DNA of 64,000 bases. Origin: Fragilariopsis cylindrus CCMP1102. Lineage: Eukaryota; Bacillariophyta; Bacillariophyceae; Bacillariales; Bacillariaceae. Location of the stretch: the NCBI GenBank assembly GCA_900095095.1, contig FMBT01000419.1:58260-122259 (forward strand), in the 5' to 3' direction. The notes under the pieces were generated by a model, which saw nothing but the letters and a program-made list of their open reading frames with translations, did not search any database and had not been told where the DNA came from. The position numbers and the translations under genes are program-made. Below, piece by piece: positions 1 to 64,000 of the stretch (positions are counted from its first letter, which is position 1; every line of letters begins with the position of its first letter).

Positions 1-1
1 C

Positions 2-819
2 CGATCATCATCATCATCGTTATCGTCTACTTCCGTACAGAACACCAGCAAAAACGATAAGGAAAACGACCGTTGGAACGCCAAAAGTTCACAGAAAAGA
101 AGAAACATGAATGTACAAAAAGAAATGAGTGATTCTTGTTTGACTATTCCTAAAAGAAGCTGGTCCTCCTCGCCTACTATGACGACGACTGATTCTTGTT
201 TGATTATTCCTAAAAGGACGAGTTGGTCGAAGAATAACAGGAATAACAATAGCAAACAGTTGATGGCAGAAATGAAATATAGTAATGTTAGTATTCCTCG
301 ACTTAATAACGGAGACAAAATACAACAAACCAATAACACTGCTGAGACGGTATCAACAACGACAACAATTGAAAGGATAACGTCAGCATCAGATGATGCT
401 GCATCGTCATTATCAGCAGCAGCAGAACCAACAGAACCACTAGTAGGAAGAAGACGTAAACGTGATTCGATTTACTTACACAAGCAGCGATATCAGCACG
501 ATATAAAAGAATAGTAACAGTAACCCTGACACGGCTCGGTATCGTTATTATCAACAACAACATCAACAGCAAGCAAGAACAGCAACGACAACAGCAACAA
601 GCTCCTCAATAAAGCGCCATCGGAGAAGACTATATTGCATCTACTACTACAACTGATGCTATCAACAGCAGTAGCAGCAGCAACAAAATGGTACAAACGT
701 CTATTGGAGTGATTCACTCATTGTTTCAGTCCCTGCCAACGATGTTGTCATCATCGCTACGAGGAGCAGCGTCTTTAATAGAAATAGTGACAGATTATCA
801 TTCGTCTCGGTCCATTTAG
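2..819 (+). CDS. 3' part of an unknown low-complexity protein gene, frame broken near its end
   Basis: The frame is already open at base 2 and runs to a TAG at 512-514, so the start lies outside the window. The peptide is rich in Ser, Asn, Gln and Thr and carries two copies of a short motif, DSCLTIPKR (130-156) and DSCLIIPKR (190-216). Past the TAG, coding-like text continues: frame 3 gives an Asn/Gln/Thr-rich stretch to about 625, and frame 1 then gives a more globular peptide ending SLIEIVTDYHSSRSI at a TAG at 817-819. Either the protein ends at 514, or two single-base indels (near 505 and 610-625) hide its real C-terminus. I recognise no family. The longer reading is my inference. Confidence 0.45.
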
Positions 820-981
820 AAAAAGAATTCACACCATCTATGATTTAGTATTCTATGTATGCATTTTTATATAATATGAATTTATGTATGATCTTAATCT
901 ATGAATTGAATGAAGTAATCGATCTGTGGTACAGTAGATTACCGAAGTCATAAATGGGAGCTTTCTTTTCGTTATAGATTT

Positions 982-3423
982 TTACGCTTGTAAGTCTGAT
1001 AGACGTATCGTTTCTGTACAGGTATGTTCCTTATCACGATCAACACCAATAATATCACTACATTTTAAGTTAGGATCATTGGACCATGTTGTAATATCTG
1101 CTGTACTTGCTGCACCATAAAAATGTGCTGTCATGGATGGATCAGTATCTTCTGTATCGACTTTGATGTGAACGAATGGTCTACGCCAAACTTTAGCAAT
1201 CCCACTGGAGTGATTTGTGTTACAGGGTACGGGAATCCACCAGTTTCAACACGTCTATACTCATTGCGATGAATATCCCCCGCATGAAAAATAACACCAT
1301 TAATAGAATTTTCACGTACAATATCACCAATATTAGTCAAGTCTGAATCCCAATCTCTTTGCATTATATCACTACCAATAACAATGATTTTAAATATTCC
1401 ACGTGAATTAATTAATTCCTGTCGTATCCATTCTGTTTGTTTAGTACCTAGTCTATTATTTGTTACAGGATTACGATACCAGTGATCGTCTGTAACGATG
1501 TAGTGAACGTCGCCCCAATAATAGCTGTAGTAGACACCATCATCTGTATTGTCATCACCGAAACCAGGGTTCGGCCAGAGATCTTCCCACGCACGGATTG
1601 AATTTTCTTTACCTTTTTGATCATAATTTGCATTATTGCTTCCGTATTCGTGATCATTCCAGGTAGAATAAATTGGTGTATTACTAATAAAATTAGCAAA
1701 ATGTGGTTCATTTCGTTGTTCTTGATTACGGAACCAAACACGATCATAGATAACACCATCTTCATCAGTAACTCAACACCTTCTTGTAAGTACACGGTAT
1801 CACCAGCTAGCATAGTAAAATCAGGATACCGTCCACCTAAGACTTTTGATATTTCTTCCCATACAATTTGATTTTTAAATGCACGATGATTCATACAACT
1901 TGTTAATACATAGTCGAATGTTGATGATCCGAAAGGTAGTGGTGCTGTACGAAATGAACCTTTTCCCACACGTTCACCATTAATATGCATACCATATTTA
2001 TATTCTGTATTCGCTTGCAGGTCTTCAACGACGGCAATAATAGCATTATTACGTTCTTTTATTGGTGATACCATATTAATCTTACGTATTAATCCAACAG
2101 TATCATCAGAATCATATAATAATATTTCCATTGTGTAGTCCTCCCATTCATGGTATGCCCATAATGTGACAGAATTATATGTTGTATGACCACCATAGGA
2201 CCCATTGCTAATGACGGAACAACAACACCGTCATTATTTGTACTATCAGGTGCTAAACTATCGATAACAACAACGACGGGTTTTACTTGTTGTTGTTGTT
2301 TTTTTCTTCTTCATTGACTGCCACTACAATTGCAGCAGTGGTAGGTGACAACGTAGGTCTTGCTGATGTTGGATTTGATGTTGTTGTAATCTTGATTGTT
2401 GTTGTTGTTGTTATTGGATACGATTCAGGTGCAACAGTAGTAACGACAGGCGTATCATCAACAAATGTAACTGCTGCTTCTTGTGGTAATGTTGTTGGTG
2501 CTGCTATATTCTCAACGGTAGTGTGGGTGTGTTACTGTATTAGCAATGGTAGGGAGAGGTTTTGGACGTAAAGTAGTATAATTTGTAATTGTTGGAACGT
2601 TCGCGTTGACAGCGATATCAGCAACGACAGGAGTTTCAGTTGGTGTATCGTCTTCGTTTCTTGAGGATGATGCAGTAGTGACAGTGACATTAATATTGTT
2701 GTTGGTGCTGTTGTTGTTGTTGTTGTTGTTGTTGTTGCTACCGCTTTTATTGCGTATAGGATGCATTGTACCTAACATACCGACAAGAATAGTTATCAAT
2801 ACGATACATAATGTAAATAACCAAAACGTTGACTTGTCATAGAAATATTTCTTGATTGGTGACGTTGATAATGACATATTGTTCTTGTGTTGTTTCTTCT
2901 TCTCATTGTTATCGTTTTCGATGAGACTCCTACTTTTGTAGTAGACTTTGTTGTTATTCTTCTTTTTCATGCACTTTGTTTTCTTCTTTTTCTGAGATGA
3001 TGGTGACATACCCGCATAACTATCACTATCTTCATAATAGTAATCTTCAGTACCAGTGATAGAATTATCATCACCAACCATTGGTGGTTCTGGTACTGTT
3101 TTTGATTTCTTCTTGATCTTATTGTTCTTCTTCTTTTTCGTTGATAATAAGGAGTTGTTGTTATTGTTATTGTTATTAACGGAATAATGATTACTAAATA
3201 CGACACCATCAAACACCCCTTCGACATCGTAATTATCTTCCCAACGGATGCTATCATCATCAGTAGAGGTATCATTGTGATGATGACCTAATAATGCCGA
3301 TGATGAAAATATAGACCAATCTTGTATTTGTGTGATTCTTCTTAATACATCTGATACGGTACTGCTTGCACGGCTTGACGCACCTTCCGATGCGATAGAT
3401 TTGTTATCTGTAGTCGTTGACAT
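982..3423 (-). pseudogene. Membrane-anchored PhoD-type alkaline phosphatase, four frame breaks
   Basis: Read on the minus strand this is a PhoD-family phosphodiesterase/alkaline phosphatase, a metallo-enzyme that releases phosphate from organic esters. The N-terminal piece (3423 to about 2520) is a basic, Asn-rich cytoplasmic region of about 200 residues followed by one membrane segment (FWLFTLCIVLITILVGMLG), giving a type II anchor. A Thr/Pro-rich linker follows, then the catalytic region with the motifs LAGDTVYLQ, NDHEYGSNN, VIGSD and HAGDIHRNEY expected of the family. Full reading needs frame changes near 2515-2530, 2201-2212, 1770-1776 and 1202-1211; three are explained by one missing base. 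The last restores a family-typical TSSGI motif, after which the frame runs to a TAA at 982-984. Conservation across every break argues for assembly indels or very recent decay. Confidence 0.75.
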
Positions 3424-4152
3424 GATGGTTGTGAGTTGAGATTGAGTTGAGGTTGTTGTAGGAACGGATTGTGAAAAGATTCTGGTAGTATATCAACTTG
3501 AGTATTGATTGTGTACGATTTATTATTGTATCGTTTTTATGATTGTGAGAGGTGCATGATGGAAAATGAAATGTAAAAAGCGATTATTTTGAGATGAAAT
3601 GTGTTCATTTAAATACCACTATCGTGTAGTTGTTGGTTGAAAAGGTTTTGTCATTCGGGTAACTTTTCGGAATTGACCTTGAGTTGACGTGATAAACATG
3701 CCATAAACCCATTGTATTTATTCTTGTTTTTGTCTTTTGTTGGAATCGATTGGAAATTATTGGCTGCTGTCGTTAAATTGGTATCATTGGGTGCGATGTA
3801 TCATTGGGTGCGCGATCTAAGTTAGAATTCAAACTATTATTTATTTAATGAAAGTGATCGATGAAGTCGTGAAAGCATCAGCGGACAAATCGTGAACTTT
3901 GATCGCAGATTGGAGTTAACATTGGAACTCGAAGCAACAACGACTGAGCATCATCATGCAATGGACGAACATGCTCGCCTCACACTTGAAGGTCTGTCCG
4001 TATGCTATAATGATATTGCTCTAGAAATCTAACAAACTCGTAGTACACTTTGGTGCGTTACACCCCTCAAACAGTCATAATTTATTTGAATTTTGCGCCG
4101 GGGGATCTAGCGAAACGCTTAAATAAATCTCCGCGTGGAACTAGTAATTAAT
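3424..4152. other. Intergenic spacer
   Basis: No convincing reading frame. It should contain the promoter of the minus-strand phosphatase gene that starts at 3423. From about 4090 the text begins to resemble the outside of the inverted-repeat element that follows. Confidence 0.5.
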
Positions 4153-4367
4153 ATAAAAACTAAATCATGCAAAAAAATTTACTAGTATTTGTTAGTCTAG
4201 TATATAATAATAACTTTAGCATCAAATATATACACCTAAAAAGTCATTTGTTTGGAAAAATAAACTATGAAGTTTATAACTGACCTATTGGATCGAGAAT
4301 TGTTATGTTCCTTAGTCTTTTAAGCCTACTGGTATCTCACAATGTAGGCTCACACACAGCAAACATC
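4153..4367 (+). repeat. Left terminal inverted repeat of the 4.15-6.68 kb element
   Basis: It matches the reverse complement of 6434-6681 over its whole length with scattered substitutions and one indel. Its inner end is the CA-rich ctcacacacagcaaac motif. Confidence 0.8.
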
Positions 4368-5547
4368 ATCTTTTTATGAGATATCTTGTTCAGGACACAA
4401 ACCAGGGTAGAACTTCCAGAAAAATGCTTCTTTTTGGTCAGGGAGATCTCCTTTACCTTACCATATATATCGGATGGATACATGGACCAGACTTTGGGGG
4501 GCTAGGTATGTGCTCTTCACACTGGAAGGTGGTAAAGGGTGTGATACAGCCTAGGACATGGGAAAATGGCCCATTGGGGGGGGGGGGGGTATGTGACCTA
4601 GTACACTATCAAAAAGATGATTTGTCCCAAAGTAAGCACATATTGACCATATACACCAAACGGAATGTTAACTTGGCAAGCTTTGGGCAGGGCCATGCTG
4701 ATGTGGGCGATAAAGGGGGGAAACCTGTTTTTGGGCCTAAATGACCCTTTTGGGGGCTTAGCACACCCTGACACCTTCCTAACCTCCCTAGATCCCTAAG
4801 CAATAGTTGGACCTTGTACCCATAGGTATAATGTTGAGCTCCATATAATCTTTCAAGGTTATTAGGTCTGTACTGATGTTGCATAACAGCCTTGATTACA
4901 CGCGCACTTGGCACTTAGAAAAATTGTGTGTTTTAATAGCGGTAGGTGTTGACCAGTGACACCCCAAATATATGTATGGTTACCTAAAGCAATGATAGAA
5001 TCCAAAACATTTATGAGTTGGGTTGGTGTCTAGCTATTTTATTTGGGACTCAGCATACCTGGTATGGGCGCAGTAGCATCTCAAATGTTTTTGCAACATG
5101 TGCATTTTGGGCTATTTTATGTCTATTCTATTTTTTCCTCCCCACCACACCACCAGTGCGGCAAATTTTCCAAGTATTGTTGGTGTATCTTGACCATATG
5201 CATATATAGAAGGTATCTGGGTGTTGAAACCATGGTCTAATTCCTTTTTTAAAGATGTGGTAGCCTATTTCTGAATGGTACTTTTGGGCATGGGAATATG
5301 ACATGTTGGCCAAAATGCAATGTTTGTTTTCTGGAGGCATGAAGATGGTATGTATGAGGGATCATGACCCTTGGTTCATCCCCTATTGGTATGAGATAGA
5401 TGACTAGGTGGTATTTTGTTCTAGAACCTAACTAGAAGTTAAACACAGTTAATATTTCAATAACCAAACTCCACTGGAGAATTTGTGAGATAAAAATGAT
5501 ACCAATCAGAATTACTTTAGTCAAGTGATGATGAACCACCAGGGATG

Positions 5548-6400
5548 GTAGGAGGCAACTACAATGTTCTAGTATACTATAAGAATGCTAGTGCACCCAA
5601 CTTATCTGGTGTTGTCCTCTGCAACAGTTTCAAATAAGATATATTGTTCTTCATTTCTGGTCAAAATCTTGTTGTTTGTGTACCTACCACAACAGCAGAT
5701 TGTAATTTATTCAACAACCACAGGAACAAAAAAGTGATAGAAGGCAACTACAAGGTTCTAGTACACTATAAGAATGCTAGTGCACCCAACTTATCTGGTG
5801 TTGTCCTCTGCAACAGTTTCAAATAAGATATATTGTTCTTCATTTCTGGTCAAAATCTTGTTGTTTGTGTGTCTACCACAACAGCGGATTGTAATTTATT
5901 CAACAAACACAGGAACAAAAAAGTGGTAGGAGGCAACTACAATGTTCTAGTACACTCTATAAGAATGCTAGTGCACCCAACTTATCTGGTGTTGTCCTCT
6001 GCAACAGTTTCAAATAAGATATATTGTTCTTCATTTCTGGTCAAAATCTTGTTGTTTGTGTGCCTACCACAACAGCGGATTGTAATTTATTCAACAAACA
6101 CAGGAACAAAAAAGTGGTAGGAGGCAACTACAATGTTCTAGTACACTATAAGAATGCTAGTGCACCCAACTTATCTGGTGTTGTCCTCTGCAACAGTTTC
6201 AAATAAGATATATTGTTCTTCATTTCTGGTCAAAATCTTGTTGTTTGTGTGCCTACCACAACAGCGGATTGTAATTTATTCAACAAACACAGGAACAAAA
6301 AAGTGGTAGGAGGCAACTACAATGTTCTAGTACACTATAAGAATGCTAGTGCACCCAACTTATCTGGTGTTGTCCTCTGCAACAGTTTCAAATAAGATAT
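5548..6400 (+). repeat. 189-bp tandem array, one partial and four full units
   Basis: A unit of 189 bp (one copy is 191 bp) repeats from about 5638 to 6400, preceded by a partial copy at 5548-5637. Units are nearly identical, differing at a few bases. The period is 63 codons, so the same frame recurs in each unit and always ends in TAA after an NSFK peptide. That frame lacks an ATG start, so I treat it as a satellite inside the mobile element, not as a gene. Confidence 0.9.
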
Positions 6401-6433
6401 ATTGTTGTGTGTACGCATACATTTAAATCCCTA

Positions 6434-6681
6434 AAATGTGTGCTGTGTGTGTGTGAGCCTATATTGTGAGATACCAGTAGGCTTACAAGAATAGAGAACA
6501 TAATATTTCTCCATCCAATAGGTCAATTGTAAACTTCATAGTTTATTTTTCCAAACAAATGACTTTTTAGGTGTATATATTTGATGCTAAAGTTATTATT
6601 ATATACTAGACTAACAAATACTAGTAAATTTTTCTGCACGATTTTAGTTTTATTAAAAATTTGGCATGATTTAGTTTTTAT
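6434..6681 (-). repeat. Right terminal inverted repeat of the 4.15-6.68 kb element
   Basis: Inverted partner of 4153-4367. It is longer because of a short insertion (a second, imperfect copy of the aaaactaaa..tgc motif) near 6635-6662. Confidence 0.8.
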
Positions 6682-7452
6682 GTTGAAAATTAGTGAGTGG
6701 AGGCTTTATAAAATACCACTTATGCACAAATTCTATGAATGGGGATGATAGCAGGCAAAGTTCAAATTACCACAAGAGGTGCTTATGAGAGGAGGATCAC
6801 AAATTAGATAATAGATTATGAGCTAAACAAACAATGCAGTAGTATAGCCTATTAATGTTTTAATGTTGAGTTGTTGATCATCTAACATACAAATTCCAAT
6901 ACCAGTCACTGTGTAAAGGATTCTGTTGTACCAGTAGGTGGTTGTGTGCTATTTATTGAATGTATTTCTCATTCTGTGTCTTTTTGCTATGGCTTTAGTA
7001 CAAATTGGAGCTGAGTAATCTACTAAACCATCCATACCCCATGGACAGAACAGTAACTTTTGTAATAAAGAAGAAGTCCCATCAGCGAGGAACATGCCTA
7101 ATCATACCTAGACAAATATGGGAAAGATTGCTTGAACAAATTTGCTTGGACCTTCCCTACATCCATATCACCCCCTGGTGGTTGATCATCACTTGACCAA
7201 AGTTATCTTGTTTGGAGTTATTATCAGTTTTTTCGCACTAATTCTCAAGTAATCAGGCTAATTAAAGATTGATTCAAGGCCTAAAACAAATTCTTCAAGG
7301 CCCAAAAAATGCATTCACAAAGCTGAAAAACGCTCGTCATTTAAATTGCGAACCTGAATTTCATCGAATCAGCATTTCAACTCGATCACAATACCTATTA
7401 TCAATGCAAACTTCACAAAATACGAATCATAACAGATCAACAGTATTACATT
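6682..7452. other. Intergenic spacer
   Basis: AT-rich DNA between the element and the oxidoreductase gene. I see no supported gene; short frames here lack ATG starts or family features. It should hold the promoter of the gene starting at 7453. Confidence 0.5.
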
Positions 7453-9261
7453 ATGACTGCTTTATCAGCGTGTGATGAAGAAACATTTTCATGTGAGATG
7501 CCTACTGCTACTGCTACTGCTACTACTGATCATTATGATTTTTGTATTATCGGATCAGGTCCGGCAGGTCTTGCAACATTATCAGCGTTGCGTGAATCGT
7601 ATACATTAGGTGATGGTATTCATTTAAATGACTTAAATATCCAGAGAAATCAGATAATATTAAATCGAGAAACTAAGAATAATCATCATCAAAGAAATAA
7701 ACGAATTTGTGTTATTGATCCACATCCAAATTGGATGGATGGATGGAAGAATAATTTTGATCGTCTTAGTATTAAATTCTTACGTTCACCGGTTCTAGCT
7801 CATCCTGATGCATTTGATCCAAATTCATTACTAGCATACGCATATACTCATCATCGACAACATGAACTACAAGAAAGTGATTGTTCTCATTCTAAAAAAC
7901 TACAATCATTAGGTGAATCACAAATTGGACTTTGGGATTTACCATCAACATCATTATTTAATGATTTTTGTGTTGATTTATCTAAACGATTACAGCATGA
8001 CTATATTTGTGGTAATGTTGTTGATATTAAAGATTATAGTAATATCAAAGACAATGTAGATAATGGAGAGGCTCTTCCATTCCAATTGACTATCGATAAG
8101 AAGGGTAAAACAAGGAAAATTACAGCGAATGCGGTAATTTTGGCTTTAGGTACAATCGGAAATCCTATAATTCCTCGTGGTTTAAAATTGGTACCTAATT
8201 CTAAGGTATGCCATTGGCAACAACTTGACGTACACAAAGATAAAATACAATATTGTAAGAATGTGTTAGTCGTTGGTGGTGGATTAACAGCAATCCAAAC
8301 TGCACAGTTTGCACTTGCTAACAGTAAAAACACAACAACAAAGGTTATATTATGTAGTCGTCGTCATATTCAAGAAAAGGCATTTGATGTTGCAAATTCT
8401 TGGTTTGATCGTCGACACACAAATAGACATATAAGTAATTTTTATCATTCTTCTGTAGAGGAACGATTACGTATATTGAAAGATGCAAGAAATGGTGGTA
8501 GTGTCCCATCAATGTATATGAATGCAATTCAACCATACATAAAGAGTGGACATCTTGAGATAATTGAAGGTGGTGAAGTTGTATTCAATCGTATGACGAT
8601 TGATGATGATATTGATGAAGAAAGGAATGATCCTTCATCATCATCGAGAGTTTCCGTTACTATAAATCAACAAGGAGAATTCAATAACAAACCATCATCA
8701 TCATCTGTCAATACTTGCAACTCGTCTGCTGAATTTGAATTTGATTTAATATTACTAGCAACGGGTGTTGAACCAGATTGTAATGTACATCCATTAATCC
8801 AACAGGTTCAGAAACGTTATCCAATTGATACTGTTGGTGGCTTTCCATGTATAACAGAAGATTTACAATTCCCATGCCGTGCAAAGTTATGTGTTGTTGG
8901 TAGTTTATCAAGTTTAAATACAGGTCCTGATGCTGCAAATTTAATGGGAATTAAGCGTAGTGCAAATATTGTCGCTAATACATTAGATTGTCGTTCCTGG
9001 TTACGTAATGAAGGTGGGAATAATGAAGATTATGATGATGACGATGAAAAAGGGACAAAGAATGGACGACGCAGTAGAGGTGGCGGCGGTGGAGTACTAA
9101 CAAATCAATTTCGACACTTACAATGGAGTGACGATGAAAGTAGTGACTCCGACTCTTCATCATCATCATCATCATCATCGTCGTCGTCGTCGTCGTGTTC
9201 ATCAGATAGTGACCAGGATGAAGAACAAGATTGCCACCGAGATCTACCAGTTGTTGATTAA
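7453..9261 (+). CDS. FAD/NAD(P)-binding oxidoreductase, monooxygenase-like
   Basis: A 602-aa single-exon protein with two Rossmann dinucleotide folds. The first glycine motif (CIIGSGPAGLA, residues 31-41) should bind FAD; the second (VLVVGGGLTAIQ, Gly275-277) should bind NAD(P)H. The LLATGVEPD motif (about 434-442) is the usual ATG hinge of flavoprotein monooxygenases. The stretch WMDGWKNNFDRLSIKFLRSP resembles lysine/ornithine N-oxygenase and OSGIN-type proteins, so a flavin-dependent hydroxylase or reductase is likely; the substrate is unknown. No signal peptide or membrane segment is evident, suggesting a soluble enzyme. The last ~85 residues are acidic, Gly- and Ser-rich and probably disordered. 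Met16 is an alternative start; the first ATG is used because nothing decides between them. Confidence 0.75.
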   Translation: MTALSACDEETFSCEMPTATATATTDHYDFCIIGSGPAGLATLSALRESYTLGDGIHLNDLNIQRNQIILNRETKNNHHQRNKRICVIDPHPNWMDGWKNNFDRLSIKFLRSPVLAHPDAFDPNSLLAYAYTHHRQHELQESDCSHSKKLQSLGESQIGLWDLPSTSLFNDFCVDLSKRLQHDYICGNVVDIKDYSNIKDNVDNGEALPFQLTIDKKGKTRKITANAVILALGTIGNPIIPRGLKLVPNSKVCHWQQLDVHKDKIQYCKNVLVVGGGLTAIQTAQFALANSKNTTTKVILCSRRHIQEKAFDVANSWFDRRHTNRHISNFYHSSVEERLRILKDARNGGSVPSMYMNAIQPYIKSGHLEIIEGGEVVFNRMTIDDDIDEERNDPSSSSRVSVTINQQGEFNNKPSSSSVNTCNSSAEFEFDLILLATGVEPDCNVHPLIQQVQKRYPIDTVGGFPCITEDLQFPCRAKLCVVGSLSSLNTGPDAANLMGIKRSANIVANTLDCRSWLRNEGGNNEDYDDDDEKGTKNGRRSRGGGGGVLTNQFRHLQWSDDESSDSDSSSSSSSSSSSSSSCSSDSDQDEEQDCHRDLPVVD

Positions 9262-9397
9262 CATAGAGTAATTTCGCTACTGAAGTGACTATTGCTTCTC
9301 TACTTCTCTACTGCCAACTTATAAAAGGAGAAACGAGTTATATACTAATGATTTGTTACTGTATGGGACTATCTAAATATTCCATGTGTTTACTATT

Positions 9398-9479
9398 ATT
9401 ATTCATATGTAGAAATTATCATTGGTCTGGCAATACGAAATTGCCGTCATTCACGATATACGTAATACATAAAAATAAT
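9398..9479 (-). other. Structured element in the 3' region of the candidate selenoprotein
   Basis: On the minus strand, about 100 nt after the stop codon, two arms (9466-9479 and 9398-9411) can pair over 14 positions with one mismatch and a G-U pair. They enclose a perfect 6-bp hairpin (9429-9445, GGCAAT/ATTGCC). ATGA and AGA flank the hairpin, echoing the SECIS quartet. The hairpin is too short and lacks the apical AA of known SECIS elements, so function is uncertain. Confidence 0.3.
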
Positions 9480-9576
9480 TCCAATTATTAGTACGCTGTT
9501 GTAATCTGTACTCTAGTTCAACAATTAGATTACTATTGTTGCTGCCTGTTGCTGAAATATTTGCACGATATATTGA

Positions 9577-10103
9577 TTACGACATAATACTTTTTTTTAG
9601 TCCTTCTAATGATGCATTGATTTCTTTCATTGCATTTATTCTTTTGGATTTATATTTTGAAAATAAATCTTGTTGTCTTCCTGACCAAATTTCTACTGCA
9701 TCATCATCATCACTGGTATGTGCAGTAATAATTACTCGTATTGGATATTTATTAACACGATTTTCAATTATTTGTGAGGAAGGAAATACTTTTTTCACGA
9801 CGTCAAACGCTGTATTGTATTCCTGTTTCCCTCCATCTCAGTTCTTGGACTATATATAGCATAATATATAATAATAATTGTATTGAAGTAGAAATAACGA
9901 CACATCAAATGATAGATAAAAGCGATATGGCAAGTTAGTCAGCAACACGACTGATTTGTAACGACGAGTGCTTTTGATAATATAGCGTAAGTACGGTATA
10001 CATACAGTACAGTAATACAATTGTTGTAGAGAAACATGATTTATTTATACATCAAAAATCTTACATAAGTAATCGTAAATTTTGGAGCGACAGCAGAACT
10101 CAT
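9577..10103 (-). CDS. Small Rdx/SelW-like thioredoxin-fold protein, candidate selenoprotein (two exons)
   Basis: Exon 1 (10065-10103) reads MSSAVAPKFTITY and stops exactly at a GTAAG donor. A 215-nt intron (9850-10064) ends in a TATATATAG acceptor, and exon 2 (9577-9849) continues in phase 0, giving 103 codons. Exon 2 opens S-K-N-TGA-D-G-G. With the preceding Tyr this is Y-S-x-x-U, the layout of the Y-C-x-x-U redox motif of selenoprotein W/H/T (Rdx) proteins, with Ser at the resolving-Cys place. Seventeen residues later comes FP, as in SelW, then IRVIITA and EIWSGRQQDLF. I infer TGA = selenocysteine. Alternatives: an acceptor after CAG at 9826, which skips the TGA, or a nonsense mutation. No canonical SECIS was proven, though a structured 3' region exists. 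The role would be a small redox protein. Confidence 0.5.
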
Positions 10104-10293
10104 GGTTGATTTGAATAGTCTTTTTTGATTTATAGTTATGATCCTCTTTGTTAGATGCATACCTTATTAGATTAATGTGATGGCTCTGTTTGATGGTGGC
10201 GTTTTGCTTTGATGTTATTTTATTTTAAGGATGATGTTGTGTTAACAGTCGTGATGTTCACAGCGTTTTTGCACGACAAAACACTCTCAACTA

Positions 10294-10483
10294 CTGGTGA
10301 CGGACAGGCTCAAAAGAATTTCCATCTCCGTAATACAGTAACTTAAGGAGAACATTTTTCAGATCGTGCGAATTACATCATTATCTTCTCTTTGTTCACT
10401 CAACTGTTGAAGGGCAGGCGCAGAAGAATTTCCATCCGTAACAGGGAAGAACATTTTTCAGATCGTGTGAATTACATTCATAC
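10294..10483 (+). repeat. Imperfect tandem duplication upstream of the 10.7 kb gene
   Basis: Two copies of an 80-90 bp segment (about 10294-10385 and 10404-10483) share agaatttccatc, gaacatttttcagatcgtg and gaattaca in the same order. They lie 230-420 bp before the ATG at 10715 and could be duplicated promoter sequence. Confidence 0.7.
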
Positions 10484-10643
10484 CATTATTTTCAGTTTAT
10501 TTTTGTTACTAGTAATTTGATCTCTATTCGTACCGTAGTACAATCATGATCGTGCAAAATTTTGGTCGCTTGTAAAATATACGGACATGTAAACGAATAC
10601 CGGTATAACCGGAACAAATATAAAATCTGATCTAATCATTTGA

Positions 10644-10690
10644 CAGACAAACAAACAAACAAACAAACAAACAAACAAACAAACAAACAA
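10644..10690 (+). repeat. (CAAA)n microsatellite in the 5' leader
   Basis: About eleven copies of a 4-bp unit just before the ATG at 10715. A reading frame crosses it, but only from a TTG, so it is treated as 5' leader. Confidence 0.8.
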
Positions 10691-10714
10691 CATCTTAAAA
10701 AGACACCCAACCAT

Positions 10715-11560
10715 ATGCAGAAAACAAAAGAAGTAATGAATACACCATCATCGGCCGCTGAGATCGCAATCGGCAATATAAGATCGCTGTTTGAATGCTC
10801 AGTATTGATATCACAACAAAAGATGAAACCGGAAGAGGCAGTAGTTATATTCGATGCCTTTTGCGATGAGAATATATCATTAGAATTAAATGGAAAAAGG
10901 TATCGTTATGACTGGTTGTTATTTAGTGCTCGTCAAAATTGGGCAAAACAATCTACTTTCGAAAATCTTGAGACAGAAGTGCTGGATAGAATAACATTCC
11001 ATTACACATATGACTTTCATTTCCATGACGATGAAGACGAAGACTATCTGCAAGCAGTATCTCAACCACCATCCTACAAAATTCATTGTATGGCTACGGT
11101 CAATCCAAAGAATAGTAAAGTAATCAAGATAAAAGTTATGACGGGAGAAGCAGCCATGCACCTAGTTCATTTCAACAGGCATAACTTAAAAGAGTTGGAT
11201 ACTAGTAGTAATACTATTGACGTTAATAATAACGTGAAGCAGACTACTACTACTACAAATACTAGGAAAAAGAAAAAATACAACTCATCTACTGCAACAA
11301 CGCTACTACTAGTAAACAATGACCAGAATACATCATATTCAAGCACTGTTACTACAACCAGTAGTAACGTTAGTCTGAAGCCATCCTCCAATCTTATTAA
11401 GAGAGGACATCGTCGCATAGTCTCATCTACACACGACGGTAGACATTCTCATCGCAATAATCAACACCATCATCCCAATCCCATAACGTCGCTTCAGGAT
11501 CGGTTGCATTCCAGGACGATTCACTGGCTTACCACATGCAATAATAATAACAAGGAATAA
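10715..11560 (+). CDS. Unknown protein with a possible NTF2/SnoaL-like domain
   Basis: The first ATG after the CAAA repeat is at 10715; a second at 10736 is equally possible. The product is about 281 residues. Residues ~12-145 (from AAEIAIGNIRSLFECSV to KVIKIKVMTG) look like a compact alpha+beta domain: an N-terminal helix pair, a DAFCDENISLELNGKRY strand, then TFHYTYDFHF and YKIHCMATVNP strands. This is the pattern of nuclear-transport-factor-2-like domains, but I cannot confirm the family from sequence alone. The C-terminal half is a Thr/Asn/Ser/His-rich tail, probably disordered. No signal peptide or membrane segment is seen. The function is unknown. Confidence 0.55.
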   Translation: MQKTKEVMNTPSSAAEIAIGNIRSLFECSVLISQQKMKPEEAVVIFDAFCDENISLELNGKRYRYDWLLFSARQNWAKQSTFENLETEVLDRITFHYTYDFHFHDDEDEDYLQAVSQPPSYKIHCMATVNPKNSKVIKIKVMTGEAAMHLVHFNRHNLKELDTSSNTIDVNNNVKQTTTTTNTRKKKKYNSSTATTLLLVNNDQNTSYSSTVTTTSSNVSLKPSSNLIKRGHRRIVSSTHDGRHSHRNNQHHHPNPITSLQDRLHSRTIHWLTTCNNNNKE

Positions 11561-12004
11561 TCATAGCCTGACCACATACTATAGTAACAGTCAGTATCTT
11601 GCAAACACATTATAGATAATAACCAGCAGCATAATCAATACCACTAATCTGATACAGATCACCATCAATTTTATCGATATAGCCTATTCAATAGTCGCAC
11701 TTTATCTTATAATTTGTTTGTTTGTTAAATTATTGTTTGTTGAATGGTTTTGATACTACAGTCTTGTTTGCAAACTGAAGCTTTACATACTGTAGTATGG
11801 TTGTGGTCTTGTCAAACACCGGCCGAATGAAGTTTGCGCGTGGCAGGTGCAGTACTTCCGATGCTGGTGTAAGGCGTGGTCTTTAATATAAAACCTTTTC
11901 ATTCCAACACTGTTAATCTTTTTGAAAGGATGCGTCATACTAAGCAAACTAGAACATAACTAGCCAAACCAAGGACGAAAACGAAATAATAACTAAGTAA
12001 AATA
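11561..12004. other. Intergenic spacer
   Basis: No supported gene. The stretch contains short TTTG and CTGTAG-type repeats only. Confidence 0.5.
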
Positions 12005-12524
12005 CTGATCAGCCCAACGAAGAGCAATACTGAAGATGACTTCCCTGTCATCGATTTCGAAAATGCTACCACTACTTCAGACGAACATATGAACCGAACA
12101 CCCACGATGAAGAAGAAACCAAGTAGTTTCACTCGTTGCTTATGTAGTAATTACTCATCAGCTTTTTATTCGGCGATTTTTACTGCCATCATAATTCTCA
12201 TAATTTGTTTTCGTGTTGCGAGTCCTAAAGTCTATACATGGTCATGTTGCAACACAAAATATACTTCGTATCCGACCAGTTACTGGATCTGAAGGCTGCA
12301 AAGATATCGAAATTGTTGCTATGTCGAAATTTACAACCTCGTCAAATGCGTCAGTCGATGTCGATAGATACAAAGGGTGAAGAAAGGACGAGCCTTCTGC
12401 CCTTGCTCATATCATTGGAGACAGAAACTCGATGTATATATATCTGGATCAGCCACATTTCAAGGAGGAGTATCGACAGTATAAGCAGCAAAGTTTTCTT
12501 TTCAAATGTAACGTTGAACAGTGA
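12005..12524 (+). pseudogene. Decayed gene for a small single-pass membrane protein
   Basis: Coding-like text begins ISPTKSNTEDDFPVIDFE at 12008 without an ATG: the related copies at 16204 and 18240 have ATGATG here, this one has CTGATC. The next in-frame ATG is 12089. A membrane segment (AIFTAIIILIICF) follows a Cys-rich KKKPSSFTRCLCSN region. Near 12235 the text changes frame (to RIRPVTGSEGCKDIEIVAMS). It meets an in-frame TGA at about 12378 and still reads protein-like afterwards (LAHIIGDRNSMYIYLDQP) up to a TGA at 12522-12524. Start loss, one frame change and one stop point to a pseudogene or an error-rich region. The family is not recognised. Confidence 0.5.
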
Positions 12525-12968
12525 TTCTTCGATTCATTCGGTAAATGAGCGAAAGTGCTAGCCGAGGCGAACTCTTATTAATCGTACACTTCGTCAGGAG
12601 GTAGGAGAGGTTACGAAGGGAAATATGAAAGAAAAGTCTTGATATTAACTAATCGATTTTGTAAAGTAGGGTACAGTAGATAGGTGTAGTAGATGCGAGA
12701 AGAGACGGAGACAAGACAAAGATGGTAACATGGATATATGATATGATGGTTATCATAAAATAGTCTCCTACTTGGCTGTGTGTGTCGTATTGTTGAGTAT
12801 TTTTTATTTATTTTGTTGTTTTTTAACTATGCATTGTATGGTATTGTATTTGCATGCCGTTGTATGTGTGTCTCTCTCTCTCTCTCTTTTTTTTCGTTAC
12901 ATAACAATTCTTCCTTGATTCATTTGATTCTTTATTTTTGTTTCTAATTTTCTTTTTGTACTGTTTAC
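12525..12968. other. Intergenic spacer
   Basis: No gene seen. It contains a short TC run near 12870-12887 and a T-rich tract. It is the 3' flank of the minus-strand gene ending at 12969. Confidence 0.5.
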
Positions 12969-15314
12969 TCACAATATTTCTAAACGTTCACGAACACAAT
13001 CAGGCATTGTTTCGTCCATTGGTGGCTGTTCATCACTATTACCATCTTGTAGTACTAATAATTTCGATGGTACATGATCAATAATAATCTCATTATCATT
13101 TTGTTTTTGCTGTTGCTGTTGCTGTTGCGATTCTAATTCTGATGAATCATCAGTAACAAAAGTAGTAGTACCAGCCGCAGTACCAGCAGTAATAGCAGAA
13201 GCAGTAGTACCGTAATAGGTATTTTCTAATGTTTTTATACTATCATAATAATTACATACTTTACCTAATAGATATGATGTATAACCATTTAATGTTGAAT
13301 CTAATGTATATGGACAATTCCATATCCCACCATGTACAGATCCATTCCAAAACATACTAAATGGTGTTGAATTATATTGACTAGTATAACCATCATCTAT
13401 TGTTGGCATTGGACGATTTACTAATGGATCACATAATCCAGCTAAACCAATAGCTGTCATTAAGGATGATGCAACATTCACATCAAATATCTTTAAATTT
13501 GGTTCTAATATATTTGTGTCTGTGAAGAAAAATTTTGCTATGTTTTTTAATATTGGTACATATGGTGCAAATACATGAACATAATTCTGATTTGTAGCAT
13601 TTGTAACATCATCATCATCATCATCAGAGTCTTCATCACTATCGTAACTACCATCAATATTACCTTCATTTGGATGATTATGTGATAAATTAATAATAAG
13701 ACATCTCCACATACGTATCATTTCAGCTAACACGTGATGTGATCCACTACTACAACCACCACAACTACCACCAATAGTAGAAGATGATGTGATAATACCA
13801 TTCACAATAGCATAGTCATGATTATTATTGTTGTGTACTCTTGCTGTTGTTGTCGTCTTCTTTTCTTCAACAGTATCAGCCACAGTAGTCACAGCTTCTT
13901 CTTTTTCTGATACATCATTATCAACGTTACTATTACTAACACTAGTATCAACTTCAAATTGTGGTGTTAATACAGTATTCATACTTAATGCATGTATCCA
14001 TGCCTCATGTGATGGACGTTTACTCAACAGTTCTTTTGATTTTGTTGTGGATGCTGGTGGTACAATCATACATGTTGTGGAGGATTGATACATCCATATT
14101 GATATTTTAGCTTTAGTACTTCCTACTATTGATCCAATTAAACGTTGTATAATTAAATCAGAGGATGCGGAATATCGTACAGATAGTTCAGGCGGCAAAT
14201 AAGACGATGACAAAGACGACCACAATGACATCATTGGCATTGGTACTAACACGAATTCATGTTCGTTACTACTGCTGTCTTTAGACAATATTCTTGTTGT
14301 ATTATCTAATATCCATTGTACAATATGTGGTCCATGTGATAGAATTAGGTTACCATCATTCCGTTTTGTACTATTCCCACTTGTAGCATCATTACTACTA
14401 ATAGTTGGATATATAAATGTTGTATCATCTGGTGAATTATATTGTACATATTCGATAATCCTATCTAATCCGATCCAGGATTGGGGTATACCAATCACTG
14501 TTACATTTGGTATTCGTAATAGACTCTTTGTTGGACTTAATGGATGATCACATCCCAATACAATAAATGTTTTATTTGTTAGTTTGGATACAATATCTGA
14601 ATTCATTAATGTATATTTTGCTAATGAACTTGCTGATGTTTCAATTTGACCTGCCAGACGTAATTTTGTGATATAATTACATGCCTTTCCACTATATAAT
14701 TTATTTATATCATCTTGCTCAACATTAGTATTAGAAGTGCCATTGCCATTGTCATTAGTATATAAACCAAATTTATAATCAATATCAGGTGAACGTGAAC
14801 CAGTAGTAATATTTGTACTTAATTTGATTGTAGAGGAAGTACATAAACTTGAACATAGTATATATGCATCTTTTGCTGCCAATACTGAACTGCCAGTAGG
14901 TAAACGATATTTGAATAAATCATGTACTGCATCTAATCCACCTTGACAGATATCTATAATACGTCCATTACTATTATTGTTGCATGAAGCAGCATATGTC
15001 ATTAATTCCATAAATTCATGTGCCATTGTACGATAACCATTCTTCGTATTATTTTCAGGTGTATCAATAGAATCGCTATTGTAACTGGTATTGTTCCAAT
15101 TTTCTATATCAATCTTTTGTAAATTATTTAAATACGTATGAACTTTTTGTTTTAATCCATTATCAACATGATTAATTGTTATGTCACTTATACATGCCCT
15201 TGCTGCACGTGAATATATTTCTTTTGTGAATACTATTGTTGTTAAATTCTTAAGATATTGTGGAGTATTATTATTACCAATTGTTTCAGGTAAATTAACT
15301 ATTGGCCATTCCAT
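12969..15314 (-). CDS. Unknown 781-aa protein with a Rossmann-like segment
   Basis: A single long exon starting at ATG 15314. I do not recognise a named family. Three conserved-looking blocks are separated by Asn/Ser/Asp-rich inserts. Residues ~1-160 are alpha-helical (REIYSRAARACISD-type helices and HEFMELMTYAASC). A middle block contains FIVLGCDHPLSPTKSLLRIP followed by VTVIGIP, which looks like a dinucleotide- or nucleotide-binding beta-alpha-beta unit with an altered glycine loop. A C-terminal block holds MTAIGLAGLCDPLVNRP, then NGSVHGGIWNCPYTLDS and GYTSYLLGKV. There is no signal peptide. The last ~60 residues include a Gln run. The inserts look like local repeat expansions and not like domains. 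Confidence 0.7.
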   Translation of the reverse strand: MEWPIVNLPETIGNNNTPQYLKNLTTIVFTKEIYSRAARACISDITINHVDNGLKQKVHTYLNNLQKIDIENWNNTSYNSDSIDTPENNTKNGYRTMAHEFMELMTYAASCNNNSNGRIIDICQGGLDAVHDLFKYRLPTGSSVLAAKDAYILCSSLCTSSTIKLSTNITTGSRSPDIDYKFGLYTNDNGNGTSNTNVEQDDINKLYSGKACNYITKLRLAGQIETSASSLAKYTLMNSDIVSKLTNKTFIVLGCDHPLSPTKSLLRIPNVTVIGIPQSWIGLDRIIEYVQYNSPDDTTFIYPTISSNDATSGNSTKRNDGNLILSHGPHIVQWILDNTTRILSKDSSSNEHEFVLVPMPMMSLWSSLSSSYLPPELSVRYSASSDLIIQRLIGSIVGSTKAKISIWMYQSSTTCMIVPPASTTKSKELLSKRPSHEAWIHALSMNTVLTPQFEVDTSVSNSNVDNDVSEKEEAVTTVADTVEEKKTTTTARVHNNNNHDYAIVNGIITSSSTIGGSCGGCSSGSHHVLAEMIRMWRCLIINLSHNHPNEGNIDGSYDSDEDSDDDDDDVTNATNQNYVHVFAPYVPILKNIAKFFFTDTNILEPNLKIFDVNVASSLMTAIGLAGLCDPLVNRPMPTIDDGYTSQYNSTPFSMFWNGSVHGGIWNCPYTLDSTLNGYTSYLLGKVCNYYDSIKTLENTYYGTTASAITAGTAAGTTTFVTDDSSELESQQQQQQQKQNDNEIIIDHVPSKLLVLQDGNSDEQPPMDETMPDCVRERLEIL

Positions 15315-15403
15315 AATTTTGCCTATACGATTAGATTGTGAGGGGAGGGGTGGGGGGGGGGGGGTCGTTACTGTACTGTACTGTACTGTACTGTCCTGTT
15401 ATG

Positions 15404-16240
15404 CAACGATCGTCCTTGATTGTTTGTTGTAGCTGTTGCTGTTCGCTTATTGTTGTTGTTATTGTTCTTATACAACCTTTTTCGTTCGCTTGTTCACCTC
15501 ACTGATCGATCCAAAAATATACTAGAAGCACATCAACAACGAGCACAGGCATTCTCAAAAAGAGAACTCAAGAAAAGCGAAGATTGCTAATTTCATGTAA
15601 TATCGAATCGAAAGAATCGAATGAGTCGAATATTTATTTTTGCTCTAACAATATACAGTATTATGTACTATACATACGTATATATACATATACTAGTACC
15701 TATGTGTTCTAGTTTTGTACGGTACTACAGTATATTATGATGTACATATATACCTTGGGGGGGGGAGAGGGGGGATGTCCATTTGGGTGCCAATGGATTC
15801 TTTTCCCCGTTAACTTATTCGCTTTTGCGTAATTTTTTTTAAAATAGAACAGTACGCAAATAAGAAACGGACGATAGTGCGAGGAGCTTTACCACCGATT
15901 AGCTAGTACCTAGTAGCTCGTAGCTACTACAGTAGAATCATTTGTAGAAGGAGACCCGGAACAACCTGTATAATGTATCACAACCATCAGCGTTATTCGT
16001 ACTGTAGTATGTTACTGCAGCATCCAAGTAGTTGTTGACGCTATAGACGAATGTGCTTCTTTTTCGTTCCACTTTCTCTGCAATCCATATCTTTCTCGCA
16101 AAATAAAATGTAATTGAACCAAACCAAACCAAAACAAAACAAACCAAAACAAAACAAAAAATATAACAAACCGAACAAAAACGATAACGAAAAGAAACAA
16201 GATAATGATGAGCCCAGCAAGGTACGACACCGAGGATCGA
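15404..16240 (+). repeat. Segmental duplication, copy A
   Basis: Marker strings in order: gattgtttgttgt, gttcactcactgatc-like, aagagaactcaagaaaagcg, acctatgtgttctagttttg, a poly-G run, acggacgatagtgcgaggag, gaatgtgcttctttttcgtt and gataatgatgagcccagcaa. The same series recurs in copies B and C. Confidence 0.8.
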
Positions 16241-16374
16241 TTCATGCCATCGTTGATCATTGTACTGCCGTCAATTTCGAGTGTGCTGAGAAACCAAATT
16301 GTTTATGTAGTAATTTCAGTGACTGTGCAACCCTGCGTGTTGTTTATATGACGAGCTTTGTGGGCAACAAATAA
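16204..16374 (+). pseudogene. Relic of the 12.0 kb membrane-protein gene
   Basis: ATGATGAGCCCAGCAA opens like the 12.0 kb gene. The text then matches it in shifting frames (DTEDRF, later PNCLCSNFSD opposite TRCLCSNYSS), so the copy is frame-broken. A third relic starts at about 18240. Confidence 0.5.
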
Positions 16375-16448
16375 AGCCTTTTTTCCCAGAACGATCGTTT
16401 TGTGACAAGCTGTAGATGTCTCTGATTAAAGTCGGCAGTATTTACATC

Positions 16449-16750
16449 ATTACCGCTATCCTCTTCTCTTGCCCTTTGCCCTTGCCCTTGCTCTTGCGTT
16501 TTGCTGTTTTTTTTGCTAATATTCTTTCTTGGTCTTGCTTGTTCGACACAGGACTAATGTATTATCCTCTTCCCTAGCCCTTGCTGTTGCTATTGCTGTT
16601 GCGTTTTGCTGTTTCTTTGCCTGTATTCTTTCTTGGTCCTGCTTGTTTGACACAGGACATATGCATTATCCTTTACTCTTGCTGTTGCTGTTGTGTTTTG
16701 CTGCTTTCGTTGCAGGTATGCTTTCTTGGTCCTGCTTGTTCGACTCAGTA
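16449..16750 (+). repeat. About 105-bp tandem repeat, three copies
   Basis: Three consecutive units share attatcctctt, cttgctgttgc, gttttgctg and tattctttcttggtcctgct, each ending gttcgacacagg or close to it. The unit length is about 105 bp. Confidence 0.8.
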
Positions 16751-17142
16751 AGTCGTTGTAGCTCATAGTATATGATAAAGTCATGATCGGTTGACTGATT
16801 CAGGGATGGATAAATTTTTGTAACAACAGGACTATGGAGGTTTACTAATTTGTGTATTTTTAATGTTGTGGAATGAGATTTTGTGTGAGGATGCAGCGTA
16901 TTTTTGGGAAACGTAACACCTATAGACTCAAACGGTCACAGGATTTGATTACGAATCGGCTATTACATTGTGTACGTTAAGATAGTAAGTTTAAATTATC
17001 AACATAGTATGGGCGTCGTTTTTTCTATGTTAGAGTTTAGGATAGTGAAGAGTTTGTGATACTGTAGTAGTGAAACTTAGCCAGTTGCAGGGGTAATATT
17101 ACCCTTATCCAGTTGTTAGTTCGTATAATCGTTCAATCGATT

Positions 17143-17705
17143 GTCGTTGATTGTTTGTTGTTGTTGCTGTTGTTACTTGTTGTTGCTTGTTTGTTCGCTG
17201 TTCACTCACTGATCCAGAGATAAATACTATGTACAGTAGAAGCACATCAAAGAGCAAAGGCATTAAAAAAAGAGAACTCAAGAAAAGCGAGGATTGCTAC
17301 TAATATACGACTGAAAAAAACAAATCGAATGAATCTAAGTTAATCGAATCCCGTCAAATAGTTATTTTTGCGTCTGTACGGTATTATATTTCCTACTGTA
17401 CAGTACGTACAGCAGTAATCAATCTTGTATTCTGTATACATGAATATATACTAGTACCTATGTGTTATAGTTTTGTACGGTATGATCGGTATGACGTACA
17501 CATATACCTTGGGGGGGGGGGGGGGGGGGTCATTTGGGAGCCAAAGGATTTTATTTCCACCCTTATTAGTTTATTCATCATTTTTTATTCATTCCTTCTT
17601 CCTCATCATTCGCTTTTGCGTTCATTTTTTTAAATTATATCGTACACAAATAAGAAACGGACGATAGTGCGAGGAGCTTTACCAACGATTTGCTGTGACT
17701 TGCTA
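17143..17705 (+). repeat. Segmental duplication, copy B (first half of copy A)
   Basis: Repeats the copy A series from gattgtttgttgttg to acggacgatagtgcgaggag, including the poly-G run and the cgcttttgcgtt motif, but lacks the gene-relic part. Confidence 0.8.
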
Positions 17706-17754
17706 GTACCAATCGTACAATCGTACAATCGTTCAATCGTTCAATCGTTCAATC

Positions 17755-18285
17755 GATTGTCGTTGATTGTTTGTTGTTGTTGCTGTTGTTACTTGTTGTT
17801 GCTTGTTTGTTCGCTTGTTCACTCACTGATCCAGAGATAAAAACTCGTACTGCAGAAGCACATCGAGGAGCAAAGGTGCTCCTTGCAAAAAAGAGAACTC
17901 AAGAAAAGCGAAGATTGCTAATCGTATATGCGAATGCAAAAATCAAATCGCGAATGATTCCTTCGAGTCGTAATCGGATCGTTATTTTGAAGTGAACCGT
18001 TAAGTCTTTGATGCAAGGCATGTGTTACGGACCACTAACAATGTCCTATGATGAGGATTGCATTTGAACTCTTAGCTCGTTATAAACGAATGAATGTGCT
18101 TCTTTTTCGTTTCACATTCTCTGCAATCCACATCTTTCTCACAAAATAAAAATGTAAATTGAACCAAAACAAAATAAAACAAACCACAACCAAAAATATA
18201 ACAAACCGAACAGAAACCGAAATCAAAGACAAGCAAGATAATGATGAGCCCAGCAAAGAAGAATACCGAAGATGCCGTCTACATT
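17755..18285 (+). repeat. Segmental duplication, copy C (both ends of copy A)
   Basis: Begins like copy B up to aagagaactcaagaaaagcg. The poly-G middle is missing and it resumes at gaatgtgcttctttttcgtt (about 18093), ending in gataatgatgagcccagcaa and gaataccgaagatgcc. Confidence 0.8.
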
Positions 18286-18736
18286 AGAGTTTCGGATAGT
18301 GATAGTGAAACGTTGTGCTCAATCTAGCCAATTGTTAGTTCAATGCACGTTTTGATCTATGTTACTCTTACAGCACAATAATATGATGTCGCGACATTTT
18401 TAGCGCAAGAATGATATTCCATTCACAGATACTGTAAAGTGTTTACTGCAGGACACGTCGTCAACATACATTTTATATCAAGTCGTGAAATAATTCGATG
18501 TCATCAAAAATAGCTGTACACACGTAAACAAATCCATCGACTCCGACCAGAAAAGTGTTCGCTAGAACAATCAAATAAAGAAGAGCGGGTCATCTCATCC
18601 AAACCAGGCTAACAATACATCATGCTTTCCATTTACTTATACAATACCCCCCTTCCATTCATCGTCAATTACTGAAAGAGTCGACATCAGGTCAACATAT
18701 ATCAAAGTATTGAATAATTTAGAAACAATTTGAACC

Positions 18737-19108
18737 ATGAAGTATTTCGCATCTAAGAGCAACAAAATAGTCGTCTTCGATAAGAAAGGAGCAGCAATCG
18801 ACTCATTCTTTGCGACGAACAAGCATGATCGAGGATGTGGTAAACACGTCATTACCAAGATACAGTACGAATCCTACAACTACACTGAATCAACTGAAGC
18901 AGCTATAAGTTCGAGAGAGAATGGAGAAAGTTGGAACGATGATGATATTTATAATCCTCACTCTGTATACTTGATGTCCCTATTTGGGGGAAATAAGGCC
19001 GTCGACGATGATGGCGCAGTACGATGCTGTGGTGCGGACTCTAGATCACCGCGATCTAGCATGAAACAACTTGAAAAAGCATTGGATGCTCCATACTTTT
19101 GGCACTAA
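18737..19108 (+). CDS. Small unknown protein, 123 aa
   Basis: A clean ATG-to-TAA frame in an otherwise gene-poor stretch. It is compositionally balanced: a beta-rich N-terminus (NKIVVFDKKGAAIDSFF), a Gly-Cys-Gly centre and a mixed acidic/basic C-terminus ending PYFWH. No signal peptide, membrane segment or known motif is visible. The position just after the duplicated block leaves open that it is a diverged orphan. Gene status rests only on length and composition. Confidence 0.4.
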   Translation: MKYFASKSNKIVVFDKKGAAIDSFFATNKHDRGCGKHVITKIQYESYNYTESTEAAISSRENGESWNDDDIYNPHSVYLMSLFGGNKAVDDDGAVRCCGADSRSPRSSMKQLEKALDAPYFWH

Positions 19109-20065
19109 ACAGTATATTTTGGATCGCGATTTTGAGAAATGACTGACTGCAATGGTGGCGTCAGTACATTTGCCAAAAAATGAGCGCAGCACGTATTAGT
19201 CATGCACCTTCTCGAACAATTTCAACTAGATAGAATAAAATAGAAAACAATAGAATAAAATAAATAGAATCGATGTATAACAGACAAAGCATTTTTGAAA
19301 TTATTTGAATGCTGCTACAACAAGACATCGTCGTCTCTTTTTGAAATCCAGATTTGTATGTGACGTGAATTACTCTGAATCAAAATGGTAATAAAGCCTA
19401 CTATCTAAAAATAAATGTAACTGACCGTAATAATCCGAATTCCTAGAATGTCTTATGATCAAATTGACCGTCTCAGTCTTCTGTGTCGTTGTTGTGATGA
19501 CGGTAGAAATGATGGGAGGGCCAGAATCGTCCCAAATAATTGAAAGTACCTAAACTTGACCTACCCAATATGCCACCACTACCGTGAGAATATTTCTCGT
19601 CAAATGCATCATTATTTCTTGATGATGCATATTCGTCTACAGTATGTTACATTCGTTCGAACATGCTGAGAAAGCCCAATCGATTACACGGATAATACTA
19701 TGATAACGGTAGAATGATATATCGGAAAAGACGCACATAATTTCTTCTGACTGGGTATCTTGGAACTGTGAGTTAGTTTTTTTATTCTGTTGCTGTTTTT
19801 TTTGTGAATAGGTTTGGTTAGTATTCTTATTTTGTCTCAGTTTCATTTACTATGCGACCAGTTTTGCTAAATTACTACTTTTATTATCATCAGTTTGCTG
19901 TTATGAGGTGAATGAACATGAACACTGAATATATTGTAATACTTGGCATCGTTTACAAATTTCACCTTGAAGTATGGGTTTTCATACCGGTTATGAGTGA
20001 CAAAAAGAGAACTAATAAATAAATAATAGAACGAATGAATGATTTCTGAAAAGAGCAACGGAAGA

Positions 20066-20080
20066 TTTGGCGCGCGCGCC
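20066..20080 (+). promoter_or_regulatory. E2F-like GC palindrome
   Basis: TTTGGCGCGCGCGCC contains the TTTSGCGC core recognised by E2F/DP factors in plants and animals. It is the most GC-rich short motif in the surrounding 2 kb and lies 274 bp before the ATG at 20354. Motif match only. Confidence 0.3.
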
Positions 20081-20200
20081 ACCATGTAAATGAGTACAAA
20101 ACCTTAAATGTATTGTAATTTGAAATTTCTCAATATTCTCTTATCCGGCAAGAGGCGCGGCTGTGCATGATTTGAGAAACTGTGGAATTTTCTGACCGGT

Positions 20201-20209
20201 GGCGGGAAG
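20201..20209 (+). promoter_or_regulatory. Second E2F-like site
   Basis: GGCGGGAAG is close to the reverse E2F consensus GGCGGGAA, 145 bp before the same ATG. Two such sites near one start are more suggestive than one. Confidence 0.3.
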
Positions 20210-20353
20210 GTAAACCTTTCACTCTTCTGTTTTGTACTCACAAAATTAAATCCAAAGACTTCAAAAGGCGGAAACCAGAACACGATTCATCTACCAAAAA
20301 CGATCACTTAAACTGTATGTGATCAAGTACAATTACTACTCATCCTATAAACC

Positions 20354-21799
20354 ATGCTGCATACCACTAGAAGAAAAAGGACTATAAGTCATGGCGATGA
20401 AGAAGGGTTAGAGGTATTCCCGATACTTCTACCGAAACCGAACTTTACGCGTACTATTACTACATCGACTACTCCTTCTGAACTTGATGAGGAAGGAATC
20501 GAATCCTGCAATGATGACGAGAGTGAGCTAAGCTCAGCTAGTGATAATTCTTTAGCGAATGTTTATACGTCCACGCAAGATAGTCCCAAAGGAATTGGTC
20601 GAACTTTAGAAGTGAAAAGACAATCCTTGATGAAGGTCTTTACGAACTTAATCGACTATGCTGCTAGTAGTCGTAGTCCAATACGCAATCCGAGGAAAGG
20701 AAGTAGGAAAATCGAGAAAAATAAGAACCAGCTATCTTCTTCATGTAACTTTGATTTGCCAGAATCTGCAGAATTGTCAATGAATCATTTATTAGAGCTC
20801 CTACGTAAGATTATCCCACTTCATTACCAATACTGTAGGTATGGGACATCATCGTCAAACATGAATCATGAGCACGATTTATCATTGATCAAAATGGCAG
20901 CTATGTACACAACGAAATTAGATCAGGCAAATAATGGTAAGGGTAGCATATCTAGAGATGATGAAGATCAAATCGCTACGTTATTGGAATCCTTTGTTGG
21001 GTATCCATATCTCAAATCCTCGTGTTTACTCGTTGCCGATATACACACATACGTTGGTTTGTTACGACAGTCTGGTGGTACGAATGTCGACTTTGCCACC
21101 ATATCATTGTTGAAAGCACTTTGGATCTACACGCATCACTTGAATGCTACTGCTTCTCTTCAAAGTAAGAATAACGACAACACCGAAGAAGGAATCGTTG
21201 TAATTGTTGCCGAAGAAGAAGACATGGATCGTATTGGACTTGCATCGCATCGATTGGGTCTTGCGTATTGGGACGCGGGAGATTGTCTTGAATCAGTTAC
21301 TCTATTGAGACAGGCATTACAATTCTACGAGCGACCAAGACGGTTGCAATATCTACCACAAATGTATAACCATCCTTTGGTCAAGGCAGCCCGAAACGAT
21401 TTACAGTACTATATAAAAAGGACCAAGAGCGCATTGCTCCAACAATCGACATCATCGTTATCGATATTGGTATCAAAATCATCCTTGTCATCTACATCGT
21501 CATCTACGTCTACGTCTACATCTACATCGTCAACATCAAGAATATCATATTCAACAACGAAGTCTTCAACTACTACTGGCAGTACGAAATTGTCGAGAAT
21601 ACATAGCAGGGCAATACCGTCATCATCAAGGTGTCGTCGTCGTCGTCCTGATCCGCAAAAGAAAGTTACCAGTACTACTACTATTAGTCGCAGCGTATGG
21701 ACTAGTAGAAGATTATCTACGATAGAATCGGTTGTCGATACCTCCGGCAGTGGTACTAACAATTCATCAAGCTCATGCTTACATCTTCGTATGCGATAA
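20354..21799 (+). CDS. TPR-like protein with disordered termini, 481 aa
   Basis: The start ATG is in an ACCATG context. The N-terminal ~140 residues are charged and Ser-rich. Residues ~140-330 form a helical domain ending in RIGLASHRLGLAYWDAGDC...LRQALQFYE (about 293-328), which has the small/large residue spacing of a tetratricopeptide repeat, usually a protein-binding scaffold. The earlier helices (LLVADIHTYVGLLRQ, ISLLKALWIYTHHL) fit further degenerate TPR units. The C-terminal ~140 residues are Ser/Thr/Arg-rich and built on TCA/TCT/ACA repeats. No signal peptide or membrane segment. The partner is unknown. Two E2F-like sites upstream could mean cell-cycle regulation, which is speculative. 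Confidence 0.65.
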   Translation: MLHTTRRKRTISHGDEEGLEVFPILLPKPNFTRTITTSTTPSELDEEGIESCNDDESELSSASDNSLANVYTSTQDSPKGIGRTLEVKRQSLMKVFTNLIDYAASSRSPIRNPRKGSRKIEKNKNQLSSSCNFDLPESAELSMNHLLELLRKIIPLHYQYCRYGTSSSNMNHEHDLSLIKMAAMYTTKLDQANNGKGSISRDDEDQIATLLESFVGYPYLKSSCLLVADIHTYVGLLRQSGGTNVDFATISLLKALWIYTHHLNATASLQSKNNDNTEEGIVVIVAEEEDMDRIGLASHRLGLAYWDAGDCLESVTLLRQALQFYERPRRLQYLPQMYNHPLVKAARNDLQYYIKRTKSALLQQSTSSLSILVSKSSLSSTSSSTSTSTSTSSTSRISYSTTKSSTTTGSTKLSRIHSRAIPSSSRCRRRRPDPQKKVTSTTTISRSVWTSRRLSTIESVVDTSGSGTNNSSSSCLHLRMR

Positions 21800-22639
21800 A
21801 AAAAGAAGAAAGAAGGCTTATAATGAAACCAAAATTATACATATGTAATATAGGACTGTATGTTATTTAGCCTGTAGGTATACATTTATATGACATAATT
21901 AGATCGAACATTCAGTACTACACTATAATTGCACTAGTACTTCAGTACTAGCTAGCTAGCTAGCTAGCTAGTAGCATGAATATAGTAGTAGTAGTAGTAG
22001 TAGTAGCAATAGCAATAGTATTAGCAGAATGAGTAACTTTTATTTTACACATTGCTATTAGGTAGCTACTACAAATGACATACTCATATACTGCGTAATT
22101 GTGGTCAAAAAGCGTAACACAGATACGAATCTTTAGAACAAATTATGTTACACGTAAATCTCCAATATTTATCTACTATATATCATTACTTCTTTCTTCT
22201 GTGCTGTTTCTCATTTATTTCCGAATTTCCGAATTTCACACAACCGAAGTAAGTGAACTTTTCGCCACCACAAAACCGCGTGTTCCATCTACGTCCAAAA
22301 TCAATCACACCATATTTCTGGCTTGGACCCTTGTGTGGAAATAAATACCATGGATTTTTTGATTTTTCTTTTCAAAGTCAATCGTGTATGGTACCCTTCT
22401 GTACGTATGTACGATACGGTACGACCACCACATTTCACTAAGAACCACGATCGATCCATCAACACAAATTGACAATAATCATGAAACAATAATAAACACA
22501 TCATTATTATTTTTGTTTTTCCTTGTTGTAGAAAGAAGCAGACAGCTAATAGAAGGAGAGACAACTTATAACATCCTTGCAATAATATCATATGATAGCT
22601 ATTTCCGTACCGTATATCTAGCTTGTTCGTCACTACAAT
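21800..22639. other. Intergenic spacer with CTAG and TAG microsatellites
   Basis: It contains a (GCTA)n run at about 21948-21971 followed by (TAG)n. A short hydrophobic frame at 22099-22344 opens only with TTG and is not called. It is the promoter side of the prenyltransferase gene. Confidence 0.5.
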
Positions 22640-23812
22640 ATGGGTAGCACAAAGCAGAAAAGCGCTCATCATCAACTATCAATAAAATGGCTATTCTATT
22701 ATTTTGCAATAACAACAACATCAATCATAGTAAAAATAATGACGACACTACCACTCATTACCAATGATTATCAATATTATAATGGATCTGAAATTTTGGC
22801 GTTTACACCTTCCTATATAGATCATCATCATCATCATATTATACATCGTCGAGGAGGAGGAATAAAGGAAAGAAAAAGGATACAAGATTTATTGTTTAGT
22901 ACTAATAATAATAACGGAGACTATTACGACGACGATGACGAAGCAAATAATAACGAAACGATGAAAACGACGTCGAAATCTACTGCTATTCAAAATGAAA
23001 ATTGTAATAGTCATATAGGACTACCACCAAAACATGTGGGGATAATCTGTGACGGTAATTCACGATGGGCCACAGCACGTAATTTACCAACCTCTTTTGG
23101 TCATGCTGAAGGTGGTCGACGTCTGATTGATTTAATAAAAAGTTTAGTTCAAGAAAGATCCAATAATTATAATGAACACAATGATGATGTAACAGAATGT
23201 GTCACATTTTATGCTTTTTCTACTGAAAATTGGAATCGTTCCAAGGAAGAAATTAAAAATATTTATACTGTGTTAGAATTGACTGGTCAAACGATGTTAT
23301 TATTTGATCCACACATATTAAATTGTTTATGTATTCAAATCCTCGGTGATTTGGACGATGTTCGTATACCCACTAAGTGTCGTTTGGTCATGAAAAAATT
23401 AGTGGAACGAACTAGTAATAATAACTCTAATAATAATAATAATAACTCTAATAATAAAAAATTAACGATTTGTTTTGGTATCAATTATGGTGGACGACGT
23501 GATATCATGTTCGCCTGTAAAGAAATAGTACAACAAGTACAAGATGGAACATTAACGATTAATGAGATCACCGAAGAGACGATCTCCAATAATTTATGTA
23601 CCTCTTCATTACAACAACAACAAAATTTAGATTTAATAATACGCACTGGTGGTGAAAATCGACTTTCTAATTTTATGATTTGGGAATCTGCGTATAGTGA
23701 AATCTATATTTCAACTATCTTCTGGCCTAATTTTACCTATGAAGACGAATGGTCGACTGCTATGGAATGGTATAAAAAAAGAAAACGTAATTTTGGTGGT
23801 CGTACTACGTAA
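22640..23812 (+). CDS. cis-Prenyltransferase (UPPS/DHDDS family)
   Basis: This enzyme adds isopentenyl diphosphate units in the Z configuration to an allylic diphosphate, making long polyprenyl diphosphates for dolichol or plastid polyprenols. Family motifs are clear: the catalytic Asp in HVGIICDGNSRWA (Asp138); FGHAEGGRR; VTFYAFSTENWNRSKEEI; GINYGGRRDI; and the signature DLIIRTGGENRLSNFMIWES (Arg335, Glu339) followed by AYSEIYISTIFWPNF. The core spans ~130-385. An N-terminal extension of ~125 residues carries a hydrophobic segment (about 17-35) and an LAFTPS motif near 53-58 that recalls the diatom plastid-import AF.P site, so ER or plastid targeting is plausible. A short Asn insert interrupts the core at ~255-275. 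A single exon, probably functional. Confidence 0.92.
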   Translation: MGSTKQKSAHHQLSIKWLFYYFAITTTSIIVKIMTTLPLITNDYQYYNGSEILAFTPSYIDHHHHHIIHRRGGGIKERKRIQDLLFSTNNNNGDYYDDDDEANNNETMKTTSKSTAIQNENCNSHIGLPPKHVGIICDGNSRWATARNLPTSFGHAEGGRRLIDLIKSLVQERSNNYNEHNDDVTECVTFYAFSTENWNRSKEEIKNIYTVLELTGQTMLLFDPHILNCLCIQILGDLDDVRIPTKCRLVMKKLVERTSNNNSNNNNNNSNNKKLTICFGINYGGRRDIMFACKEIVQQVQDGTLTINEITEETISNNLCTSSLQQQQNLDLIIRTGGENRLSNFMIWESAYSEIYISTIFWPNFTYEDEWSTAMEWYKKRKRNFGGRTT

Positions 23813-24258
23813 CGTAGTACTAGTACTAGTACTAGTATATCATGCATCCTTATCAACATCATCGTCATCGTCATCGACATCGTCATCGTCTTAAGAATAA
23901 AGATAATGATATAAGATCAAAGATCAAAGATAGTCGTGTAGTAAGTCTTTTTGGTTTGACTTAGTCAAGCTAATAAGTAGATACACTACTACGGGGCACG
24001 ATGATAAAATTATTTCACAAGACACAAAATACCTATGCTTCTACTGCTACTAATAATGCTAGCCACAACTACTATTAATACCTCTTTATACTGTTATACT
24101 AATATCCTGCTAATTATCGGTTTTTGTCATTTAATTCTACCTTGTATACGCTCAATTGAAAAGAAAAATGTGAAGGTCAATATCTTAATAGAAGGAGATA
24201 CGGTTGCGGTTATAACCGTTGCGACGGCACAGTAGTTAGTTGGTGAATATAAATGTCA
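23813..24258. other. Intergenic spacer between convergent genes
   Basis: Shared 3' flank of the prenyltransferase and the minus-strand protease homologue. It contains (AGTACT)n and (CATCGT)n microsatellites. A hydrophobic frame at 24035-24235 has no family features and is not called. Confidence 0.5.
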
Positions 24259-25875
24259 TCAAAGCAGAAGGAGCAGTAGTAGTAGTGGGAACAGTGTCGT
24301 CGTCGTCCACAAAGTTGGTTCATGCGTGGTAGCGATAGACGACAAAGTTGGTAGTTCATTCGTAGTAGCGATAGCCAAAGTTGGTTCATCGGTTACAGTT
24401 GTTGCTGTTTTGGCGATTGGTGGTGCACTTGGTACGGTTGCGATTGTTCTTATAGTAATAGTAGGTGCATCTGTAATAACACCATTACCATTACTTTCTT
24501 CTAAGTCTAAATCTTCATCATCTTTATCATCTAATTCGTCGTCCAAGTTGTTGCAGTATACATTATTATCTATTGGTACGTTACTTTTACTAATTATATT
24601 ACTATTATTATTATTATTATCATTACTATCATTTGTACAATTCCATTCTTTTGGTGCAGTATAACTACCAGTACTATCACCCCCACTTAATTGACAACCC
24701 CAATATAATATCCATTCTTTATGAAATGATATACGTGAATTCCACAGAGGTAAGTACTGATTTCCGCAATACCCTGATGCACCACTTATAACACCTAGTA
24801 ATAAATCATTCGTATCCGTATCTTGATTATAATTATTATTATTAAAATTAGAAAAATAATGTTCTTTTATAATTGGTCCACCACCATCACCAAAACATGT
24901 TGCCGTTACATCATCAACTGTACAAAACCAATTTTCTTTGACAGATGTACGTTGTGGATAATCAACACCATACACAACACCAGTATTCGGATCTTTGGAC
25001 ATAGCACATGTTGATAGTGGTACATAATTTGTAGTTGCAGATTGTAAAAGTGAGGATTCTTGATTTGGTGGATTTGGCAATCCAGTTTCTGGACCACCAA
25101 TTATACTACCAAATCCTAGCATTGTTAAATCTAATCCTGCATCTGTATTGTCATTTGGATAATTTGGATCAAAATTTAAACGTATTGGTTGTGCTATAAT
25201 AGATGGAACAGGTATAGCTAATTGAGATATCATTATATTATAATCAATAGAATAATTACCAGTACCATATAATGGATGTCGTACATTAGCAATCACATCA
25301 TATCCACTATTATCTGGTTTATTATCCAAGTCGTATACACCTAGGTAAATTATCGTTGGTTCGGTACAATGTGCAGCAGTTAATACTAAATCAGGTGCAA
25401 TAAGACTACCACCACAGGCATCAAGGCCACTACCATCAGGTTTGTTACCAATAACACGTGCAAACCATGGATATCTATTGGTTGGTTCAATATCTTGACC
25501 ACCAACAATACGATTCATTTTTATTTTTCCATCAATGGCATTTGTATTAGTGTAATGTTCTTTTTGATTTGGTTCTTCAACTTCACCTAGTTCGACTGCT
25601 CTTCGTCGTCGTCTTCGAAGCTGATGTTGTTGATGTTGTTGATGCTGTTGATGCTGTTGATGCTGTTGCTTTTGATGTAGTTTTGATTCGGGAGTTGCTG
25701 CATCTACCGATGTTGCTGCTGCTGTAGCTTCCGCTGTTGCTGCTGCTGTTGCTACTGAAGAAGAAGAAGAAGAAGAAGCGTATATTAACTTATTGTTTCC
25801 ATCAACTATTGCCACAGTACAGGATGTAGTCAACAACAAAAGTAGTAGTAATAATACTATGGACGGCATTGGCAT
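24259..25875 (-). CDS. Secreted trypsin-fold protein lacking the catalytic serine
   Basis: A chymotrypsin/trypsin-fold (S1) protein of 538 aa. It has a signal peptide (a Leu run then TTSCTVA), a low-complexity Ala/Gln/Arg propeptide, and the activation site R122/IVGG (123-126). The domain keeps His169 (LTAAHC) and Asp211 (SIDYNIMI). The active-site loop reads CFGDGGGP, not CxGDSGGP: residue 331 is Gly (codon GGT at 24883-24885). The specificity position two residues before the loop Cys is Ala, not the Asp of trypsin. By family knowledge the protein should be proteolytically inactive, like animal serine-protease homologues that act as binding or regulatory proteins. The C-terminus is Thr/Pro-rich and ends in a hydrophobic Leu run, consistent with a GPI or membrane anchor. 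No frame damage is seen. Confidence 0.85.
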   Translation of the reverse strand: MPMPSIVLLLLLLLLTTSCTVAIVDGNNKLIYASSSSSSSVATAAATAEATAAATSVDAATPESKLHQKQQHQQHQQHQQHQQHQLRRRRRRAVELGEVEEPNQKEHYTNTNAIDGKIKMNRIVGGQDIEPTNRYPWFARVIGNKPDGSGLDACGGSLIAPDLVLTAAHCTEPTIIYLGVYDLDNKPDNSGYDVIANVRHPLYGTGNYSIDYNIMISQLAIPVPSIIAQPIRLNFDPNYPNDNTDAGLDLTMLGFGSIIGGPETGLPNPPNQESSLLQSATTNYVPLSTCAMSKDPNTGVVYGVDYPQRTSVKENWFCTVDDVTATCFGDGGGPIIKEHYFSNFNNNNYNQDTDTNDLLLGVISGASGYCGNQYLPLWNSRISFHKEWILYWGCQLSGGDSTGSYTAPKEWNCTNDSNDNNNNNSNIISKSNVPIDNNVYCNNLDDELDDKDDEDLDLEESNGNGVITDAPTITIRTIATVPSAPPIAKTATTVTDEPTLAIATTNELPTLSSIATTHEPTLWTTTTLFPLLLLLLLL

Positions 25876-26406
25876 CTTATACTAATAAGCAGCCTTGTTC
25901 GTCGCACAAAAGCGACAATTTGCGATATGGTTTTGCGCTTCCGCTACCCATCCATCAATAGGATGTGGCTAGTAATGAAAAAATACAGACATATTTGGAT
26001 TTAGGCTTTTTAATATTATATATATTATAATATATATAGAAAGAATGAGGGTTAGGGGGGCGGGGGCAATATTAATAAATATTTTAAATAAAGAAAGCCT
26101 TCGTTTTGAATGATTACACGTGGAGTGTACTGTACGTCAATAAAATCAGAGAAAGCTACCAGTTAGTAATTCAAAAAATGCTGTTATCTTTGAAGTTTGC
26201 TTCTTTATTTTTCCTTTCTGTCTTCTCTTCACAAACTGTGCTGTACTGTACATCACAATAAGATACAGTACATCACCGATCACCGATAACATTATACCAA
26301 TAATAGACTATTATTGTAAGCAGGCAGGCGAGAGTTTATTACGTGCAGCATAGTAATAGAGATTGTACGTTACGTGCCATCTCATCATCATCCTCTTCGT
26401 CCGACA
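25876..26406. other. Divergent promoter region
   Basis: About 530 bp between two divergently transcribed genes. It has an AT palindrome at about 26012-26038 and a G-rich patch near 26055. No gene seen. A frame upstream of 26407 starts only with GTG. Confidence 0.5.
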
Positions 26407-27900
26407 ATGCTGCCAAAGTTTGCTGATACAACTACGACGATAATATATTGTGTCCATTGTCGATGCTCATCATCATCATCATCAGCATGTATTATTAGTG
26501 ACGAAGCAGAAACAGAAAATACAAATAGATTATGTTCACGATGTAAGGTGGTACATTATTGTTCGAAAGAATGTCAAAAATTACATTATCAATTTCATAA
26601 AAAAAGATGTCAACTAATTCATAAATTAAGAAATGAAATACTAATCATGGAGAAGAAGAAGAAGAAGAAGGAGGAGAATGAAGAAGATGACCACGTAGGG
26701 ATAAAAGCAGAGGTAGACGATGTTAAACATCAAAAACAAAAACGATATGAATTATCTTATCTAATATTTGAATTAGGATATATGTCCACAGATACAATTG
26801 AACGTGGTAAATATATATATCAATGTTCTTTATTGGAATATTATAAATTATTGCAAATAGATTTCTATGCGACAGGTGTATTGGAATCAATACTTTTACT
26901 GTTGTCAATTTTAGATGATCGCAATTATGATAAGTATTGTATATCATTAATTAAATATGTTCTTTATAATACTAATGACAATGACAATAATAGTGAATTT
27001 TTGTGTTGGGACTATGGTGATATAACAACAACATCATCTGCCTCTACTTTTGAAATATCAGACTATAAGAAATTTCGTAACCTACTTGCCATTCGTCATC
27101 ATCATCCTAACAATAATAGTAAAAATTGGTCTGATAGTACGAATACGAATACGAATACGAATCCGAATATATTATTTGTACCATTAATGATAATTAAAAT
27201 GAGACAATATGCAGATATTATGACTAATACTAAAATTCATACTGATACTCGTACTCGTACTCATACTCATCATGGCGATCGTCAACAATCAATGATGCAA
27301 TTATTAAATTTGAAAAAAGAAATTGCTGAAATATGTTATCGAATTGAAATTGAATATGAGACTAATTCATCATCAGATAATGAAAAATTACCTGTAATGA
27401 AATCATTATTTCCTGATTCAAATCAGCATTGGGGTGAGGAAGAAGCACAAATGTTATTAGCCAACCAAAGTAGAAGAGTAACGACAGAAACAACAACAAC
27501 GACTACTAAAAACAATCAGAATAATGACAATCAGAATGACAATGAATGGAAAAAATGTTGTTTTATATATTGGATGTTTATTAAAGATTGTTATGCGTAT
27601 ACGCCAGGATTATTAGATGCTGTGGAAGATATTATTATGTATATGGAATACTCAGAAGAAGAATCAAAATCATCAAAATCAAAGGAAGGATATACTAGTA
27701 GAAGCGTTATTCCAGATGATGATATAGGCAATAATGATAATGGTAATGATCCATCATCAGAATCATCAGATAATAGTGGTAATCAATCAGAAGAATATAT
27801 ATCATTCATTGATTCCATGTCATCTACTGCTCAAGAACAACAGCACAAACAACAACAAGAGGAGGAGGTAGGATGTAAAGAGGAGGAGGATTACCCCTAG
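26407..27900 (+). CDS. MYND zinc-finger protein, 497 aa
   Basis: The MYND finger at residues 15-68 binds two zinc ions: Cys15, Cys18, Cys43, Cys46, Cys52, Cys56, His64 and Cys68 follow the family spacing (LCSRCKVVHYCSKEC then HKKRC). MYND domains bind proline-rich peptides; in diatoms they occur in many otherwise unknown proteins. A Glu/Lys-rich coiled-coil-like stretch follows (~80-105), then a helical region (~115-200, YELSYLIFELGYMS and EYYKLLQIDFYATGVLESIL) and a second helical block near 390-430. Asn/Thr/Ser inserts and an acidic Gln-rich tail are probably disordered. No SET domain is visible, so this is not a SMYD methyltransferase. ATG 26407 is chosen because the frame further upstream opens only with GTG. 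Confidence 0.8.
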   Translation: MLPKFADTTTTIIYCVHCRCSSSSSSACIISDEAETENTNRLCSRCKVVHYCSKECQKLHYQFHKKRCQLIHKLRNEILIMEKKKKKKEENEEDDHVGIKAEVDDVKHQKQKRYELSYLIFELGYMSTDTIERGKYIYQCSLLEYYKLLQIDFYATGVLESILLLLSILDDRNYDKYCISLIKYVLYNTNDNDNNSEFLCWDYGDITTTSSASTFEISDYKKFRNLLAIRHHHPNNNSKNWSDSTNTNTNTNPNILFVPLMIIKMRQYADIMTNTKIHTDTRTRTHTHHGDRQQSMMQLLNLKKEIAEICYRIEIEYETNSSSDNEKLPVMKSLFPDSNQHWGEEEAQMLLANQSRRVTTETTTTTTKNNQNNDNQNDNEWKKCCFIYWMFIKDCYAYTPGLLDAVEDIIMYMEYSEEESKSSKSKEGYTSRSVIPDDDIGNNDNGNDPSSESSDNSGNQSEEYISFIDSMSSTAQEQQHKQQQEEEVGCKEEEDYP

Positions 27901-28771
27901 TAGGATTACTAGCTAGTCCTCGAGATTGCATATTTGAGTTAACAACGAAATCGGGAGTAGCTGCTGCTACCACGCGTACGCCCGTACACTATAGTACAGT
28001 TATAAATGCCGGTACTTGAGTACGACGACGACGATGACCTGCTGTAAAAACTAGATTACAGTACAAGAGAGAGATTAAGTCAAGTCGATATTTACTAAGA
28101 GATAGAGAGAGAGAGAGAGACGCACGATATTGAACATTCGGTGACAAAACTTAGTAACATAATTACAGTACGTCTTTTTTTGCTTGTGCCTCTCGTGTAC
28201 AGTATAGTACAGTAGTATTGTAGCTAACTATAAAACGATAATGAATGATGGCAAGTAACCAACCGTGCTGTACTGTACTACTAGCTCCTACTGTGATTAT
28301 TTTGAATTACATCGAATGAGTTTATACATTTTACTGTACTAGTCTAGGTATCCTATTTAGCATTTTAGTCTACTTCCTCCGGGTAGCAGCTCTCTTTGTC
28401 CACGGGGATAAGCGCGATAATATTTTGCGCGCTAAAGCACGCTATCATTCAAAAAACTAAATAATGCCCAAAAAATAACTAGCAAATACTAGTAAATTTA
28501 ATTTAAAACTATACATCATTCAACTGTGTGCAACTCTATCACTAAAGAATATCTTTCAAAATTTGTAGGTTCCATCTAGACTATTATTCAACATAGATTT
28601 CATATATCAACATCCTAAAGTTTTACCCTAGCATATTTCCAGCTGAAATAGGCAACCTGATAGACTAAATTAGCATGTGTGAAATGCACGTTAAAAAAAA
28701 CAAGACTGACCGTTGAACGTATTTTACTCCAATTCGATCAAAACTTCAACTTAAGCTAAGTGAAACTTACT
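27901..28771. other. Intergenic spacer left of the second TIR element
   Basis: No gene seen. It holds a GA microsatellite (about 28101-28120) and a short stretch (28461-28505) resembling the inner part of the 4.15-6.68 kb inverted repeat (aacaaatactagtaaattt-like). Confidence 0.5.
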
Positions 28772-29955
28772 GGGCCTTCCGTTAGTAAGCCAGTCGTGTA
28801 CTAAAATCAGTTGGGATTAAAAATTTAGCGAGCGAGCATGACAATTTTTTGTAGCGTGCCAACAACAGAAATTATTTTCGCGCGCGACCAAAAGGGGGAC
28901 TATTTTTTTTTTAATTATTCCCCTTTATCAACAAGTTTAATTAAACTTGTTCGCCAACAAGTTTAATTAAACTTGTTGAGCCAACAAGTTTAATTAAACT
29001 TGTAAAACTTGTTCGCGCGCTCAACAAGTCTTATTTTTAACGTTAAAAATCTATTCGTTGTTGTGTTGTCTTCATAAGACTCGACTCGTGCGTGTGTGGT
29101 TCTACTTAAACTCTATAAGAAATATTTTCATCCGAAAAAAATTCAAACTCTTAAAGCGATAGTTGTTGTCATAAGACTCGACTCGTGCGTATGTGGTTCT
29201 TATAAGAAAATCTTACTGATGGCGAGCGATAGCGATAGCGATAGCCATGAAGAGTACTACGAAGATGCCGAGAATGATGCAGTAGTAACGCACGTTGTAA
29301 GGGAAGAAGAAATGCTGCGAAAGGGACTCTTAGTGGTGAGATATGATGAAAATATGCTTAAAAGATGGTAATGCTTTTTTATTTCGGGTTTTCAAATTTA
29401 TGAATGCTTTTGTTATTTCTATTAAAAAAATAAGACTACACATCTTGTTAAAACACTCGTTACAACCGCTTAAAGCATAGCAAATAGTTGTCAAACTCTC
29501 CTTGTCTGTTGTAAATACGAAAACGTATCGTTCACGATGGTTGTACACATTACTAAACATCCTCTTAGAACACGTTACAACCGCCTAAAGCATAGCGAAT
29601 AATCGAAACTTTCCTTGTCTGATGTAGATACGTTATATTTCGCATCGTGTCCGTTGAAATAAGGTTGAAAAGAATTTCGTATTTCTTGTTCGAAACAAGT
29701 TTAATTAATTAAACTGTTGAGCGCGCGAACAAGTTTAATTAAACTTGTTGGCGAACAAGTTTAATTAAACTTGTTGGCGAACAAGTTTAATTAAACTTGT
29801 TGAGCCCCCCTTTTATTGAAATTAAACTCCCCCTTTTGGTCGCGCGCGAAAATAATTTCTGTTGTTGGCACGCTCTCAAAAACCTGTCACGCTCGCTCGC
29901 AAAATTTTAATCCCAACTGATTATAGTACACGACTGGCTTACTAACGGAAGGCCC
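28772..29955. mobile_element. 1.18-kb TIR element with internal palindrome clusters
   Basis: The ends GGGCCTTCCGTTAGTAAGCC (28772) and its inverse (ending 29955) start inverted repeats of about 200-230 bp. These include cagtcgtgtacta, ttgggattaaaa, gtgccaacaacagaaatta and cgcgcgcgaccaaaaggggg. Each arm also carries about three copies of a perfect palindrome, ACAAGTTTAATTAAACTTGT. The interior has a 30-bp direct repeat (ataagactcgactcgtgcgt at about 29074 and 29172), a duplicated block (acaaccgc.taaagcatagc at about 29462 and 29578) and one short frame. No transposase is recognisable, so it is non-autonomous. I find no exact target-site duplication; the flanks ttact and tgaca do not match. Confidence 0.8.
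29219..29371 (+). CDS. 50-codon frame inside the 1.18-kb element
   Basis: Starts MASDSDSDSHEEYYED and ends RYDENMLKRW. It is acidic at the N-terminus and helical in the middle (VVREEEMLRKGLLVV). It may be a leftover first exon of a lost transposon protein, since GTGAG at 29336 could be a splice donor. There is no family match. Confidence 0.25.
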   Translation: MASDSDSDSHEEYYEDAENDAVVTHVVREEEMLRKGLLVVRYDENMLKRW

Positions 29956-30366
29956 TGACACTATCGTGTAGAGATAATTTTTTAGTTGGTAGTACGATAG
30001 GTAGTAGGACTGATATTTATGCTACATCGAATCGGTATGTTACAATTGAAAACCTGACCTGACACTATTGGTCGAGAAGTTATAATACTGTAATGAATAG
30101 GCACATAAGTAGTAGAATCAAACAAGTGATTTCATTGTTTGTGTACATAAGCATTGTCATCTTCCCACTCATATAATATAATACTTAATTGTATCGTTTG
30201 CATGGTAGGTGAAGGATCTGTTGCTGTTGCTGCTATTGCTGCTGTTGCTGCTGTAATCGTTGATCATATTTAAAGCCAGTGTACTGTATTCCGCATTTTA
30301 ATTCGTATTCTCATCTCTAATCCATTTTATTCTTTGCAGGAAAGAAAACATCCATCTACTTATATT
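29956..30366. other. Intergenic spacer, possible 5' leader intron end
   Basis: No gene seen. The motif ttattctttgcag ending at 30339, 27 nt before the ATG at 30367, looks like an intron acceptor, so the next gene may have an intron in its 5' leader. A (GCTGTT)n run lies near 30221-30253. Confidence 0.4.
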
Positions 30367-31053
30367 ATGTCCTCAACAAAACCAACAACCGCGTCAATAT
30401 CCGACTTAGCCCCGTTTGTTGCGGCAGTCCTCAAAGATAAAACCGTAACAGATTTAACTAGGGAAAATGAAGAATTGAGACAACGTGAAGAGGAAAGATT
30501 ACTTGTTGAAATCACAGGACGTGGTGGTACACCAGTTCATTATCAGGCATCATTAAAAGATGGACATCCACATCCATGGCTTTCCGACCGCTGGATTGTG
30601 AATTTTGAACAGAAGGAAGAAAATGAAAACGGAGAGGATGTTGATTTGCCTTTAAGCGTGGTTGGAAACTTAGAGGTTCGTTTGGGTGGAATAGTTGTAT
30701 CGGATATGAGAGATTTATCAAATGATATTGAGGATGATGGATGTACTTTCAGCGATCATGAAGAAGATTCCCAAATTGGTAAGATAAACTTTCGGTATCG
30801 AGACGATTCTATAGATAGAACACACTACGTAAGTTGTTCAATCGGACCTATACCTAGACATGATTTTTTTCCTTTACTTCACGACAATTTTAGAGACTTG
30901 GCAGATTATATAAATGATGGCTTCTCCGTCCGTTTCAACCAAACACCATTACATTTGATCATTAATGGAGTAGAATTTAACAAAGAAAAAATCGGATCGC
31001 TTCTTTCTATAGTTGAACGGATGAGAAATTCAACTACAAATCACACCAATTGA
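30367..31053 (+). CDS. Unknown protein, 228 aa
   Basis: ATG 30367 is the first ATG of the frame; upstream the frame crosses a probable splice acceptor. The N-terminus has a helix and short coiled coil (DLAPFVAAVLKDKTVTDLTREN then EELRQREEERLLVEI). The rest alternates strands with charged loops (RWIVNFEQ, GNLEVRLGGIVVSDM, KINFRYRDDS, THYVSCSIGPIP, PLHLIINGVEF), suggesting a beta-rich domain. No signal peptide or membrane segment. I do not recognise the family; the VAAVLKDKTVTDL opening is suggestive of a diatom multigene family, but this is only an impression. The 3' end has been duplicated just downstream. Confidence 0.6.
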   Translation: MSSTKPTTASISDLAPFVAAVLKDKTVTDLTRENEELRQREEERLLVEITGRGGTPVHYQASLKDGHPHPWLSDRWIVNFEQKEENENGEDVDLPLSVVGNLEVRLGGIVVSDMRDLSNDIEDDGCTFSDHEEDSQIGKINFRYRDDSIDRTHYVSCSIGPIPRHDFFPLLHDNFRDLADYINDGFSVRFNQTPLHLIINGVEFNKEKIGSLLSIVERMRNSTTNHTN

Positions 31054-31106
31054 GAAAAATCGATTCGCTCTTTTCTATAGTTGAACGGATAGGAATTTCA
31101 ACTACA
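30984..31106 (+). repeat. Tandem duplication of the 3' end of the 30.4 kb gene
   Basis: Segments 30984-31038 (coding, C-terminal) and 31052-31106 (after the stop) share atagttgaacgga and ttcaactaca and align over about 55 bp with few differences. The stop codon lies between them. Confidence 0.85.
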
Positions 31107-31346
31107 CTCACGTGCTATTGCGGATGACACCAATGAAAGCTGAGTTGAAATTTTTAAAGAAAAATAATGTCACTACATTATTGTAAATCATTGCTTACAA
31201 TACATCAACAGTAGTAAGCACACTACCAAAACCAACAATGTATATAAGAATAGATAAAGAACTGTGTAGTCGTTCCAATATTAATTCGTTTGTTTGTAAT
31301 AGAATATTATTTATTTAGTATTTTTATCACTATAGTTAACTATTTG

Positions 31347-32432
31347 TTATAGAACTAAATTATTATCATTTTCTATTATAATTAATTGTTGCTGCTGCTG
31401 CTGCTGTTCTACTTCTTTCCGACACCAATTTTCACCATCACGATAACCACGTTCATATAAATCAGTTAATTCCTTTCGTGAGGATGTTTCTGTTGCTATA
31501 CGAAAGATATCTGTTATAGTAAATTCATCATCCGTACTTATTGATATTAAATTATTATTATTATTTGTATTAGTAGTACCTTCATTATCTTCATTATTAT
31601 TATTATTATTATTATTAAATACAGTATCCATCCCAAATAATTCTTGTGGGATACATGTTATAGCCACAGTCCGATCCACAACTGTAGCATTGTCAGTACC
31701 AGTATCAGTATTGGCATTGGCAAAGACATCTTTTTCAAATATAGGACAACCAAATTGTTCTCTTGGTAATGAAAAATAACCATCCATTAAAAATCGTGGT
31801 AACTGCAATCTTGAATTTGAAATTATAGTCTCATTCTCATTATTATTTGTACTATCATTTGCATCATTTGCAGTATCAATATTGTTGGCACCATTATTAT
31901 TCATTTCAATAATAAAGGGATAATTGGTGGTAAAGAATGGAAACATACAGGAATAACCAACAGTATTAAAAAAATCCTCACGAGTCTTAAATTTTGTTTG
32001 AAAATGTGCTTTTCGTAATGGAAATATTTCTTTATAGGCAATACAGACACCCGTACCAAACTCTTCATTGCCGTTAGTCTTATCAATATAATGTTGTTGT
32101 CTTTGGTTTAAAAAATCATATTCCTCATCACCAACTAATAATTTCATTTGTTCTTTTAACAGAGGTAGTAAGTTGCCACGAGCTTTTTTACCTTGTGATA
32201 TACAATTATCACTAATTGATATTGTACCCTCTAATCCCTTGAGTGGATCTAAGCCACACCCGATCGCCATTGCAGCAATTGATCCAGCAGACGAACCACC
32301 CACTACGGATTCGAATTGATTTAGATATTTTTCTTTTATTAAACAATCCGCCACACCCAGATGGTAGGGTAATAACAGTCCACCAGGACTAAAACTAAAT
32401 CCAATATTATTGGCAATCTTTGGAAGTATCAT
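31347..32432 (-). CDS. Patatin-like phospholipase / acyl hydrolase
   Basis: A 361-aa single-exon lipid acyl hydrolase of the patatin family, which uses a Ser-Asp dyad. The oxyanion-type segment FSPGGLLLPYHLGV (14-27) is followed by the nucleophile elbow GGSSAGS, with Ser48 in GxSxG. The catalytic Asp is Asp217 in LMDGYFSLP, the family's D-G motif. The region GVCIAYKEIFPLRKAHFQTKF and FFNTVGYSCMFPFFTT fits the core fold. The substrate is probably membrane phospholipids or galactolipids; location is uncertain because no presequence precedes the domain, so an upstream exon encoding a targeting peptide could be missing. Asn inserts near ~195 and ~270-295 and a Gln run near the C-terminus are repeat expansions. 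Confidence 0.88.
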   Translation of the reverse strand: MILPKIANNIGFSFSPGGLLLPYHLGVADCLIKEKYLNQFESVVGGSSAGSIAAMAIGCGLDPLKGLEGTISISDNCISQGKKARGNLLPLLKEQMKLLVGDEEYDFLNQRQQHYIDKTNGNEEFGTGVCIAYKEIFPLRKAHFQTKFKTREDFFNTVGYSCMFPFFTTNYPFIIEMNNNGANNIDTANDANDSTNNNENETIISNSRLQLPRFLMDGYFSLPREQFGCPIFEKDVFANANTDTGTDNATVVDRTVAITCIPQELFGMDTVFNNNNNNNNEDNEGTTNTNNNNNLISISTDDEFTITDIFRIATETSSRKELTDLYERGYRDGENWCRKEVEQQQQQQQLIIIENDNNLVL

Positions 32433-33104
32433 TTTTTATCGGTTTATCTCTAGTACTTTTTAAAGTTGTAATACGAGTAACAAAAAAGCTTGCAAATAGG
32501 TTTCGAATGAGCGAAGATAAATGTCGTTCTTTTACTGATTGTGATTTACGTGTGGCTGCTGTCTGCTGTCTGCTGTATATGTCTGTCTCAAGTGGCGTTT
32601 TTCGTTCCTTCTTTTATTTGGTGGAACAGTCTGTTGTAAGGACTAATCCTTTTAGTTTCCTTTGAGTATATGCTACGAGCATGCTTCGCTTTTTATGATG
32701 TACGATGCATGTGATGTGATGTGATGTGATGTGATGTTTGTTTTGGGTTGTTGTTCTAAAGAAAAGAAGGAAAACGAAAAATTAACACGTCATCGGTACG
32801 GGGACGAGAAAAAGAGGATTTCTAAAAGTAAAATGAAATTCATTTTTTTTTTCAAACATCAAAGCACCCTCTCCCCCAAATGCCGGCTTGTGTTGTTATC
32901 TATTCTCTGCACACATTATTCCAGATCTACAGTACAATAGTAGGGGCACCTTTTCAAGGTTCACTCTTCTCATCCTTATACAAACAATATATCAATACCG
33001 TACACCTCACTACTTAAATATAGTTAGCTCTAATAGAATAAAAGGGAATTTTACCTGTATGAATTCGATTTAATTTTTTTCTTTCTTACTACACTTTAGT
33101 CCTA
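32433..33104. other. Intergenic spacer
   Basis: No supported gene. A (TGTGA)n microsatellite lies at about 32708-32736. It is the promoter side of the patatin gene and the 3' flank of the next minus-strand gene. Confidence 0.5.
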
Positions 33105-34172
33105 CTAGTACAGTGATGACATAGCTACATCTCCTGAGATTACTTCGCCAGCAATACATTGTATGAATAGTTCTTGTTCATAATCGTCATCAATTTCTTC
33201 TTCTTCTTTCCTGTACATCAGAACCGAAACTGAAGCAGTAGGCGTTGGTGTTCTGGGTAATGCTTGTTCCTTCGTCGTATTGGATTGTTTTTGTTTATTC
33301 TCCTGCTGTGGCAGCCTTTTGCAGTGTTCCTTCTTTTCTTCTTGCAATCGTTTCCGATTCTTTCTTTCCTGTTGTGTTCGTTTCTTTTTTTCTTGACATT
33401 TATGCAATTGTTCAGAACGTGGTTGCCATTGAAAACCAAGATCATCCAATGATTGAATCCTCTCGAGGTTTAATTGACTTTTTTTATTTGAGATATACAG
33501 TTTATACTGACATCTTTGCCGATGGACCCATCCTCCCAGTGCTTTGTAGATACCCGGATGCGATTGTGGGACATTTGTATCACCCTCATGATGTAATGCA
33601 TAGTCACTTAATTGACCGATACGTTCTTTCCATATCGCCTTATTCTTCAGTGGGCCCGTCTGACGAACGGCGTACTGTTGATTCGTCGTGGATTCGTTGT
33701 CAGCATTATCGTCATCATCTTTACCTTTATCTTTGGCAGTAGTAGCAGTGTTAGTTATAGTAGTATTAGAGGTCTTGTTGAAATTCGAATTCGAATCGTT
33801 CCTACTAGGTACAACTAATGCATCATTGCGTTCTCCTATGAAACGATTAGTAACTTGCTGCTGTTCGAACAGCTGTTGCTTCGTCGAGTGTTGATTTCGT
33901 TGATTTAACAATTGATGCGTCATTCGCTGATGTTGCTTTTGCTGTTGCTTTTGCTGTTGATGTTGCTGTTGCTGTTGATGTTGATGTTGATGTTGATGTT
34001 GCTGGTGCTGGTGCTGGTGCTGGTGCTGTTGCTGCTGTAACAATTCTTGGTTCATTGTCTGATATTGACATTGATGTTGATGACTATGATGAATTTGATG
34101 TTTTAACAGTTGATGTAATCTTAGTTGTTGCTCCTGCAGCAATTGCTGTGACATTAATCGTTGCTGATTCAT
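33105..34172 (-). CDS. Gln-rich protein with a helicase-associated (HA) domain
   Basis: A 355-aa protein. Residues 1-110 are almost pure Gln/His/Leu. Residues 181-249 form one helicase-associated domain: W181 in IWKERIGQLSDYALHHEGD, then NVPQSH, LGGWVHRQRCQYK and LDDLGFQWQ, matching the conserved W...L...G...VP...L..WV..QR...L..LGF.W pattern. This small helical domain is abundant in diatoms, usually without a helicase, and is thought to bind DNA or nucleic acid, so a transcription-factor-like nuclear role is plausible. A basic Lys/Arg/Gln-rich segment (about 255-305) could be a nuclear localisation signal or an extra nucleic-acid-binding region. Single exon, ATG at 34172. Confidence 0.8.
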   Translation of the reverse strand: MNQQRLMSQQLLQEQQLRLHQLLKHQIHHSHQHQCQYQTMNQELLQQQQHQHQHQHQQHQHQHQHQQQQQHQQQKQQQKQHQRMTHQLLNQRNQHSTKQQLFEQQQVTNRFIGERNDALVVPSRNDSNSNFNKTSNTTITNTATTAKDKGKDDDDNADNESTTNQQYAVRQTGPLKNKAIWKERIGQLSDYALHHEGDTNVPQSHPGIYKALGGWVHRQRCQYKLYISNKKSQLNLERIQSLDDLGFQWQPRSEQLHKCQEKKKRTQQERKNRKRLQEEKKEHCKRLPQQENKQKQSNTTKEQALPRTPTPTASVSVLMYRKEEEEIDDDYEQELFIQCIAGEVISGDVAMSSLY

Positions 34173-36296
34173 CCTAATTTTCGTCGTTGTAATTCGAGTT
34201 CGAATACTATTCGTTTTGATTGGATAGCAATACTGCCGATGATGATGGATGCGATGAGATTGTAGTGCTGGTGTTGATGTTTCCTGCCGTTACTTCCTCT
34301 TTTATGTACTCGTCCTTCTTATCCCATTTCATTTGTGGCACACGTAGCGATAATCTCCATCGGAAATAGGAGCACTTTTTGTCGCGTGTTTCTTATGATA
34401 TTGATTATGTCCGCACAGTCGCTTTTAAGTTGTATCAAAAGGACACTTTTTCTATAATAAAATTTATTTGTACGGGTGAAGGAAAATTTGAATATTATTA
34501 TTTTTACTTATAGTAATTGTATAATTGTCCCTACTTCAATGTCCGAACAAGAACATAAAAACCATAAATTTATCATTCAGACTTGAAATCCACTTATGAA
34601 CATCGCGCGATGGGTACTTTACGTACTTTGATATCGTTGTTATAAATAAAAATTTGTGACTGGATACGTGTCTCATACTATTTAAACTGGTTTTGTGCCA
34701 TGGAATGCATAGAGATTGGACGAATAAATCAGTAGCAATACTAGAGGCGCAAAGGGCATATATAGATATGAAATGGATAAAGGTACAGCACACCAGGATT
34801 GGTTATGAATCAACTACAGCTACAGATCACTGTGTACTATATATGTTTTCAGCTTATTTTCTGGAGTAGCCCATGCAATGATATGATTTCAGGGTTATGA
34901 ACCTGTTAGCTCTTACTTTGAAATCAGATGATGCTATACAAAGCTTTAGAAATGAATCACAATGTCAAACATCAGTATCTTACCAGCAGCATCTGACTAA
35001 AACTACTGATCCCTATCTCTGAAAAGTGTGAACTGCAGTAATAATAGGAGGAAGCAATCACAAATTGTACTGACTAGCAATTTTTCTTCATGTTCACTTG
35101 TTTGTACACATACACAGATTCAATTGAAAATTAAAACAATACATCTCTTTCTTTGATAAAAGGTGGGGGTGATGAATTGAGCATATCGGTATTTTGATAT
35201 ATCCCAGCCAACAGCAAAGAAATGAGTCTAAGCACCAGTATGTTGAGTTTCTTGCTTGTGTGAGTAGTAGGGACTTCAATTATAAGTCTTACTTGTATCA
35301 TCTTCCTACTCATCCACAAAAATACATATAATGTCCATCAAGTTGATGTAAGTTCATAAGTCTAGCACTAGCAGACACAGAAGAAAATAGAACAAGCAAG
35401 ATGTGTCATATAAGTTGCTATGTTTCATTTTAATTATATCTGCTTGCGTGCTGTGTTGTCATCTTTTGTATCAGAATGTTTATGCACCCCATTCTATGCC
35501 TGACTGAATAATTGTAAGGGGAAAGATATGCAGTAGTATCATAGAGGAACAACTAAATTGTGTGTGCACATGATGATTTGTTTCTATTAAAACCTACCCG
35601 CAATATGATGTGAACGAACCTATCAATTCTCATGATTCAAACCTATAATGCCCGCAGTATGATGTGAATGAACCTATCAATTCTTATGATTCAAATATAT
35701 AATGCCAGGCATATGGTGTATAAATAGATATCCTTGTGTATTATGATATCTCACTTGCAATGTATGTATGGTGTGTCCATACTGAAAAGGAAAAATTACA
35801 TATGGCCTTCTGCAGCTTTTGTGTGCAAACCAGTAGAAATCTTCTTCAAGAACAAGTTGCACTGCACTGGAAGGCTAATCTTCAAGTAGTACATGCTTGC
35901 TCGCTTTTAGTTGAGATGGTAGATATAGATGGTGATAAGACTCACCGGATATAGGGTATTGTTTGCGTGGAGTAGGGCAGGGAATTATCAATATCTCATA
36001 GGTTACTGTGAAGTGTAGTCTACTAGACTAGTATGATATTTCTGTTTGCATGCAAATGAAATTGACGTAATGAATGAATTAAATATTCTACAAATAATGC
36101 ATTTTATTGTATTGTAATTATCTAACGCATTAACAGGGTATAGAAAGATGTCCTAGGACTCTATAAAGTATTGATATGTACGGGTATGTGTGTCAAAATA
36201 TGCCGAAATGTCAATTGGATTCCATTAAAAACCAAAACTGATTGATTCGATTCATTCAATCCGCCTGTCATTTCGTTTTCATTTTCATAATATTAT
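34173..36296. other. Gene-free region, partly transposon-like
   Basis: About 2.1 kb without a supported gene. From about 34790 to 36000 the text loses the simple repeats typical of nearby spacers and has higher complexity, like the interior of the 4.15 kb element and the 41-43 kb region. It includes a ~54-bp tandem duplication at 35592-35694 sharing gatgtga.cgaacctatcaat and atgattcaaa. Confidence 0.5.
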
Positions 36297-38134
36297 TTAT
36301 AATTCAGATTCAAAGTAAACAGAATTATGTCCTTTGGCTGGAAAATTATTTGATGGTTTATTGTAAACACCATTATCACCATCCTTCCAACTCACAATTT
36401 CATTACACCAATTACCAATCTTATCACAAAATGCTTGCATTGGTAATATAGTGAATGGTTCTTCCATTTGTGTGGCTAATTCTTCTATACCAAAAAGGAA
36501 TAAACTAAGTAATGCAGTGGTTGGTATCATCATCACATGATTCCATGATTCTTTAAATGGGTCATATAATGCAAATGGTAGGAAAGCTAACCACACAAAT
36601 AAGAATCTTGCCACATGTCGATTATAAAATATTGGTACCGGACTTGTTAGTAGACGTTCGGAGGAACCAAGATTGTCTTCAAATATTGTTAATGCTTTAT
36701 GCATTTGATCTTTACGTATAAAATGCATGGGCAGTTGTTCAATTGCTAAACTCAAGTCATAGAGTGCACGATTTGGACGATGTGCCGCATCTAATATAGT
36801 TTGTGCTTGTTGTGATGGCAATCGTTGATATAATTCCATTTTAAATTCTTGTTCATCTTCCCATTCTGGACTTAAATGTCTTTTCATTGATCGGACGAAT
36901 GCCCAGGTGCATAAACTTAATCGTTCTAAATCAATATCACGTTGTTCTGGATTTGATATTTGTGCATCGTCATAAAATGTGGTACCCATACGAACTAAAT
37001 CTCTTGTATGATTAATATTCATCCCCCAATTTTTACGTGCCTCATCCCAACGTTGGTATGCTTTATTTGTACGAAAAACTAAAAAGTACATACATACATA
37101 ATATATTGAATCAAATCAAATCAAATCAAATCAATGAATGAGAAATATGAAAATTATACAAAAGGAAAGAGTGAGTGAGTTAGTGCAAGAACCAAAAATA
37201 GATGGGAAAATGATGTGATACGTGCGTTCATCGGTATGACTTTATATATTTTAAAAGAAGAAGACTATACATACATACCTAAAAGTAAACCTAAAAATCC
37301 AGAGGATAATGTAAATGGACTCATGGGTAATGCTAAACTTGGTGTAAATTGTCCTCGCATGATACCAGGATGTACTAAACCAACTAAATCAGTATATTCA
37401 CCTGTTAACATATTCCATAACATCACAAATGTTGCAATAAATGTGACAGCTAATACTTCACGTCCAACATTCTATTTATTGTTATTGTTATTTGGTGTTG
37501 TTTCGTTTTTGAAAGCGTTTGATAATAGAAGACGGGACGAGAGACGGACAAATAGGAGGGGAGGTTGTGAGCGAAGAAACAACGAGTCGAGTCCGATTGA
37601 TTCCAAAAATATAAATTCAACTCGCCCCTCGTCACATTCGTTTACGAATTCTCCTCCGTCATCAACAAAAGCTTATGTATGTATTCTGCAGCTATGCCAC
37701 TGCTGTCGTTGCGTTTCGTTGCGTTACATTGAACATGAACGACTCATGAGTCATTTCAACTCAACTCAACTCAACTCAAAATTTACAGTAAAGAAAGATA
37801 ACAAGATAAAACGTACCTTATAAATTCCTGATGTGGTTGTGGTACGGAGTGTTTTAAAGAAACGATCCGGACTTCGGTGTTTAATCCAATCATCATGAGT
37901 GTAGACAGTTCGTCGAAATTTACGTGATTCTTCACCGTATGGAATATCTGTGGCATCTGGTGGTAGGATATGTAAGGGATCTTTTGCTTGTTGTGATGCG
38001 ACACTATTCCAAGACGATGATGTCTTGCCAGAAGGTGGAACAAAAGCCGAAGCAGAACCAACGTGACAGGAGACGACGACGACAGTCATTACTGCCGCCA
38101 TGCTCATCAAGGACGATACACCGACGAATCTCAT
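36297..38134 (-). CDS. Plastid-targeted bestrophin-like anion channel, three exons
   Basis: A bestrophin/RFP-TM-family channel, chloride- and bicarbonate-permeable in relatives; diatom and green-algal members act in thylakoids to feed CO2 fixation. Exons: 37817-38134, 37279-37471 and 36297-37078, giving 430 aa, all with GT-AG ends (GTACG, GTATG donors). The N-terminus is a signal peptide ending SASAFVPPS, the diatom ASAF plastid-import motif, then a transit-like stretch. Conserved features: IPYGEESRKFRRTVYTHDDW, the hydrophobic TFIATFVMLWNML segment, the FRTNKAYQRWDEARKNWG block and the C-terminal EELATQMEEPFTILPMQAFC box, equivalent to the family's acidic-cluster region. It is a close paralogue of the divergent gene at 39123 and shares its first intron position. 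Confidence 0.9.
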
Positions 38135-38408
38135 GATTCTTGTTTTGGTTTGGTTTCAGATTTCGATAGGGACTGTGCAAGAGAGAGAGAGAAAACTTTG
38201 AGTTGTATGTTCCTATTTGAATTGATCCTAGTCGCCGATAGAGGGAGGTACTATTATTATTGCTGTTGTCGCTTGTGATGGCAAAAAAGCGAGAGGATGG
38301 ATGTCGTTTTGCAGGTGGATCTTTGTTTAATGCACACATCAGACGTAAAAAATCATTGTTGTATTGCGACATCCCATCCGCCAATCAGAACTAACTATGT
38401 GTTCATTG

Positions 38409-38416
38409 TGACGTCA
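38409..38416. promoter_or_regulatory. CRE-type palindrome 1
   Basis: A perfect TGACGTCA, 275 bp upstream of the minus-strand bestrophin ATG. It is a candidate bZIP binding site. Confidence 0.5.
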
Positions 38417-38553
38417 TTGATGTATGAATTAAGACCCCTAAGAAGTATAAAATAATAGGCTTCTTCTGAACTTTGATAATACTTCAGGTTTGTTTTGCAT
38501 TTTTTTTGAAACGATTGAAAAAAGTATTCAAAAACAACTACTTAGGAGTGTGA

Positions 38554-38561
38554 TGACGTCG
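38554..38561 (+). promoter_or_regulatory. CRE-type site 2
   Basis: TGACGTCG, seven of eight bases of the palindrome, midway between the two perfect copies. Confidence 0.4.
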
Positions 38562-38715
38562 AATTGTTGTTTCAGAATTTCAAACGATCGGGTTCGCAAT
38601 CCCGTATGTTGAAGTTCTAACCCCTTAGCAAGAATATGCTCGTTTGTTTTTTGGATCAATATAAATTTTGTGTTGAATGAAGAAATAAATGTTATTATTA
38701 GGAGTGGCTTTTCTG

Positions 38716-38723
38716 TGACGTCA
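38716..38723. promoter_or_regulatory. CRE-type palindrome 3
   Basis: A second perfect TGACGTCA, 400 bp upstream of the plus-strand bestrophin ATG. Confidence 0.5.
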
Positions 38724-39122
38724 GATTGATGAAACAGATCAGAATTCTCCTCTAGGAGGGATTGAATAAATTTTCATGGCGTGCGAGGATAAGAATAGGA
38801 GGAACATCAAAATGACGACAGTGCTGTGCGGTGCGACGAGCAACAAAGATGTGCTTTGCTTTTTGTGAAAGATTACTCGATGTGATGTCTTCTTCTTGTG
38901 ATACTGCAATGCTGTTGGAAAAGTATCAAGTAAGTTCTGTCGCTCCAGTCTATTCATTCATTCCAATCGAATCGAATCCATCCCTCTATTAGCAGCTATC
39001 CTTTTCGCATTACAGTACATCCCTCGGCTGGAGATATAGAACTCATCAATAATAATCGGAAGAAGAACTATAGCCGCCTATCCCTTATATAACGACGACA
39101 ACAAACATACATACATACATAC

Positions 39123-40635
39123 ATGATGATGAAACTTATTGTTACTCTCTGCGTTTTGGTTTTGGCAGGATGTGCCATAACCTCGATTGATGCATTCGTG
39201 ACGCCATCCACAACTGTGGTGTCTGCAGTAACCACTACTACTACTACTACTGAACTGTACGCTGCCAATGGACCACCAGATACAGCCACCAAAGATATTC
39301 CATACGGAGAAACATCACGTCAATTCCGAAGAACTGTTTATACTCATGATGATTGGGTGAAACATCGTAGTCCGAACAGATTCATTAAGAATTTATCTAC
39401 TATTGTTAGTTCTGGTGTGTATAAGGTACGTTATATATTGAGTGAAAGGCAAGCGAAGCGAACTAGTGTAGTGTCTGTCTTCCTTCATTTACGAAATGAA
39501 AGGGATAGAGCACTTCATGAACGACACTGCATTCTCACTCATTATTCTTTCCTTTTTCTATTTCCTTTCTTCTCAAATACAAATCGCAAATACTGAACGT
39601 TTAAAGAATGTTGGTCGTGAGGTTGCATCAACAACATCGATAGCAACATTTGTTGTATTGTGGAATATGTTAACAGTTGGATACGATGATTTAAATCAAA
39701 TTCATCATTTACCATTAATTAATTCCTATTATGTTCCTGGATTAACATTACCATTACAACCATTTACTTTAGCAAGTGGCAGTTTAGGTCTGCTGTTAGT
39801 ATTTAGAACGAATACTGCCTACCAACGTTGGGATGAAGCACGTAAAAATTGGGGTATGAATATTAATCATACACGTGATTTAGTTCGAATGGGGAATACA
39901 TTTTATGATCGTACCGGTGTATCCGATGAAACACGGAAGGAAGATTTACAACGATTATCAGTATGTACCTGGTCCTTTGTACGATGTATGAAACGTCACT
40001 TGTCACCCGAATGGGAAGATGAGGCAGCCTTTCGATTAGAAATGTTTGAACGATTGCCAGAATCACAAGCCAATGCTGTTATTAATGCAGCACATCGACC
40101 AAATCGTGCCTTGTTTGATTTAAGTATGGCCATTGAAAATTTACCAATGCACTTTATGAGAAAAAATGAAATGCATAAGGCATTAACGATCTTTGAAGAT
40201 AACCTAGGATCGAGTGAACGCCTATTAACAAGTCCTGTACCATTAATTTATAATCGTCATACGTTACGATTTTTATCTATTTGGTTATTATTAATGCCAT
40301 TCTCTTTATATAAACCATTCGATTCAACGTGGAATCATATTGGTATGATCCCAGCAACAGCAATGATATCATTATTTCTATTTGGTATTGAAGAATTAGC
40401 AACCCAGATGGAGGAACCATTTACGATCTTACCAATGCAAGCATTTTGTGATAAGATTGGTAATTGGTGTAATGAAATTATTACATGGGAGGATGGTGAT
40501 AATGGTATAACAACTGCTGATACATATCAAGGTCATTCGGAAGTATATTTTGAAAATTTAGGTTCTAGTCCTGGTGTTGTAGATGGTAGTAATGCATTTG
40601 TTGAACAACAACCTGAAATCGTGAGAGTACCTTAA
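39123..40635 (+). CDS. Plastid-targeted bestrophin-like anion channel, two exons
   Basis: Paralogue of the divergent gene at 36.3-38.1 kb, with the same predicted role. Exon 1 (39123-39425) encodes a signal peptide (LIVTLCVLVLAGCAITSIDA) ending in a DAFVTPS site akin to the plastid ASAF motif, then IPYGETSRQFRRTVYTHDDW. The 181-bp intron (39426-39606) runs from GTACG to TTAAAG. Exon 2 (39607-40635) resumes NVGREVASTTSIATFVV, as in the paralogue, and runs through FRTNTAYQRWDEARKNWG, HRPNRALFDLS, FLSIWLLLMPFSLY and EELATQMEEPFTILPMQAFC. The product is 443 aa. It lacks the second intron of its neighbour: LLLVFRT is continuous here. The acceptor is not pyrimidine-rich, but it matches the paralogue's boundary exactly. 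Confidence 0.9.
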
Positions 40636-43417
40636 TAGTCGGACAGCAACATCCCTTTATTGGTGGAACTACCTTAAATTAAGCAAAAACAACAACAATA
40701 TTACTACCACAATCAATCACTTTTAACATGCATAGACCCATCCCCCCCCCCAATTCATTCCTTTTTCGATCCAAAGTCATCTAATGAGTTTTTGAATAAT
40801 AACAATAATACGTCACCGCCCCGTGAGCGAATGATCGTTTTATATTGTCATCGTTCTTAATATATAAATATGATATAGAATACAGTAGTTACACGTCAAA
40901 TAAAAATGTAGTAGTTATTTTGATAAAGTTATAGTAGCTATCCTTATTTTTTCCACGATTAGTCATCCCTTATTTGTCATTTCGTGGCTTGCACATAGAA
41001 AGAGGTATGGTGCAATAGTATTACCACTCCAACAAATATGTAATATATTGTGAGATATAGAAAGCAAAGGACATAATACTGCTGCTGAACACAAAAGGTG
41101 TCTATACTAACATCTACTCCCAATCCTTGCAGAACTGTATTGTTATTGTGTTAGTGGCATTGAGTATGTAAACATGTAGCACGTGTCTCAGCATGTACAT
41201 GCATGAAGTGCATATGACTCAACAATAGAGAAGTTCAAGCAAACAGGTATGTGGTCTGTCTAAGTTCCTTTCTTTCCTTGATTGAAGTACCTGGGAGGTC
41301 TAAGGTGTTTACCACATCTAATTTGTTCTGTTTTGTCTTGTTTTGTTTTGACTCTTACAGTGTGTATGATGATGCTTTAGGAGAGAAATACAATCACCCA
41401 CAAGCTCAAACATAAAGCTGCAACAACCAGTGTGGGACCAATCAGCTATAATTTGTTTCAGGTTCATTTTTGTGTTCAATCAGAAAAGTCTAAAGCACAT
41501 AAATCTAAAGCATATAAGGCATGTTTAAGGGGGGTGCCTTTTTTTGGAGCAGTTATTATGTACATACTGTGTGCTATAATGGGCGTGATGACTGATGACT
41601 GAAAAGTGATCTTGAATATGGGTAGTTGTGACAATTACATGTAAAAGCACCCCACAGAAGATTTGATTCATATCTATATTAAATGAAAATTTGGAAGTCT
41701 ATGTGTGGAACTGTGTACATCTAATTCTAACACATATTTTTGCTTTGCGCAAGACCAATCAGAAACTATTGCTAGGGAGAATGTTACAATAGGATCATTC
41801 TCTCACACCTGCCTTGTTGCAAAATTTCAGAGAAATTGGCATCAGCCCATACCCTTGCTGCCAGTTGGAGATTATTTAACCAGTACATATTTTTGATGTG
41901 ACATTCACTTGTTACACCATTGATGCAGAGACCTGAGTTCTTGTGCACCACACTTTTCTAGACCAACCATGTCATAATTTTCTAGTTGTTATTTGTTGCT
42001 GCAAGCAGTAGTATATTATCACTTTCTCCACCTTCTGCAGTGTGAAGCAATGGGTTGGTAGTTCTATTTTTTTGGGTGTCATTAGGAATTTTATTCTTGT
42101 CAATGTATTTCATTTGAGTAAGGTCAGCATGTAGCATGGCTGGTTAGCATACTGTGTATGTGTGCCACATCAACTACTAAACATAGTTTTGGGTTTGACA
42201 TTCCATACATAATTACACATTGGAGATTCCACTGCAAGAGCATTTTTCTGAATCTATCAAACAATGAGCTCTAACTGTACTGCTGATGAATGTACACAAC
42301 TAGCCTACAATGCAGATTTGAGTCATGGGGGTGACAATCTAATCATATGCATATAAAATGAATTCATTGTGTCTTTCTATTCTAATAAGCACTTCTATGT
42401 TGAAGCACTATTTTTACTATTATAATACAGCCAGGCCCCTTGAATTTAGAATATATGGTGTAGAAGAAATTTTCTGTCTACCATCTGGACTAGTTGGGAG
42501 ATGTGTTATTTGAACACCCTCAAGACAGGTAGTTAAAAATTGGTAGAAGAAACTCTCGTGTATCCTGCTTGACCCTCCTTCCCAAGAGTCCCCACAAAAT
42601 TTTTCAAGAATAATATACATAAATCATGTGGACAGGACTGTGCAACAGGACTGTGCAAGTATGATTGGTTATTGTTTGGCAGCGTTTACAGTTTGCTGGG
42701 GGCTGATTGTTAAATGATATGATGCACCCAACACATCCGCAATATACAGATAACATCAGGTCAATCATCATCTTCCTTTGGTGTTGAGTTGTGAGTTGTT
42801 ACATCACACCAGGATTCCAACAAATATCTGCTGACTGACACTTGCATGCTGTTGGTAGGAAATTTCCAACAGAAATAAATGCACATACAGGGCAAGTGCT
42901 ATGTTGATGGAGTGTTGATAAACAATCAACACACACACACACACACACACTCTCACACACACACACATACGGTACAGTACATGCTCACGAGCGACTTACG
43001 TACTATAGACGGACGACACAGGAAGCATCTGTCGTAAAGACATGATGGGCGTGAAAAAGAAGAGAACAAGTTGTATTTTTTCGACCAATGAAAATACAGG
43101 AAAATTCATGATGCGATCTTTTTTTTTGCTAGTTCTACTAGTACCGGCGGTAGCTAGCTATCACGTACAGTACCAGTTAGTAACGGATTTGTGAGCTTCG
43201 CCATTGTCGCTTTGATTTCCTTTTTTTGTTTTGTATACTTTTCCTCCGTGTCGTTCGAGATGCAATCTGCTAGAAGTCTCTCTGCCTCGATAAAGACATC
43301 CATCATATCCCCTCCTATCGCTCTTTGTTTGTTGCATCTACTAATCAGCTACAAACTACTATACCCAACCATCAATATTACAAGCAACCCATAACTGAAA
43401 TAAACTAAGATATAATT
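40636..43417. other. 2.8-kb gene-free region, partly transposon-like
   Basis: No supported gene. From about 41040 to 42900 the DNA has few simple repeats and scattered tgcatg-type words like the other element interiors. Its left edge attgtgagata.ag...aca.aata partly resembles the inner end of the 6.4-6.7 kb inverted repeat. A (CA)n tract lies at 42930-42967, preceded by a small palindrome (TGTTGAT/ATCAACA). Confidence 0.5.
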
Positions 43418-45134
43418 ATGTTTTCATCAACACTTCGTCGTGTTGCATTCCGTGGAAATGCTGTTGCTTCTTCCTCACGTGTTGTAGCAGCAGCAGCAGC
43501 TGGACAACAACAAGTACGATATTTAAATTTACATGAATATCAATCTGCAAAGATAATGGAAGAGGCTGGTGTCAATGTACCATTTGGTATTGCAGCACAT
43601 AGCGTCGAAGAAGCAGTAGCAGCGGCTGCCACCATTGGTGATGAAGAAGTGGTGATTAAATCACAAATTTTAGCTGGTGGACGTGGACTGGGTCATTTTA
43701 TTACCGGAAACCAGTTACAAGGTGGGGTACATATTATTAAAACATCCGAGGTATCACAATATGCTACGGATATGATTGGTGGAACACTCGTCACAAAACA
43801 ATCAGGACCTCAAGGCAAACCCGTCAATACGGTCTTACTAGCAAAAAAAATGAATCTAAAACGTGAATTTTATTTTGCTATTATGATGGATCGTGAAAGT
43901 CAAGGTCCTATGATTATTGCCTGTTCGGAAGGTACGTTTACAAACTTTACATATGTTTTACAATTATTTACAATTATTACGTTATTTAAAAAAGAAAAGA
44001 AAAGAAAGAAAATATCTTGGTCAGATGGATGGATGGATGGATGGATAGATAGATGGACGAGGTTGTAACAAATAGACAGCGATGGAAAGAAGAAAGGAAA
44101 GAACGGGGATGGTAGTTCTCTTGTATTGTACACGTTATCATTCCTTCTTTCTTTCCTTCCTTCCTTCATCCCGGTCGCTTCCGTTTTTATACCGTCCTTC
44201 CATTCCATTCCATATATTCATCCCCGTTCGTCCGTTTGACTTAATTAACTCACTCACGCAAAATTTATATTTTGACTATCCTTTCTTTTTTTCGTGTGAT
44301 CGCTCTACTACTGCTACTGCTGCTACTGCTGCTATTATTACTATTACTACACTTTTGTTAGGTGGTACATCCATTGAAGATTTAGCGGAAAGTAATCCAG
44401 AAATGATTATTAAAGTACCAGTAAATTTAAAAGAAGGTATTACCGAAGAACAGGTGATGCAAGTTGTAGATGGATTAACCTGTTCGGGTGATCGTGTCAA
44501 GGCTGGTGCACAAATTCGTGCCTTGTATCAATTATTTGTCGATAAGGATTGTACAATGGTTGAAGTGAATCCCTTAGCCGAAGATAGTGATGGTAATTTA
44601 ATTGCAGCCGATGCGAAAATTGGTTTTGATGATAATGCCTTCTTTCGTCAACAGGATGTCTTTGTACAACGTGACGTGACACAAGAAGATTCACGTGAAG
44701 TTGCCGCCTCTGAATGGGATTTAAATTATATTGGTTTAGATGGACAAATTGGTTGTATGGTCAATGGTGCCGGATTGGCAATGGCTACTATGGATATTGT
44801 CAGTATGCATGGTGGTACACCCGCGAACTTTTTAGATGTGGGTGGCTCGGCCACAACGGATCAAATTACTGCAGCATTTAAAATTATTACCGAAGATCCA
44901 GCGGTGAAAGCTATCTTAGTCAATATTTTTGGTGGTATTATGAGATGTGATGTCATTGCCGAAGGTATCGTCGAAGCGTCCAAGACATTAGAATTAAAAA
45001 TTCCTGTGATTGTACGATTAGAAGGTACTAATGTTGATTTAGGGAAGAAAATTTTACTGGATTCCGGATTAGCATTAATTTCTGCAGATGATTTAGATGA
45101 TGCTGCGAAGAAGGCTGTTGCATCTATTAAATAA
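43418..45134 (+). CDS. Succinyl-CoA ligase (ADP/GDP-forming) beta subunit, mitochondrial, two exons
   Basis: With the alpha subunit this enzyme converts succinyl-CoA to succinate while making ATP or GTP in the citric acid cycle. Exon 1 is 43418-43931; the 430-bp intron 43932-44361 runs GTACG...TTTGTTAG; exon 2 is 44362-45134. Joined in phase 1 they give 428 aa, normal for the family. The N-terminus is an Arg/Ala/Ser-rich mitochondrial presequence (SSTLRRVAFRGNAVASSSR) before YLNLHEYQSAKIMEEAGV, the conserved start of the mature ATP-grasp domain. Further motifs: IKSQILAGGRGLGHF, CSEGGTSIEDLAE across the splice, MVEVNPLAE (metal and nucleotide binding), LDVGGSATTDQI and NIFGGIMRCDVIAEGI in the CoA-ligase domain. 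The intron contains (GGAT)n and (CTTC)n microsatellites. Intact. Confidence 0.95.
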
Positions 45135-46120
45135 ATCAATAATATATAAAATTAATATTAATAAATAATAAAAGAAGACGATGAAGAAGAAGGAGAAGAT
45201 ATTAAAAAATGAAAGAAAAAACTAACTATAATATTTATACCATTTTATTCTATTAATAGGACATGCATCTATGTATAAATTCGTATCAATGCAATTTAAG
45301 TTACAAGTAGTATTTTGTGTACATTGCTTATTGTATCCAAAATTTATAACATACTGTAGTACACATACGTAGGACCACCTATATTTATATCTTTAAATAA
45401 TGTTCTCTTCAGTCGTGCAGTATGCCAAACAGTATAGTCCTACCTGTACGTTTGTGGGTGTGTTTTGTGTTGTAGAAATAATATCAATATTTTATACTTT
45501 TGACACACACGCCATGAATATTCTTTCTATTCATGTACTGTAGTTGTGTTATGATAGATATTCACAGCCCTACAGTACTACTGACTAAAGCTAGCTACTG
45601 TACTTTTTGATATTTAATGTAGCATACAGGACGGGCACTATTCTGGCTAACTCCGATCAAAAAGTGAGCATCTTCGGATCGCCTATCTATCTATCTATCT
45701 ATCTAGCTATTCATCTATATTACAATTGTTTCCTTTGCAGACCTACTGTACTATTTGACTTCATGAATTATTATCATTATTATTAAATAATAATAATGCG
45801 GTAATCGATCGTGATTTGGTTTTTAGACCACACATAGCGTATTAAGTACATGAGTTCATCGTACATAGCGTACTATTCACGGTAATTTCGCTAGTTCGCA
45901 AGTTAGTGTTAGTTGGAGGCGTTATCGCCTCATATGGAAGAGACAGAACCAGCAGCAGCAACAACAACAACAATGTAATTGTTTGCTAATGTTCACATTA
46001 TCGGTTGCTATTTATATATAAACAAAAACAAAAGACGCATCCAAATTCACACTTGAATTAGTAGCCTCAGGATTCGATGCCCAGCACGCATACCACGTGA
46101 TTCAATTATTCGTCTCTTTC
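45135..46120. other. Intergenic spacer between convergent genes
   Basis: No gene seen. It holds AT-rich 3' flanks, a (TATC)n run near 45684-45706 and a palindromic aattattat/ataataata stretch near 45768-45798. Confidence 0.5.
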
Positions 46121-47253
46121 TTAGGTTTCGGTTTCTTCGTCTACTTGTTGTTGTGCATTATTATTATTGCTTCTCTCGGAGGATGAACAAGAAGAAGTAT
46201 CAGTTTCTTTCCAGGGAACATTAGTTTTCTAAGAAAAGACATACATGCATGAAACGAATGGAAGTAAAATGTAATGGAAATGAAAGAGTAAGAAAATGAG
46301 ACGGGCGAGGAATGATAATGTCCTGTACATCGAGTGTTGATAGGTAGCTAGCTAGACTAACGTCGACAAAACAAACATAAATCATGCAAATGTACTGTAC
46401 ATACCTCATGATACGTATTCGTTTGTCCACCGACGGCAGCTGCACGATGTTCGAGAGTCGTTTCGACTTTGATTTCGGGTGATAAAAATCGTAAATCGAT
46501 TTCTTCGTTGTTCGTAATATGGAACGTCAATCCAGCACAGATACCAGCCATCAAACCGGATATCCAGTATACCCATAAATCGCTTTGTGAAAATTTTGAA
46601 TGAATGACATGAAACGCTGTGGCGAATGCTGGATTCAATGCTGCACCCGTGACCGGTCCGATACTGGTTATACCCGCGATCAAGACAAATCCAATCGCTA
46701 TACCATAAAATTGATTCCCATGCAAACTTGCCGTCGTAGCAGTATTCAAAACGGTCGTACACAATGCGTACGTATACAAAAATTCCAGTAGGAATGCATC
46801 TCCCGTCGATACAGCATCATGATCCAACTCAAATGCTGGTAAATATTGAACACCACCCACAACCCGTGCCGCAATGGTTGCCCCCGCAACCGCACCAGCG
46901 ACTTGAAATGCAAAATACGGTATCAAAGTCAACAAGGAAATTTTTCCACGGATAAAAACTGCCATTGTTACAGAAGGATTGAAATGAGCACCAGACACAT
47001 GTCCGTAAGAGTATAACATTGCTGTTACCATTGCACCAATTGCGATTGGTGCCATTTGATTCGTTGCATCGAACCCATCATCTGAACGGTTCGTCAATGC
47101 AACCGTTAAGGTGATAATCAAGGCACCAAAAAATTCGATCCAATACGGCGTTATCGTTCGACACAATTTGTGTACGAAACTTCCTTTCGTGCCGAATGTT
47201 TGTGACAACACTACATCAAAGAACTTCCGTTCCGCATTCTGGATAGATTCCAT
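46121..47253 (-). CDS. Aquaporin-family (MIP) channel with altered pore motifs, two exons
   Basis: A six-helix major intrinsic protein. Exon 1 (46405-47253) holds the whole channel; a 176-bp intron (46229-46404, GTATG...TTCTTAG) precedes a 36-codon exon 2 (46121-46228) encoding a hydrophilic Ser/Asn/Gln tail ending DEETET. The total is 318 aa. The first pore loop reads SGAHFNPSVTMAV, with NPS at 92-94, not NPA. The second reads GAALNPAFATA, with NPA at 207-209, but the next residue is Phe210 where nearly all aquaporins have the selectivity-filter Arg. By family knowledge, loss of that Arg widens or alters the filter, so the substrate may not be plain water. Without splicing the frame ends 16 codons after the donor, but GAG|GTATGT is a strong donor. 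Confidence 0.88.
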
Positions 47254-48200
47254 TTCAATATTATGTTGATGATTTACTTGACTAGTATTGATCTTGACTA
47301 TTGACTTGAATCTCGTGCTATCTCTTACGAGTTTGAGATGTATTTTATGGGTTGACAGCTAAGGCCGTTCATTTGTAGTTTCGGAACGTTCTTATGTGGC
47401 TGTAATTATTGCCTCCTCTTTCTTGCCTCTACTACAGTTAAAAATTCCCAACGTTCATAGTCTGATGTCGTTTTTGGATCTAATCCTAAGGAATTATAAA
47501 ATGGTGCTTCACATAGTTTGTAGGTTTTACGCTACCAAAACGCGCCTTTACTGTGAATTGTTTATGAACGTGACCCTTCGCACTTTTCAACCTACAGGCA
47601 TTGCGTTCTTCTTACCACCTGCTAAGTATTATAATATTATTTATATAACAACTGCAGTACTATACAGTACCATATACTACAGTACCTAACTAATATATTG
47701 TATTTATCTTTACTGATTGAAATTCCCGTTCTTCTTCTGATTGTTCTTCTTTCTGTATTTCGCCTTCTCGCTCCATGCATTAAAAAAGATTTCGCTCCAT
47801 ATTGCGTACGCGTGAAGTAGGTACATTCGTTTCAATCTTCTTCTACTGTATTGCTCGTGACAGTGATTGTCAAAAAAGACAAACAAATCTAATTGGTTTA
47901 TACAATTGTTGAAAGTGTACGCGCGAAATCGTGTGATCATACACGAACCCGCACGAAATGAATGAAGAGAAGTATTAGATTGCTTTGATCAATCAGCCAG
48001 TACAGTAATCCTGATACAAGTATTCTATGGACGATAACGGTTTTTACGATGACGACGATAGACGACGACGGTGGATTGTAATTCTTTTCTTTGGACGATG
48101 ACGATGTATGATGATGTATGACGACGAAGACGACGATGTACGTTGTTGCCTCGTTTCTGAAAATATCTGTAATAATACAACCATCGTTGCTTATAATCTT
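47254..48200. other. Intergenic spacer
   Basis: No supported gene. A 97-codon frame at 47396 looks like chance AT-rich sequence. It is the promoter side of the aquaporin gene. Confidence 0.4.
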
Positions 48201-48318
48201 CCACTCTTTTCAATAACAGGACGCCCATTACAGTCACAATTTGTTGCTGGAAGATGCCGTTCATCAAATTCAACCAATAACGTAGCATTAACAAGTACGG
48301 GAGCAAGTAAGGCGCTGA
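48201..48318 (-). pseudogene. Relic of the 5' end of the ice-binding-like gene
   Basis: About 118 bp matching 51472-51600 closely, including ataacaggacg.ccatta, cagtcacaattt, cgttcatcaaattcaacc and acaagtacgggagcaagta. It covers the end of the signal peptide and the CDC.NGRPVI segment of the neighbouring gene in the same orientation, with a few base indels. No further match continues on either side, so this is a truncated tandem copy. Confidence 0.85.
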
Positions 48319-48319
48319 G

Positions 48320-48397
48320 TAGCAACCCTTACCATCTTGGTAGAATCTTACAGCTCTAAGCAACCCTTACCATCTTGGTGGAATCTTACAGCTCGAA
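48320..48397 (+). repeat. Two-copy 39-bp tandem repeat
   Basis: The string agcaacccttaccatcttgg, followed by .agaatcttacagctc or a close variant, occurs at about 48320-48357 and again at 48358-48397, right beside the gene relic. Confidence 0.85.
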
Positions 48398-48875
48398 GAG
48401 TAAGACTATTAGAATCCTGTTTCAACAATCATCGATCATTTGTGAAACGTAACATAACACGGATGGAATATTATCAAATTCAATGGATATAGTATTCAAA
48501 CATACATACAACGTTGCTGTAGCAGTTGTATAAATAAAAAATAAATAACTTTAAAACAACAAAATTAGATTTGGTATCATAATAATAAAATTAACTTATA
48601 TATTATTATAGTAGGACTTGAAACCCGTGTTTTTTTTTAAATTCCATACATATCCATTTTTGCCGACTAATACGTTTATAAGGAGGATGTCCTATAGGCT
48701 TCACATTAAGTTATCACGATCCCATTTTTACCAAATAAGGTGGGTATCCTGTAGGGGTCACAAGTAGTTATTACCATAAACTATCACGGGTATACAAGAT
48801 CTACTCGTCAATGCTCGTTTAAATCTTCTATCTTTTTTTCTAGAAACGTCAACTGATCACCTTGTACTACTTTTT
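48398..48875. other. Intergenic spacer
   Basis: No gene seen. It is the 3' flank of the ice-binding-like gene, with two related ~50-bp stretches near 48675-48770 (gtcctataggcttcaca and atcctgtaggggtcaca). Confidence 0.45.
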
Positions 48876-51616
48876 CTAGACAATTAGGGCGTTGTATATA
48901 CCATCACCTTCGTAATGATTGAGCACAACAGATCCTTCGCTCTCAAAGGTCACGGCAGATTGGGCGAGTGCACAGCCATGCAATTCCGATCTGGTACCAA
49001 AGGTGATGGCGGTTCCGGCCATAATGGAGCCAGCAACATGACTGCGGGCCCCAAGGGTGGCAGCAGTACCAGAGCCCAGACAACGTTCTCTGCTTTGGCA
49101 CCATTCTTCAGGTCAAAATAGGTGTCCGCAGCAGTAACCAGAGTGCTGCTAGCAATGAAGAGAAACTCGGGGTTAGTTTTGTTGCCACCGTCTAGAGTGA
49201 CCACAGTACCATGAGCGAAGTTGATGGCACTGTCTGAACGGTAGATTCCTGGGGTGAAAGTCATGCCTCCGATCTCGATCTCCATGGTTTCTTCGTCATC
49301 ATGGTATTCCATTGCAATAGCGTGGGCATATACAACGTGATCGGCAAAATCTTGAGAGTCCACCACAACTTCCCCAGTCTCAAACTGAAAAGCCCCAGTA
49401 GCATTCCCAGCATTAGTGAACTCAAAGTCCCCAGTAATAGAAGTGCCAGGATAGACGCTCACATCCCCATTGTGGACCGTGCTTGTAACACCATCAAAAG
49501 TGACGGTGGTTCGAGCATGGATAGCAAAGTTCTCACACAAATCGTGAGAGACCGACTCAAAAGTGGGAGCAGAAGATGGGCTGGTACTTGGAGAAGTACT
49601 TGGACTAGTACTGGGCAAATCACTTGGAGATGTACTGGGCATAGTGCTGGGACTGGTACTAGGCGAAGTGCTTGGAACAGAACTTGGAACAGAACTTGGT
49701 GCAGAACTTGGTGCAGAACTTGGTGCAGAACTTGGTGTAAGACTTGGAATTGAACTTAGACCAACACTTGGTGCAGAACTAGGCACATCACTTGGGATTG
49801 AACTTGGTGCTAAACTTGATGCAGCAAAGCATCTTTGTTCAGAATTCTGGCACCATGGACCTGATGTGGGAACTGGGTCAATCTTATCTGGACAACTTGT
49901 TAATCCTAGCATACCTTTGGTAATAACAGCATCAGAAGTCTTCTCAGCCCATGTGGCAAGACATTGATTGAAATTAGATGCACGATAAAACATTTGATTC
50001 ATATACTTCACTTGAGAGGTGTTCCAGCCATCAAGGGATTGATTAAAAGAAGTTGCCATAGAAAACATAGAAGCCATGTTTGTCACTAGAGTGGTGTTCC
50101 ATTCCGCAATAGATTGGTCAAAAGAAGATGCTCCTCTAAACATAGAAGCCATGTTTGTTACTTGAGAGGTGTTCCATTCACCAATAAATAATTGATTGAA
50201 AGAAGAAGCAAAAGCAAACATACCATTCATGTCTGTCACTTGAGAGGTGTTCCATTCAGCAATAGATTGATTATAAGAACGTGCTGTACTAAACATAGAA
50301 GCCATGTTTGTTACTTGAAAGGTGTTCCAGCCATCAATGGATTGATTAAAAGAATGTGCTTTGGCAAACATATTAGCCATGTTTCTCACTTGAGAGGTGT
50401 TCCAGCCATCAAGGGATTGATCGAAGGAAGATGCTTGAATAAACATTTGATGCATGTCTGTCACTAGAGAGGTGTTCCATTTAGCAATAGGTTTGTCAAA
50501 TGCATATGCATAAGAAAACATGCGTGCCATGTTTGTCACTAGAGAGGTGTTCCATTCCGCAATAGATTGGTCGAAAGAATGTGCTGTATTAAACATATAA
50601 GCCATGTTTCTCACTTGAGAGGTGTTCCAGCCATCAAGGGATTGATTAAAAGAATTTGCTCCTCTAAACATAGAATTCATGTTTGTCACTAGAGAGATGT
50701 TCCAATCCGCAATAGATTGGTCAAAGGAAGATGCTCCATGAAACATTGAAGCCATGTTTGTTACTTGGGAGGTGTTCCATTCACCAATAAATAATTGATC
50801 AAAAGAAGAAGCATAAGCAAACATACCATTCATGTCTGTCACTTGAGAGGTGTTCCATTCAGCAATAGATTGATTAAAAGAACGAGCTGTATTAAACATA
50901 GAAAACATGTTTCTCACTTGAGAGGTGTTCCAGCCATCGATGGATTGATTGAAAGAAGATGCTTGATAAAACATGATTTCCATGTCTGTCACTTGAGAGG
51001 TGTTCCATTTAGCAATAGGTTTGTCAAATGCATATGCATAAGAAAACATGCGTGCCATGTTTGTCACTAGAGAGGTGTTCCATTCCGCAATAGATTGGTC
51101 AAAAGAATGTGCTGTATTAAACATATAAGCCATGTTTCTCACTTGAGAGGTGTTCCAGCCATCAAGGGATTGATTAAAAGAATTTGCTCTTCTAAACACT
51201 CCTCTAAACATAGAATTCATGTTTGTCACTAGAGAGGTGTTCCAATCCGCAATAGATTGGTCAAAAGAAGATGCTCCATGAAACATAGAAGCCATGTTTG
51301 TTACTTGAGAGGTGTTCCAGCAATCTAAGGGAGCATTGAAATCACGTTGATGAACAAAAGCAGAAGCCATATCCGTAACTCTACTTGTGTTCCAGCAATT
51401 GAGGTCGTCATAACCAATTAGACAAGAACTGTCATCACTAGTACATTCTTTAATCAAATTTTTGAATGCTGTGCCACTCTTATTGATAACAGGACGTCCA
51501 TTAGGACAGTCACAATTTGATGCTGCAAGCTGTCGTTCATCAAATTCAACCGATAACCTAGCAGTAACAAGTACGGGAGCAAGTAAGGCGCTCACGCATG
51601 CAGGAGAAAACTTCAT
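48876..51616 (-). CDS. Secreted DUF285-repeat protein fused to a DUF3494 ice-binding-type domain
   Basis: It starts at ATG 51616 (upstream the frame opens only with GTG). A signal peptide (MKFSPACVSALLAPVLVTA) leads into about 20 repeats of ~24-25 residues of the bacterial-surface-protein type DUF285/BspA (WNTSQVTNMASMFHGASSFDQ pattern, about residues 75-590). Next come a Ser/Pro linker (APSSAPSSVPSTSPST type, about 600-685) and a DUF3494 domain (from ~690: CENFAIHARTTVTFDG, SVYPGTSITGDFEF, GGMTFTPGIYRSDSAIN, FIASSTLVTAADTYFDL, NGAKAENVVWAL). DUF3494 proteins bind ice crystals in polar diatoms and bacteria, and DUF285 repeats suggest adhesion. The annotated frame breaks near 49070-49076. Shifting one base continues the domain (GTAATLGARSHVAGSIMAG to YEGDGIYNALIV) to a TAG at 48876; unshifted, it ends at 48950. 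Confidence 0.85.
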
Positions 51617-53074
51617 TATGACAAATAAAGATTTATTTGCTATGAGTTGTATTGTAAAGTAATAGAAACCAGAAAATTGAAAAAGGGGAAGGATTGGATT
51701 TAACAATAATGTGAGAAAAATTATACTGGTTCGTTGCACTGGTTCATTATGGTAACTGATCTATGTAGGATACACAGTGCACATAGTAGAGACGTTGATG
51801 GTGACGACATAAAAGCATTTTGGTGGTTGTGGTACAATACTGTATACATAAACCACCACTTTCATTTGTTATTTAGATCAATTTACTATCAGATAAATCA
51901 CAATATAAAATAATACCATTGGTGTTTATTATTAGTAAATATGTTCGTTAGAATGAATTAATGAATATGGACCAGTATACTATTGTTATCATTGTTGTTA
52001 TCATAATTGATTCTATAAATTGTTGGTGTAGTGTAGTGTATGTAGATTCACGACATTAATGATGGTTATGAGAGTGAGAGAGAGAGAGTTGTAGCAGCAA
52101 GCAATGGATGGGTAGATAGGTAATACAGATCAATTAAAGTCCCATTTGATGATGCTGCTGGAATGAATATATATATACATTCCACATCGTCGTGTCGTGT
52201 AAATAAGCACAGTATGTACGACAGATATATCACTCGCTGCTGCTGCTGTTGTTGCTGAAACACCAATTCTCATTCATCATTATACAATGAACGTGTTGCT
52301 GCTGATGTTGTTATCATTCTGATAAATTTGTTGGTGAATGCATTCAATTTGGACGATGCATTTCGAAGCTACTTGTTTACGACGACGTTCACGTGAGGTG
52401 AACTATTATATCTGATCTTCATCATGGCATACTGTAACACGTACACATCAATTCTTACGTAATCGTAACGAATCATTACGTTGTCACCACATGGTCGTCA
52501 AGTTAAGGTAGGATGATATTGAAGCATGTTAAGGAATGGAGTTCAAGCCATACCTGTGTGGTGGCTGCCTGCTGCTGCTCCTGCTCGTGTGTAGTAGTAC
52601 ATTATGTTCTAACACGATGGTGTGTTTTCTTGTGAGTCGACTTGAATTAGTTTCTTTCTCTCTCTCTCACTCTCTTGTCTCTTCATATATTTGTTGTTTT
52701 TCTTCTATTCAACAAAGACTGATGATCGGCACTACCATAAACGTCCGTAGTCGATCAGATGCTCTTTGTTTGTTAAATTATTGTATTTATTTGATTTTGT
52801 TGAAGACAACATAGTTTTTCTATCCTAATTTTATTCTAAAATGACATCGTCTTTTCTGACTACAACAACAAAATTTTCTACAAACAACAGCAGGACACAC
52901 AACACAATACGATTCGATACATAGGTACTTACATTTTTCTAGTATACCGATATGTGAGAATAATATTCGATAAGGTATGTATTGTTGGTTGATACTGAGT
53001 TTATGATGATGATGATCGATGTTCGATGTTCGATGATCAATTTTTCGGACTGTTTTCTTTTGGTATCTGTTTAC

Positions 53075-53530
53075 GACTCTGAATTTCAGAAGCGCGGTTA
53101 GTAGCGCGACGGTATTGACTCTGAGTTTCAGAAGCGCGGTTAGTAGCGCGACGGTATTGACTCTAAGCTGATATCTTAATACTCAATCGCTAAATGTATT
53201 GACTCTGAATATCAGAAGCGCCATTCATAGCGCGACGGTATTGACTCTGAGCTGATATCGTCATACTCAATCGAAAAAATGCTCAATTCATCGCTCTTTG
53301 TATTTAGATCGTTTTGACACCAGCAGCTATTTCATCCCGGTCCAATGGGCTTGTGCCCGCTGCATGCCACTGAATGGCAGTAGCGTGTTTCATCGCGCTT
53401 CAATGGGCATAGGCGGGTTCACAACATCCGTCTTGATAATTTAATACTCAAGCGCGACGGTATTCACTCTGAGTTTCAGAAGCGCGATTAATGGCGCGAC
53501 GGTATTGACTCTTAGCCGACGATTTAACGT
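53075..53530 (+). repeat. 42-bp tandem family with GCGCG cores
   Basis: Two perfect-length adjacent units (53075-53116, 53117-53158) read gactctga.tttcagaagcg then gttagtagcgcgacggtatt. Diverged units follow to about 53283, some replacing the GC part with gctgatatc..aatactcaatcg, and another unit lies at 53455-53510. Confidence 0.8.
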
Positions 53531-53598
53531 TCTCACATTTTAGGCATACTTCTTCGTGTTCTCTTTTGTGCGAGACGGCTCGAATTGGTTCCGTATAC

Positions 53599-53660
53599 GT
53601 ATGACTATACAAAGACCTGTACTATATGTACAGACCCGTATACATATGTACGCACGGCAT
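53599..53660 (+). repeat. 62-bp direct repeat, left copy
   Basis: Identical over 62 bp to 57581-57642 (starts gtatgactatacaaagacct, ends acgcacggcat). Confidence 0.9.
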
Positions 53661-53814
53661 TCTCCTTCGATCTATATTAATTGCTAATGTTGTTGATCTT
53701 GGATATAATATTTGACTCACTCATTTATATTAAGATTGATCTCATATTTTTGCTGTGTTTATTTGCTTTGTAGGATATCCAAAGTGTATTTGTTATTCTC
53801 CTGTTTGTTACCTT

Positions 53815-54149
53815 CCCAACCACCAGAAAGGATGTTGGGGTGTAAATTTAAAAAAAAGTTTATTAGTAGTATGAAATAACCACCACTTAGGAATGTTGGA
53901 AATTTACATGTTTGTTATTATAACGACCAGTAATTACTGCTGTCGTTACTTATTTATTTGTTGTTAGAACAATTACTTTAAACCAACCACCATAAAGGAA
54001 TGTTGGAAGTTTGTTGCTGTTGTTGTTGTTATTCAGTCATACGTCTTGACGTGACCAGTAATATTTTTTTTTTCCTAAACCAACCACCATATAGGAATGT
54101 TGGAAGTTAATATTTTCATCATAAACCAACCACCATATAGGAATGTTGG
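53815..54149 (+). repeat. Five dispersed hairpin repeats
   Basis: Copies at 53815-53839, 53878-53900, 53983-54006, 54080-54103 and 54126-54149 share CCACCA....AGGAATGTTGG. In four of them CCAAC at the left pairs with GTTGG at the right, giving a 5-6 bp stem and a ~14-nt loop. The loop is nearly invariant while the spacer DNA between copies is unrelated. Confidence 0.75.
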
Positions 54150-56820
54150 AAATTGTTGTTATCTTCAGGAATGATCAGTAGTAACTGCCATCACAGATTC
54201 ATGGGTTTTTTTATTTTTATTTTATTTTTATTTTTAATATTGTCAACAGTAACTATAAGTACAATTATAGTTTCAACTTATTGTATGTTACTGTTACTGT
54301 TGTTGTTGTTCATTGATCAATTTGATCATATGCTAATTTTGTTATGTGTGTACGTATCAGTTTGTACTATACTTACTATTCTGGTTCTATCAAGAAACAA
54401 TCATATTGAAAGTCTCAAGATTAAATAATATTATTATTTGCACCATCCATAGACGGATTCATAAAGTATTATTTGTACCATCTGTAAATGGATATATATA
54501 TTATTACATGCTTTTATAGTACCGTAGTACTATTACATGCTTATTCATCTCTTATTGTACAGTAGTACATTAAGAAGGAAGTCAACGTTGTTATTGCATG
54601 CTCTTACTGTACAGTGGTACACCGAGACATACTTAACGTATTTTCCTTTTTATTATCATAATGATTCTTGGTAAAGTTATCATTGATTTGTTAAAGTCTT
54701 TATTGCTTCATCTATACCAGTATATTGTTAACGGATTGTAAACGGTTTGATATTCATTCCATATATGATCGTATTGATTAAGTGCAGAATATTTGACGTG
54801 TATCAGTATCCATAGTACATAGTATATAAAGACCGTTATTGTTTAGACACACTAGGTGTACTATCCATAGATAGATTTCTTATCTTCATTTGATATGTAT
54901 TCGAGAATATAGTTCATTACTCCTCCATATCAAATTATAAAGATATCGTTATCTCCATGCATTATTGATTGTAATGGAAAATGTTATTACTATTCAGTTG
55001 ACCGATAAATCGCGTCACTTCTGTTTTTATTCTCGGTGCCTCAATATTTTGATTGACAGCAAAGAGTAGTTAAACATATCATGCTGTTTGACAAGCTTGA
55101 TAGTATTGTTTTGTTTTATCTAACTTCACTCTCGTTACTACTTCACCTGCTCAGTTTAAAATAGAAAAGCAGAGGGAGAGAGAGAGAGAGCAAAGATTTT
55201 TGTTTAGTATAATTGTCTAGAATCCATTCGATCAATATTGTTTTTCAACTTATTGATTCATTCATTCATTATATATAGCAACTTGTACTATCCGTGGATA
55301 TATTGTTGTTTTTATTTGAATTTATTGATACACGTAGTAAGATCATACACGTAGTAGTAAGATCACGTGATCTATTTGTGAATAGATTGATACCTAGAAG
55401 AGAGATTGTTTCATTAACTTTCTTTTCTCCTCCATCTCTGGCGTCATTATTACAACCAATTGATTCACGTTGGATCATATTGATTTTTATTACGACCAAT
55501 TGATTCACTTTGGATCAAATTGGTTTGTACATATTGAAGGTTCTTATGCATGCATAATACTGCTTCTTATGTATATTTTATATATTTCACCGTCAATCTT
55601 ATTGCGATATGAATTGTTATTTTGATTTGAGTTGTCATTGATAAGCATCATCTACTCGTGTGTTTCCAATGATTACTATTATTATTATTATTATTATGTT
55701 CCAATCCTTTTATTTAGATACAGACCTTATTATTATTTGGTTCTGATCGTTTTATGGTACGGTCATTCGATGATATATTATTCAACAGAATCGTTATTTC
55801 TGTTGTGTCTTCATTTTCAATTTCAATGATGGAAGACAATGATAGGTTCATTAGTATTTAAACTTATGATTATTACCTATTAGTAGTCGCTATTTTTATT
55901 TATTTTACCGTTATGTAAACACCTGTACCAATAGGTTTGATGTTGACACTGTAAATGTTTATGTTGTTAAATTTTCATCGACAACATAATGCGTTAAATT
56001 ATTTATATTAACACCTGTGTGTTGACTCTTTCTATGGTTAGTAACATTGATACTATTATATTGACCATCACAGATTATTCCAGTCAATTGAAAGGGCCAT
56101 TTTCAAAAGATGTAGATTAAAATGTGGCCATAATTAATTTGTCTATTCAGAATGGCTAGTTCCGAAAAGACAACCATATGGTCTTTTTCATCATCAGGTT
56201 CGATGAGATCATTGCAGATCATTTATTCGATTGCCGTATTAGAATCCAGCTAAGGATCCAATTTTCGTTTTAAGTTAGCATTCGCTTCATTCGTTGTTGA
56301 ATTTGATTAGGAATTTACTTAGGGATTAAACATCCACTTTGCTTCGAATTCATTTAAGAATACGATTAATTATTTCGATTAGAATCCATTTGAGGATTTT
56401 GCACGATAAGAATCCATCTAAGGATCCATTTATTACTATATTTAGAATTCGTTTCGATTCGTACAGTATTACTGTTCTTTTTACTATTTGAGTTAATGAA
56501 CAGTAACTTCGGTTGTATCGTACTGTATTGAAAATACGATTGAAATACGATTAAGTATTTACTTAACATACTTCAATTTACCATACTAATCATTAGTGAC
56601 TTAATCAGTCACAGTTTCTTATCTCATTTTTGTTTGAAATATTTAAGATGTCCGTTTAGTCTTGGTTCGCTGTTTGCATCCTAAGACAACTTTCACATTC
56701 TTTATGACTTTAGAGATGATTCTTTTCACGATTAGTTGATACAGTAACTTTTCACTTTCTTTTTGATACAGTACTTAAAAGTAGTTAATTTCGAGTACCG
56801 TAAATAAGTGAAGGAATTAT

Positions 56821-57075
56821 GTTCTTTTCTTTTCGATCGACTCTTTCTGAATCGAACGAACTTTATCGTTGTCTCTTTTTGAAACGTTATCGTCGTCTCT
56901 TTCTGAATCGAACGAACGTTATCGCCGTCTCTTTTTGAAACGTTATCGTCGTCTCTTTCTGAATCGAACAAACGTTATCGTCGTCTCTTTTTGAATCGAA
57001 CGAACGTTCTTTTTCTTATCGATCGACTCTTTTTGAATCGAACGAACGTTCTTTTTCTCTATGAAACGAACGTTC
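56821..57075 (+). repeat. TCGAACGAACGTT tandem array
   Basis: An interlocked repeat of gtctctttctgaatcgaac, gaacgttatcg and tctttttgaaacg with a period near 60 bp (about four copies). Confidence 0.75.
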
Positions 57076-57580
57076 TTTGTTGTTGTCGTTTGATCTTTGA
57101 TCTATGATCTATGATCTTTGATTGACAATATTATTCTTATTCAAAGAAAGAGAGTTTCACTCCTCCATGAATCTTGTTTAAACGTCTTGGTTAGAGGTTT
57201 TATTCTCCACCATGACCGTCTATTTTTATGTATTTTTATTTCTTTTTCTTTTGATTATACAATCGACTTGTCGTTGTTTAATCTATTTTATTTGCCATGA
57301 ACCTAGATAAGAGAGGTGAGGTGGACCTCATTAGAGTGAACGTCTCTTGCTTACCATAACTGGTCCTTATAACAAGATTTTAAAATCATGCCATGCTCTA
57401 AACTAGTATTCTAGAGGTAAGGCGTTCATGTTTGATAATATGATAATTATGAGCTTTATTAGTCTATTGATATGCAGACAGCATTCTATTGATGTTGTAT
57501 GCATTTACTAAGTTTAAGTTCAAGTGATACAGTGACATATGTATGACTATACACAGACCCGTATGACTATACACAGACCC

Positions 57581-57642
57581 GTATGACTATACAAAGACCT
57601 GTACTATATGTACAGACCCGTATACATATGTACGCACGGCAT
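57581..57642 (+). repeat. 62-bp direct repeat, right copy
   Basis: Identical to 53599-53660. It is preceded by two extra partial copies of gtatgactatacacagaccc at 57541 and 57561. Confidence 0.9.
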
Positions 57643-58299
57643 AGCACTCGGTCTCCGATATCGGCGACTTGTGCATTTATTCGAGGGAATTTACCAGGAT
57701 GTGGTTGCGTGAATTCATCGCGCTTCAATTTATCATGTATGGCATAATTCATTCGAGCCCTTGATTTGACCACGTACAGTATTATGATGTAATGTCGTGA
57801 ATTATTTGACAATTTTTTATATTATTTTAATAATAAAGAACAAAGAACTTTGTTCTCTCCAAAAGTTCCGGAATCAAATAAAAAATGTCAGCGCATTGCT
57901 TCATTCATCCGCTCAAAACAAAAAAAAAGTCATGCACACTTTACTAGAAATAAGAACGTGATGTGTATTTAAGTGACCCTTCCCACAAAGACATTCTTAC
58001 CGTACCCACTAAGCTTCATTTTAATTTAATTTTATAACTTAAAAACAACATAGTTGTTTTATTGTGGCATCATAAAATCTGTTTTCCATGGAATGAGAGC
58101 GAAATAAGGTTCATTGCAAACAACTTCCATATGGTATGGAAGCGCGAAATCGATCATCATTGAAAACACACGAAATGAATGAATCCATCGAATGAAATTA
58201 CCAATACCGTATACATGCTCATACTTTTTTTCTACATTCATTTTGATATCATCTACCTTATACCATATCACTATCTCCCTCTCTCGAAACTACTGTACC

Positions 58300-60713
58300 A
58301 TGAAAGTCTATTCTGCCATTCATCTTTTCTCTCACACAACCGTGTTGGCAACCATCGTCACTGGTGGTGCGATTAACGTCTCTCTCACTCACGCAGTTAA
58401 TGAGAATGTCAAGATTTCTCAATCCCAAGAATCCGTAAATAAACGGAAGTTGAACAACAACAAGAACAAAAATGACGAGGATGATTCATTGTTTTATCCT
58501 TACGAACGAGGATATCTTGTTGTTGTTAATGAAGATAATTCAGTTTTAGTCGGAGCTAATGGAGGGGATTTGTTTCCTGCTTCTATTACTAGGCGCAGAC
58601 AACTAGCAGAACCATTACCAAGAACACCAACATTTGCTGGTTCATCTGTATTTCAAAGTGGACTTGTATATGATCCAACTGAACTTAAAATTCGTAACAA
58701 ACCTGACGGTGTTACTGAAGAAGATGCACCAATGGTGATGCAGAATGCACTTGGTAGAAAGTTTGCTGGTGGTAGACAACCAGTATTGCCACTCCCACCA
58801 GGTGATAAAAGTTATTTCTTTCATGGTGGTACGTAGTACGAACGCAATCGTGTGAACGTTCTACTTTTAATTTTTGCCTATCAATATCGTATCAATCAAT
58901 ATGTTTTTGCTTACACACCATTTTGTCTCCTCTTTTCATAATAGAATGCGTTGCAACTTCTGTTATTGAAGATAAGAAGGAAACATCACCTATCGGACCA
59001 ATCGGTGACACACTTTTTATCACCACAAGTCATACATGCACATTAAATCTATGTTTAGGTGGTGGAGGATATGATTGTATCGCTATTTATGCAGGCGGTG
59101 GGTATGTATTTGATTTAAGTCCTAGAGGACCTGATGATGCACCTGAAATTGCACCACCCTTCCGTGGTACTATTATTGGAGGTACCGGTTCATTTGAAGG
59201 TATTGAGGGTACTGTTGATGTTGTTACTATCACAGGTACAACAGGTCCAATTGCTCTAATTGATACTGGTAGACGTCTTAATACTGGTCTCAATGCACAA
59301 TTGTTCGAAGGTTGGTATAAGGCCGTCGACAATAAAGTACGTTTGGCAGCAGGCAAACGTTGCACATGGATCGAACCTGCAGAATATGCCTTGAAGGGAT
59401 TCGAAAAGAACGCTAGAGAGACCATCCTCGATTATTCTGTTTCGAACATTGGTCTAATCGATGTTAATGAATGTTGGGTTTTCAAGACGGACGATCAACT
59501 TTGGATTAACTTCAATAAAAATATGGTTGCACAAATGCTCGGCTACAATATGATCAAAGTTGCACAGAGGGATCTCGATGTCACGTTCAAAATTGGCAAA
59601 TTGGTAGTGACCGACATTGATAAACATATATGGGTGAAGACCGGTGGCGATTTGGTTTTTGGTGCAAATACTGAGTGCTTACCGTTACAACAGTCTGCTT
59701 TACCTGCACTACAGATCGTTACCAATGGATCGATATTGATGCACTTCGATAGTAAACTAGCTGCAGAGCTACCTTTACATGGATGTTTTTCTGCCGAAAT
59801 TGATGGACAGACCTGGATGAAGTTCGATGAAGATTTGGTTGCACTAAAGTATGACGCTGATTCTCATTTAGTTGCACGAGAGTGGGAAGAATACAAAATT
59901 TCCAGAACTGATGGATGGTGGAAGGTAGACGACTCCATCAAAGTGGACGTACTCGAATTGAATTGCGCTCGAATCACTCTTCGAGCACTCGATGACCCAC
60001 AGATCACAGGCAAACTACAGCCGGACACGAGCGAACTAAAGCAGGCCATGAGTTACCTATGGGATTCTGAATATTCGATCGATAACTATGGATGTGCAAC
60101 TGTACAGATCGATGATCATTTTTTGATGACCTACAATTTAGATCTGGTTGAACTAGAGACCGATGGTAGGGCTCTAGTCTTCAATGATATGACACTTGCA
60201 CAGAGATTTTACAGTGAAACGTTCAAAACTGGGAACAATGTAGTAGTTCTCGAAACTGATGGACATGTATGGTTGAAGGTCGGTAACGAATTGTTCTCCA
60301 AGAAAGCTGTCGTCGGTTGCGAGAAACTGTCCCCATCTGATAATCGTTCGGAAAATTTCAAATCCACTGAACATCAGACGTTGATGTACTTCGATTCTCT
60401 AGCAGTTGAACATCTCAATTATGCTGGTTGTTTACATGCCGAAATCGATGGAACAACCTGGATGAAGTACGATGATCAGATGGCTAAAATAAGTTTAACT
60501 GCAGATCTACATCGTTTACAGGCACGAACGAATTTTTCGTACAAAGAAATTTCGGAACTACCCGTGATTTATAAGCTTCTTGATTCAGAAGATTTATTCG
60601 ACCCAGTACAAGACGCCGACGCAGGACCATTACTTCGTGGTTTCATTTCTTTTGGTAAGACTACATTAAAGATCAACGTTAAGTCAAACATTCCACTTCC
60701 TGTAGGTCCCTAA
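58300..60713 (+). CDS. Secreted protein with an AOC/dirigent-like barrel and long internal repeats, two exons
   Basis: Exon 1 is 58300-58828, the 116-bp intron 58829-58944 runs GTACG...TAATAG, and exon 2 is 58945-60713; joined in phase 1 they give 765 aa. ATG 58300 is preferred over 58192 because it gives a clean signal peptide (MKVYSAIHLFSHTTVLATIV). After a charged pro-region, residues ~180-260 look like an allene-oxide-cyclase/dirigent-type beta barrel (GDTLFITTSHTCTLNLCLGG, then GTIIGGTGSFEGIEGTVDVV). The C-terminal ~500 residues contain a two-fold ~105-residue repeat (FKIGKLVVTDIDKHIWVK... and FKTGNNVVVLETDGHVWLK..., each with G-C-x-A-E-I-D-G-x-T-W-M-K) separated by shorter related units (VNECWVFKTDDQLWINF, YGCATVQIDDHFLMTY). 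I do not recognise the repeat; the function is unknown and the product is probably extracellular. Confidence 0.75.
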
Positions 60714-61145
60714 AACTCGATATAAATTGAAAAAAAGATAATCAGCAATGAACTAAGAACACACATACACACACACACGCTCAGGCAAAGAAAAGAAGCA
60801 GATGAGAGAAAAAGTAAGAACCCTATAAAGAACAACATCACTTTTTACGTTTAAAGAACACACAGAAAAAAAAACATCATATAATAATTCAATACTATTA
60901 CTATTTTATATAAAGCGTATGTATATATTTGTATCCAGCACAATGTATACCACCAGATTGTTCTAGATTTGTTGTTGTTTCGTTGTTGATAACATACGTA
61001 TATTTTTTCAAGAAATTTGTTGGTATGCGGAACTGCTCTTGCTCTCTACTGTTCTTTTCTTCTTCTATTATCGATTAATTATGAATGGTAGAATTAGAAC
61101 AACAGAGTGGACGAAGATGATAGTTTACTTCATTTGTTGTTGTTG
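60714..61145. other. Intergenic spacer between convergent genes
   Basis: No gene seen. It is AT-rich, with a (CA)n run near 60762-60778. Confidence 0.5.
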
Positions 61146-63696
61146 TTATTGTGACGATACATCGTTGCCATCACCAATGCTGCTATTATTATGACTGGTA
61201 CGGGTACTGGTATTGGTATTTGCATTATCACTATTACCATTACTATTACCATCCGCTGTCGTCGTCGACGTTGTGGCAGTAGTAGTGAAGAGACCACGGG
61301 AAAAGTCCCCGAATCGGTACGATGATCTACTACCGTTATTAGTACAATTATTATTTTCTCGTGTCACACCAGCAGCAACTTCTTTTCCTTTTGCAATTAA
61401 ACCACGTGAAAAGTTATTAAATCGGTATGTGTCGGGATTATTATTATCAGTGGCGGCTGCGGCGGCGATGGTATTATTATTATTATTATTATTGGAATCA
61501 TTCTCACACACATTATCATTGTTCTCACACAGTACTTCATTATTGTTTTGTTCTTGTCCGACTGCTTGTCCGACTACTACTACTTCTTCTTCTTCTCCTC
61601 CTCCTGCTTTAGTAGCACTACGTGTCGACTGAATTAATCCACGTGAAAAATCACCTATTCGGAATGAAGATGATGAATCACGGCCTGTTATTTCCTTCCC
61701 ACGTGCAACAGTCTTACGTATATTATCACCAATTCTAAATGAATTATTTCTATCATTATTATTATCACCGCCAACACTCTTTTGTTGTTGTTGCTGTTCA
61801 TGTTTTTGTACAGCAACTTGACCACTCATTGAACCAACAATTGATCCTGCTAATGCACCGACCGGACCAGCAATGATCATACCTGCAGCTGCACCAGCAC
61901 TTGCACCAGCAACACCAGCAAATCGACCTTTATTTTCTGTTAAGTAATTCTTCGAATTCGAATTCGAATTCGAATTAGAGTTTGATACTGTTGAACTTGA
62001 ATTTGATACTGAATCTGATGTTGATGATGATCCAATGGTAGAAGCTGTTCGTGTTGTTGAATCATCATCACCATTACCATAATCATTATCATTACTACTA
62101 CTCATACGTGAAGATTGTCGCTTTTCACGGATCGATCCAATCAAACCACGTGCAACATCACCGAACTTATATCCTCCATTGTCATGATCATTATTATTAT
62201 TTTGTGCTGCAGTAATACTAACATGATTGGATGGAATACTACCACCAGTAGAAGATGATGTTGATTCTTTTCCCCTTGCTGTATTACCACCATTTTCGAC
62301 ATTTAAACTAATACGATTAGTTAAACTATCACCCCCATCGACTACTGCTGCTGCTGCTGCTGCTGGTGTTACCTCCTCTCTATTTCTATTACTATTACTG
62401 TTACTACTGTTACTTTCTTGTTGTTGATGTTGGTGTTGTTGTTGTTGTTGCAATATGCGAACTTCTTTTCCTTTACGTGCAGCAGCTGATACACCATCTT
62501 TTGCTGCTAATGCTGCAATTGAAACAACTGCACCAATTGGGGATACAAATGATGAACCGGTTGCTACTAATGCACCAAAAGTTGTTATGGAATCACCCAT
62601 AGTCGATATAAATCGAGTTTTACTTGCACTTGCATTATTTGATTGACGAGTACTAGTACTAGCAGATGCAGATCTTTTACTGTCCCTATTATTACCATTA
62701 CCATTACTAGCACAATATGTTTGTAAGTAGTACTTAATCACATCACCTAATGTAGTATTATCATTGGATACAAATAACGATGGGGGGCAACTACCATCAC
62801 TATTGTTATCATTACTATTATCGTCTTCCCCACCCCTCGTATGCTGCTGCTGGTCCTCGCCAGCACTAATACTATTATCCGATGATGATGATGATGATGA
62901 TGGATCTGAATCTGGTATATTATTATGAATAGTAAGATTTAAATTAGGTACAGAAACATAATCAAGAAGTTTCACAAATGAACGAAGTGCTGCACCAACA
63001 CGAATCTTTTCATCATCACCAACAATACCACCATTAGCAAAAGATTTTATAGAACCAATATCTAAAACAGAATTAGGATTCATATTGAAATAATAACGTT
63101 GACGACGAAGACGACGATGGTTTGTTGTTGCGTCTACTTCTACTTCTACTTCTACTTCCTTTGACGACAGTCCAATTCCACCAATTAATGATATATTGGT
63201 CCCTTCTAATAAATCTTCTTCGGTTAGTATGGCATCATTTTCTACATAATCAGTGTTGTCATCGTCATCGTCATCGTCATCATCGTTTCTAGTATTGGAA
63301 GAAGAAGAAGATCCAGCAGTAGTGCCACCACCGGAAGCAGTCCATGATAGATTTGCTTTATCAATTTTCCAAAAACTTTGTATATTATTATTATTATTAT
63401 TATCATCAGTATCTGTAGTAGACGATGACGATGACGACAATAATGTATTTCCTTCTAATGTCCATTGAAATTTAGATATATCACATACTGCAATGACTTG
63501 TTGTTTTTGTTGTTGAGAAGAAAGAAGAAGAAGTTGAAGTTAAAGACGAAAGGAATTCAATCTTAATTCCATCTGGACATAAAAAACTTAAATTGCATGT
63601 TGAATATACTGATGTTGACGACGAACATGAACCTCCTCCTTCTTCCACAGCAGCAGCAGCAGCATGTTTCTCCCAATCCAATGTATAGAAGGACTT
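61146..63696 (-). CDS. Unknown protein with C-terminal RGL repeats and glycine-zipper segments, frame broken near its N-terminus
   Basis: The main frame is open from 63539 to a TAA at 61146 but has no ATG near its start. Coding-like text continues upstream in another frame (63481-63696: SFYTLDWEKHAAAAA, then CNLSFLCPDGIKIEFLS), so one base is probably missing near 63500. Visible features: a block ISKFQWTLEGNTLL; a globular segment (NSVLDIGSIKSFANGG, RVGAALRSFVKLLDYVSVP); an Ala/Gly segment FGALVATGSSFVSPIGAVVS; and at least five copies of an 11-residue motif of the form Y/F-R/K-F/I-G/N-D-x-x-R-G-L (YKFGDVARGLI, FRIGDFSRGLI, YRFNNFSRGLI, YRFGDFSRGLF, degenerate FRIGDNIRKTV). Between them is a glycine zipper (GASAGAAAGMIIAGPVGALAG) able to insert into or pack at membranes. 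The family is unknown and the first exon is not located. Confidence 0.55.
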
Positions 63697-64000
63697 TTAT
63701 TCTTTTTGTTCCATATTGTTCGAACTAATGATGATGACGATGATGACGATGCAGTTTATGTTCATCGTTTGAGATCAAACGTAGTATTGTTGATCCTGAA
63801 GTAGAAGCAGAAGAAGTTTTCATCTTCTTCTTCTTCTTTTTCTTTCAGAATTTCTTGAATGATTTCTTCTTTTCTGTTTCGGAAACCTCATGTTCATGTT
63901 CATGTTGTGTAGATCTATTTGTAAAGTATCAAATAAATTAGTAATTAAATTTTCAACAAGTGTACGTTTTCGTCTTTTTTCACGTTCATTTGATGTTGCA
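63697..64000 (-). other. Possible upstream coding fragment
   Basis: On the minus strand from the window edge the frame ATSNEREKRRKRTLVENL continues as a charged helical peptide (ITNLFDTLQIDL) to a TGA near 63810. It could be an upstream part of the 61.1-63.7 kb gene or a separate gene; the spacing of charged and Leu residues faintly resembles DnaJ-X proteins. Frames change again before 63700. Confidence 0.3.

Follow-up and report, generated by a model that had tools for sequence, protein, structure and literature searches.

A two-exon gene with an in-frame TGA

The window, by which we mean the whole 64-kb stretch of DNA analysed here, belongs to an assembly (G000) of 67.9 Mb in 818 contigs, which its introns and genes mark as eukaryotic. 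On its minus strand, from 10103 to 9577, lies a two-exon gene with a GT-AG intron in phase 0 and a frame of 103 residues that holds a single TGA. The parts of the gene are the following:

10065..10103, minus strand: exon 1, with its ATG at 10103; it encodes MSSAVAPKFTITY, ends in TAT before the donor GTAAGA, and is the same in the copy on contig C513
9850..10064, minus strand: intron of 215 bases, GTAAGA...TATATAG, with a branch-like CTGACTAAC at 9942
9577..9849, minus strand: exon 2, reading SKN, the TGA, DGGKQEYNTAFDVVKK...KKSIMS and the stop (9577); its first codons are TCC AAG AAC TGA GAT GGA GGG
9838..9840, minus strand: in-frame TGA, the candidate selenocysteine (Sec) codon, found in both copies and aligned with the second Cys/Sec column of the Rdx profile

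Following SKN and the TGA, exon 2 is translated as DGGKQEYNTAFDVVKKVFPSSQ. The sequence-only reading had claimed a two-exon gene with a GTAAG donor, phase 0 and an in-frame TGA, and these elements are indeed read in the sequence and kept in a second copy of the locus on contig C513 (L002/L003), where the flanking genes and their order are unchanged. Since the dS of these flanking genes between the window and C513 is about 0.09 and 0.04 (some repeat codons of the neighbouring gene at 10640 being counted more than once in its figures), the C513 copy is probably the other haplotype. Searches of the genome itself listed no paralogues beyond this copy. In C513, exon 1 is identical, the GT and AG of the intron are conserved and the TGA is kept together with its unchanged surroundings, SKN-U-DGGKQ, while the protein encoded by exon 2 is 88% identical. 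The TGA is thus part of a coding frame that is conserved between two copies within one genome.

Whether the TGA reaches the mRNA depends on the acceptor. Between the branch-point-like CTGACTAAC and the proposed acceptor, a distance of 93 and 95 bases in the two copies, the sole AG is that of the acceptor itself. In the absence of an earlier AG, the first-AG rule favours 9850 and hence an mRNA containing the TGA. Two more phase-0 acceptors are present, of which 9823 alone would leave the TGA out of the mRNA. If the intron ended at this AAACAG, the TGA would be removed and the locus would encode an ordinary TGA-free protein rather than a selenoprotein. We regard this as unlikely. The 9823 acceptor is indeed in phase 0 in both copies, a complete SECIS was not found (see below), and the product spliced at 9823 scores 5.0 bits with a eukaryotic Rdx profile, against 5.2 bits for the protein with the TGA masked (4 of 1000 shuffles as good in each case), so that this profile favours neither splice. 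On the other hand, counting from the first AG past the branch-like site, 9823 comes as the fourth further AG, and a purine-rich stretch precedes it. Moreover, the 27 bases that would be skipped (9849-9823) differ between the copies at one site, which is synonymous in the gene frame, whereas identity over the final 100 bases of the intron is 87.8%. The use of 9823 would also remove nine residues between the first strand and Phe-Pro, and it would leave the conserved SECIS core described below unexplained.

The comparison of the two copies bears on the coding capacity of the locus in several ways. There is no indel in the 261 aligned bases of exon 2, compared with nine gap events in the 215-base intron, and neither an indel nor a second stop in the 87 compared codons of either copy. 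Conservation is high in the first 33 codons of exon 2 (dN 0.027); overall dN/dS is 0.7, and across codons 34-87 it is about 1.1. Given that the 15 substitutions are distributed 7/4/4 by codon position, with no excess at third positions and a pN/pS of 0.71, they do not prove selection on the protein. Codon use supports the gene frame: of 1175 wrong-frame pieces, 3.7% attain its score of 0.192, and 42% of 235 pieces from the 16 long open frames of the window, the same frames on which the score was trained, are as low.

An antisense frame of 107 codons (window 9536-9859, plus strand) overlaps exon 2, and it is open in the C513 copy too over the 261 compared bases.

We considered whether the locus might owe its appearance to chance, with no translated gene at all, or with a gene unrelated to Rdx or selenium in which the TGA is a plain stop or the opposite strand is the coding one. 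The antisense frame, open in both copies, would fit such a view, as would the absence of Rdx matches in databases and the marginal Rdx signal presented in the next section. Yet the codon use of the antisense frame is not gene-like, scoring 0.03 and -0.01 in the two copies versus 0.19 and 0.21 for the gene frame, and its pN/pS is 1.19; in addition, the splice sites are conserved and exon 2 is free of indels. We therefore hold a chance origin to be very improbable.

Marginal resemblance of the protein to Rdx and SelW

The motif that follows the first strand is S-K-N-TGA. With respect to the CxxC/CxxU motif, the second position fits and the first is a Ser, in both copies, which bears out the earlier proposal that Ser stands in place of the resolving Cys. 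In the Rdx profile alignment, the TGA falls into the second Cys/Sec column and the Ser after Tyr takes the place of the first Cys. The companion claim, that the TGA occupies the Sec place of an Rdx-family protein, holds as far as this column is concerned, but membership of the family is weak: Pfam gave no match, and a local alignment by HHalign did not rise above shuffled sequences.

More precisely, neither the window copy nor the C513 copy was matched by PF10262 (cut-off 22.6 bits) at E<=10, while human SelW and the SelT of the same genome, used as positive checks, scored 58.2 and 44.9 bits. NCBIfam returned no Rdx match and a single weak match to ribosomal S7 (E 0.065), and the PDB sequence search likewise no Rdx match and a weak one to mL52 (E 1.5). 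None of the 20 pattern matches in a scan of viral contigs was a relative.

We also compared the protein with Rdx sequences of our own collection. A scan of genome contigs for Rdx kept 80 of 135 relatives; as all of these were Vibrionales by their titles, the set was widened with Rdx sequences sampled across more phyla, where 47 of 249 genomes matched and 30 loci were kept (27 sequences used from 29 loci tried). Against a home-made Rdx alignment, 135 of 300 shuffles aligned as well as the candidate in HHalign local mode; in global mode the count was 15 of 300, and masking the TGA residue raised it to 144 of 300. With hmmsearch run without filters, the numbers of shuffles per 1000 that scored as well were 11 for the bacterial profile, 3 for the mixed and 0 for the eukaryotic one, and 22, 10 and 4, respectively, when the TGA was given as X.

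The four-sequence eukaryotic profile yielded 7.1 and 9.6 bits, equalled by none of 1000 shuffles (941 scored) and by none of 624 natural open-frame pieces (540 scored), or by one of the 624 once the TGA was masked. The outcome depended on the profile. As many as 26 of the 624 natural pieces did as well with SelW alone, 23 with C17orf37 alone, 5 with SelW plus C17orf37 and 2 with SelT alone, compared with none for the four eukaryotic sequences and none for SelW, C17orf37 and the same-genome SelT combined. The candidate therefore stood above all natural null pieces with only two of the six small Rdx profiles; the best scores, 8.6 and 10.7 bits, came from the combined SelW, C17orf37 and SelT profile. 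Taken as a whole, these comparisons leave kinship with Rdx/SelW marginal, although the protein may plausibly work like an Rdx selenoprotein. Since it falls below the Pfam cut-off and lacks the first Cys, we do not assign it to the family.

The likeness to SelW/Rdx proteins (PF10262) lies in the size and in the position of Tyr-x-x-x-Sec and, by eye, in a late Ile-Trp-Ser and a Lys-rich end. The spacing from the TGA/Sec to Phe-Pro is 17 residues in the candidate and 16 in human SelW. The candidate differs in lying below Pfam and NCBIfam detection, in the Ser for the first Cys and, again by eye, in a longer segment before Ile-Trp-Ser. A change at the first position of CxxU has a parallel: a survey of 137 algae (PMC7539508) describes for Ostreococcus lucimarinus a SELENOW in which both motif positions are Sec (UxxU), and cites an earlier one from amphioxus. 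In both cases the first CxxU position is altered in a SelW, but there Cys is replaced by Sec, whereas the Ser of the candidate cannot bond Se within the motif. A text search gave no occurrence of the word SxxU in that survey; literature searches for SxxU led to PMC1794560, PMC3994087 and PMC13188914.

Another locus of the genome (L006/L007, contig C723) carries two Rdx-type stretches in a single open frame of 552 residues, with CPGC in one and CPKQ in the other.

Selenium genes of the genome and a short hairpin 3' of the gene

The genome contains 13 tRNA-Sec matches over the cut-off, with a TCA anticodon in all four loci checked. Most eukaryotes have one or two tRNA-Sec genes. The matches (L009-L016) are spread over contigs C69, C547, C56, C138 and C678, three each on four of them and one on the fifth, and some of these contigs may represent pairs of haplotypes. 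A TGA stands at the known Sec site, as placed by the site motifs of SelT, GPx and MsrA, in at least five other genes, namely SelT (L005), three GPx genes (L018/L019, L020 and L024/L025) and MsrA (L034). None of the four matches to PF13911 (SelU type) in the genome had a TGA, and both matches to PF08806 were below the cut-off. The organism thus possesses tRNA-Sec as well as selenoprotein genes beyond the candidate.

Six of these loci, representing five genes (GPx L018/L019, GPx L020, GPx L024, MsrA L034 and SelT L005), served as controls in the search for a SECIS. A first scanner, run on one control (SelT), found no element; a second, given six control loci, and a third, given seven, overlooked some of them and returned elements mostly unlike the final ones. 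All three required an apical AA or CC; the structure-led scan that took their place dropped this requirement. It recovered 4 of 6 controls at first; L024 followed when the scan was begun at its stop codon, and L005 after the span limit had been raised from 90 to 95. At strict settings it placed a SECIS-like element in 6 of 6 control loci, with the core [GT]A-ATGA-[CT], 9-10 pairs in helix I and 8-26 pairs in helix II, located 82-185 nt downstream of the stop. The upper stems of some of the SelT, GPx and MsrA elements are very long. With loosened settings, L018, L019 and L020 each gave a second match lacking the common core, which in L020 scored slightly better than the common-core element; at strict settings a second match was kept in L018 alone. 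Rfam reported no SECIS near the candidate gene, nor any in the genome among the 133 of 1400 candidates scored; because its SECIS_1 model found none of the six control loci, this silence is uninformative for the candidate.

In neither copy did the strict settings, positive for all six controls, reveal a complete SECIS up to 2 kb from the candidate stop. When the threshold for helix II was lowered to 5-6 bp, and only then, a hairpin appeared within a conserved block:

9395..9475, minus strand: 3'-UTR block, near-invariant between the copies, with 2 small indels and 1 substitution, all in predicted loops
9417..9458, minus strand: SECIS-like hairpin, TATCGT GA ATGA C GGCAAT TTCGT ATTGCC A GA CCA ATGATA

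The sequence-only reading had pointed to the minus strand of 9250-9576 as the place to look for a SECIS, and this interval does contain a shortened SECIS-like hairpin, if not a complete SECIS. Running from 9458 to 9417, it has a helix I of 6 bp, a helix II of 6 bp (5 in the other copy) and a loop of 4-5 nt, and its ATGA at 9450 is 126 nt downstream of the stop, against 80 nt in the other copy. Its core, GA-AUGA-C / A-GA, matches the SECIS core of the genome, and it carries GAATGACG, an 8-mer also present in GPx L024. Its helix II reaches about half the normal length, and it has no apical AA.

The surrounding block is the best-conserved stretch 3' of the gene. It starts 101 and 57 nt past the candidate stop in the two copies and matches two places in the genome only, these being the two copies themselves. 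A wider match (9360-9483) shows 85% identity between them, and the sequence nearer the stop and past about 9350 scarcely aligns. The block stays near the candidate gene in both copies, while the end of a convergent monooxygenase-like gene lies about 100 bases off in the window and about 740 in C513, which has some 640 additional bases in this interval (window 9262-9394 compared with L003).

How often such a hairpin arises by chance was estimated in two ways. With the loosened settings, both strands of the 64-kb window gave eight elements with the core, the candidate's included. In 1000 dinucleotide shuffles of 9262-9576 (315 bases), 24 had a match with any core, one had a match with the genome's core and none was as good as the candidate, a result that is partly after the fact since the settings were loosened once the hairpin had been seen. 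Folding energies did not set the region apart from shuffled sequences: for 156 nt, z was 0.25 and 124 of 200 shuffles were as good, and for 111 and 102 nt the corresponding counts were 21 and 28 of 200. In C513, the outermost helix seen in the window copy is changed.

With eukaryotic SECIS elements the hairpin shares helix I, the AUGA/GA core and a position in the 3' UTR; it differs in a helix II of 5-6 bp, a loop of 4-5 nt and the missing apical AA. Published search rules (PMC2375036) ask for 10-13 nt between the quartet and AA and 15-39 nt between AA and GA, and by those rules the hairpin fails, with 19 nt from TGA to GA and no apical AA. Our literature search on minimal SECIS and helix II found no paper on a minimal SECIS. 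Within the same genome, SelT (L005) offers the closest comparison, being likewise an Rdx-type gene that has a TGA in its frame and, on its 3' side, a SECIS-like element whose core is GA-ATGA-C; unlike the candidate, it exceeds the Pfam cut-off and has a CVSU motif and a long SECIS.

Possible readings of the UGA

The frame has gene-like codon use, both copies retain its TGA, tRNA-Sec and other selenoprotein genes are present in the genome, and a SECIS-type core lies at the right distance; all this is best accounted for if the UGA is read as Sec, or was so in the recent past. The short helix II leaves either of two readings, a minimal SECIS that works or a SECIS in decay.

According to the latter, the gene would be that of a former selenoprotein, its SECIS stripped of the apical AA and of the upper portion of helix II; the UGA would now stop translation after 16 residues, apart perhaps from rare readthrough, and the gene would be on the way to being lost. 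Helix II is short in both copies while the core and helix I are present, no other SECIS was found within 2 kb of either copy, and the dN/dS values, with about 1.1 in codons 34-87, would fit this view. Against it stand the 3' block, which is the best-kept stretch 3' of the gene, the good conservation at the start of exon 2 (33 codons), and a frame without indel or second stop throughout the compared codons of both copies. We consider decay somewhat unlikely.

We lean towards present use of Sec, ahead of decay, of splicing past the TGA and, last, of chance. Our preferred reading, to which we would give a probability of about 0.45, is that of a real single-locus two-exon gene of Rdx/SelW-like type whose UGA is read as Sec under the direction of an unusually short SECIS. 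The UGA would most likely be read as selenocysteine to give a Tyr-Ser-x-x-Sec centre, and the recoding would be directed by the hairpin some 126 nt past the stop codon, by means of helix I, the AUGA/GA core and the first 5-6 bp of helix II. The product would presumably be a small thioredoxin-like (Rdx/SelW-like) protein with a redox role in which Ser replaces the resolving Cys, and the short hairpin would have to be functional as it stands. In its most specific form, with a working minimal SECIS (helix II of 5-6 bp, no apical AA) recoding a UGA that lies 16 codons into a SelW-like gene with a Ser-x-x-Sec centre, we hold the proposal to be doubtful.

If the hairpin works, the upper part of the SECIS, that is, the long helix II and the apical AA, would be dispensable, with consequences for our understanding of signal recognition by SBP2 and the ribosome. 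It would also bear on how selenoproteins are found in genomes, as the published search rule (PMC2375036) would reject this hairpin. The gene is, moreover, of a kind that Pfam misses. If the hairpin is a relic, the locus would represent the loss of a SECIS caught ahead of the loss of the coding frame.

Finally, at about 10640-10690 of the window the open frame of the neighbouring gene contains a tandem run of TTTG, encoding TNKQ repeats, which looks longer in the C513 copy.
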